From Methanobrevibacter sp. (GTDB lineage Archaea > Methanobacteriota > Methanobacteria > Methanobacteriales > Methanobacteriaceae), in assembly GCF_017432245.1 (NCBI RefSeq), contig NZ_JAFRJO010000039.1, positions 1 through 35,602 of the forward strand: a stretch of 35,602 nt of DNA. Direction: 5' to 3'. Under the pieces are notes generated by a model, which made no database searches, was not told where the DNA came from, and was given only the letters and a program-made list of their open reading frames with translations. The position numbers and the translations under genes were made by a program. Each line of letters begins with the position of its first letter. The first letter of the stretch is position 1. Below, one piece after another: positions 1-35,602 of the stretch.

Positions 1-2
1 CT

Positions 3-1547
3 GTGGGTACTGTTAATGTGACTGTCTTGGATGCTGATGGTAATTATGTTGACAGTGTGAATGTCACTGTTGGTGATCCTGTTGCGTTTACCGGTTTGGC
101 TGCTGGTGAGTATAATGCTACTGTCTATTATAGTGGTGATGCTAATTATAATTCTTCCAGCAACTTTGCTAAATTTACTGTTTCCAAAGTAAATTCAACT
201 ATTGATTTAAGCCTTAGTGACATTGATTATGGTCAAACTGAAACCATTACTGCTAAAGTTACAGATAATAATACTGGAGCTCCTATTGAAGGCACTGTAA
301 ATATTACTGTTACTGGAGATGGTTATAGTAAAACATTTGAAAATGTTCAATTAACTAACGGTATTGCTACTCAAGACATTTCCGGTTTAGGTGCTGGAAC
401 TTACACAGTTACTGTAAGTTATGGCGGTGACGATAAGTATAATTCCAACACTAAAACAGATACTTTCATTGTTGGAAAGATTGATCCTGTCCTTACTGTA
501 ACTCCTTCTGGAGATATCACAGTTGATGAGGATGAAACTATCAGCATTTCTCTTAATGACGATGCACAAGGTACTGTAGATGTTACTGTTACTGGTGACA
601 AAGGTTATACACAAACATTTACTGGTGTTGTAGTAAATAATGGTCAAGTTGAACCTATTAATCTTGAGGATTTACCTGCTCAAAATTACACTGTTTCAGT
701 TGATTATTCAGGTGATTCCAATTATAATTCTGCTGATGGTTCTTGTACTTTCTCAGTTAAAAAGCATACTGTAACCATTATTGTAGTAAATCAAGTAATT
801 GGATACTATGGTGAAACTGTACAGGTCATTATTAACTTAACTGATGAGAACGGTAATGAAGTTGAAAGCGGAACTGTTGAATATGTCATTGATTTCAATA
901 ATAAAACAGGCACTGCTATATTAGGAGATGTTAATGTATTCATATTAACAGCAGGTACTGCGGTATCTGATGGTCAAGCAACACAGGATGTAGATCTTTC
1001 TGCAGCTCCAGGTACATATGGTGCTACTGTCACTTACACAGGTAATGACAGGTATGAAGATGCAGCAACTACTGATGAAGCTACTATCTTACCATTGAAT
1101 ACTACTACTGCAAGTGAAGATGTTTCAGGTAATGTTGGAGATAAAGTAACCATTACTGCTGATATTCTTGATCACAATAGTAAAACTGTCCAAAATGGTA
1201 CAGCAACCTTAATTATTGGAGGTAAAGAATATAATACTACTGTTAAAGATGGTAAAGCTACATGGACTATTGAATTACCTTCTGAAAACACTACAGCAAC
1301 TATTAAATATTTAGGTAATGAGTACTATAACCCATCAAATACTACTATTGACATCACTGTCAATGAGGAACCAAGCCCTGAACCTGGTCCTGAACCTGGT
1401 CCAGAGCCTCAACCTGGTCCTGAACCTGAACCAACTCCATCTAAGACTGTAACTGCAAAAGTTTTAGCAACTGGTAACCCTATTGCTATGCTCTTAGTGG
1501 TATTAATGGCATTAGTTTCAACTATATCAATTAGACGTCAAAAATAA
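3..1547 (+). CDS. Adhesin-like surface protein, C-terminal part (5' end outside window)
   Basis: The frame is open from the window edge, so the N terminus and signal peptide are missing. The visible 514 residues are successive Ig-like domains of the Big_3 type. Each ends in a strand like GTYTVTVSYGGDDKYNS or NYTVSVDYSGDSNYNS, and they lie at about residues 1-62, 62-158, 160-255, 256-375 and 378-465. A Pro-Glu-Gly linker (about 466-488) follows, then ATGNPIA, a hydrophobic helix and the basic tail RRQK. This is the architecture of methanogen adhesin-like proteins displayed on the pseudomurein wall. The last Ig domain and tail closely match those of the protein at 33310-34914, so the two are paralogues. 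The binding partner is unknown. The family call is firm, the surface role is inferred. Confidence 0.88.
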   Translation: MGTVNVTVLDADGNYVDSVNVTVGDPVAFTGLAAGEYNATVYYSGDANYNSSSNFAKFTVSKVNSTIDLSLSDIDYGQTETITAKVTDNNTGAPIEGTVNITVTGDGYSKTFENVQLTNGIATQDISGLGAGTYTVTVSYGGDDKYNSNTKTDTFIVGKIDPVLTVTPSGDITVDEDETISISLNDDAQGTVDVTVTGDKGYTQTFTGVVVNNGQVEPINLEDLPAQNYTVSVDYSGDSNYNSADGSCTFSVKKHTVTIIVVNQVIGYYGETVQVIINLTDENGNEVESGTVEYVIDFNNKTGTAILGDVNVFILTAGTAVSDGQATQDVDLSAAPGTYGATVTYTGNDRYEDAATTDEATILPLNTTTASEDVSGNVGDKVTITADILDHNSKTVQNGTATLIIGGKEYNTTVKDGKATWTIELPSENTTATIKYLGNEYYNPSNTTIDITVNEEPSPEPGPEPGPEPQPGPEPEPTPSKTVTAKVLATGNPIAMLLVVLMALVSTISIRRQK

Positions 1548-1557
1548 AATTATTTTT

Positions 1558-1580
1558 AGGAAGTTTATTCTTCCTTTTTC
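1558..1580 (+). terminator. Hairpin plus T-run after the adhesin gene
   Basis: AGGAAG (1558-1563) pairs with CTTCCT (1570-1575) across a 6-nt loop and is followed by TTTTTC. It starts 10 bases after the stop codon. A comparable hairpin plus T-run follows the other adhesin gene at 34923. Confidence 0.6.
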
Positions 1581-1749
1581 TTATTTTTTTTAAAACCAAA
1601 TTTTAATTCTTTTTTCTATTTTTAGCTGTTTTTTTAATTGTCCAATCTTTTTTTAAATTTTAACTTGTTTTTAATCGGTTTTTAAAAAAATCAACTCTTA
1701 AATAAAATAAAAACATAATATAATTATCTGGAGTAAGAGTTGAGAATAA

Positions 1750-2325
1750 ATGAAAGTTAAAGAAACAAAAACTGTTAGAAGTTTTTTGGCAATAGAACTC
1801 AAAGAGGACTTAGTTCCAAAAATATTGGATGTTCAAAAGGAGTTTAAAAAGACCAATGCCAATATAAAGTATGTTCCTTCTGAAAACATGCACTTTACAT
1901 TGAAGTTCTTTGGAAACATTGATGAGGATATGATTGATGATATAAGTGATTCTGTAGAGAAGGTAATCAAAAACTATTCTTCATTTGACTTGAACATTAA
2001 AAACTGTGGCTGCTTTCCAAATAAAAATGTAATTAAGGTGCTTTGGCTTGGTTTAGAAGAAGGCTCTCCAATAAAAAGCCTGCAAAAGGATCTTGATATG
2101 GAGTTTAAGAAACTTGGATTTAAAAAGGAAAGGAACTTCATTTCTCATTTAACCATTGGGAGAGTAAAAAGCCCTAAAAACAAAAAGGAAATAAAAAGCA
2201 CAATTGAAGAATTAGAGAATATTGAAATAGGTCAAATGATTGTTTATAAAATCTGTTTAAAAAAGAGTACTTTAACTCCTCAAGGGCCAATCTATGAGGA
2301 CATTAAAGTGTTTGAATTAGATTAA
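1750..2325 (+). CDS. thpR: RNA 2',3'-cyclic phosphodiesterase (2'-5' RNA ligase family)
   Basis: This is a 191-residue protein of the 2H phosphoesterase superfamily. The two signature motifs are present: HFTLKF with the catalytic His at residue 48, and HLTIGR near residue 137. The length is normal for archaeal ThpR. Family members hydrolyse 2',3'-cyclic phosphate RNA ends and can form 2'-5' linkages in vitro, and a tRNA processing or repair role is commonly proposed. The ATG is preceded by a weak GGAGTAAG-type site. The gene stands alone between the adhesin and a convergent minus-strand gene. The stop codon lies inside a 12-bp palindrome (2318-2329) followed by T-rich DNA, which probably serves as terminator. 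Confidence 0.93.
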   Translation: MKVKETKTVRSFLAIELKEDLVPKILDVQKEFKKTNANIKYVPSENMHFTLKFFGNIDEDMIDDISDSVEKVIKNYSSFDLNIKNCGCFPNKNVIKVLWLGLEEGSPIKSLQKDLDMEFKKLGFKKERNFISHLTIGRVKSPKNKKEIKSTIEELENIEIGQMIVYKICLKKSTLTPQGPIYEDIKVFELD

Positions 2326-2546
2326 TCTATTTTTGTTTTTATAATAATTATTTAGATTAATTATTTTTTTTTAAATTTATTCCTTTTTATTTTTCTAATT
2401 GCTCTTTTTTTAAATAATTTTTTTTAGATAATTATTTTTTTAAATTAATTTATATTTTGAATTTTTAATAATTCTTTTTTCAGATTAAATATTTTATTAA
2501 AAAATTTTCTAATTTTTTAAACTTATTTAAACAATATTCTAAATAC

Positions 2547-3449
2547 TCATTTTAATAAAAATATCAAGTATTTATATGACACATATACCACTAAGATCAA
2601 AGCTATGAGGGCTTGAATGTAAAATAAATACTCCAATGCACTAAATCCAAAGAATCTATAGACTTCACCTGTAGCAATCCCACTTATAACAAATGGAAAT
2701 GTAAATGCTGAAAAGCTTGGCATGAATTCCAATCTTTCCATAATCAATAGTCTTATTGCATGAAATATTGCAAAAATATAAAAAATACATGCTGATATGT
2801 AGATTAGACTTAAGAAGTTTTCATTAATAGTCAATGCATTCACGTATCCAACAATAAGGATTGATAAAAGTGCAGTGTAGATACAAATGAATGGTTTATT
2901 TTTATCGTCTATTGCAGTAAACATAAGGTATCTGTATGACACTAAAACTAGTGTTGGTATCATCAATATGAAACCCACTCCAAAGAAGATAAATCCATAA
3001 TCTTGCAAGCTGTGTGCAGGTGCAGTAATGGCTGCCATTGTTATTCCAATATATACAATCCACCATGTAGCATATACGTTTTCAATGTCAAAATCATCAA
3101 TGACAAACTTTTTTGTAAAGATTATTAGAATTGATAAATGTATGATTATTCCCAATATCCATATTCCAAATGCAATTGTTTGAGAAAATGGCAGGAATAA
3201 TGGCTTAAGATATGTGCTGAAAAGCATCAGTGCCATTGAGAATGTACCGAATGTGCTTAATGTGATTAGGGTATTCAGTTCATTTATAAAAGTGTCAAAG
3301 TGCAAAACAAGTTTTAACACTACTAAAAAAATAAGAATAGATCCGATTATAAAAAATATGCCGCTAAAGTCAGTAAATAATTTGCCTAAAGATAAAATAG
3401 CTAAAATTAAACCTGTAATTGCCAATGGCAGATTTTTTATAATGTTCAT
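2547..3449 (-). CDS. TDT/SLAC1-like integral membrane transporter (TehA family)
   Basis: This 300-residue protein is almost entirely hydrophobic, with about ten predicted membrane spans separated by very short loops. The segment STFGTFSMALMLFSTYL and the stretch TWWIVYIGITMAAITAPA are typical of the tellurite-resistance/dicarboxylate transporter (TDT) family, to which SLAC1-like anion channels belong. Archaeal and firmicute relatives are sometimes labelled exfoliative toxin A/B, a misnomer. The substrate cannot be read from sequence; an organic or inorganic anion is the family expectation. There is no clear ribosome binding site, and a TATA-like TTATTATAC lies about 30 bases upstream of the ATG, so the mRNA may be leaderless or nearly so. 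Confidence 0.78.
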   Translation of the reverse strand: MNIIKNLPLAITGLILAILSLGKLFTDFSGIFFIIGSILIFLVVLKLVLHFDTFINELNTLITLSTFGTFSMALMLFSTYLKPLFLPFSQTIAFGIWILGIIIHLSILIIFTKKFVIDDFDIENVYATWWIVYIGITMAAITAPAHSLQDYGFIFFGVGFILMIPTLVLVSYRYLMFTAIDDKNKPFICIYTALLSILIVGYVNALTINENFLSLIYISACIFYIFAIFHAIRLLIMERLEFMPSFSAFTFPFVISGIATGEVYRFFGFSALEYLFYIQALIALILVVYVSYKYLIFLLK

Positions 3450-3626
3450 AATATTAGTTTAAAAAAAGAGTATAATAAAATTTATGTATGGATGATATTT
3501 TTGGTTCCAAAGGTCTTCAAAAAAGTTTAAAAAGAATAAGTAAAAATTTTTATTAATGATAGTAAATTAAAAAAAATATTTGAGATAAGTTTAAAACTTA
3601 TCTTCAAAGCAATTAAAATTTTAAAT

Positions 3627-3929
3627 TTATTCATATAAATTTACTTCTTCCGCTCCAATCACCTTGATTTCCATATTTTCAGCTAAATCTGCAGATTCTT
3701 TTGAGAATAGCTGGAAATGAGGGGAAGCCATGTGTTTGCTTAAAGCCTCTACACTTTCCCATTGTTCAACAAACATGAAATTCCCATCTTTGATTGATTT
3801 TAGGAATTTATAATCAATGTTTCCTTCTTCTTTAAGAGTCTCTTCAACCAATGCCTCTGCAAGAGGGATTAGCTTGTCTTCTGCACCTTCCTTTGGGAAA
3901 AGTTCTGCCATAACAACTATAAAGCTCAT
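3627..3929 (-). CDS. Antibiotic biosynthesis monooxygenase (ABM)-fold protein, YgiN-like
   Basis: This 100-residue protein has the ABM dimeric alpha/beta-barrel pattern: an N-terminal strand (SFIVVMAELFPKEGAEDKL), a helix with EEGNIDYKFLKS, the central FMFVEQWESVEALSKHMASPHFQ segment and a final strand. FVEQWES followed by a conserved His-containing stretch is typical of quinol-monooxygenase-like YgiN proteins. Such proteins usually lack a cofactor. The in vivo substrate is unknown, and some family members bind haem. GGAGATTA precedes the ATG. It lies 30 bases downstream of the acetyltransferase gene on the same strand, so the two are probably cotranscribed. Confidence 0.82.
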   Translation of the reverse strand: MSFIVVMAELFPKEGAEDKLIPLAEALVEETLKEEGNIDYKFLKSIKDGNFMFVEQWESVEALSKHMASPHFQLFSKESADLAENMEIKVIGAEEVNLYE

Positions 3930-3959
3930 AATTAATCTCCTTTAATCTTTTTAATAAAA

Positions 3960-4415
3960 TTATTCTACTTCATATAAAAACTCATAGTGGTCTATTACAT
4001 CTTCCAAATAAACTTCAGAGACTCTCCTGAAACCTAAATCCTCATAGAATTTAGTTAAATAAGCTTGTCCTGAAAGTTTGATTCTTTTTTTATCCAAATC
4101 GTTAACAATAAAGTCAATTGCTTTCTTCATCATGATTTTAGAGATTCCCTGACCTCTATATGATTTTTTCACAATCACTCTGCCAATTGCCATATCTTCA
4201 TATGAAACATTTTCTGGAAGGATTCTTAAAACAGCAACAACTATTGAATTATTTTCCTCATCTTCTAAAAATAAATGATAAGCAGACTTGTCTTTATCAT
4301 CCATGTCTTGATAAGGACAATCTTGTTCAACAACAAATACTTCCGCTCTCAATTTGAGAATTTCGTATAATTCATTTGTTGTGAGTTCACTAAACTTTTT
4401 GAATTTCCAGTTTAT
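3960..4415 (-). CDS. ElaA-type GNAT N-acetyltransferase, apparent ATA start
   Basis: The GNAT fold is clear: LRAEVFVVEQDCPYQDMDD near the N terminus, acetyl-CoA site IGRVIVKKSYRGQGIS, and the C-terminal FYEDLGFRRVSEVYLEDVIDHYEF. The order and spacing match ElaA, whose proteins begin M-x-W-x about 20 residues before LR-x-VFVVEQ. The reading frame here continues upstream of the TTG at 4352 and encodes the expected NWKFKKFSELTTNELYEIL segment. There is no ATG, GTG or TTG before the in-frame stop at 4443-4445. The only well-placed start is ATA at 4413-4415, preceded by GGAAGTGAT at the spacing seen for other genes here. That gives 151 residues. Substrate unknown. Either ATA initiates or the start codon has mutated. 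Confidence 0.85.
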   Translation of the reverse strand: MNWKFKKFSELTTNELYEILKLRAEVFVVEQDCPYQDMDDKDKSAYHLFLEDEENNSIVVAVLRILPENVSYEDMAIGRVIVKKSYRGQGISKIMMKKAIDFIVNDLDKKRIKLSGQAYLTKFYEDLGFRRVSEVYLEDVIDHYEFLYEVE

Positions 4416-4504
4416 ATTATCACTTCCAAAAGTAGAGTTAAATTAATATTTGTAATTATTATTAAAAAATTAGTATGGGTTTTGTTGTTGAATGTTTAAT
4501 TTAA

Positions 4505-4549
4505 AAATAAAAAAAGAAAAAATAATTATTCTATAAAATAGAATAATTA
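4505..4549 (-). terminator. Intrinsic-type terminator downstream of npdG
   Basis: A perfect 11-bp inverted repeat, TAATTATTCTA (4523-4533) and TAGAATAATTA (4539-4549), has a 5-nt loop. Read on the minus strand it is followed by a T-rich run (4505-4520) and lies 12 bases past the npdG stop codon. Confidence 0.65.
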
Positions 4550-4561
4550 AGGTTAAGATAT

Positions 4562-5245
4562 TTATTCATCCAATTTTGGAATTCCAGTAATTCTGAGTCC
4601 ACCGTAATGGGATTTGTATTTGATGTTTAATCCGATAAGGAGTGGAGTGATCTTTTCAATGATTCTGGATTTTTCCAAGATACCTGTATCAATGGTTCTG
4701 ATACCTGGGATTTTGTTGATGAGTTCTGCTGCAATTTCTTTTGCTTCCTTGTCGTCACCAGCAATCAAACAGTCACAGTCGATTTCTTCTGGAATGTTTG
4801 ATAAGTGAGAGTTGCTGATGTTACAGAATGCACAGATGACTTTTGCACCGGTTCCTTTAAGGATGCTTGCAGTTCTTTCAGCTGCAGATCCTTCCATTAA
4901 GTCTACAAATCTGAATGGTTTTCCACCGATTGCAGTTTCTAATGGTACGGTTGCATCTAATACAATCTTGTCAGTACAGAATTCCTTGATTGATTCTAAA
5001 GTTGGTTTTTGTGCTGCGAGAGGTACAGTGAGGATTAAGATGTCTCCTTCTTTTGCTGCATCTTCGTTAGCTAAACCTTTGATGTTTAAGTCGTAGTCTG
5101 CGTATTTTTCCTTAGCTTCTGCGACAACATCTAATGCTTTTTCTTCCTTACGGGAACCAACAATAACTTCGACACCTTCAATTGCTAATCTGAGAGCAAT
5201 TCCTAAACCTTGTGGACCAGTTCCACCAATTACACTTACAATCAT
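4562..5245 (-). CDS. npdG: NADPH-dependent F420 reductase (F420H2:NADP+ oxidoreductase)
   Basis: The protein transfers hydride between coenzyme F420H2 and NADP+, supplying NADPH for biosynthesis in methanogens. An N-terminal Rossmann motif, VIGGTGPQGLGIALRLA, is followed by EVIVGSRKEEKA, where the SR pair is the usual NADP phosphate-binding signature. The conserved segments VLDATVPLE, GTGAKVICAFCNI and a C-terminal GGLRITGI are all present. At 227 residues it has the normal length. AGGAGATAAAAA precedes the ATG. The upstream region holds an 18-bp perfect palindrome (5291-5308) that may be a control site, and a strong hairpin follows the stop codon, so it is probably monocistronic. Confidence 0.95.
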   Translation of the reverse strand: MIVSVIGGTGPQGLGIALRLAIEGVEVIVGSRKEEKALDVVAEAKEKYADYDLNIKGLANEDAAKEGDILILTVPLAAQKPTLESIKEFCTDKIVLDATVPLETAIGGKPFRFVDLMEGSAAERTASILKGTGAKVICAFCNISNSHLSNIPEEIDCDCLIAGDDKEAKEIAAELINKIPGIRTIDTGILEKSRIIEKITPLLIGLNIKYKSHYGGLRITGIPKLDE

Positions 5246-5642
5246 TTTTTATCTCCTAAAATATTGAATTTTGTATAAAGTCTTTTGATAATATATTGTA
5301 CAATATATCGTTGTTAATATTTATATTAGAAAATGTTTATAAATCTTTTTATTTTATTTAATATTTTATCATTTATCCTGGTTAATGTTTAGTTAATATT
5401 TAATTTATATGAACATTTTTTAATAATAATTATTTTTATTATTATTTTGTAAAATTATTAAATTAAAAAAAATTAATATTGATATTTTAATTAAGAAATT
5501 TAGGACAGTTTAATAATTAGGTTAATTTCTCATTTCTTAAAAAAGTAATAAAAATTAGTTAAAAATTGTAAAAAAAGTAATGAAAATAAATGATTTTCAT
5601 CATTTATTTAAAAATTGTTTAAGATATTACTAATATTGGCAA
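5246..5642. other. Gene-free AT-rich stretch between npdG and the 3-hydroxyacyl-CoA dehydrogenase gene
   Basis: About 400 bases of very AT-rich DNA. The part near 5245 is the npdG promoter region and contains the palindrome described separately. The part near 5642 lies downstream of the minus-strand dehydrogenase gene and is A/T-rich without a convincing hairpin. I see no coding sequence. Confidence 0.6.
5291..5308. promoter_or_regulatory. 18-bp perfect palindrome in the npdG promoter region
   Basis: ATATATTGTACAATATAT is its own reverse complement over all 18 bases and is centred about 55 bases upstream of the npdG ATG, around where BRE/TATA elements would sit. It has the form of an operator for a dimeric regulator. 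The regulator is not identifiable from sequence. Confidence 0.4.
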
Positions 5643-6578
5643 TTAATATTCGTAGAAACCTTTTCCTGCGTTGATACCGGTTTCGCCCTTATCGATTTTT
5701 TCTTTAAGCTTTTTGGCTATTTTTCCTTGGGTTGTGTTAGGGTCTTGGGATCTAGGATCCATAATACCGATATTGTATGCAGTTACGAGACCTACAATGT
5801 CCAAGATTTGGAAAGGACCGTTTGGTGAACCTGTAGCAAGTCTCCAGGTCAAGTCAATTGTTTCAGGGTCTGCAACTTCTTCTGCCCATAAAGCTTGTCC
5901 TGCAGAGAGGAACGGTACAAGCAAGGAGTTGAGCACATATCCTGGTTGTTCTTTCAATACTTTAATTGGGACCATGTTGATGTCTTCTGCATATTGAACG
6001 ATTGCATCGAAGTATTGTTGTTCGGTTCCAGGGTGTGGCATTACTTCAGCAGTGTTTTGAGCCCAAATATTGTTTGCAAAGTGGAAAGCAAGGTACTTTT
6101 CAGGTCTTCCAGTGTATTCTGCAAATTGGCTTGGGAGCAATGTAGATGAGTTGGTTACAACAATTGTCTTTTCAGGTAAGTATTTTGCCAATTCTTCATA
6201 GAATGGGATCTTTTGTTCTGGGTCTTCTGCAATTGCTTCAATTACAAGGTCTGCATCTGCTGCTGCTTCTTCATAACTTGTTGTTAATTTCAAGCTGTCG
6301 AATGCTTTTTGAGCTTGTTCTTTCAATGCGTCGATTTCTTCATCGCTAAGGTCAGGAGTTTTGCTGAATCCTCTGCAGTATGCAGATTTATCGGTTTTCA
6401 TTGCTTCGAGAGAGTTAAGATAGATGCCTAATAATCTTTCGAATTTTGGTTTAGCTCTTTCAATTGAGCCTTCGCTTCTTAACCATACAGTTACATCAAA
6501 ACCACAGAAAGCGGACTGATAAGCGATTTGACTACCGAGTACTCCTCCACCAGCTACAACAACTTTTTTAATATCCAT
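5643..6578 (-). CDS. 3-hydroxyacyl-CoA dehydrogenase (NAD-binding), Firmicutes-like
   Basis: The N terminus carries an NAD-binding Rossmann motif (VVVAGGGVLGSQIAYQSA). The catalytic-domain signatures of the 3-hydroxyacyl-CoA dehydrogenase family follow: TNSSTLLPS, FHFANNIW with the catalytic-type His, EVMPHPGT, QPGYVLNSLLVPFL, and the C-terminal GKGFYEY. Its 311 residues exceed the usual 280-290 because of an insertion around residues 50-80. It resembles the stand-alone enzyme of lactobacilli and other Firmicutes. Methanogens of this group lack beta-oxidation, so the physiological substrate is unclear and horizontal acquisition is likely. GGTGATAAA precedes the ATG. A MarR gene lies upstream on the same strand and a MarR-like palindrome sits in between, suggesting local control. 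Confidence 0.85.
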   Translation of the reverse strand: MDIKKVVVAGGGVLGSQIAYQSAFCGFDVTVWLRSEGSIERAKPKFERLLGIYLNSLEAMKTDKSAYCRGFSKTPDLSDEEIDALKEQAQKAFDSLKLTTSYEEAAADADLVIEAIAEDPEQKIPFYEELAKYLPEKTIVVTNSSTLLPSQFAEYTGRPEKYLAFHFANNIWAQNTAEVMPHPGTEQQYFDAIVQYAEDINMVPIKVLKEQPGYVLNSLLVPFLSAGQALWAEEVADPETIDLTWRLATGSPNGPFQILDIVGLVTAYNIGIMDPRSQDPNTTQGKIAKKLKEKIDKGETGINAGKGFYEY

Positions 6579-6601
6579 TTTATCACCAAGTATATAAATT
6601 A

Positions 6602-6656
6602 TAAACTATATGGAATAAAAAAATCAAAAAATAAAATATAGTTTACTTGTATACTA
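6602..6656. promoter_or_regulatory. Candidate MarR-type operator upstream of the dehydrogenase gene
   Basis: TAGTTTACTTGTATACTA (6639-6656) is an 18-bp palindrome with one mismatched pair, the usual size of a MarR dimer site. TAAACTATAT (6602-6611) and ATATAGTTTA (6636-6645) also form a perfect 10-bp inverted repeat 24 bases apart, giving repeated TAGTTTA half sites. The region is immediately upstream of the dehydrogenase start at 6578, and the nearest gene behind it encodes a MarR protein. Binding is inferred. Confidence 0.45.
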
Positions 6657-6754
6657 TTTTATGATTTTAAATATTTAAAATTTTATAAATGATTTTTAAA
6701 AAAGAATTTAATTGCTTGTAATTATTTTAAAGAAAATTTAAAAAATAGTCTAAT

Positions 6755-7207
6755 TTATTCCAAATCATTCAATTCAGCAGACTTGAATGCCAAGTCAATG
6801 AATGTCTTGAAGAAGTCATCATCTAACTTATCCAATCCCATTTTCTCTTCCCATTCATTATTGATCTCTTCGAGAATTGGTATAAGGTCCTTTCCTTTTT
6901 GGGATAGCTTTAGGATATTGTGCCTTTTATCTGCTTTTGACTGTTCCCTTATAATGATTCCATTGGATTCTAATTTCCTTATGGCTTTGGTGATAGCTCC
7001 TTTTGTAATATAAAGGCTGTCTGAGAGATCCTTTTGATTCAGGTTTTCCTCATTGTAGATTCGAGCTATGCACAGTACCTGAATAAGATTCAAGTCATAT
7101 TTCGCCAAGGCATTGTTGAAATAGGTTTTATGATTCTTGTGAAAAATAAATAAAAGGTCCCCTAAACGGTTGTAATCATAAAATCCATCATTTGTTTTTT
7201 CCTTCAT
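6755..7207 (-). CDS. MarR-family winged-helix transcriptional regulator
   Basis: The 150-residue protein has the MarR layout: an N-terminal dimerisation helix (about residues 1-35), then a winged helix with LNQKDLSDSLYITKGAITKAIRKLESNGIIIREQSKADKR. The recognition helix lies in KGAITKAIRKLE and the wing in EQSKADKRHN. C-terminal helices complete the dimer interface. MarR proteins usually repress their own and neighbouring genes and respond to small phenolic or CoA-type ligands. The gene lies 176 bases upstream of the dehydrogenase on the same strand, with palindromes on both sides of it. No ribosome binding site is visible before the ATG. The ligand is unknown; an acyl-CoA or aromatic compound is a guess from context. 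Confidence 0.9.
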   Translation of the reverse strand: MKEKTNDGFYDYNRLGDLLFIFHKNHKTYFNNALAKYDLNLIQVLCIARIYNEENLNQKDLSDSLYITKGAITKAIRKLESNGIIIREQSKADKRHNILKLSQKGKDLIPILEEINNEWEEKMGLDKLDDDFFKTFIDLAFKSAELNDLE

Positions 7208-7240
7208 TATTTCTATTTTATTGCTACAATTATTTAAAAA

Positions 7241-7256
7241 TAACTAAAATCAGTTA
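7241..7256. promoter_or_regulatory. Candidate MarR autoregulatory palindrome
   Basis: TAACTAAAATCAGTTA has perfect 5-bp arms around a 6-bp centre and lies 34 bases upstream of the MarR ATG. Its AGTTA arm resembles the AGTTTA half sites of the candidate operator at 6602-6656. This similarity is the only evidence. Confidence 0.3.
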
Positions 7257-7333
7257 ATGTATTTTCTATTTTCATTCAAATTTCAAAAAGATTTATATAT
7301 AAAAAATAATAAAATAATAATTGTATTTAAAAA

Positions 7334-7359
7334 TACATTAATGTATAAAAATATACATT
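7334..7359. repeat. Nested palindromes in the marR/aroA' divergent promoter region
   Basis: TACATTAATGTA (7334-7345) is a perfect 12-bp palindrome and overlaps AATGTATA-AAAA-TATACATT (7340-7359), a perfect 8-bp inverted repeat. They lie midway between marR and the plus-strand aroA' gene and could serve either promoter. The base composition makes some palindromy expected by chance. Confidence 0.3.
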
Positions 7360-7481
7360 ATATTTCATATATTTTTTCAAATCATAATAAAACTTTTATA
7401 TTTTATCATTAAATATTTAAATGGTAAATTGATATTATATAATATTTATATAATAATTGTAGATTTAAGGAGACTAATCTT

Positions 7482-8279
7482 ATGACTGAAATAGGAAAAA
7501 GAATTCGTTTAGAAAGGATTTTCAATAGAAAAACCGGAAGAACCGTAATTGCTCCTATGGACCATGGTGTATCAAGCGGTCCAATCAAAGGAATAATTAA
7601 TATGGATGAAACCGTTGAAAGCATCTCCCAAGGTGGAGCAAATGCAATTTTGATGCATAAAGGTATTGTTGGCCTTGGACACAGAGGATACGGTAAGGAT
7701 ATAGGTCTTATTGTACACTTGTCTGCAAGTACCTCTTTAAGCCCAGATCCAAACAACAAGGTAACTGTAACCAGTGTTGAAAAGGCAATCCAATTAGGTG
7801 CAGATGCAGTATCCGTGCATGTGAACATAGGTTCTGAAAACGAGCCTGAAATGCTTATGGAACTTGGTGAAATCTCTGAAACCTGCAGTTACTGGGGAAT
7901 TCCACTTTTAGCAATGATGTACCCAAGAGGACAAAAGGTTGAAAACGAGCATGATGTTGAAATGGTAAAGCATGCAGCACGTGTAGGTTCCGAACTTGGT
8001 GTAGACATTGTAAAAACCAATTATACCGGTGACCCTGATTCCTTTAAGGAAGTGGTTGAAGGAGCATTAGTGCCTGTAGTCATTGCAGGAGGACCAAAAG
8101 TTGAAACCGATAGGGAACTTTTAGAGATGGTAAGGGATTCCCTTGAAGTTGGAGGAGCAGGTGTAGCATTTGGAAGAAACCTTTTCCAAGCTGAAAACCC
8201 TGGAAAAATCACAAGAGCTATTTCAGAAGTAGTTCACAATGATTTGGATGTTGAAGAAGCATTGAAATTCCTCGATTAG
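7482..8279 (+). CDS. aroA': 2-amino-3,7-dideoxy-D-threo-hept-6-ulosonate synthase
   Basis: This class I aldolase-fold (TIM barrel) enzyme performs the first step of the archaeal DAHP-independent route to 3-dehydroquinate. It condenses 6-deoxy-5-ketofructose 1-phosphate with L-aspartate semialdehyde. Family landmarks are visible: [13 protein letters not shown] near the N terminus, the Schiff-base lysine K178 in [20 protein letters not shown] and [10 protein letters not shown]. At 265 residues it has the usual length. AAGGAGA precedes the ATG. The second enzyme of the pathway follows 96 bases downstream, and the pair probably forms an operon feeding aromatic amino acid synthesis. Confidence 0.95.
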
Positions 8280-8375
8280 ATTAATTATAATTATAAAAAT
8301 AGTTTTTATCTATTAACAATCAAGACAAAAATTATAATGCAAGATTAATAAAAGAAATATTTAAGGAGATTAAAA

Positions 8376-9506
8376 TTGTCAAATAAATTCGCTTGGATCA
8401 TGTCCCCAAAGGCAAGCTGGGACGATAAGAAAGAATTCATCACAACAGCACTTGAATCAGGAATCGATTACGTTCTTGATACAGAAGACAGTGAAAACAT
8501 CAGGAAAGTTGGAAACTTCAAGATAATTTCCAATGATGACGATGCTGACATTTATTTAGTTGGAATTGACGGTGAAGGAGACGGCACTCTTGAGCTTAAG
8601 GACAACTTGAATGAATCAGCAGATTTAGCTAAAGCAAATGAAGCTAAAAACAGTGGAAAAACTGTCTGTGCCTATATAGTCATTACCGATAAGTTGCATG
8701 AGCAATTGGCAGTGACCTTAGGAAGAGTTGTTGATTATATAATCCTTGTAGCTACTGACTGGACAATCATTCCCCTTGAAAACATCATTGCAGACCTTCA
8801 AAAGGAAAATGTAAACATAATAGCTGCTGTAAAGACTGCAGATGATGCAAAAGTGGCTATGGAAACCTTGGAAGTGGGCACTGATGGAGTAATATTCGAG
8901 CCACAGGAATTTGCACAGATAAAAGACATTGCAAACTTGATTGATGAGCTTTCAACAGAAAGCTATGAGTTAAAAGACTTAACTATAAGCAATGTGGAAC
9001 CTGTAGGTTCTGGAGATAGAGTTTGCATCGATACAACAACCATGATGAAACCTGGAGAAGGAATGCTCATTGGTTCCTATTCTAAAGCAATGTTCTTTAT
9101 TCACAGCGAAAGCTTGGAAAGCGAATATGTGGCATCAAGACCGTTTAGAGTTAATGCTGGTCCTGTTCAAGCTTATGTCATGGTTCCAGGAAACAAGACA
9201 AGATACCTAAGCGAGCTTGAAACAGGTGATGAGGTATTGATTGTTGATGGTGATGGAAAGACCAAAAAGTCTATCGTAGGTAGATCCAAGATAGAAAAAA
9301 GGCCTCTTCTTTTGATTGAAGCGGAATATGAGGATATGAAAATAAGGTCATTGGTTCAAAATGCAGAAACCATAAGATTAGTCGATGAGAATGGTGAACC
9401 TATTTCCGTTTCAGTTTTAGAGCCTGGAATGAAAGTCAAAGGATTTATTGACGATAGTGCAAGACATTTTGGTATGGCGATTGATGAACAGATCATTGAA
9501 CAATAA
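8376..9506 (+). CDS. aroB': 3-dehydroquinate synthase II, archaeal type
   Basis: This is the second enzyme of the archaeal aromatic pathway. It oxidatively deaminates and cyclises the AroA' product to 3-dehydroquinate using NAD. Recognisable segments are the N-terminal [17 protein letters not shown], the central [61 protein letters not shown] and the C-terminal [11 protein letters not shown]. At 376 residues it is close to the family norm. The start is TTG at 8376, chosen because AAGGAGATTAAAA lies just upstream and the protein begins as relatives do. It is coupled to aroA' by proximity, and two hairpins follow the stop codon. Confidence 0.95.
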
Positions 9507-9517
9507 ACCACCTTTTA

Positions 9518-9532
9518 CTGGCCTTCGGCCAG
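9518..9532 (+). other. GC-rich hairpin after aroB'
   Basis: CTGGCC-TTC-GGCCAG is a perfect 6-bp stem with a 3-nt loop, 12 bases past the stop codon. It is unusually GC-rich for this genome and has no T-run of its own; it may protect the 3' end or act with the next hairpin. Confidence 0.45.
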
Positions 9533-9559
9533 CAAAAGCTGGACCAAAATTCTTTCACT

Positions 9560-9600
9560 AGTTGGGAGTATTAACTCTTAACTATTTTCTCTTTTTTTTA
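9560..9600 (+). terminator. Terminator of the aroA'-aroB' unit
   Basis: AGTTGGGAGT (9560-9569) pairs with ACTCTTAACT (9574-9583) across a 4-nt loop, using two G-U pairs on the plus strand. The T-rich tract 9585-9600 follows. The wobble pairs fit plus-strand RNA. Confidence 0.6.
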
Positions 9601-9743
9601 CTATTTTTTATCTTTTTTTTAAAATTTTATCATAAATTTATCATTTTTTAATTAATTATTCAAAATTAGTTAAATATTATAACAACATTAAAGCAATATT
9701 ATGGTAAAATAAGAATTTTTAAGTTGTTATATCCAAAATAAAC

Positions 9744-9809
9744 TATAAATAAAAGGAATTACATATTTTTATACCTAAATGTAAACTCTTTAAGTCCAGG
9801 AGGTGATAT
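9744..9809 (+). promoter_or_regulatory. TATA-like element and strong ribosome binding site ahead of the small ORF
   Basis: TATAAATA (9744-9751) within AACTATAAATAAAAGG would place transcription start near 9774. CCAGGAGGTGAT then sits three bases before the ATG at 9811, one of the strongest ribosome binding sites in the window. Together they argue that a transcript starts here and is translated. Confidence 0.5.
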
Positions 9810-9810
9810 T

Positions 9811-10008
9811 ATGCATTTTTGCTTTATTGCCATGAATTTGATTCATGATTATTTGAAGAAAATTCCCTCTGGCAAGTCTATAAAAATGGGGGTTCATTAT
9901 GTCTATCCAATCAAAGATTTGGTTGGCACTGGTCGTGTATCTCATTTATTTGTGGTGCATGGCCTTTATCATCATAATGATTGTATACAAATTGTTATGA
10001 GGTCATAA
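9811..10008 (+). CDS. Small protein of unknown function (65 residues)
   Basis: I do not recognise this protein. It is supported by a near-ideal GGAGGTGAT ribosome binding site three bases before the ATG, a TATA-like element at a suitable distance, and a base composition richer in G and C than the flanking intergenic DNA. It has five His in the C-terminal half, two Cys, hydrophobic stretches and no clear signal peptide or membrane span. The segment VGTGRVSHLFVVHGLYHH is its most distinctive part. It is followed within 10 bases by a series of strong stem-loops, so the reading frame and the structured RNA may be one transcript. Alternatively it could be the 5' part of a noncoding RNA with an accidental frame. 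Confidence 0.45.
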   Translation: MHFCFIAMNLIHDYLKKIPSGKSIKMGVHYVYPIKDLVGTGRVSHLFVVHGLYHHNDCIQIVMRS

Positions 10009-10014
10009 TGCCCC

Positions 10015-10120
10015 TTAAATTGTAGGAAAAAACATTATTGCAAGATTTTGTTTTTTAACAACTGCACCAAGTTGTTCTTGAGTTTCCTTTGACTTGCAAA
10101 GCTCACATCCTGCAATTTAA
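10015..10120 (+). ncRNA. Candidate structured RNA module 1 (three nested stems)
   Basis: TTAAATTGTAGGA (10015-10027) pairs with TCCTGCAATTTAA (10108-10120): 13 pairs with one U-G. Inside it, TTGCAAG (10038-10044) pairs with CTTGCAA (10093-10099). Inside that, AACAACT (10057-10063) pairs with AGTTGTT (10070-10076) across a 6-nt loop. The nesting of three stems of at least 7 bp in about 106 bases is hard to explain as chance. The U-G pair would be a C-A mismatch in the opposite transcript, so plus-strand RNA is favoured. No known RNA family is recognised. Confidence 0.55.
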
Positions 10121-10174
10121 AAAACCATTAAAAAAATTTAAATATCATTTTATTCATATTCATTATTAGAGTTT

Positions 10175-10197
10175 AAAAGTTTATTCATTAAACTTTT
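10175..10197 (+). repeat. Perfect 9-bp stem-loop between the two RNA modules
   Basis: AAAAGTTTA (10175-10183) and TAAACTTTT (10189-10197) flank a 5-nt loop. It is part of the same stem-loop series as 10015-10120 and 10221-10323. Confidence 0.45.
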
Positions 10198-10220
10198 GAC
10201 CCAACATTTTTATAGACTTT

Positions 10221-10323
10221 CAATATCTATTTGGTGTATTGTAGGATTTTTATCCTGCAATGTAGATATTGGGAATGATTTGAATCTTAATCCATTGGGA
10301 TTAGATTCATAAATCATTTTTTT
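10221..10323 (+). ncRNA. Candidate structured RNA module 2 with terminator-like 3' hairpin
   Basis: CAATATCTA (10221-10229) pairs with TAGATATTG (10263-10271). Within it ATTGTAGGA (10238-10246) pairs with TCCTGCAAT (10253-10261), again with one U-G pair, repeating the key stem of module 1. A second hairpin follows: AATGATTT (10274-10281) with AAATCATT (10311-10318), enclosing GAATCTTAATCC (10282-10293) with GGATTAGATTC (10298-10308), and then seven T. The long stem plus T-run looks like the end of a plus-strand transcript. Confidence 0.55.
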
Positions 10324-10363
10324 AAAAAATAAAAAATATGATTATTGCTCTTTTTTTAACATT

Positions 10364-10885
10364 TTAACGAAGATAATGGACTTTTTCCTTATCGATATCA
10401 TCAAGGGTGTAAGCTTCCATATGTCCATCTTCAATTCCTAATGCTAAAATACCGACTATTCTAAAGTAATCATCAATTCCTAAAATGTCACGCACAATGT
10501 CTTCAGATGATTTTCCTAATTTTGATTTCCTTAAATGGATTTGAATCCAGCAGCTTCCAACATCCTGTTCTGCTGCCATCAGATGCATGAATGCCAAAGC
10601 TATTGAGGAGTCTTCAATCCATGTATCAGAGACCTTGCTGTTTGCAATGACAGCTATTGCCTTGTTTGCATTCTTTACAAATGAAGCTCCAAATGCCTTT
10701 GATTTGCTTATTTTCTTTAATGTTTCCTTGTTATCAATAACTAAAAAATTGCATGGCTTCAGGTTTCTGCTTGTTGGAGCAAGGAGTCCTGCCTGCAGGA
10801 TCTTGTTCATTTTCTCATTTGGAATCTCTTCATCAGTGTATTTTCTCACGCTTCTTCTTTTTAGCATTACATCCAATAAATCCAT
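10364..10885 (-). CDS. Nitroreductase-family flavoprotein
   Basis: This 173-residue protein has nitroreductase-family features: the N-terminal FMN-phosphate motif RRSVRKYTDEEIP, LQAGLLAPTSRNLKPCNFLVID, the central SIALAFMHLMAAEQDVGSCWIQIH segment and a C-terminal VGILALGIEDG. Such proteins bind FMN as dimers and reduce nitro compounds, quinones or unsaturated substrates with NAD(P)H. The short form is common in methanogens, where substrates are undefined. GGATGATAAA precedes the ATG. It converges with the structured region at 10015-10323, whose terminator-like hairpin may also end this transcript. Confidence 0.9.
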   Translation of the reverse strand: MDLLDVMLKRRSVRKYTDEEIPNEKMNKILQAGLLAPTSRNLKPCNFLVIDNKETLKKISKSKAFGASFVKNANKAIAVIANSKVSDTWIEDSSIALAFMHLMAAEQDVGSCWIQIHLRKSKLGKSSEDIVRDILGIDDYFRIVGILALGIEDGHMEAYTLDDIDKEKVHYLR

Positions 10886-11052
10886 TTTATCATCCTTTAA
10901 AATTAGTTGATTGTTTTTTCTTGAATTGATTTTTATATTTTATGATATTAAACTTTTTATAAAATAGAAATACCTATTAATTAAGATAAATAAACTATAT
11001 CATATAAATTAAAAAATTAATCATTTAAATTAAACTTATAGGAATTATTATC

Positions 11053-12318
11053 ATGAATAGTGAAGAATTGTTTAAAATAAGTAAAACAATCACTCCTGGA
11101 GGAGTAAACTCTCCAGTACGTGCTTTTGAACCATATCCATTCTTTGTAAAGGAAGCGAAAGGTTCTCACATCAAGGACATTGATGGAAACGATTATGTTG
11201 ACCACTGTTTGGCATATGGGCCTATATTGCTTGGTCATAGTGATGATGATGTCATGAAAGACGTTTATGCACAGATGCAAAAGGGAACCGCTTACGGTGC
11301 TCCTACTGAAAATGAGGTCAAATTGGCACAGGAAATTATCGATAGGGTTCCATGCGCTGAGATGGTTCGTTTCGTTAACTCAGGTACAGAAGCTACAATG
11401 GCTGCAATCAGACTTGCAAGAGGATTTACAGGCAGGGATAAGATAGTCAAGTTTGAAGGATCTTATCATGGAGCTCATGACTATGTTCTTGTAAAATCAG
11501 GTTCAGGTGCAGCATGTCTTCCTGATTCTTTAGGAATTCCAGTTGAAACAACCCAAAACACCCTTTCCGTCCCATTCAATGATGTTGATGCAATGACCAA
11601 ATTGATTGATGAGGAAGGGGAAAACATTGCTTGTATTATCGTAGAGCCTGTTATGGGAAATATCGGTTGTGTTGAACCTAATGTAAAGTTCCTTAAATTC
11701 CTAAGGGAAATCACAGAGGAAAATGACATCGTATTGATTTTTGATGAAGTTATCACTGGTTTTAGAGTCTCTCGTGGTGGAGCTCAAGAGTATTATGGAG
11801 TAAAACCTGATTTAGTCACTTTTGCTAAGATATTAGGTGGAGGATTCCCAATTGGTGCTTATGCTGGTAAAAAGGAAATCATGGAAATGATTGCACCTAA
11901 CGGCAAGGTTTACCAAGCAGGAACCTTTAGCGGAAACCCTATTTCAGTTCAAGCTGGTCTTTCCACATTAAAGAAATTGGATTATGTCTTCTATGGCGAA
12001 TTGGCAAGAAAAGGAGACTTCTTGAGAGACAATATGAAAGACATTGTTGAAGACTTGAACTTGGACTTGCAGGTTGTAGGTCTTGCATCAATGTTCCAAA
12101 TCTACTTCAATCCAGAGCCAGTGCTCAATTATGAAATAGCTCAAAAGTCAGACACCAAAAGGTTCTTGGTATACTTCAGAGAACTATTGAAGAATGGTGT
12201 ATTCATTCCACCAAGCCAATTCGAGTGCAATTTCATTTCCGGTGCACACACTGAAGAGGATTTGGTAAAGACTTCAGAAGCTATTGAAGCTGCATTGAAA
12301 GTCGCTTGGGAAAAGTAG
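11053..12318 (+). CDS. hemL: Glutamate-1-semialdehyde 2,1-aminomutase
   Basis: This PLP enzyme converts glutamate-1-semialdehyde to 5-aminolevulinate, the tetrapyrrole precursor needed for cofactor F430 and corrinoids. The protein opens with [12 protein letters not shown], the hallmark of the family. It carries [18 protein letters not shown] for PLP-phosphate binding, [11 protein letters not shown] with the pyridine-N aspartate, and the Schiff-base lysine K259 in [17 protein letters not shown]. At 421 residues it is the expected length. A TAGGAATTA-type site precedes the ATG. It is probably its own transcription unit; T-rich DNA and 124 bases separate it from the next gene. Confidence 0.97.
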
Positions 12319-12442
12319 ATTATTGAATTAATCGATTATATTAACTTGTTTAACTAAATAAAACTTTAAATAAGTTTAAAATATATTATTACATAATTAA
12401 TAATATTTATTATTAGAAATTTGAAATTTTGGAGGCAAAAAG

Positions 12443-12985
12443 ATGAAAATTATTGCATTACAAGGAAGTCCACGTATTGGTGGAAACTGTGACGTATTGA
12501 TGGATGAAATGATTAAAGGTGCAGAAGAAAACGGACACGAAGTAGTTAAATACTACCTCGAAGAAGAAGACATTGCTCCATGTAAAGCATGTTTATACTG
12601 TGCTGAAAACCCTGACTGTGTACGTGCTGATGACGGTAACAAGATCATCAACGATTTGGTAGCTGCAGATGGTGTAATCTTTGCAACCCCTATCTACTAT
12701 GGTCAAATGTCTGCACAAGCAAAAACCATCATTGACCGTTTCTATGCAATTGGACAAAACCCAGATAAAAGCTTAAGCGGTAAAGCTGCTCTTATCTTCA
12801 CTGAAAACCAACCTGAAGGAACCTACGAAGGATACATCGAATTGACCAAATTCTCTCCATTCACCTTTATGGGATATGAAGTCATCGGTCATGTAGATGC
12901 TGGTAGCGCTGGTCCTGCAGGAATCGTTGCAGACGAACAAGAAGACAAATTAAAAGAAGCTTACGAATTAGGTAAACAATTCTAA
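12443..12985 (+). CDS. Iron-sulfur flavoprotein / NADPH-dependent FMN reductase family
   Basis: A flavodoxin-like fold begins with IIALQGSPRIGGNCDVLMDEM, whose GSPR-x-GG-N loop binds the FMN phosphate. The compact cysteine motif C47-x2-C50-x2-C53-x5-C59 matches the 4Fe-4S ligand motif of methanogen iron-sulfur flavoproteins (Isf). FATPIYYGQMSAQAKTIIDR is the second flavin-contact segment. Isf proteins carry electrons between ferredoxin and oxidants such as O2 or peroxide in methanogens. At 180 residues it is typical. GGAGGCAAAAAG precedes the ATG. Codon use is enriched in AAC, TAC and GAC relative to neighbours, which suggests high expression. Confidence 0.9.
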   Translation: MKIIALQGSPRIGGNCDVLMDEMIKGAEENGHEVVKYYLEEEDIAPCKACLYCAENPDCVRADDGNKIINDLVAADGVIFATPIYYGQMSAQAKTIIDRFYAIGQNPDKSLSGKAALIFTENQPEGTYEGYIELTKFSPFTFMGYEVIGHVDAGSAGPAGIVADEQEDKLKEAYELGKQF

Positions 12986-13120
12986 ATTTATCTAATTTCT
13001 TTTTTTCTTTTTTCTTATTTTATCTAAATTTTATCTACTATTTTTTCTAATTTTTCATACTTTTACTATTTCTAACATTTTATTTTCATTTTTGATTTTT
13101 ATAAAACTATAAATTAAATA

Positions 13121-13930
13121 ATGAATAAAACAATTACTATGATTAGAATAGTGGCTGGTTTAGGAGAAAATGAAAATATCATAAAGGCTTCTAAGGAACT
13201 CAATGAGATTGATGATTTGGAAATAACTTTAGTTAAAACTGAAGATGAGCTTATAGAAGCTTTTAAAAATCCAAAAATTGATGCAGTTATCAGAGGATCT
13301 TTAAAGGCATCTAAAGTCATTAAAGCCATTAAAGAGTTCAAATCAGATAAGACAATCAATAGAACCACTTATATCAACACAGAAGATGATGAAAGCTTTT
13401 CTCATGATTATGAATACCTCCTTGCTCCTGTAGGCATTGATGAAGGAAAGAACATTGAAGAAAAGGTGACATTAGCTATTCAAGCAGCTAATTTTATCCA
13501 ATACCTTGGAAAGAAGCCAAAAATAGCTGTTTTGGCTGAAGGAAGAAAGGATGATTTGGGAAGAAGCGAAAGAATAGATGAAAGCCTAATTTCTTCTGAG
13601 GAATTGACAAATCGATTAATAGAGACTTTTAAGGAATTGGATAATTTCGATAATGATAGTGATGAGATATCCAAGAATTATTCAATTAAAAACTATTACA
13701 TTCTCCTCGAACAGGCTATTGAAGATGGCTATAACATCATTCTTGCAAATGATGGAATCTTTGGAAACATCATGTTCAGAACACTTGTGCTTCTTGACAA
13801 ATGGCCAAGCTATGGTGCTGTAACACTTGGAATAGATGAGATATTCATTGATACAAGCCGTGACCAAACTGTAGAAGGTTACATCAGAAGCTTGAAATTA
13901 GCTTATAATCTAGCTAAATTAAGAGAATAA
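13121..13930 (+). CDS. Methanogenesis marker protein 4 (MtxX-like, phosphotransacetylase-fold)
   Basis: The sequence matches methanogenesis marker protein 4, a protein found almost only in methanogens and related to phosphate acetyl/butyryltransferases. Typical segments are the N-terminal IRIVAGLGENENIIKA, DAVIRGSLKAS, APVGIDEG, PKIAVLAEGRKDDLGRS and the C-terminal FIDTSRDQTVEGYIRSLKLA. Its biochemical role is not established. Neither possible ATG (13121 or 13139) has a ribosome binding site. TTTATAAAA at 13098-13106 implies a transcript starting close to the second, so initiation at 13139 on a leaderless or very short-leader mRNA is plausible, giving a protein six residues shorter. It lies between T-rich DNA and uppS. 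Confidence 0.88.
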   Translation: MNKTITMIRIVAGLGENENIIKASKELNEIDDLEITLVKTEDELIEAFKNPKIDAVIRGSLKASKVIKAIKEFKSDKTINRTTYINTEDDESFSHDYEYLLAPVGIDEGKNIEEKVTLAIQAANFIQYLGKKPKIAVLAEGRKDDLGRSERIDESLISSEELTNRLIETFKELDNFDNDSDEISKNYSIKNYYILLEQAIEDGYNIILANDGIFGNIMFRTLVLLDKWPSYGAVTLGIDEIFIDTSRDQTVEGYIRSLKLAYNLAKLRE

Positions 13931-14098
13931 TAATATTTTTCACTTTTTAAAACTATTTTTCATAAAAATTTATATAACAATATTTAAATTATTTTTTTTA
14001 AATATATTATTAATAGAATTACTTCATTAAGTAATGGTTAAATAATATTTAGGAAAAATTTCAAAAAAAAAATAAAAAAATTATTGTGGGGGATTGTT

Positions 14099-14863
14099 TT
14101 GCCGCCAAAATTTTTATATACACTTTATGAGAAGCGTCTTTTAAATGAATTAGACCCTGAAAGGATGCCAAGACATGTAGCTATTATCATGGATGGTAAT
14201 AGAAGATACTCCAAGATACAAGGAAATATGGAGGTTATCAAGGGCCATGAAATTGGTGTGGATACCTTGGAAAAGGTTCTTGACTGGAGTATTGATTTAG
14301 GAATTGAAATTGTTACCGCTTATGCCTTTTCAACAGAAAACTTCAACAGGCCTGAAAAGGAAGTTGAAGGATTGATGAATCTTTTTGTAAAGAACTTCAA
14401 GAGAATTGTAAGCCATGAGAAGATTCATAAGAATAAGGTTAAAGTTAAGGTTGTAGGAAGAACTGAACTATTGCCTGAAAGCGTTAGAGAAGCTATTATG
14501 GAAGCTGAAGAAGCTACAAAGGATTATAATGAAAGACTTTTCAACTTAGCTATTGGTTATGATGGAAGATTGGAAATTGTGGATGCAATCAAGAAAATCT
14601 ATAAGCAAGTGGAAGATGGTGAAATTTCCATTGACGATATCGATGAGGAAATGGTCAGTAAAAACCTTTACACTGCAGGACTTGAAGATCCAAGTCTTAT
14701 CATAAGAACCAGTGGTGAAGAAAGACTAAGTGGTTTCCTATTATGGCAATCTTCTTACTCCGAGCTTTATTTCTGTGATAGCTTATGGCCAGAGTTAAGG
14801 AAAGTTGACTATTTAAGAGCTATTAGGGACTATCAGGAAAGAGATAGACGTTTTGGAGTATAA
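14099..14863 (+). CDS. uppS: Cis-prenyl diphosphate synthase (UppS family)
   Basis: This enzyme elongates an allylic diphosphate with isopentenyl diphosphate to make the long-chain polyprenyl carrier lipid for glycan and pseudomurein precursor transport. All family regions are present: [13 protein letters not shown] with the catalytic Asp, [15 protein letters not shown]-type region III, and the C-terminal [16 protein letters not shown] plus SELYF. I place the start at TTG 14099 because GGGGGAT lies six bases upstream and the protein then begins [14 protein letters not shown] as relatives do; an in-frame TTG at 14084 is possible but would place the start ahead of that site. The length is about 254 residues. 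Confidence 0.93.
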
Positions 14864-14942
14864 ACTTAAAATATTTAAAAAATCTCTTTCTCTTTTTATC
14901 TTTTTTTAACATTTAATTATTATTTTATTTTTATGTGATATT

Positions 14943-15704
14943 ATGATAGACACACATTGTCATATAGATTTTGATGAATTTGATCCAGATCGTGATAAGG
15001 TAATAGAAAGGGCTAAGGAAAAACTCAATGCTGTAATCAACTCAGGATATGGTTTGGAAAGCAATGCAAAGGCATTGGCTCTTTCTAAGGAATATGAAGG
15101 ATTCGTTTATCCAACCTTTGGATTCCATCCTGTTTCATCCCAGAACTCCCCTCAAGAGGAGATAGATGCTGCCCATAAGCAGATGATTGAGCATCTTGAT
15201 GAGATATTGGCAGTTGGGGAAGTTGGAATGGATTTCTTCTATTGCACTGATAAAGCATTGAGAGCCAGACAACAGGAAATATTCACTGGATTCATTGAAA
15301 TTGCAAATGAATACAAGAAACCATTGCTTATTCATGGCAGAGACTGTGAAAAGAAGATATTCAACTTATTGAAAAATTATGATGACATTCCTAAGGTGAT
15401 CTATCATTGCTATGGAGGCAGCCTAAAAACAGCAAGAAAAATCTTGGACATTGAAGATCATTACCTAAGCTGTTCAACCATGGTATGTTATAGTCCAAGA
15501 CATCAAGATCTTTTCAAGGAAATTCCTATTGAAAGAATCTTGACTGAAACTGACAGCCCATACTTGGCAATGACCAAGGATGAAAGAAATGAACCTGCAA
15601 ATGTTGCACTTGCAGTTGAAAAATTATCTGAACTTCATGAATGTGAAGTAAGTGATATAGACCAACAAACTGAAAAGAATGCAAGATATGTATTCGACAT
15701 ATAA
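14943..15704 (+). CDS. tatD: TatD-family metal-dependent deoxyribonuclease
   Basis: This is a TIM-barrel amidohydrolase-superfamily hydrolase of 253 residues. Metal ligands are visible in order: MIDTHCHIDFDEF (HxH pair), AVGEVGMDFF (Glu), LIHGRD (His), VIYHCYGGS (His) and ILTETDSPYLA (Asp). Characterised members are 3'-5' exonucleases acting on DNA and possibly RNA; the archaeal role is less clear. GTGATATT precedes the ATG by a few bases. It starts 79 bases after uppS and may be cotranscribed with it and with arfC. Confidence 0.93.
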   Translation: MIDTHCHIDFDEFDPDRDKVIERAKEKLNAVINSGYGLESNAKALALSKEYEGFVYPTFGFHPVSSQNSPQEEIDAAHKQMIEHLDEILAVGEVGMDFFYCTDKALRARQQEIFTGFIEIANEYKKPLLIHGRDCEKKIFNLLKNYDDIPKVIYHCYGGSLKTARKILDIEDHYLSCSTMVCYSPRHQDLFKEIPIERILTETDSPYLAMTKDERNEPANVALAVEKLSELHECEVSDIDQQTEKNARYVFDI

Positions 15705-15790
15705 TTTTGAATGAACGATTAATTAAATTGATAGTTATAAATATTATTCAATTCTCATAAATCTATTATTAAATTTAAAGGTAGGGTATT

Positions 15791-16471
15791 ATGAAACCTT
15801 ATGTAATCCTTAATGCAACCATGACATTGGATGGAAAAATAGCTACAAGAACTGGAAGTTCTGAAATTTCTGGCAAGGAAGATCTTGAACGTGTTCATGA
15901 AATAAGAAAGGAAGTTGATGCAATCATGGTTGGAATAGGAACCGTACTTGCAGATGACCCAAGACTTACCGTTCACAAGATAAATGCAAGAAAAGAGGAC
16001 AATCCAATTCGAGTTGTAGTTGACAATAAGGCAAGGACACCAATTGACTATAGGATTTTGAATGATGATGCTGAAACAATCATTGCTGTAAGCAGTGTTT
16101 GTGATGAGAATAATCCTGATTGCGATGAGGATGCCGTAGCAAGGGCAAAGGAAATTTCCAAAAAGGCAGATGTATTTTATTCATCAAAGGAATCTGTTGA
16201 TTTGACAGAATTTATGGAATACTTAAGTTCCAAAGGAATAGAGACCCTTATGCTTGAAGGTGGATCCACTCTTAACTTTTCCATGATACGTGAGAATCTG
16301 ATAGATGAAGTTAAAATCTGCATAGCTCCTATGATTGTTGGAGGAAAGGATTCCAAAACATTCTTCGATGGTGAGGGATTCGATTACATGAAGGAAGCTG
16401 TTCCATTGAAATTGGAAAAGTATTATCCTTTAGGAAAGGACTTTGTTATGGAATACAAGGTTTTAAAATAA
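15791..16471 (+). CDS. arfC: 2,5-diamino-6-ribosylamino-4(3H)-pyrimidinone 5'-phosphate reductase
   Basis: This NADPH-dependent RibD_C-fold reductase makes the ribitylamino intermediate of archaeal riboflavin and F420 (Fo) synthesis, where the ribosyl side chain is reduced before deamination. The signature NATMTLDGKIATRTGSSEISG opens the protein. VDAIMVGIGTVLADDPRLT and the C-terminal TLMLEGGSTLNFSMI plus APMIVGG complete the family pattern. At 226 residues without a deaminase domain it is the archaeal stand-alone form. AAGGTAGGG precedes the ATG. The gene ends the uppS-tatD-arfC series and is followed by T-rich DNA and then a long gene-poor region. Confidence 0.93.
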   Translation: MKPYVILNATMTLDGKIATRTGSSEISGKEDLERVHEIRKEVDAIMVGIGTVLADDPRLTVHKINARKEDNPIRVVVDNKARTPIDYRILNDDAETIIAVSSVCDENNPDCDEDAVARAKEISKKADVFYSSKESVDLTEFMEYLSSKGIETLMLEGGSTLNFSMIRENLIDEVKICIAPMIVGGKDSKTFFDGEGFDYMKEAVPLKLEKYYPLGKDFVMEYKVLK

Positions 16472-16551
16472 GTTTTTTCTTTTTTAAATTTAATAAATTT
16501 AATAAAATTATAAAAAATAGTTATAAAAAATATCTAATAAAATAATGTAAA

Positions 16552-16581
16552 AGCAAACAAATCATTTCTTCTTTGTTTGCT
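16552..16581. repeat. Perfect 10-bp inverted repeat downstream of arfC
   Basis: AGCAAACAAA (16552-16561) and TTTGTTTGCT (16572-16581) flank a 10-nt loop. It could be a terminator on either strand. A related hairpin, also opening GCAAACAAA and with ATTCATT in the loop, occurs at 17577-17609, so the two may bracket a unit. Confidence 0.5.
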
Positions 16582-17017
16582 CCTACTTGTTTTTGAAATT
16601 TTGCTTTTCAAATTGAGGTTTTATTTTTCGTATCTTGATATTTCCACCTCTAATTTTTGTTTTTTCGATTTGCGAGATTTGTTTTTCTTTTTTTGATTTG
16701 ATTTGAAATGTAGATTGAAGCAATGTTTTGTCGAATGATTTTAGTTTAATTCCTTGCTAAAACACATTTTTTTTACAAAAATTTGCTTATTTTTTTTTAT
16801 TGGATCGATTTTAAAAAACCAATCATAGTTCAACCGCTTAATCAATTGCAATACAATTGATGCATTTTAGTTTAAATGTCTCTAATCAGGCTAATTAGTA
16901 CATTCTAACTTTTTTGGAGATATTCAGGGTCATTTTTTCTTTGGATTTCGATAGTATTCATTTTAATCCAGTATCTTGTTTTCGACGCTGGAGTTGTCCC
17001 AAATATCTATATTAATA
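16582..17017. other. Gene-free region with a series of stem-loops
   Basis: I see no convincing coding sequence in this stretch. It holds ATCAATTG/CAATTGAT (16841-16861), AATGT-CTAAT/ATTAG-ACATT (16875-16904), and a larger fold in which AGATATT (16918-16924) pairs with AATATCT (17002-17008) and GGG (16927-16929) with CCC (16998-17000). That fold encloses TGGATT/AATCCA (16942-16970). Earlier, AAATTGAGG and CCTCTAATTT (16609-16655) can pair with one bulge. All pairs are Watson-Crick, so strand cannot be decided. A minus-strand frame of about 45 Lys-rich codons ends at 16582-16590 but lacks a start signal. Confidence 0.35.
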
Positions 17018-17077
17018 TTTGTTCTTATAGTATATAACTGTTTTGATATGTACAAACATTTTGTATAGATACTAATA

Positions 17078-17147
17078 TTTAGGCATACCTAAACATTTAT
17101 ATATGATGAAAACAAACTATAATTAAAGATATTTAGGTACACCTAAA
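17078..17147 (+). promoter_or_regulatory. Two DtxR-like operators bracketing a TATA box
   Basis: TTTAGGCATACCTAAA (17078-17093) and TTTAGGTACACCTAAA (17132-17147) are palindromes of the TTAGG-n4-CCTAA type bound by metal-dependent DtxR/MntR-family regulators. TTTATATAT (17096-17104) lies between them as a TATA box, which places the transcription start near 17128, right at the second operator. A repressor on either site would block the promoter. Regulation by iron or manganese is inferred from the motif only. Confidence 0.6.
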
Positions 17148-17258
17148 TTTTAAGGATTCGCCTACAAGTAAAAAGAATACTGTCATTAATCACTCCAAAT
17201 TAAAATCAAGTCCTTGAAATTTATGTACTTTTGTCTTTAATTCTCGGGAGGTGAAATA

Positions 17259-17357
17259 TTGGGAAGAACCAAAAGTGGAATTTGCGGTAAAAAGCAAATG
17301 AAACCTACTAAACGAGAAAGAAAAAGAGATCCAAAAGTTGTTTCCTTTAGAAAATGA
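17259..17357 (+). CDS. Basic 32-residue protein under a DtxR-like promoter
   Basis: This frame is not recognised as a known family. TTG at 17259 follows GGGAGGTGAA by four bases, a strong ribosome binding site. The product begins GRTKSGICGKK and continues with a Lys/Arg-rich segment (PTKRERKRDPK) ending VVSFRK. It has a single Cys, no membrane span and strongly positive charge, so nucleic-acid, ribosome or acidic-lipid contact is possible but unproven. It is the first gene after the operator-TATA-operator arrangement, with a leader of about 130 bases. Its stop overlaps the ATG of a following frame as ATGA. Confidence rests on the start signals. Confidence 0.5.
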   Translation: MGRTKSGICGKKQMKPTKRERKRDPKVVSFRK

Positions 17358-17557
17358 TTTTTGGAAATGACCTTATAGTTCTAAACTACTTAAAACTTTA
17401 TTGCTATATATGCTCTAACAACAAAACATTACGGAAAAGAATTATCTTCAAAATTTCAATCAAATCAAAAACACACATCCAAATAAATTCACTATATAAT
17501 TTTCCAAAATCGCTCAAATCAAATCTCTGTTCTAGAGCTGTATTAAAAAAGTTTTAA
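17354..17557 (+). CDS. Possible 67-residue basic protein overlapping the previous stop codon
   Basis: The ATG overlaps the preceding TGA in an ATGA arrangement, which often signals translational coupling. The product is basic (many Lys, Ile, Ser, Asn), with three Cys, two of them as CYIC, and no recognised domain. Base composition is close to the local AT-rich noncoding background, and no independent ribosome binding site is visible. It may simply be an open frame by chance. A hairpin at 17577 follows 20 bases after its stop. Confidence 0.22.
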   Translation: MIFGNDLIVLNYLKLYCYICSNNKTLRKRIIFKISIKSKTHIQINSLYNFPKSLKSNLCSRAVLKKF

Positions 17558-17576
17558 TTTCTAAATTAAATTAATT

Positions 17577-17609
17577 GGCAAACAAAAAGGATTCATTCTT
17601 TTTTGTTGC
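17577..17609 (+). terminator. Imperfect hairpin related to the one at 16552
   Basis: GCAAACAAAAAG pairs imperfectly with CTTTTTTGTTGC across a short ATTCATT loop. It probably terminates the small-protein transcript. Its resemblance to 16552-16581 is noted there. Confidence 0.4.
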
Positions 17610-17743
17610 TGGTTGATGATCACTGTTTTTCAAGATTTTGTTTTTTTAAGCTATTTTTTTAGATTTATTTTTAAAACTTTATTAATGATGTTTTATATAT
17701 ACATATATAATTATATTAAAAAATTTTTTTAGCAGGTGAAAAT

Positions 17744-17890
17744 ATGGGAAATATGGCTGAAGCAAGAAGAAAAATGCATGAAAGGGATGAAAGGGTAAAA
17801 AAGGAAAACAAGTCTGAAGTCAAGAAAATAAGAAATTTCTTCTTTGGCTGCTGCAACGATAAGGAAAGCAAAAAAGTCAAGGAACACTAA
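17744..17890 (+). CDS. Small charged protein with a Cys-Cys motif (48 residues)
   Basis: The family is not recognised. The ATG follows AGCAGGTGAAA by two bases, and a TATA-like TATATATACATATATAA lies about 35-50 bases upstream, so the gene has both promoter and ribosome binding signals. The product is a highly charged, probably helical segment (AEARRKMHERDERVKKENKSEVKK) followed by IRNFFFGCCND and a Lys-rich tail. FFFGCC could be a membrane-peripheral or metal-binding element; nothing proves either. It lies upstream of a convergent PHP gene. Codon use matches the neighbouring genes. Confidence 0.5.
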   Translation: MGNMAEARRKMHERDERVKKENKSEVKKIRNFFFGCCNDKESKKVKEH

Positions 17891-17999
17891 TAAAATATTC
17901 AATAGATTATTAAACACTATTTTTTTAAAAAAGATTTTATTTTAATTTTATATTTAATTAATTTTTTAATAAAATAAAAAAAAGTAAAATATGGAATAA

Positions 18000-18671
18000 T
18001 TAAAGGTTTATTCCATGTCTTTTTAGGATTTTTCTAGGATTTTCAACGGTAGCTTTCAACACTTCTTCTTCTGTCATTCCAGCTCCTAATCCTATTTCAA
18101 ATGCTCTTTCGAATGTAATTAGATTGTCAGGAGAATGGGTATCTGTGTCGATTAAGAGGTCATTTCCAACTTCTCTTGCAATGTTTGCTACGTGACCGTT
18201 TCCTAAGCAATGGCCTTTTCTTGCACTGATTTCCAAAGCGACATCATTCTTTTTAGCAAGTTCTGCCTCTTCTTTTGTGATTAAACCAGGGTGGCCTAAA
18301 ATATCGATTTCCTTACAGTTTACTGCAGCAAAGTTAGTGCCTTCAACAACAGGCTCATTCAATGTTTCACCATGAACGACAACAATCTTTGCACCTAATT
18401 CACGTGCCTTGTCTGCAAGGTCTGGAATGGATTCAACAGGAGCGTGAGTGATTTCAGCACCTAAAACCACTGTAATGTCCCAGTTATTGTTTATATCATC
18501 AATTGCAGCGCTGATTTCAGGAATGGTGTTGATGTTTGAGTAGTCAACATGATCTGTAATAGCTATTGCTTCATGTCCAAGTACAAGTGCTCTTCTTGCA
18601 AGTTCAGATGGCAAAAGCTCTCCATCACTGAATAAGCTGTGCATATGTAAATCAATTCTTTTATAATTCAA
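18000..18671 (-). CDS. PHP-domain metal-dependent phosphoesterase
   Basis: A PHP fold of 223 residues with the four motif regions: [19 protein letters not shown] (HxH), [21 protein letters not shown] with DILGHPGLI, and the C-terminal [13 protein letters not shown]. The metal-ligand His and Asp residues are all present. Histidinol phosphatases of the HisK type and DNA polymerase X PHP domains are relatives; methanogen stand-alone versions are often annotated as histidinol-phosphatase-like without proof. The start is TTG at 18671, supported by GGAGAGAT. It stands alone and diverges from pantoate kinase. Confidence 0.88.
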
Positions 18672-18858
18672 TAATATCTCTCCTTCGAGTAAAATAATTG
18701 TAATTTTGAATAATCTGTAATTATAAACTTTTATAAATGTTAAAATCTATATTTATATTAATTAAATAGAATTATATATTTATTGTTTAATATTTTTATT
18801 CTTATGATTTATAAACTTATTATTTATTATAAATTAATTTTAAACTAGATGTGTTAAA

Positions 18859-19851
18859 ATGATTTCTGTATTTGTTCCATTTCATATCACTGGTTTCTTT
18901 AGCATTATTGATAATGAAGACCCATTATTGAAAGGGTCTTTAGGTGCAGGAGTGCTTTTGGATAAGGGTGTAATCACTGAAATAGATGTAAGTGATGAGT
19001 TTTCTATTCTAATTAATGGAAAGAAGGATGAATATAATGAAGTGATCATTCTAAAGACCATAGAGCTTATGAAAAAGGATATTGAGTTTGACTTGAAGAA
19101 TGTCCTTATTAAGCAAACCATTCAGGTCCCGATAGGATGCGGGTTTGGAACATCCGCTTCATCAGCTATTGGCACTGCCATTTGCATAAATGAGCACTTT
19201 AACTTAGGATTATCCATAGAAGAATGCGGAAAGTATGCCCATTTGGCAGAAGTGGAACTTGGAACTGGACTTGGAGATGTGATTGGAGAGCTTTCAAAGG
19301 GAATAGTTCTAAGAACAAAACCAGGAGCTCCAGGATATGGTAAGGCAAAATCAATTGTTCCACATGAAAAAACTGGTTTTGGAGTCTTTGAATCATTGAA
19401 ATCAGATTTTTATGTTATCACAAAATCCTTAGGGGAAATATCAACCGCTTCAATCATACAGGATCCAAAGCATAAGAAGATAATTACACAGGCAGGATTG
19501 GAAATAGGGGAGGAATTCAACAAAAAAGATGATGGAATAGTCATTGGCTCCAAATTCAAGAATAAGTTCAATGTAGCTGTTGACAGTGAATTCAATGAAG
19601 AGGAAACAATCAAGAAATTCATGAATGCCTCATTGAAATTTGCAAAGAAGACACATCTAATTAATGATGAGCTATTGCAGATTGTCCATGAATTGCATGG
19701 AAAGGTCCTTGGAAGTGCAATGGCAATGTTGGGAAACACTGTATTTGCAATAGCAAATGAAGACCAAAAGCTTAAGTTGGAAGCGAAATGCTATAATGAA
19801 TTTGAATTCTATAAAATGGATACTGAAGGAATTAAAATTACAAAATCATGA
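18859..19851 (+). CDS. Pantoate kinase (archaeal CoA synthesis, GHMP superfamily)
   Basis: Archaea make 4'-phosphopantoate by phosphorylating pantoate before condensation with beta-alanine, using this GHMP kinase. The protein starts SVFVPFHITGFFSI, typical of pantoate kinases. The ATP-binding GHMP loop PIGCGFGTSASSAIGTA begins at residue 91, and GTGLGDVIGELSKGIVLRTKPGAPG follows. At 330 residues it is slightly longer than average. It is followed after 16 bases by a methyltransferase-like gene with its own ribosome binding site, so they are probably an operon. The phosphopantothenate synthetase partner is not in the window. Confidence 0.9.
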   Translation: MISVFVPFHITGFFSIIDNEDPLLKGSLGAGVLLDKGVITEIDVSDEFSILINGKKDEYNEVIILKTIELMKKDIEFDLKNVLIKQTIQVPIGCGFGTSASSAIGTAICINEHFNLGLSIEECGKYAHLAEVELGTGLGDVIGELSKGIVLRTKPGAPGYGKAKSIVPHEKTGFGVFESLKSDFYVITKSLGEISTASIIQDPKHKKIITQAGLEIGEEFNKKDDGIVIGSKFKNKFNVAVDSEFNEEETIKKFMNASLKFAKKTHLINDELLQIVHELHGKVLGSAMAMLGNTVFAIANEDQKLKLEAKCYNEFEFYKMDTEGIKITKS

Positions 19852-19867
19852 TTATGGGGTGATATAA

Positions 19868-20395
19868 GTGATAAAGCTCAGTTATGATATGAAAGTCTAT
19901 AGGCAACATTTAAGGGAAGTTCTGGAAAAGACAGACAATGTTGTTGAGTTAGGGGCTCATGTAGGAAAGTCAAGTGAAATAATATTATATAAACTGACTA
20001 CTGGGCGCTTAATAAGCATAGATAACAGTCCAGAAGCTATTGAACCTATGGATAGGCTTTCAAGATACAATGATAATTTCACATTCTTGAGTGCTGATGT
20101 GAGACTTCATGAAACCTTGGAACAGGTTGCAAAATCAATTGATAGATGTGATGTATTGTCTATAGATTTAGGCGGAGGATATCATCCTGACACTGTTTTT
20201 AAGGTCTTTTATATTTGGTCTTCTACCTTAAAGCCAAGAGATGTATTGATTAGAAATCAAGGTTTGATAGATTTTGTAAACAGTGTGGATTATGATGAGG
20301 AATTCGAGTCTAGCGAAGGATGGCTTGAATCCTGTGGAGATCAAGGAATTCCACCTCAAATAAAGGAGTTTAGCCTTTGGAGTGATAAGATATAA
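19868..20395 (+). CDS. SAM-dependent methyltransferase-like protein
   Basis: The 175-residue protein has a class I methyltransferase fold: motif I VVELGAHVGKSSEIIL, an acidic residue after the second strand (LISIDNSPEAI), FLSADVR, and motif IV CDVLSIDLGGGYHPD. Substrate is unknown; it resembles conserved archaeal proteins of unassigned function. The start is GTG, four bases after GGGGTGAT. It is only 16 bases downstream of pantoate kinase, so the two are likely cotranscribed, but no functional link is evident. T-rich DNA follows the stop codon. Confidence 0.75.
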   Translation: MIKLSYDMKVYRQHLREVLEKTDNVVELGAHVGKSSEIILYKLTTGRLISIDNSPEAIEPMDRLSRYNDNFTFLSADVRLHETLEQVAKSIDRCDVLSIDLGGGYHPDTVFKVFYIWSSTLKPRDVLIRNQGLIDFVNSVDYDEEFESSEGWLESCGDQGIPPQIKEFSLWSDKI

Positions 20396-20618
20396 TTTTT
20401 TATATTTTCTATTTTTCTTATTATTTTTCTATTCTTTAGATTTTTCATCTTTAGTTTTTTATTTCATTATTCTTCAGATTTTAAATTTTTTCTTTTTCTA
20501 TTTATATATTCCAATTTTTTATTTTTTCAGATTAGATTTACAAATAGATTTATAAAATATAAATGCAATATATTATAATGATTATAAAATTGATAATGTA
20601 TTTAGGAAGGAATAAATT

Positions 20619-21335
20619 ATGAATAGAAGACAAAAACTTATTATAGCCATTCTTTCTGTTATTCTTATTTGGTTATTATTCGTTATAGGTAGCTTTTTCA
20701 TAGGTGGTCCTGATTTAACTGCTGAAAACAAGACTATTCTAGTCCTTGCAGCAGATAAATATGAACAGCCAAATGGTGGATGTGATATGGCATTTATTGT
20801 TCGTTTAGAAGAAGGACACTTGAAAGGTTATGAACCATTCTATCCTGGTGGAATGGTGCATCCAACACAACCGGCTCCTGGAAATCTGAGAGGCAATATG
20901 CGTTTCCACGATTGTCTTTGGAATGGTGTAGAGGACGGTATGCAATATGCAAAAGAAATTGTAGAAGCTCGTAATGGAACACAAATAGATGCTGTTGTTG
21001 TAATCTATGATGAAGGTTTAGATAATATCATTGATTCTGTAAGACCACTTGAAGTTGATGGTGAAGTAACTACCCTTAGTGCAACAGACATTATTCGTGA
21101 AAACGATAATTACAATGGATATAAAGGTAACAGTGGTGTAACTGGAACCATGAACAGAGCAGATGCGGTAATGGTATTAGTTAAAGCGCTTTCTACAGCT
21201 GCAAAAGACCCTGATAAAAAACAAACCATGGTTAAAGCAGCTATGGATGAGTATAACAAAGGTAATATTGTTATGACTCCAAAAGGTTCCTTTGCACGTT
21301 TACTCGCAACAAAAGGATTTGAAAGTATTGTATAA
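20619..21335 (+). CDS. Membrane-anchored DUF4012-like protein
   Basis: A single N-terminal membrane segment (about residues 6-29) is followed by an exported domain. ILVLAADKYEQPNGGCDMAFIVRLEEGHLKGYEPFYPGGM is a characteristic stretch I associate with methanobacterial DUF4012-type proteins, distantly similar in layout to LytR-CpsA-Psr proteins that attach glycopolymers to cell walls. Two Cys are present in the exported part (GGCDMA and HDCLWNG) and may form a disulfide. AGGAAGGAATAAA precedes the ATG. It is monocistronic and followed by T-rich DNA. A wall or envelope role is inference. Confidence 0.6.
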   Translation: MNRRQKLIIAILSVILIWLLFVIGSFFIGGPDLTAENKTILVLAADKYEQPNGGCDMAFIVRLEEGHLKGYEPFYPGGMVHPTQPAPGNLRGNMRFHDCLWNGVEDGMQYAKEIVEARNGTQIDAVVVIYDEGLDNIIDSVRPLEVDGEVTTLSATDIIRENDNYNGYKGNSGVTGTMNRADAVMVLVKALSTAAKDPDKKQTMVKAAMDEYNKGNIVMTPKGSFARLLATKGFESIV

Positions 21336-21480
21336 ATTTTAATAATTTATACAATTATATTTTTTTTAAATTTTTTCATTTTTAACAATTGTTATATACT
21401 TTAATATCAGATACTTTTTTTTTAAAAATAATTAAATAAAAAATAAAAAAACTCTTTTTTAAAAAAATAAGAAATTAGAT

Positions 21481-22803
21481 TTATTTTAAACTGTTTGCAG
21501 CTTCCTGACCTGCTAAGTAACCTGTTGCAAATGCTATCTGCAAGTTATAGCCACCAGTAGGTCCAGCCATTTCAAGAACTTCTCCTGCAAAGTACAATCC
21601 ATCCACAAATCTTGATTGAAGGGTTTTGGAATCGATTTCTTTTGACTTGACTCCTCCAATTGTAACCTTTGCAAGATCCATTTCCAAGGATTCTATTTCA
21701 ATCGGATGTCTTTTAAGATTCTCAGCTATTTTATTCTTATCCTTTTTAGTGATGTTAGCCATTGTCTTGCTTGGGCTTATATTGATTTTCATCAAGAAGT
21801 AATCAATGAAATTAGTTGGAAGGAACTTTTTCATATAATTTTTAATGGACATCTTACCATTGTCAGGAGTATCCTTGGTGATTTGCTCCTTTATCTCTTC
21901 CTCAGTAATGTTTGGAGTGAAGTCAATGCTGATTTTATTTGTAAACAATCCAAGTTCTTCAATCTCATCATCGCTTTTTTGATTTAAGCTGTCATCTAAG
22001 ATTGTAAACTTGGACTTTTCAATCAATAAATTGCTTAAGTCAATCACTGCAGGGCCAGTCAATCCGAAATGACTGATCAATGCATCTCCTCTGACTGAAA
22101 TCTTTTTTTTCTTATCCTTGAATGAAAGTTCTACATCATTTAATGTAAGTCCGCTTAAGCTTCTAAGCAGGAAGTCATCTACATTGAATGAAACAAGCCC
22201 TGGCTTGATGTCAGTGATTGTGTGATTCATCTTTGAAGCTATCCTATATCCATCTCCAGTGGACCCACTAGATGGGTATGTGATGCCTCCTGTAGATACT
22301 ATAATCTTTGATGCATTTAATGATATCTTATCATTTTCTATTAAGAATACTGGTTCCATCCTTTCATTTAATTCATGTTCAATATCATTTGCATTAATTG
22401 GACAATTGGTATGTATATCCACTTCCAGTTCTTCAAGATACTCTTCCAAAACATCTAAAATATCTTGGGCATCTTCACTGTCTGGGAAGATTCTCTTCTT
22501 GTCCTCAATGTGGAATTCAAGGTCTTTCTCTTCAAATATTTCAAGCAATTTGTCTTGAGGCAATGTGTATAATGCATGTTTTAGGAAATTCTTGTTCTTA
22601 TTGTAATAGTTCAATTGATCATGAATAGGGGTGCTATTTGCAATGTTGCAGCGTCCCCCTCCTGTCATGAGAAGCTTTTTTCCTAAGCTATCATTCTTTT
22701 CTATTATGCATACAGTTTTTGGGCCTAAGACTTGTGCTGCCTTTATTGCAGCCATCATTCCTGCTGGCCCTCCTCCTATAATTGCTATCTTATATTCCTG
22801 CAT
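21481..22803 (-). CDS. HI0933/YhiN-family NAD(P)/FAD-dependent flavoprotein
   Basis: This 440-residue flavoprotein has the N-terminal FAD motif IAIIGGGPAGMMAAIKAA, GKKLLMTGGGRCNIANS, the signature IIVSTGGITYPSSGSTGDGY and the C-terminal LYFAGEVLEMAGPTGGYNLQIAFATG. These match the HI0933 (YhiN/BaiN-like) family, widely distributed and mostly uncharacterised; some relatives reduce unsaturated substrates. A weak AAGGT site precedes the ATG. It lies downstream of aspS on the same strand, separated by about 210 bases containing a 27-base palindrome, so it probably has its own promoter. Confidence 0.88.
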   Translation of the reverse strand: MQEYKIAIIGGGPAGMMAAIKAAQVLGPKTVCIIEKNDSLGKKLLMTGGGRCNIANSTPIHDQLNYYNKNKNFLKHALYTLPQDKLLEIFEEKDLEFHIEDKKRIFPDSEDAQDILDVLEEYLEELEVDIHTNCPINANDIEHELNERMEPVFLIENDKISLNASKIIVSTGGITYPSSGSTGDGYRIASKMNHTITDIKPGLVSFNVDDFLLRSLSGLTLNDVELSFKDKKKKISVRGDALISHFGLTGPAVIDLSNLLIEKSKFTILDDSLNQKSDDEIEELGLFTNKISIDFTPNITEEEIKEQITKDTPDNGKMSIKNYMKKFLPTNFIDYFLMKINISPSKTMANITKKDKNKIAENLKRHPIEIESLEMDLAKVTIGGVKSKEIDSKTLQSRFVDGLYFAGEVLEMAGPTGGYNLQIAFATGYLAGQEAANSLK

Positions 22804-22913
22804 ATTATTACCTTGAATTCATTATTAAAGTTTTTAATTTTAAAATAGTTTGTTTAAGATAAGTAAAATAAGTTTAAAAATAGTTTTTTTTTATTTTTTG
22901 TTAAAATAAATAG

Positions 22914-22940
22914 AATAAATAAGGAAATTCCTTATTTATT
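22914..22940. repeat. 27-base near-perfect palindrome between aspS and the flavoprotein gene
   Basis: AATAAATAAGGAA (22914-22926) and TTCCTTATTTATT (22928-22940) are exact reverse complements around a single A. It sits about 110 bases upstream of the minus-strand flavoprotein gene and about 70 past the aspS stop. It could be an operator or a transcript-end structure; the minus strand after it is A-rich rather than T-rich, which weakens the terminator reading. Confidence 0.4.
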
Positions 22941-23012
22941 GTTTTCATTTAAATTTTATATAATTATTTTTTAATTAATATTTTAATTAATTTTTATTTT
23001 TTTTTTTTTAAC

Positions 23013-24335
23013 TTATGGAGTTAATCTGTGTCTGTCTCTTGGGAAGAGTACAGTTTCCCTAATGTTTTCAACACCGGTTAATACCATAGCTAATCTGTCA
23101 GCACCTACACCCCAACCAGCGTGAGGAGCCATACCGTATTCGAATGCTTTCAAGTAGCTTCCGAATCCATCTGGGTTTAAGTCTCTTTCAACCATTTGTT
23201 TTACTAAGAGGTCATATTGGTGAACCCTTGTGGAACCTGAGGAAATCTCAAGGTTCTTGTACATCAAGTCGAAAGCATGACTGATTTCTGGAGTGTCTTC
23301 GTAAGGCATAGCATAGAATGGCTTAATAGCTGTTGGCCAATCGGTTAAGAAGTAGAAACCTTCTTGAGTGTCTCCTAAAGCTTTTTCAGCTTCTCTGGAT
23401 AAGTCTTCTCCCCATTCCATATCGATACCTTTTGAATTGATGATATCTACAGCATCATCGTATTTTACTTCTGGGAATGGTCCTTCAGGAATAGCGCTTA
23501 AGTCGTATTCTAAGATTTCCAATTCTTTTGCACAGTTTTCCTTAGTGGATCTGAGGACTGCAGTGATCATGCCGTCCAATACTTTCATTACATCCACATC
23601 GTCTGCAAAGGAAATTTCACAGTCAATGGAAACCGCTTCGTTCAAGTGTCTTAAGGTGTCGTGCTCTTCAGCTCTGAAGATTTGTCCGATTTCAAATACC
23701 TTGTCAAATCCAGCACCCATCATCATCTGCTTGTATAATTGCGGTGATTGGCCGAGGAATGCCTCTTTTTCAAAGTAAGTGATTGGGAAAAGTTCAGTTC
23801 CTCCTTCTGTAGCGGAAGCTACAAGTTTAGGAGTGTTTATTTCAATCATGCCTTGTTCGTAGAAATAATCACGAACGGTTTTGAACATGTTAGCTTTAAT
23901 TTTGAAGATAGAACTTACATTTGCTTTTCTTAAATCCAAGAATCTTGAGTTCAATCTGGTATCGATTTCAGCCTTTACCTTTTCGGTAGGATCCATCGGC
24001 AATGGCTGTTTAGCAGGGTTTAGGATAATGACTTCAGCTGGAATGATTTCTACACCATTTGGTGCTTTTCCTGCATCTTGCACAGTACCTTTGATGGCAA
24101 CTACAGATTCTTTTCTGAGTGCTCTTAAATCTTCTAAGATGCTTGCATCCACTTTTTTGCTTGGTGCAGTAATTTGCACTAATCCATCTCTGTCTCTAAT
24201 GATAACAAAGATGATTCCACCTAAATCTCTTATTTCATGTACCCAACCCATGATAAGGACGTCTTCCCCACTGATATCTGGGTTTACGTCTTTTGAATAA
24301 TGAGTTCTTCTTAAGTCGCCTAATAAATAATCCAC
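23013..24335 (-). CDS. aspS: Aspartyl-tRNA synthetase, archaeal type
   Basis: This class IIb synthetase of 440 residues attaches aspartate to tRNA. The N-terminal OB-fold anticodon-binding domain (about residues 15-105; [26 protein letters not shown]) is followed by the catalytic core. Motif 1 lies around [14 protein letters not shown], motif 2 is [15 protein letters not shown] and motif 3 is [15 protein letters not shown]. The bacterial GAD insertion is absent, as in archaeal enzymes. In related Methanobacteriales this enzyme is non-discriminating and also charges tRNA-Asn for amidation by GatCAB, which may apply here. The start is GTG, preceded by GAGGCGAT. Confidence 0.97.
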
Positions 24336-24492
24336 GTTAATCGCCTCGATTATATTTACAAATATTTTTTTAATTTCAATTAATAATAAACATTAGTAAT
24401 TATTTAATTGCTTAATAATTCTAATTAATAATTGTAATAATTATAATAATTATATTATTTCTTTAATTTATTTAAACTTAGTTTTTTTAGCA

Positions 24493-25770
24493 TTATTTTT
24501 TATCCAATCTCACTTTCACTGAATTTGCATGTGCGTAGAAACCTTCATACTCCGCTATTGGAATAACTGTTTTTGCAAGCTCTTCGATTCCTTCTTTTGT
24601 TAAGGTCTGAACAGTAGGTTTCTTAAGGAATGCTTCAGTTGAAAGGCCTGAATACATTTTAGCTCCACCGCCTGTTGGCAAAACATGATTGGTTCCAGAA
24701 CCGTAGTCTCCAGCTGCAACTGGGGAATATTTGCCTAGGAAAATGGAACCTGCATTTTTAATTTTATCTAGAACTGCTTTGTCATCTTCAGTGCTTATGA
24801 TTAAATGTTCAGGAGCATAAGTGTTTGTAAAGTCAATAGCTTCTTCCATATTTTCACAAAGAATTATATGTCCGTGCTTTTCTAAAGATTCTTCAATGAT
24901 TTCGCGTCTTTCTGCTTCTTTTGCGAATTCTTCAATCAGATCTTTTGAATTTTTAGCTATTTCCTCATCATCAGTCACCAAGAAGCATGAAGCCTCAGGG
25001 TCATGCTCTGCTTGGGAAAGGAAGTCATGAGCGAGATACTCTGGAATTGCAGTATTGTCACACAAGATCAATACTTCAGATGGTCCTGCAGGGAATTCTA
25101 TATCCACATCACCATAAACCAGTTTTTTGGCTCCTGTAACAAATACGTTTCCAGGTCCTACAATCTTTTCAACCTTTTCAATTGATTCAGTTCCATAAGC
25201 CATTGCAGCAATAGCTTGGGATCCACCGCATTTGTAGATTTCATCTGCTCCGGCCAAGTCTGCAGCAACAAGGATTGCATCCATTATCTTGCCATCTGCT
25301 CCTGGGGGAGTGCAGCAAATGATTCTTTCCACTCCAGCTATTTTTGCAGGAATGACTTCCATTAGGATAGATGAAGGGTAAGCGGCTCTTCCTCCTGGAA
25401 TGTAACAGCCAACGCTGTTGATTGGCCTGATGATTTGTCCAGCGGTTATTCCAGGATTTACTTCCATAAACCATTCGTCTGGAATTTGAGCCTTATGGAA
25501 TTTTTCAATGTTTCCTGATGCTCTTTTAAGTGCTTCAATAAGGTTTTTATCCAAATTATCGTAAGCTTCCTTGATTTCATCTTCTGAAACCTGCAAATCA
25601 TCTAATTCTGCCTTATCAAACTTTGCAGTATATCTTTTTACAGCTTCATCCTTGTTTTCCTTAACATCTTTTAAAATGTCTGAAACTATATTCAATACTT
25701 CGCTGATATCTGCTTGTGACCTTTTGATTAAATCATTTGCAGTTTCCTTATCATACTTTAGAATTTCCAT
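24493..25770 (-). CDS. hisD: Histidinol dehydrogenase
   Basis: HisD carries out the last two oxidations of histidine synthesis, histidinol to histidine, with NAD and zinc. Family landmarks are complete: [48 protein letters not shown] with zinc ligands, YAPEHLI with the catalytic Glu-His pair, and [15 protein letters not shown]. At 425 residues it has normal length. No other histidine gene is adjacent, as is common for dispersed his genes in methanogens. A 10-bp inverted repeat at 25833-25872 lies just upstream and might be a control element. Confidence 0.97.
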
Positions 25771-25832
25771 TCTACCACTCTTGCTAAATAAAAATAAACT
25801 AAAATAACATAATTATATTTTTAGTTGTTGTC

Positions 25833-25872
25833 TTATGCATTCATCAGTTTATAGATTGATTTGAATGCATAA
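25833..25872 (-). promoter_or_regulatory. Inverted repeat upstream of hisD
   Basis: TTATGCATTC (25833-25842) and GAATGCATAA (25863-25872) are perfect 10-bp arms. An inner ATCA/TGAT pair (25843-25846, 25857-25860) extends the symmetry. A TATA-like sequence for hisD lies between this element and the start codon, so the repeat sits where an upstream operator would. Spacing also allows a cruciform or RNA hairpin. Confidence 0.4.
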
Positions 25873-26487
25873 TTTATAACATAATTAATTATATTTTTTA
25901 TATTTTATATACATTATTAATATTATAATAAAATTCTTTTATTTTTCAGTTATTTTTATTCTATTTTTCGAATTATTCTAATGATTCCTGAATCCTTGTT
26001 AAAAATATCAGATTATTCTAAATTTTTTTCATATGATCTGTTTAAAAATCATTATGAATTAATTGGGTTAAGTGGTATTTTGTCTATTTTTTCATAATTT
26101 TTTATAGGAAAAATCTAAATTTTTTAAAAATTTTGTTTTGAAAAATCTTCATTGATAAAAAGATTTATATATTTTTGATACAAAGAATTAAATATAAAAA
26201 TTTATATAGTTAAACATAAATTTTAAATACAATCGCGTTTAAAATACTATTAACAAAAATAAATTGAGTATGTAATTTAGGTAGTTCATTATTGAAATTT
26301 ATATATGGGGTTTTGGTGTTAGGTGTTTAAATCCATAATACGATATAAATTTCTTGATATTCTTTGAATTGATCTTTTATAACTTTTATTTATGTTTGTT
26401 AGTGTTGTATGCTTTTAAATTAAATGATATTTGATTTAAATCCATTGATTTTATTTTTATAATTTTAAAATATAGGAAAGGTATTAT
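25873..26487. other. Gene-free AT-rich stretch ahead of the UPF0058 gene
   Basis: About 600 bases of strongly AT-rich DNA. TATA-like sequences occur at 26163-26172 (GATTTATATA) and 26300-26308 (TTTATATAT), with several further candidates nearer the gene. I see no coding frame with start signals, tRNA, or convincing repeat. Confidence 0.5.
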
Positions 26488-26793
26488 ATGTATAAGGATG
26501 AAATGATTCAATTACATCAATTTTTAGTATATGTTTTAAAATATTTAGACACTGATAACTCTGCTCATGAGTTCTTTGACGATTACCTTGCATTAAATAT
26601 AAGTCCTCATCATATTCACAGAACAAAAGCAGAGCATAAACATGCAATATTTGTTCTTTCTAACATTATTTCTGAAGTTATCTTGAACAAGGAAGAGGGT
26701 TCTGTACCTCCAAATGTTTCAAATGCTTTAAGAGATCTTGTAAGAAGATCTAAAAAAGAATTAAAGGCAGCTGAAGCTGCTCAATCTAAATAA
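26488..26793 (+). CDS. UPF0058 family protein
   Basis: This 101-residue, mainly helical protein starts MYKDEMIQLHQFLVYVLKYL, which is diagnostic for the archaeal UPF0058 family. The centre has INISPHHIHRTK-like residues (ALNISPHHIHRTKAEHKHAIF), rich in His, and the C-terminal helix is charged (LVRRSKKELKAAEAA). Function is unknown; the family is widespread in Euryarchaeota. GGAAAGGTATTAT precedes the ATG. It is followed by T-rich DNA, so it is probably monocistronic. Confidence 0.9.
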   Translation: MYKDEMIQLHQFLVYVLKYLDTDNSAHEFFDDYLALNISPHHIHRTKAEHKHAIFVLSNIISEVILNKEEGSVPPNVSNALRDLVRRSKKELKAAEAAQSK

Positions 26794-27108
26794 TTCTTTT
26801 CTTTATTTTTTTTATATTTTCATTTCTATTTTTTCTTGATTTTTGCACTGTTTTTATCCTAGTTTTTTTTTTTAGCATGCTTTAAGTATTTTTTAAAATA
26901 TTCTCCTAATTCTAAAAACATTTAAATATATTATTACCGATATATATTTATATAATAAAAATTTATTAATAAAATATTAAATTAGAATGCTATATTATTC
27001 TCTATAGGATTACAATATTGGATTCTAAGAGGATTTAAGTCATGAAGACTTGAATCATCATATTAATTAAACTCATAAGAATTAAATAAACTTTTAAAGG
27101 GTGATATC
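26794..27108 (+). promoter_or_regulatory. Promoter and leader of the NYN nuclease gene, with hairpin
   Basis: T-rich DNA ends the UPF0058 transcript. CGATATATATTTATATAAT at 26939-26957 is a likely TATA region. GATTTAAGTC (27032-27041) and GACTTGAATC (27047-27056) then form a 10-bp stem with a 5-nt loop and one U-G pair, valid on the plus strand only. The leader would be over 100 bases long before the TTG start. Confidence 0.4.
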
Positions 27109-28149
27109 TTGAAAGTTATTATTGATGCGGCAAACGTTGCCCATTTTCAAAAAGAAGAAGGCTCAAAAGCTAAATTAAAAAACATTACATTGGCTGTAAA
27201 AGCTTTGGAAGAAGGTGGCCATGACTTTTTAATTATAGCAGATGCTTCCTTGAGACATAATATTGATGATAAGGAGACTTTTGTTAGATTGGTTGATGAT
27301 GGGATTATTGATGAAGTTCCTGTAGGAACCATTGCAGATCATTATATTCTTGACTTGGCTTATGAAGAGGATGCTAAAGTCTTGTCCAATGACAAGTTTA
27401 GAGATTTCATGTCTGAATTCCCAGATATCAATAGCATAAGAATTCCTTTTTCAATTCAAGACAATGAATTGGTTATGGGAAAAGCTAAAAAGCCTAAAAA
27501 GGTTAAAAATCTCTTGCAAAACATTTGTGATGAAATCTTGAATGAACTTGAAAGAAAACGTTGGGTAGTCTACAAAGGTAAAGAAACAACCAAATTCACT
27601 CCTTTGAATGTGGCTAAGCAAGCCATTCTATTGCTTGATGAGTCTGAACAGGATAACGTTTCTTCAAAAATAGAAGGAATATTCTCTAAATTGCCTATGT
27701 TTGACAAGGTTATGGAAATGGTTGATGATGTGGAAACATCTGTTCCATATGTGATCTTTGTTCTTGTTCATCCTAAGGATTATAAGGCTGCTGTAAAGGA
27801 TGCAGGTAACATTTCAGTAACTGTAGCAGACAGGTTGAGACTGGTTCACAAGCCTTTGATTGCAGTTAGGAATGACTTATTCATAAAGCCAGGTTACTTT
27901 GGCTTGAATATTGTCTTGACTGATGAGGTTGAAGACAATTCCCCATTCAATATTGAAATTCAAACAAATACCTATGATGAAACATTCATTAAGAAAAATT
28001 CAAGGAATATTGCAAGTACAGTTGCAGGCAGATTAGGTACTTGGAAGTTCCCATTCGTTTCAGTAAAGCCTAATATGATACTTGAAAAACCAGGGGAATT
28101 TGAGATTTACTTGGAAAAGAATTCCAAGAAAAAGAAAGATAAGGATTAA
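27109..28149 (+). CDS. NYN/Zc3h12a-like ribonuclease domain protein with C-terminal repeats
   Basis: The N-terminal 130 residues look like an NYN (PIN-like) nuclease of the Zc3h12a type: MKVIIDAANVAHFQ with Asp6, FLIIADASLRHN, and IADHYILDLAYEEDAKVLSNDKFRDF with further acidic metal ligands. The C-terminal part, about residues 220-346, contains two related segments, NISVTVADRLRLVHKPLIAV and NIASTVAGRLGTWKFPFVSV, each followed by an [F/I]x[K/E]PG-type turn, suggesting an internal duplication. The tail is Lys-rich. RNA cleavage is the family expectation; the target is unknown. The start is TTG, preceded by GGGTGATATC. The cyclase-like gene follows 99 bases downstream, possibly in one operon. 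Confidence 0.7.
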   Translation: MKVIIDAANVAHFQKEEGSKAKLKNITLAVKALEEGGHDFLIIADASLRHNIDDKETFVRLVDDGIIDEVPVGTIADHYILDLAYEEDAKVLSNDKFRDFMSEFPDINSIRIPFSIQDNELVMGKAKKPKKVKNLLQNICDEILNELERKRWVVYKGKETTKFTPLNVAKQAILLLDESEQDNVSSKIEGIFSKLPMFDKVMEMVDDVETSVPYVIFVLVHPKDYKAAVKDAGNISVTVADRLRLVHKPLIAVRNDLFIKPGYFGLNIVLTDEVEDNSPFNIEIQTNTYDETFIKKNSRNIASTVAGRLGTWKFPFVSVKPNMILEKPGEFEIYLEKNSKKKKDKD

Positions 28150-28173
28150 TTGAAAATCCTTGAATTAAATTTA

Positions 28174-28202
28174 AATAGGCCCTATTTTTATGGGGTCTTA
28201 TT
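28174..28202 (+). other. Intercistronic hairpin between the nuclease and cyclase-like genes
   Basis: AATAGGCCC (28174-28182) can pair with GGGTCTTATT (28193-28202), using one G-U pair and one bulged T. The G-U pair fits plus-strand RNA. There is no T-run, so processing or partial termination is as likely as full termination. Confidence 0.35.
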
Positions 28203-28248
28203 ACATTTAACGATTTATTGCAATTTAAAAACTAATAGGAGGTAAAAT

Positions 28249-29451
28249 ATGGCTGAACATAGTATTATGAGAAAACTTGTTTCCTTAGTTACAAAACATG
28301 ATATTATAAGTATAGGTACAAAATATTTTCCAACCACTCCATTGGAAACTGAATATGTAGACATGTTCAATTACACTCAAACCATGCTAATGGAGATTGA
28401 TAAGGCACATATCACTACTGAAAGTATTTTTACCAACTTGGTTAGAGATGTTGGCCGTGAAAACATTCCAGAAAATCATAGCTTTTATGAATTACTTCCT
28501 GCTCAAGACAAGGTTGAAGAATATGCTCTTGTAAGCAATATCATAATGGGTAGTGACCGTTATATGTATGTAGAGCTTTCAGAACCTTCTTACATTATTA
28601 ATCTTTTCACTGATATTATTTTAAGAGAAAATGGAGAAATTATCGAAAGAAGCGAAACGGAAATCGTTTCAAGGTTGATGTCTAAAAATGATGCAATCAG
28701 AGTTGCTATAAGATTAGTCGGCATCGGCTTGGATAATGGGATTCGCGTAAGGGCTGCTGCTGGAATGACTGGTGCTGCAGCTATTGAAAGATCAATTAAG
28801 TTCAATAAGGAAGTTGGAGATTCTCCAGGTGTTGCATTCACCAAATTAGGTGGTGAATATGCACTTGTTTTGGATACTCCATTTAAATTGGCAGAATCTG
28901 AACCGCCTGAATTCCAGCAATATCTTTTTATTGATATTGTGGATTCAACCAATTTCATTTCCAAATATGGAAGAAACAAGCTTGTGGAATTGATGACAAG
29001 CGTTAAGGAGTTCATGGAAGATTGCGAAGGGCAAATCGAAGGATACCGTGAAGGTGGGGATGACTTGATTGCAAAATTCCCAAGCAAGGATGTAGCTATT
29101 CGTGCAGGGCTTGACTGTGCATGGTTTATCTTAAACAACGGCGCTAAAGTCAAGATAGGAATTGGAAGAAGCAGAAGAGAGGCAGGTGAACGTGCAAACA
29201 TTGCAGAGAGCATTCATGGGTTCGGTGCATTGTCCTTAGTAATTTTTGATTTGGCTAATGGTTTGTATGGATATTATATTCCTTCAGACTTCACTAGAAC
29301 CTTATGTGAATTCCTGACAAACAAGAAAGGTAAATTAATAACTGCATTTATCATAATGTTTGTTGCAGCATATTTGCTTGCTATCATGGGCATGGGCATT
29401 TATGGGCTTTTAATTGTTTTATTGCTCGTTGCTTATTATACATTTAGATAA
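28249..29451 (+). CDS. Membrane protein with class III cyclase/GGDEF-like domain
   Basis: The 400-residue protein has three parts. Residues 1-220 are a region I do not recognise. Residues 223-330 resemble a class III nucleotidyl cyclase or GGDEF-type palm domain: LFIDIVDSTNF has the F-x-D-I-x-x-[ST]-T metal motif with D229, and YREGGDDLIAKF supplies the second acidic site at D271/D272, 42 residues later. VKIGIGRSRREAGERAN is reminiscent of GTP cyclohydrolase III and GGDEF proteins. The C terminus has about two membrane spans (344-398). The reaction is unknown; cyclic nucleotide or GTP chemistry is inferred. GGAGGTAAAAT precedes the ATG. The NYN nuclease gene lies just upstream. Confidence 0.68.
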   Translation: MAEHSIMRKLVSLVTKHDIISIGTKYFPTTPLETEYVDMFNYTQTMLMEIDKAHITTESIFTNLVRDVGRENIPENHSFYELLPAQDKVEEYALVSNIIMGSDRYMYVELSEPSYIINLFTDIILRENGEIIERSETEIVSRLMSKNDAIRVAIRLVGIGLDNGIRVRAAAGMTGAAAIERSIKFNKEVGDSPGVAFTKLGGEYALVLDTPFKLAESEPPEFQQYLFIDIVDSTNFISKYGRNKLVELMTSVKEFMEDCEGQIEGYREGGDDLIAKFPSKDVAIRAGLDCAWFILNNGAKVKIGIGRSRREAGERANIAESIHGFGALSLVIFDLANGLYGYYIPSDFTRTLCEFLTNKKGKLITAFIIMFVAAYLLAIMGMGIYGLLIVLLLVAYYTFR

Positions 29452-29540
29452 ATTAAGTTTAATGTTTTATTCAGTAAAAATTTGAAGATTTATAATTTTT
29501 AGTCTAATGACTTGAAAAAATGTAATTTGTGGTGAAATTA

Positions 29541-29999
29541 ATGGCAATCGGAAGAAGATCTAGGAATTCTAGAAATCATCAAAACAAGAATGTCTTAAAA
29601 ACTAGAACTCCTAATAATTCTAGAAATTCCAGAGGCTCAAGACACTCAGGCAATGCTAGAAGATCAAGTAATTCATTAAGTTCTGTATGGTCTAAAGGTT
29701 CTGGGCAAAAAAGGCCTAGAAGCCCTAGACAAATACTTTTAATGATTATAATCTTAATTGCTTTCATTTGTGGATTGGCTTTAGGCATTTCCATGATTAT
29801 GGGTATTGGTAGTGAACCAAATCCTGATGAAGTGCAATATATGAATGTAACTGATAATATCACTGTCTATGAAAACAGCAGTTATGACTTGCATGATGAG
29901 AATGGTACCCAAATATCATATTATGATTTTCATGAAAATGTTACCGAAGGTCAAAGTGTCACCGCATTCAACGCTTCGAGTACAACAGGCATTTATTAA
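29541..29999 (+). CDS. Small membrane protein with Arg/Asn/Ser-rich N terminus
   Basis: I do not recognise this 152-residue protein. I choose ATG at 29541 because GTGGTGAAATTA provides a ribosome binding site five bases upstream; an in-frame GTG at 29529 would sit ahead of it. Residues 1-63 are hydrophilic and rich in Arg, Asn, Ser and Gly, resembling a disordered nucleic-acid- or lipid-contacting tail. One membrane helix spans about 65-90, followed by an acidic exported domain with several N-x-[ST] sequons. Orientation by the positive-inside rule puts the basic part in the cytoplasm. It is likely transcribed with the cyclase-like gene 89 bases upstream, and a clean terminator follows its stop codon. 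Confidence 0.6.
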   Translation: MAIGRRSRNSRNHQNKNVLKTRTPNNSRNSRGSRHSGNARRSSNSLSSVWSKGSGQKRPRSPRQILLMIIILIAFICGLALGISMIMGIGSEPNPDEVQYMNVTDNITVYENSSYDLHDENGTQISYYDFHENVTEGQSVTAFNASSTTGIY

Positions 30000-30024
30000 T
30001 TAAAGAAATCTTCTTTAATTTTTT
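29998..30024 (+). terminator. Intrinsic-type terminator after the small membrane protein gene
   Basis: AATTAAAGAA (29998-30007) and TTCTTTAATT (30011-30020) form a perfect 10-bp stem with a 3-nt loop, followed by TTTTC. The stem begins inside the stop codon. Confidence 0.7.
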
Positions 30025-30120
30025 CTAATATTTTTTTAATCATTCAAATGTTTTGAATCATTTTGATTTTTTATATTTTAATTGTTAATTTTTATTTTTA
30101 TTAATCCAAAAGGGGATATC

Positions 30121-31344
30121 ATGTCTAAGATTAATGTTATTGAAGGAGGAATATGTGCTGTAGAAGGTGTTCGGGCAGCAGGAAGCCGTGAAGGCAAATA
30201 CGGCTTAGCAGTTATAGAATCAAAGGATAGTGCTGCTTCAGCTGTTTTCACATCAAATAAGGTTGTTGCCGCACCTATCATCCATACCAAGGAAATGATC
30301 AAAGGCGGAAAAATATCTTTGGTTGTTGTAAATAGTGGAAATGCAAACTGCTTTACAGGTCAAGATGGAATAGATGATTGTGATAAGACCATTGAATTTG
30401 CTTCCATCATCACTGGAATTCCATCAACTGAAATAGCTACTGCATCAACTGGTGTAATTGGCAGAAAAATGCCTATGGACATTATTTTGCCTTTGGTTGA
30501 AGAGTCAATTTCCAAATTGGAACACAGTGCAGAAAGCTCAACAGATGCTGCAAAGTCCATAATGACAACTGACACTTATCATAAGGAGTTTGCTGTTGAG
30601 ACTGAAATTGATGGTGAAAAGGTAAGCATTGGTGGAATCACCAAAGGGGTAGGAATGATTGCACCTAATATGGGAACTATGCTATGTTTCTTGGCAACTG
30701 ATGCTGTAATATCCTCTGAAATGATTAATAAGGCATTGAAATCTGCTGTAAACAGAAGCTTCAACATGATTGTCGTTGATGGAGACCAAAGTACAAATGA
30801 CACTGCAATATTGATGGCTAATGGAAAGTCCGGTGTTGAAGTGGCTAAAAACGGTGAAATCAATGAGGATTTCCAAAATGCATTGGATTTCATTTGCATA
30901 AGCTTGGCTAAAATGATGGCTCGTGACGGTGAAGGGGCAACTAAATTCATAGAATGTAAAGTCAATGGCGCTAAGGATGAAAATGATGCTATTTTAGCTT
31001 CAAAATCTGTTATAAGCTCTTCACTTGTAAAATCAGCTATTTTTGGTGGAGACCCTAATTGGGGAAGAATCGTAGCTGCAGTAGGATATTCAGGCTGTGA
31101 AATGAATCAGGAAATGATTTCAGTTTCTCTAAATTCCGATGATGGAAAAGAAGCCATTTTAGTTGATAAGGGTAAAATCCTTGCATTTGAAGGAACTGAT
31201 GAGCTTAATTCAGCAGAAGAGATCATGCAGGAAAAGACAGTGAATATAGTTGTTGATTTGTATCAAGGAGATGCAAGTGCAACTGCTTGGGGCTGTGATC
31301 TTACCTATGATTATGTAAAGATCAATGCTGAATATACAACTTAA
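30121..31344 (+). CDS. argJ: Glutamate N-acetyltransferase / ornithine acetyltransferase ArgJ
   Basis: ArgJ transfers acetyl from N-acetylornithine to glutamate in arginine synthesis. This 407-residue protein has the family landmarks: SAVFTSNKVVAAP near the N terminus, VVNSGNANCFTG, the self-cleavage site KGVGMIAPNMGTML, and GGDPNWGRIVAAVGYSG near the C terminus. Cleavage occurs before the Thr, which becomes the nucleophile of the beta chain; here Gly precedes it where Ala is usual. It is full length. I chose ATG at 30121 because GGGGATATC lies directly upstream; a longer in-frame extension to 30082 would lack such a site. It is probably monocistronic, with T-rich repeats downstream. Confidence 0.95.
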   Translation: MSKINVIEGGICAVEGVRAAGSREGKYGLAVIESKDSAASAVFTSNKVVAAPIIHTKEMIKGGKISLVVVNSGNANCFTGQDGIDDCDKTIEFASIITGIPSTEIATASTGVIGRKMPMDIILPLVEESISKLEHSAESSTDAAKSIMTTDTYHKEFAVETEIDGEKVSIGGITKGVGMIAPNMGTMLCFLATDAVISSEMINKALKSAVNRSFNMIVVDGDQSTNDTAILMANGKSGVEVAKNGEINEDFQNALDFICISLAKMMARDGEGATKFIECKVNGAKDENDAILASKSVISSSLVKSAIFGGDPNWGRIVAAVGYSGCEMNQEMISVSLNSDDGKEAILVDKGKILAFEGTDELNSAEEIMQEKTVNIVVDLYQGDASATAWGCDLTYDYVKINAEYTT

Positions 31345-31408
31345 TTTTCCTAACATTTTTTTATTTTCCTTTTTTAAATTTTTAGATTATTTTTAATTAT
31401 TTTTTTTA

Positions 31409-31482
31409 TTTTTCTATCATTTTTAGATTATTTTTTATTATTTTTCTATCATTTTTTATTATTTTTCTATCATTTTTTTTAC
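31409..31482 (+). repeat. T-rich tandem repeats downstream of argJ
   Basis: TTTTTCTATCATTTTT recurs at 31409, 31441 and 31462, the last two as direct 21-base units. Archaeal transcription ends at T-rich tracts, so this array likely gives multiple termination sites. No coding frame is seen in 31345-31754. Confidence 0.5.
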
Positions 31483-31605
31483 TATTTTTTAATTATTTTT
31501 TAATATTTTTCATAATTTTTTAAAATATCATATATTCTATTCTTAAATCTGATTTATAGGATTTTTAGCAATATTTTACTAATTTTTAGGGGTAAAGTTT
31601 ATATG

Positions 31606-31679
31606 TATTGAAAATAAATATTTTATTAAGTTTTATTATTAAAGCTATTTTTATAAAGAATTTTATCATATTTTCAATA
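31606..31679 (+). promoter_or_regulatory. Promoter region of the 34-residue protein with long inverted repeat
   Basis: TATTGAAAATA (31606-31616) and TATTTTCAATA (31669-31679) are perfect 11-bp arms 52 bases apart. A TATA-like TTTATATG lies directly before the first arm, so the repeat would flank or overlap the transcription start. It could be a pair of operator half sites or a leader stem. Confidence 0.35.
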
Positions 31680-31754
31680 TGAGAAATTTATTTTTATTTA
31701 TTTTAGATTAATCTTACGATAATCTTATCATCAAAATTAAAGGAGGATAATATA

Positions 31755-31859
31755 ATGGCAAAAGTAAAAGGTACCAACAAAAGAACCAGACCTAAAAGAT
31801 CTTACAAAAAGCCTGGTAGTAAAAAAGGTAGAGGAGTAAGACAAACTTGGAAAAAATAA
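31755..31859 (+). CDS. Very basic 34-residue protein
   Basis: The frame MAKVKGTNKRTRP... continues with KRSYKKPGSKKGRGVRQ and ends TWKK. Nearly half the residues are Lys or Arg and there is no acidic residue. AAAGGAGGATAATATA gives a strong ribosome binding site, and codon use is normal. I do not recognise a family. Size and charge recall tiny ribosomal or nucleic-acid-binding proteins such as L41e, though the sequence is not the same. It has a promoter region of its own and lies between argJ and the M14-like peptidase gene. Expression at high level is suggested by the ribosome binding site. Confidence 0.6.
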   Translation: MAKVKGTNKRTRPKRSYKKPGSKKGRGVRQTWKK

Positions 31860-32025
31860 TTTTCCAATTTGCTTTTTCTAGCTTTTAATTTTTATAATTA
31901 TATCAATTTATATCAAAATATCAAATTTTACAAAAGTTTATTTCTATAAAAGGGGAGTTATTCCTTTTAAAATGTTTTTATAAGGTTTTAGGATTTTAAG
32001 TTAATGTATTATTTTTGGTGTTTAA

Positions 32026-32859
32026 ATGGTTGATGAAGAGAATGCACAAAAGAAAAAATCTAGAAAACCTTCTAAAAAATTACTCTATTTTTTAATCATT
32101 CTTATTGTCATATTAGCAGAGGGTTTCGTTCTTTGCTATGATTATGCAACAAATGAAGACAGCTTTTTAAATGAGCTTTCTGAAAAATACCCTGCATTAA
32201 ATGATGTATTGGACTTCATTCCAATTGACTTTATCAGCTCATTTAGCGGGGATTCATCTCAATTGAATACTGGTGTAAAGACAGTGGGCAAAAACAGCAT
32301 AGGAACCGTAACAGTTGAAGGGCCTTATGGAAATGCCAATTCATCAGTAAAGGTTGCATTTATCTTAGGGCAGCATCCAAGGGAATCAAATGCCCATGAC
32401 GCTATCTACAATAGCCTTTTGAACAATTCAGATTACTTGAACTATTCATATTATGTTTATAGGATTAATGTAACTGCAGAAAGTGATGATTTTGAAGAAA
32501 GCAGGATGAATGGTCAATTGCTTGCACAGGATTATGTGGTAAAGGATACATTTAAAAACGGATATGATTTGGTTATTGACATTCATGCTTCAAATGGTGG
32601 TTATGTGCAAGATCCATATATATTTGCTCCAGTTTCCAATGATACAGTATCTTATGAGGCAGCAAATAATGTAACAAAGGACATAAGTTATGTGATTTAT
32701 TATGAACCGGCAAGCTATTCAAGCCCTCAATACTCTACAATTCCTATAGAGGAAGGGGGAATTCCAGCTATTGTATTTGAAATGCGCGGAAATCCTGATA
32801 ACAGTTTGGAAAACCAGGCAAGTCAGTTTATTTATGCTGTTGATAAATTAGGCTTGTAA
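32026..32859 (+). CDS. Membrane-anchored M14-like zinc peptidase or amidohydrolase
   Basis: One N-terminal membrane helix (about residues 18-38, preceded by a Lys-rich cytoplasmic end) anchors an exported domain. The zinc motif of the M14/AstE-aspartoacylase superfamily is visible: H117-P-R-E120 in ILGQHPRESNAHD, then H187 in DLVIDIHASNG, and a catalytic-type glutamate E252 in IVFEMRGN. Spacing is closer to AstE/aspartoacylase than to classical carboxypeptidases. The exported position suggests a peptide or wall cross-link (pseudomurein) substrate, but that is inference. A short GGTG precedes the ATG. It is monocistronic and lies upstream of the adhesin gene pair. Confidence 0.68.
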   Translation: MVDEENAQKKKSRKPSKKLLYFLIILIVILAEGFVLCYDYATNEDSFLNELSEKYPALNDVLDFIPIDFISSFSGDSSQLNTGVKTVGKNSIGTVTVEGPYGNANSSVKVAFILGQHPRESNAHDAIYNSLLNNSDYLNYSYYVYRINVTAESDDFEESRMNGQLLAQDYVVKDTFKNGYDLVIDIHASNGGYVQDPYIFAPVSNDTVSYEAANNVTKDISYVIYYEPASYSSPQYSTIPIEEGGIPAIVFEMRGNPDNSLENQASQFIYAVDKLGL

Positions 32860-33015
32860 CTTTTTTATTTTCTTTCTATTTATTTTTTAATTACATAATC
32901 CATTTTTTATCTATTTTTTTCATTGTCACGTTTATTTATTGAAAATTCATAGTAATTTTTTCTCTTTTATAATTTTTTTATAATTTTTTTAATGATTAAC
33001 TCATTATACAAATAT

Positions 33016-33024
33016 TTATATATA
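33016..33024 (+). promoter_or_regulatory. TATA box of adhesin gene 2
   Basis: TTATATATA lies 23 bases before the conserved ATGTAACGGGGTT block. The same spacing (24 bases) is found upstream of the next adhesin gene at 35159-35168, so transcription probably starts close to that block. Confidence 0.55.
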
Positions 33025-33046
33025 AAGAATACTTAATTAATATTAT

Positions 33047-33309
33047 ATGTAACGGGGTTAAGTATTAAATAGATTAACCATTAACGAATTATTGGGATAA
33101 ATAAATTTCTAATAATTAATGATTTAAAGATGTGATTTGTTTCATCTTTAAAAATCAGGGATTGATTTTTTTGATTAAAATGAACACTATTTTTTCTCAA
33201 AAGTTACATATGATGAAATTTTGGGGTGTTTTTCATCTAAATAAATTGTAACTTGATTTATTTTTTTGGAAGATATTTCATATTGTGAAAAAAATATGGT
33301 GAATTATAT
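33047..33309 (+). ncRNA. Conserved structured leader of adhesin gene 2 (copy A)
   Basis: About 263 bases from ATGTAACGGGGTT to the ATG, closely matched at 35192-35456. Hairpin 1: TTTAAAGATG (33123-33132) with CATCTTTAAA (33143-33152), loop TGATTTGTTT. Hairpin 2: AAATCA (33152-33157) with TGATTT (33163-33168). Element 3: AAGTTACA (33201-33208) with TGTAACTT (33247-33254), enclosing GATGAAA (33212-33218) with TTTCATC (33231-33237) and a GGGGTG loop. Differences from copy B keep pairing through G-U wobbles. Likely a cis-acting RNA in the adhesin mRNA. Confidence 0.65.
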
Positions 33310-34914
33310 ATGGATAAATTGAAAACTCGTGTTTTATTCGTTTCATTGATTATCTTAGCATTATTGTCTGTTAGTGCTGTTGCAGCTGCAGATGCTGATG
33401 AAGTAATCAGTGATACACAAGATAATTTTGATTTATCCGAAGAGACAGTCAGTGATGTTCAACAAGCAAGTGATAGCGAATTTGGTGAAGTTGATCCAAA
33501 TCCTAACCCAACTGCAAGTAGTTCTCTTACTATTAAGATTAATTATATGGATGGTTTTGGTTACAGTGATACTTATGGTGAGTGGGTTACCCATTATGAA
33601 GGCCCTAATTCTGTGCCATGGTCTTTTCCTGTTGAGAAAAAGTTGAATAGTACAGTAGGTATGAGTAATCAAAAGAGTTTTACTTATGATGGGTATCGTT
33701 ATGTCTTTAAATGTTGGAGAGATGACCAAACAGGTCAGGATATAGGCCATACCGAAAAGAAAGCATTTGCAAAATATATTGATGAAAATGGTTTTGGTCA
33801 TAATTATACATATTCATACACTGCTCAGTATACTAAAACCCTTATTGGATGTGTAAATTGTGAGTATATTGATAATTTAGGAAATGGAGGAGGTTCTGCT
33901 AGATGGACTTCAGATAATACAGCTTATTCACATGAATTTAGGGAACCTGCTGACATACCAAATGGGGCAAAATTTTTATACTGGGAAAGAAATGACACTA
34001 AACAGCGGTACGGTGAGGGTGATACCATGAAAATTAAAACTTCTGAATATGCCGGTATTGAGCTAAATGTCACTGTATATGCGGTTTATAACATCGAGAC
34101 TGAGATTGAACTTGAAGATATCACTGATTATGTTGAGAATGTTGTGGACATCACAGCTAAAATCAAGCCAAAAGTTAGCAGTCTTCCTAATCCAAATGGA
34201 ACTGCTACTTTAACTATTGATTGGAGCAACAAACTTGAAAGTGGATTATTAATGGCAGGTTCTGAATCTTATACTGTTGATGTTGAAGATGGTCAAGCTG
34301 TATTTAAAGATATCACACTTTCAAGCCCTGGTACTTACAAGTATTCCGTGAAATTTAATGGATATAATTATGATGTACATTCTGAAGGTATAAATGATTA
34401 TATTGAATCAGAAGAATCAGCTAAACTCAATGTTTTACCATTAAACACTACAACTACAAGTGATGATGTTTCTGGTACTGCTGGTGATAAAGTAACTATT
34501 ACCGCAGATATCGTTGATCAAAACGAACATGCTGTTAAAAATGGTACTGCTGTATTAAAAATTAATGGTAAAGAAATTGGTCGTGTTGACGTAAAAGAGG
34601 GTAAAGCTGTATTTGAAGGTGTAGAATTACCATCTGAAAGTACTGAAGCTACTATTGAGTATTTAGGAAACGATTATTATAATCCATCCAATACTACTAT
34701 TCAAATTACTGTAACTCAACCTGCAGAAGAACCTGAGGAAGAACCTGGTGAAGAACCTGAAGAGGAACCTGAGGAAGAACCTGCAGATGAGCCTGCTGCT
34801 CCTGTTGCAGAAAAAGCAATTCCTGCAATTCCAGCAGCTGGTAATCCAATTGCTTTAGTAGTTTTAACATTATTGACCTTAGTTTCAACTGTCTCTTTCG
34901 GACGTAAAAAATAA
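33310..34914 (+). CDS. Adhesin-like surface protein with InlB-repeat-like and Ig-like domains
   Basis: Complete at 534 residues. A signal peptide (MDKLKTRVLFVSLIILALLS, cleavage probably near AVAAADA, residues 24-28) is followed by an acidic spacer. Two segments resemble InlB B-repeats, ending TAQYTK and VTVYAVYN with aromatic cores such as YVFKCWRDD and AKFLYWERND. A divergent Ig-like domain (about 275-375) and a Big_3-type Ig domain (about 378-465) follow. The C terminus is a Glu-Pro linker, AAGNPIA, a hydrophobic helix and GRKK. The final module closely matches the protein at 3-1547. Cell-surface attachment is expected and the ligand is unknown. GGTGAATTATAT precedes the ATG after a long structured leader. 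Confidence 0.9.
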   Translation: MDKLKTRVLFVSLIILALLSVSAVAAADADEVISDTQDNFDLSEETVSDVQQASDSEFGEVDPNPNPTASSSLTIKINYMDGFGYSDTYGEWVTHYEGPNSVPWSFPVEKKLNSTVGMSNQKSFTYDGYRYVFKCWRDDQTGQDIGHTEKKAFAKYIDENGFGHNYTYSYTAQYTKTLIGCVNCEYIDNLGNGGGSARWTSDNTAYSHEFREPADIPNGAKFLYWERNDTKQRYGEGDTMKIKTSEYAGIELNVTVYAVYNIETEIELEDITDYVENVVDITAKIKPKVSSLPNPNGTATLTIDWSNKLESGLLMAGSESYTVDVEDGQAVFKDITLSSPGTYKYSVKFNGYNYDVHSEGINDYIESEESAKLNVLPLNTTTTSDDVSGTAGDKVTITADIVDQNEHAVKNGTAVLKINGKEIGRVDVKEGKAVFEGVELPSESTEATIEYLGNDYYNPSNTTIQITVTQPAEEPEEEPGEEPEEEPEEEPADEPAAPVAEKAIPAIPAAGNPIALVVLTLLTLVSTVSFGRKK

Positions 34915-34922
34915 GTATTTTT

Positions 34923-34957
34923 TAGAAGAATTCATTTCTTCTATTTTTTATTTTTTT
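34923..34957 (+). terminator. Terminator of adhesin gene 2
   Basis: TAGAAGAA (34923-34930) and TTCTTCTA (34936-34943) form a perfect 8-bp stem with a 5-nt loop, followed by TTTTTTATTTTTTT. It starts nine bases after the stop codon. Confidence 0.72.
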
Positions 34958-35158
34958 AAAATTATATTTTATTTTTTTATAGACTTTTTTTAATCTTTCT
35001 TATCATTCCTTCTTTTTTTAATATTAAATTTTTATCAAAAGACAATATTTTCCTTATTATTACTTAATTAACTTAACTTTGAACAATCGCATAATTTGGG
35101 TATTTTAAGTTTTTTATGTTTAAACAATTTAAATGAATGCTATTATATTTTCATAAAC

Positions 35159-35168
35159 TTTATATATA
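35159..35168 (+). promoter_or_regulatory. TATA box of adhesin gene 3
   Basis: TTTATATATA lies 24 bases before ATGTAACGGGGTT, as in the promoter of the preceding adhesin gene. Between 34958 and this point I see only AT-rich DNA. Confidence 0.55.
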
Positions 35169-35191
35169 ATTATATAAATACAATATACTGT

Positions 35192-35456
35192 ATGTAACGG
35201 GGTTTAGTCTTTAATAGTTTAACTTTTATTGATGTTAATGGACTAAAAACTTTCTGATAAATTTTTTTGATTTAAAAAGGTGATTTGTTTTATCCTTAAG
35301 AATCGTTTTAATGATTTTTTGATTAAAATGAACACTATTTTTTCTCTAAAAAGTTACATATGGTGAATTTTTTGGGGTGTTTTTCATCTAAATAAATTGT
35401 AGCTTGATTTATTTTTTTGGAAGATATTTCATATTGAAAAAATTATGGTGAATAAA
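35192..35456 (+). ncRNA. Conserved structured leader of adhesin gene 3 (copy B)
   Basis: Homologous to 33047-33309 over its whole length, with best conservation in the last 130 bases. Hairpin 1 keeps the loop TGATTTGTTT with arms changed to AAGG/CCTT (35277-35297). Element 3 has AAGTTACA (35351-35358) with TGTAGCTT (35398-35405), where one A-U pair became G-U, and GGTGAA (35362-35367) with TTCATC (35383-35388), again with one G-U. TTTAGTC (35204-35210) can also pair with GACTAAA (35241-35247). These substitutions retain structure on the plus strand. Confidence 0.65.
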
Positions 35457-35602
35457 ATGGATAAGTTGAAAACTCGAGTTTTGTTTATATCCTTGATTAT
35501 TTTAGCATTAGTTTCTATCAGTGCTGTTGCAGCTGCTGATGGTGTTAATGATGAGATAATCAGTGCAAATCAAGAAGATTTTGATTTATCTGAAGAGACA
35601 AA
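35457..35602 (+). CDS. Adhesin-like surface protein, N-terminal fragment (3' end outside window)
   Basis: The first 48 residues are visible: MDKLKTRVLFISLIILALVS, a signal peptide nearly identical to that of the gene at 33310, then AVAAADGVNDE and an acidic stretch with EDFDLSEET also shared with that protein. This shows a tandem duplicate. GGTGA lies five bases before the ATG; an in-frame ATG at 35445 would precede that site and is less likely. The rest of the protein, its repeats and its anchor are beyond the window. Confidence 0.88.
   Translation, partial: MDKLKTRVLFISLIILALVSISAVAAADGVNDEIISANQEDFDLSEET

Follow-up and report, generated by a model that had tools for sequence, protein, structure and literature searches.

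Type I toxin-antitoxin systems have, in the open-licence literature searched, been reported from bacteria only; a paper from 2025 describes them as known from just three bacterial phyla and adds the cyanobacteria (PMC12390103). In the type I pairs ZorO/OrzO and TisB/IstR-1 of E. coli, and also in ShoB/OhsC and DinQ/AgrB, the toxin mRNA has a long 5' leader to which the sRNA from a separate gene nearby is complementary to a limited extent. These systems are furthermore characterised by a sequestered Shine-Dalgarno sequence (SD) of the toxin, ribosome standby, a membrane peptide of about 30 amino acids and the occurrence of orphan antitoxin loci (PMC4147584, PMC5668327, PMC11264685). The hok/mok/Sok system combines a leader ORF (mok) overlapping the toxin ORF with a highly structured mRNA and a locked toxin start (PMC5668327), and CreTA, found in archaea and bacteria, consists of a small gene pair for a toxin and an antitoxin RNA (PMC8501985). 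Here, we describe an archaeal locus that closely resembles ZorO/OrzO and TisB/IstR-1, orphan antitoxins included, with the toxin being putative, the separate sRNA gene predicted and the ribosome standby proposed. Based on its sequence and that of its relatives, it is probably (with a probability of roughly 0.78) a type I toxin-antitoxin module that belongs to archaea of the Methanobrevibacter type.

The window, which means the whole analysed stretch of 35,602 nucleotides, is contig C100 of an archaeal genome of 1.69 Mb in 104 contigs. The two-gene locus spans about 9744–10323 on the + strand and is situated between a 3-dehydroquinate synthase II gene (8376–9506, + strand) and a nitroreductase gene (10364–10885, − strand). 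Its 3' part is identical to a cluster of stem-loops at 10015–10323 highlighted in an earlier note on this DNA, which missed the upstream extension, a conserved ORF at 9899–10000 and a second promoter at 10137–10144. Directly 3' of the dehydroquinate synthase gene, at 9507–9630, lies a repeat (ACCACCTTTTACTGGCCTTCGGCCAGCAAAAGCTGGACC...) that is palindromic and resembles a REP element or a terminator. It occurs in very many copies genus-wide, with copies in G003 arranged head-to-tail at 44-bp spacing, and is unrelated to the mRNA-sRNA pair.

A DNA search revealed a second copy of the locus in the same genome and further copies across many species of the genus; the named relatives are Methanobrevibacter, including M. 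olleyae. Across 44 copies the order of elements is constant: promoter 1, SD1, a segment upstream of SD2, SD2 with ORF2, a post-stop anti-SD element, a multi-stem module, a TATA box, a hairpin, a linker and finally the second stem of the sRNA part, which is of the type CAATATCTA/TAGATATTG.

The peptide mRNA is predicted to start at about 9774 from promoter 1, whose TATA box (TATAAATA, 9744–9751, + strand) is conserved in the genus copies. SD1 (AGGAGGTGAT, 9798–9807, + strand), a perfect complement of the anti-SD, is conserved in most copies and precedes ORF1, an overlapping leader frame of 65 codons (9811–10008, + strand). The TATA box, the ideal ribosome binding site and the 65-codon frame had all been recognised earlier and are indeed present. 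As a protein product, ORF1 had to be discarded: its length varies from 32 to 65 codons among relatives and it shows no sign of protein-level selection (pN/pS about 0.86). The conserved product is encoded in another frame by ORF2 (9899–10000, + strand), a single-span membrane peptide of 33 amino acids (MSIQSKIWLALVVYLIYLWCMAFIIIMIVYKLL) that represents the putative toxin. The pN/pS of ORF2 is 0.45 in frame, whereas the remaining frames give 0.80 and 1.04, which is sequence evidence for purifying selection on the peptide. ORF2 is conserved in every genus copy that retains the 5' half (single-orientation alignment), and a profile search also detected the peptide in a second genus, resulting in 49 distinct copies, mostly behind a GGAGG-type SD. 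In three copies ORF2 has no usable start codon, and ORF1 is there fused to it in frame. With 31–33 amino acids and a GRAVY of 1.2–1.9 across these peptides (1.9 in the window), ORF2 encodes a small hydrophobic protein, as type I systems do, which is conserved and under purifying selection. Searches of Pfam, NCBIfam and PADLOC yielded no meaningful match for ORF1 or ORF2, including the hok/Sok family in the case of the toxin.

Downstream of ORF2, all hairpins previously named in 10015–10323 are present in the sequence. On the + strand these comprise a 13-bp stem, TTAAATTGTAGGA/TCCTGCAATTTAA (10015–10027/10108–10120), which encloses further stems, the stem AAAAGTTTA/TAAACTTTT, a two-part hairpin at about 10220–10271 with the inner stem ATTGTAGGA (10238–10246)/TCCTGCAAT (10253–10261), and a bulged hairpin followed by seven T that ends at 10323. 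The fold of 10009–10330 is far more stable than that of shuffled sequences (z −6.9). That of 9780–10330 is still more extreme (z −9.75 on the + strand versus −4.8 on the − strand), in part because 9874–9896 pairs with 10197–10219, a long-range complementarity of 23 nt that is absent from the earlier note.

The three-stem fold at 10015–10120 (+ strand) forms a multi-stem 3' module of the mRNA. It shows compensatory changes in 41 relatives, with 91.7% of cells paired and double changes in 18 of 25 pairs, which was reached in 0 of 500 shuffles. Evidence for the stems of the sRNA part is weaker, with 91% of cells paired and few double changes. The covariance-model search that had been recommended retrieved homologues of both parts, in particular 64 copies of the mRNA module (model R2) and 83 places for the sRNA (model R1). 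The suggested Rfam check gave no family at gathering thresholds and only chance-level matches in an E-value search, and no tRNA or tmRNA was detected. The proposal of a new structured RNA on the + strand beside a small protein is thus borne out by conserved pairing in relatives and the lack of an Rfam family. As to whether it is a noncoding RNA or an mRNA with a structured 3' region, the latter holds for the mRNA and its 3' domain, but two transcription units are predicted instead of one RNA, and a single structured noncoding RNA was rejected in favour of two genes. A small minus-strand ORF in the module, read by eye, is not conserved and was dismissed.

The stem ATTGTAGGA occurs in both halves and had been proposed as a common binding site for a ligand or protein. 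This interpretation fails because many copies of the second genus keep the stem in the mRNA module, whereas the inner stem of their sRNA is an unrelated one, CAACATGT/ACATGTTG (alignments A4, A5). Judged from the sequences, the functional link between the two halves is antisense pairing.

According to the predicted fold, translation of ORF2 is locked in cis. The element CAUAAUGCCCC (10004–10014, + strand), located directly after the ORF2 stop, seals SD2 and AUG2, for which the unpaired probabilities in the window mRNA are 0.03 and 0.00, respectively. Over 44 copies, the medians of the predicted values are 0.03 for SD2 and 0.02 for AUG2, while the antisense target is open (0.62). With SD2 and the start of ORF2 sealed, ribosomes must therefore enter elsewhere, and SD1 would be the obvious place, either as entry or as standby site. 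In the window's genus, ORF1 starts at SD1 and extends over ORF2 in the same way as mok over hok. In the second genus, SD1 is often not followed by an ATG and in many copies lies inside a hairpin; an SD without a start codon in such a hairpin points to a standby site like that of tisB. The step from SD1 to SD2 would then be the one that the sRNA blocks. We infer this direction of regulation, as well as the role of SD1 in standby or as leader start, from the arrangement of the elements.

The region 10168–10323 is best read as a separate sRNA gene because it is preceded by a TATA box at a fixed offset and because solo and tandem copies exist. The TATA box of this promoter 2 (TTTAAATA, 10137–10144, + strand) recurs with at least 7 of 8 matching positions and an unchanged offset before 56 of 64 sRNAs, compared to a mean of 1.1 and a maximum of 5 in shuffles. 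The antitoxin-like sRNA (+ strand, model R1) has conserved pairing and a length of about 156 nt, and it ends in a terminator hairpin with T7; both of its ends are predicted. Copies of it also occur on their own, with no toxin, or arranged in tandem, and most of these retain the TATA box. Hence, mRNA and sRNA are presumably two separate transcripts.

The stand-alone genes show some further particularities. Two tandem sRNA genes in L138 (332–442 and 552–664) each have their own TATA box, and their linkers have no match among the toxin mRNAs recovered. Solo sRNAs of three species (L124, L126, L139) find their partners, at −26 to −28 kcal/mol, among toxin mRNAs that come from other species (L055, L050) and not among the toxin copies that were recovered from the genomes in which they reside. 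Sequences that fit foreign toxins in this way are as expected of anti-addiction antitoxin genes. A further solo sRNA resides on an identical 4,708-bp contig that appears in opposite orientation in the assemblies of two species (L159, L160; G072, G077). This contig is probably shared or misbinned, and was rejected as a plasmid as it has no terminal repeat and its ORFs look chromosomal. In L102 (G095:C31), about 0.7 kb separates two toxin-sRNA loci whose peptides score identically in the search, and a third sRNA lies upstream; this arrangement is a recent tandem duplication.

The target of the antisense pairing, AAGUCUAUAAAAAUGGGGGUUCA (9874–9896, + strand), includes SD2 (GGGGG, 9888–9892), and the corresponding linker of the sRNA, UGACCCAACAUUUUUAUAGACUU (10197–10219, + strand), has a core at 10201–10217 with an unpaired probability of 0.90. 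The core duplex in the window is a perfect 15 bp, AAGUCUAUAAAAAUG with CAUUUUUAUAGACUU. In most loci, the linker is complementary to the mRNA directly upstream of SD2 and often reaches into it. Linker and target sequences vary by locus while complementarity stays, and this locus-specific covariation of the duplex shows the sRNA to be complementary to the putative toxin mRNA, as type I antitoxins are. Among 18 non-redundant divergent loci, cognate pairs had a mean of −21.9 kcal/mol versus −13.4 kcal/mol for non-cognate ones, the own sRNA ranked first in 12 of the 18, and the observed total was reached by 0 of 100,000 permutations. Two of these loci (L051 and L107) had no good cognate pairing and have possibly decayed. 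Sequence covariation thus strongly supports the antisense pairing.

The mRNA module occurs in 64 copies in 46 of 151 genomes of the phylum and is confined to 2 of 20 genera; the sRNA, with its 83 places, is present in 51 of 138 genomes of the family and in the same two genera. Absences from single genomes are soft, because the assemblies are partly incomplete. The neighbouring genes vary among copies and reveal no tie to a fixed pathway. The site between the dehydroquinate synthase (aroB') and nitroreductase genes is occupied in G000, G002, G005, G015 and G016 and empty in G001, G007, G011 and G014; G004 has the same upstream gene, and its contig ends downstream. In G017, the 3' module and the sRNA have been kept, and the promoter has been lost together with both ORFs. 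The dehydroquinate synthase beside the locus in G015 (L157, L158) matches in two separate pieces, one with an internal TGA, which may reflect a disrupted gene or an assembly error. No copy of the locus was found in plasmid, phage and viral collections including IMG/VR, and a viral or plasmid origin was rejected on these grounds.

The covariation by itself fits an sRNA acting in trans and a cis fold-back within one long transcript alike. In the latter case, the 3' half would fold back on SD2 in a hok-like manner and there would be no separate antitoxin; the stable joint fold (z −9.75) agrees with this equally well. We regard it as improbable in view of the TATA box placed constantly before the sRNA half (56 of 64 copies), of its retention in stand-alone and tandem copies, and of solo sRNAs that match toxins elsewhere. 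Somewhat less improbable, albeit still unlikely, is a small membrane protein under sRNA control with an ordinary, non-toxic role. A single-span peptide may well regulate a membrane complex, and the toxicity of ORF2 is something that we infer; the double translation lock, the patchy multi-copy presence, the missing tie to a pathway and the orphan antitoxins are nevertheless typical of toxin-antitoxin systems.

A CreTA system, in which the downstream RNA would be a crRNA-like guide for Cascade, likewise has two small genes side by side and an antitoxin made of RNA, and is known from archaea (PMC8501985, PMC9458426). Type I Cas7 (PF05107) is present in 22 of 138 genomes of the family, but among the listed carriers of sRNA or toxin only in G003 and G014, and near-complete carriers such as G016 and G038 have none. 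Moreover, the linker matches the mRNA leader and not a promoter, and it is flanked by two unlike hairpins, which makes this explanation highly implausible; Cas6 (PF10040) was detected in 0 of 138 genomes and is hence uninformative on this question. Just as remote is a mobile or repeat element devoid of regulatory function. Several copies per genome and varied insertion sites would be in line with it, whereas the purifying selection on ORF2, the compensatory changes seen both within the module of the mRNA and in its duplex with the sRNA, and the lack of matches in plasmids, phages and IMG/VR are not.

Under the type I toxin-antitoxin reading, the mRNA from promoter 1 would encode the 31–33-aa membrane peptide as toxin, with SD2 and the start codon locked by the segment right after the stop and ribosomes entering at SD1. 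From there, ORF2 could be reached in two ways: ribosomes translate ORF1 and so pass the lock, or they stand by and slide. Promoter 2, downstream on the same strand, would drive the sRNA, whose exposed linker would pair over about 13–17 nt with the mRNA 5' of and into SD2, thereby blocking the SD1 route and probably triggering decay. If the sRNA were lost, the stable structured mRNA would be translated, the peptide would enter the membrane and growth arrest could follow.

This would likely be the first type I toxin-antitoxin family in Archaea, combining a new toxin peptide family and its own same-strand antisense sRNA with a ribosome site of the standby type, a lock in cis and a conserved RNA domain at the 3' end. 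Gain and loss would have spread it over two genera of gut methanogens, with orphan sRNAs serving as anti-addiction genes. If so, membrane toxins controlled by antisense RNA exist, or have re-evolved, in a domain whose membranes, RNases and way of initiating translation are different. Archaeal sRNA-mRNA pairs with a sequence-readable target are rare, and a set of them would become available, as would a candidate switch for growth arrest in methanogens of the rumen and gut. Since many toxin/antitoxin pairs occur naturally, specificity and the orphan anti-addiction role are open to direct test.

Compared to ZorO/OrzO and TisB/IstR-1, the archaeal locus is distinguished by archaeal promoters, by an sRNA that is encoded downstream on the same strand and not divergently, by the large multi-stem 3' module and the post-stop cis lock, and by a peptide without a family match. 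It differs from hok/mok/Sok in that the sRNA is not antisense-overlapping, the leader ORF is poorly conserved and absent from many copies, and the toxin has 31–33 amino acids. CreTA requires Cascade and CRISPR-like repeats, whereas most carriers of the archaeal locus are devoid of type I Cas7. The solo sRNAs, finally, have a counterpart in the orz-only loci known from E. coli (PMC11264685).

Follow-up and report, generated by a model that had tools for sequence, protein, structure and literature searches.

The window, by which we mean the whole 35,602-nt stretch analysed, is one of the 104 contigs of a Methanobrevibacter genome which, as inferred from its named relatives, belongs to the Methanobrevibacter ruminantium group. 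Two adhesin-like genes lie in tandem on the forward strand: gene 1 (33310-34914, +) encodes 534 amino acids with a signal peptide, a Big_3_5-like domain and a C-terminal membrane anchor, and gene 2 (35457-35602, +) is cut by the contig end. Each is preceded by a leader, of 263 nt for the first gene (33047-33309) and 265 nt for the second (35192-35456, +; R3 match 35188-35363, 108 bits). Both leaders carry an identical ATGTAACGGGGTT block, at 33047 and 35192, and a TATA box (TTTATATA) starts 32-33 nt upstream of it, at 33015-33022 (+, -32 from the block) and 35159-35166 (+). A Shine-Dalgarno sequence, GGTGA, is located at 33298-33302 (+) in leader 1 and at 35447-35451 in leader 2. Upstream of leader 1 lies a peptidase-like gene (32026-32859, 277 aa) with no Pfam or NCBIfam match and with relatives in 18 of 19 genomes of the genus, mostly in 2-6 copies each; between argJ and this gene, positions 31358-31523 hold T-rich imprecise tandem repeats with ATTATTTTTCTATC-like units of 10-21 nt. 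Positions 3-1547 of the window contain the C-terminal part of another adhesin, with five Big_3_5 stretches and a C-terminal anchor, whose own leader is off the contig; its stretch 1272-1360 shares 81% identity with 34624-34712 in adhesin 1.

The identity between the two leaders is 0.83, compared to 0.54 for shuffled leaders, while the 170 nt upstream of the two promoters are 0.55 identical, which is the level of shuffled sequence. The sequence-only reading of this DNA had called the two leaders of about 265 nt unusually alike, and this is borne out (83% versus 55% for the DNA just upstream), as are the identity of the block, its TATA spacing and its coordinates in both copies. That reading had also held that recent duplication is not the whole explanation; a purely recent duplication is indeed ruled out, because relatives occur in other species.

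Fifteen complete leaders were collected from nine genomes, and every one directly precedes an adhesin gene, so that the association read from the two window copies extends to 15/15 members. They form two classes, type I (n=9, both window copies included) and type II (n=6). A DNA search of 19 Methanobrevibacter genomes located the leader in G016, G002, G006 and G012, and sequence profiles agree. In G016, G002 and G006 the gene just ahead of the leader is, as in the window, the peptidase-like gene, and the leader is therefore considered orthologous. Tracing this gene in further genomes led to two strongly divergent type I leaders, in G005 and G015, and tracing the signal peptide led to the type II leaders, found in G005, G014 (two), G015, G017 and the window's own genome (G000:C38, L004), where it represents the third leader copy. 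Seven type I leaders have mutual identities of 0.67-0.90, versus 0.47-0.63 for upstream DNA. All downstream genes encode related signal peptides, in most cases followed by an FDLS-like motif, and the mature adhesin parts differ between members (beta-helix, Big_3_5 or no Pfam match). The count of 15 includes one full copy from G115, on a 4.4-kb contig (L079, G115:C134) of a Methanosphaera rumen MAG; this contig carries a tandem pair of leader-adhesin units, as in the window. It is probably misbinned Methanobrevibacter DNA or the product of a transfer, and we do not claim spread to Methanosphaera because misbinning is likely. Neither profile gave a leader in G003 (2.94 Mb, single contig), and 30 genomes representing 16 other genera of the family gave none, in a search without an internal positive control that could miss divergent members; the sensitivity limit of R3 is illustrated by the type I leader of G015, which scores only 22.8 bits. 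In a search of 139 family genomes with the GGRGTRTTTTTCATC pattern, the non-leader matches with three mismatches whose context was read proved to be coding or unrelated AT-rich DNA; these matches include six copies in G030 that are identical to each other, one of which was read. The weak R2 matches L165-L167 and L172 were rejected, being inside coding DNA.

The two classes share a helix, P1, in which ATGTAAC (33047-33053, +; 35192-35198 in leader 2) pairs with GTTACAT 150-250 nt downstream (33203-33209, +; 35353-35359) and closes a domain. The pairing is 7/7 in 13 of the 15 members and 5/7 in two, the type II leaders of G015 and G017. Two-sided changes in P1 correspond to few independent events, namely A-U to G-C in G005, with the same change in G015 of that lineage, and U-A/A-U at the helix end. 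The block had been taken as the probable mark of the transcript start. This fits type I, in which it lies at the expected start with the TATA box 32-34 nt upstream in 9/9 leaders, but not type II, in which more than 100 nt separate it from any TATA box that could belong to a plausible promoter; its conservation is consequently not explained by initiation. Comparison of the sequences indicates that the ATGTAAC block owes its conservation mainly to being one strand of a helix, P1. In L138 and L164 the type II block is preceded at ~75 nt by a second TGTAACGG motif (GATTCTGTAACGGATTTGAT), which resembles the type I block and is located near the predicted leader start. A leader peptide over ATGRTGAA... 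was considered and rejected, as the frame differs between species.

The alifold consensus of type I contains P1, P2, P3, P5 and a 3' hairpin, P6, and that of type II contains P1 and a long P5. The P2 hairpin (33056-33079, +) is formed by GGTTAA/TTAACC, or GTTTAATC/GATTAAAC in G016, and its cells are paired with p=0.006 against the tree null. P3 (33087-33117, +) is a hairpin of AATTATTGGGA and TTCTAATAATT, replaced by TAATTTTAAA and TTTAAAATTA in G012. P5 (33126-33195, +) is a long irregular helix of AAAGATGTGATTTGTTTCATC with GATTAAAATGAACACTATTTTTT, contains the U-tract TTTTTTCT and shows the two-sided changes U-A/C-G and A-U/G-C; the G015 and G005 leaders (L106, L107) have insertions with TCATCATTAGTCTGTTTGCTAG-like units in this region, two in G015 and one in G005. 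The P6 hairpin (33223-33279, +), obtained from the alifold consensus and helix tests, pairs GGGGTGTTTTTC (33223-33234) with GGAAGATATTTC (33268-33279) and, apically, AAATAAAT (33239-33246) with ATTTATTT (33256-33263). The hairpin 1 described earlier in the window (AAAGATG/CATCTTT) does keep its loop in both copies, but its arms pair in leader 2 only out of register (AAGG/CCTT). As a local hairpin it was rejected: it is not conserved across species, and the same bases pair long-range in P5.

In order to evaluate the fold, MAFFT alignments built without structure were folded with RNAalifold and compared with tree-based null alignments of our own, in which each column's changes were placed randomly on the tree and the structure was predicted again. 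The alifold energy of type II was below 500/500 of these nulls, and that of type I gave p=0.003. Compensatory changes beyond phylogenetic expectation were found, being strongest in P5 of type II, in which class 12 double-compensated pair types were counted versus 3.9 expected (p=0.002); covariation of this kind was not significant in type I alone (p=0.30, tree-based null). When 14 members are aligned jointly, P1 and P5 are 95.6% paired, compared to 41-63% with partners slid, and 0/500 shuffles equalled their score; these helices were picked on the same data and are favoured by that comparison, the re-folded tree null being the fair test. Selection on the RNA that preserves pairing, as proposed from the two window copies, is thus upheld by the tree nulls and by P1 and P5, but not by the stems then cited, which have no two-sided change. 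We consider the structure of the leader well supported; the mechanisms considered, a P1/anti-P1 translational switch, a 5'-end stabiliser or an attenuator, are putative.

The cited stems correspond to alternative pairings. The outer stem, GTTACA/TGTAAC, joins partners 43 nt apart, and the inner stem, GATGAAA/TTTCATC around GGGGTG (33212-33237, +), would form as an alternative state in part of type I only. The reported A-U to G-U changes between the window copies are real (TGTAAC to TGTAGC in the outer stem, GATGAAA to GGTGAAT in the inner one); across the family, one-sided G-U changes are the only ones in the outer stem, and the changes of the inner stem are one-sided, with one break in G115. 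The TGTAAC strand, which we call anti-P1 (33247-33252, +; TGTAGC at 35398-35403 in leader 2), is the rival of 33047-33053 for GTTACAT in seven type I leaders only, and is absent in 8/15 members, that is, in all of type II and in the two strongly divergent type I leaders (G005, G015). The outer stem is therefore not a family-wide element, the universal partner of GTTACAT being the start block, and a P1/anti-P1 switch cannot be general. The local GTTACA/TGTAAC stem excludes both P1 and P6, and P6 and the inner stem are mutually exclusive. In those seven members the competition of anti-P1 with P1 could be a switch. In silico, the Shine-Dalgarno sequence of the seven type I leaders is unpaired with values of 0.66-0.82 when P1 is forced and 0.05-0.46 in 6/7 when the alternative is forced, G016 being the exception in which it is left uncovered. 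For a putative RNA thermometer, in which a helix over this sequence would melt near growth temperature, the forced P1 state would be the mainly open one and the alternative fold the largely closed one. This difference in access is suggestive only, because 0.3-10 kcal/mol separate the two states and both face competition from other folds. The full-length minima of single sequences are often other folds, with a mean P1 pair probability of 0-0.12 in 6/7 and 0.65 in G012.

With somewhat better than even confidence, we propose that the leader is a new cis-acting structured 5' UTR RNA family of M. ruminantium group adhesin genes, with control of translation initiation as the likeliest mechanism. The comparison shows that AUGUAAC opens the type I leader and lies further inside in type II, pairing with GUUACAU as P1; inside this helix lie between one and three others (P2, P3 and the long P5 with the invariant U-tract), and downstream of the P1 domain follow a hairpin, the Shine-Dalgarno sequence GGUGA (GGTGA in 14/15 members) and the adhesin start codon. 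We infer that, in type I, transcription directed by the TATA box 32-34 nt ahead of the block yields leader and adhesin message as one mRNA, and that the leader acts in cis on the expression of its own mRNA. With P1 closed the Shine-Dalgarno sequence would be exposed; in type I the alternative fold of GUUACA/UGUAAC plus GAUGAAA/UUUCAUC would open P1 and P6, and the freed strands could cover it. A ligand, a protein, temperature or cotranscriptional timing may trigger the change. Only tentatively do we extend this to a new archaeal class of RNA switch, in which the 5' end of the adhesin mRNA and a downstream copy of the motif would compete for one GUUACAU strand, and a ligand, protein or cotranscriptional event would decide whether the rumen methanogen displays a given adhesin.

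A rather unlikely alternative is that the leader stabilises the mRNA, P1 in type I or two 5' hairpins in type II blocking 5'-to-3' decay without any sensing. Stabilisers of the ompA type act in the mRNA of a surface protein, which has a long leader, and hold its 5' end in a helix; the predicted 5' end of type I likewise lies inside P1 of such a leader, and in 6/6 type II members two hairpins fold ahead of P1, those of G014b being fused into a single one. No ligand or switch would be necessary, and wall-protein mRNAs would be long-lived. For such a role, however, a simple hairpin would be enough, and the conserved U-tract, the P5 sequence blocks and anti-P1 would be superfluous; unlike the ompA type, the adhesin leader is archaeal, with a core that is much larger and conserved in sequence. 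The U-tract is itself the basis of a second, doubtful alternative, according to which TTTTTTCT in P5 is a site of polymerase termination or of binding by an Lsm-type protein, the folding deciding on read-through past the tract. A TTTTTTCT-like tract is present in 15/15 members (TTTTCTTCT in one G014 copy), and in the joint alignment of P1 and P5 the purines facing it vary between A and G while C hardly ever replaces U on the other side, suggesting that the U is kept for itself. This conservation beyond pairing needs in nearly all members leaves attenuation or protein binding some room, although U-tracts are common in AT-rich genomes. A promoter-leader-signal cassette kept alike by gene conversion or recent duplication, without any RNA function, would account for the joint conservation of the leader and the signal-peptide coding part next to variable mature parts; this is improbable, as P1 and P5 persist, with compensatory changes, in the divergent copies of other species, and identity in the upstream DNA is only at chance level. 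It is highly improbable that the AUG and immediate UAA or UAG at the block act as a 5'-terminal minimal ORF that traps leaderless ribosomes and holds back initiation at the adhesin gene: this AUG-stop, at or near the predicted 5' end in leader 1, is present in 15/15 members, and the A to G change in G005 and G015 still gives a stop, but its conservation is explained equally by pairing, because the same bases are the P1 strand and the A to G change is compensated on the opposite strand, and the type II AUG sits more than 100 nt inside the leader. A separate trans-acting small RNA, beside the adhesins by chance, would fit an independent structured unit, yet we give it very little credence, as the leader always lies ahead of an adhesin start codon in a constant relation and with its own Shine-Dalgarno sequence.

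The cis-acting leader that we favour resembles riboswitches and other cis-regulatory leaders in its 5' UTR site, its P1-closed domain with the Shine-Dalgarno sequence and start codon just downstream and, in part of the family, a downstream anti-P1 that contests the 3' strand of P1. It differs from them in preceding adhesin rather than metabolic genes, in matching no Rfam family and in an anti-P1 that is not universal. The archaeal L7Ae autoregulatory leader, in which a k-turn in a structured 5' leader controls translation (PMC6298567), is likewise an archaeal structured 5' leader, but belongs to an unrelated gene, and by eye we recognised no k-turn in ours. In plant NIP5;1, ribosome stalling at AUGUAA leads to mRNA decay (PMC11915504); the AUGUAA in the 5' UTR is common to both, although here it is part of a conserved helix strand. 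No Rfam 15 family was matched at the gathering thresholds or at relaxed ones, the only signals being snoRNA noise that scored far lower; Methanobrevibacter is not named in a 2010 survey of bacterial and archaeal structured RNAs, and the M1 genome paper contains no mention of a riboswitch or untranslated leader. From sequence comparison, the leader is a candidate for a new structured cis-leader RNA family, absent from Rfam and restricted to the genus as far as seen.

The M1 type strain encodes 105 adhesin-like proteins, some of which increase when a hydrogen-producing bacterium is co-cultured with it (PMC2812497). A conserved leader that marks a defined subset of adhesins would give direct access to how a major methane producer of the rumen expresses its adhesins and attaches to partners. 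It also lengthens the short list of archaeal structured cis-leaders by one candidate. Through this leader, methanogens of the M. ruminantium group could set the timing at which particular adhesins are displayed.
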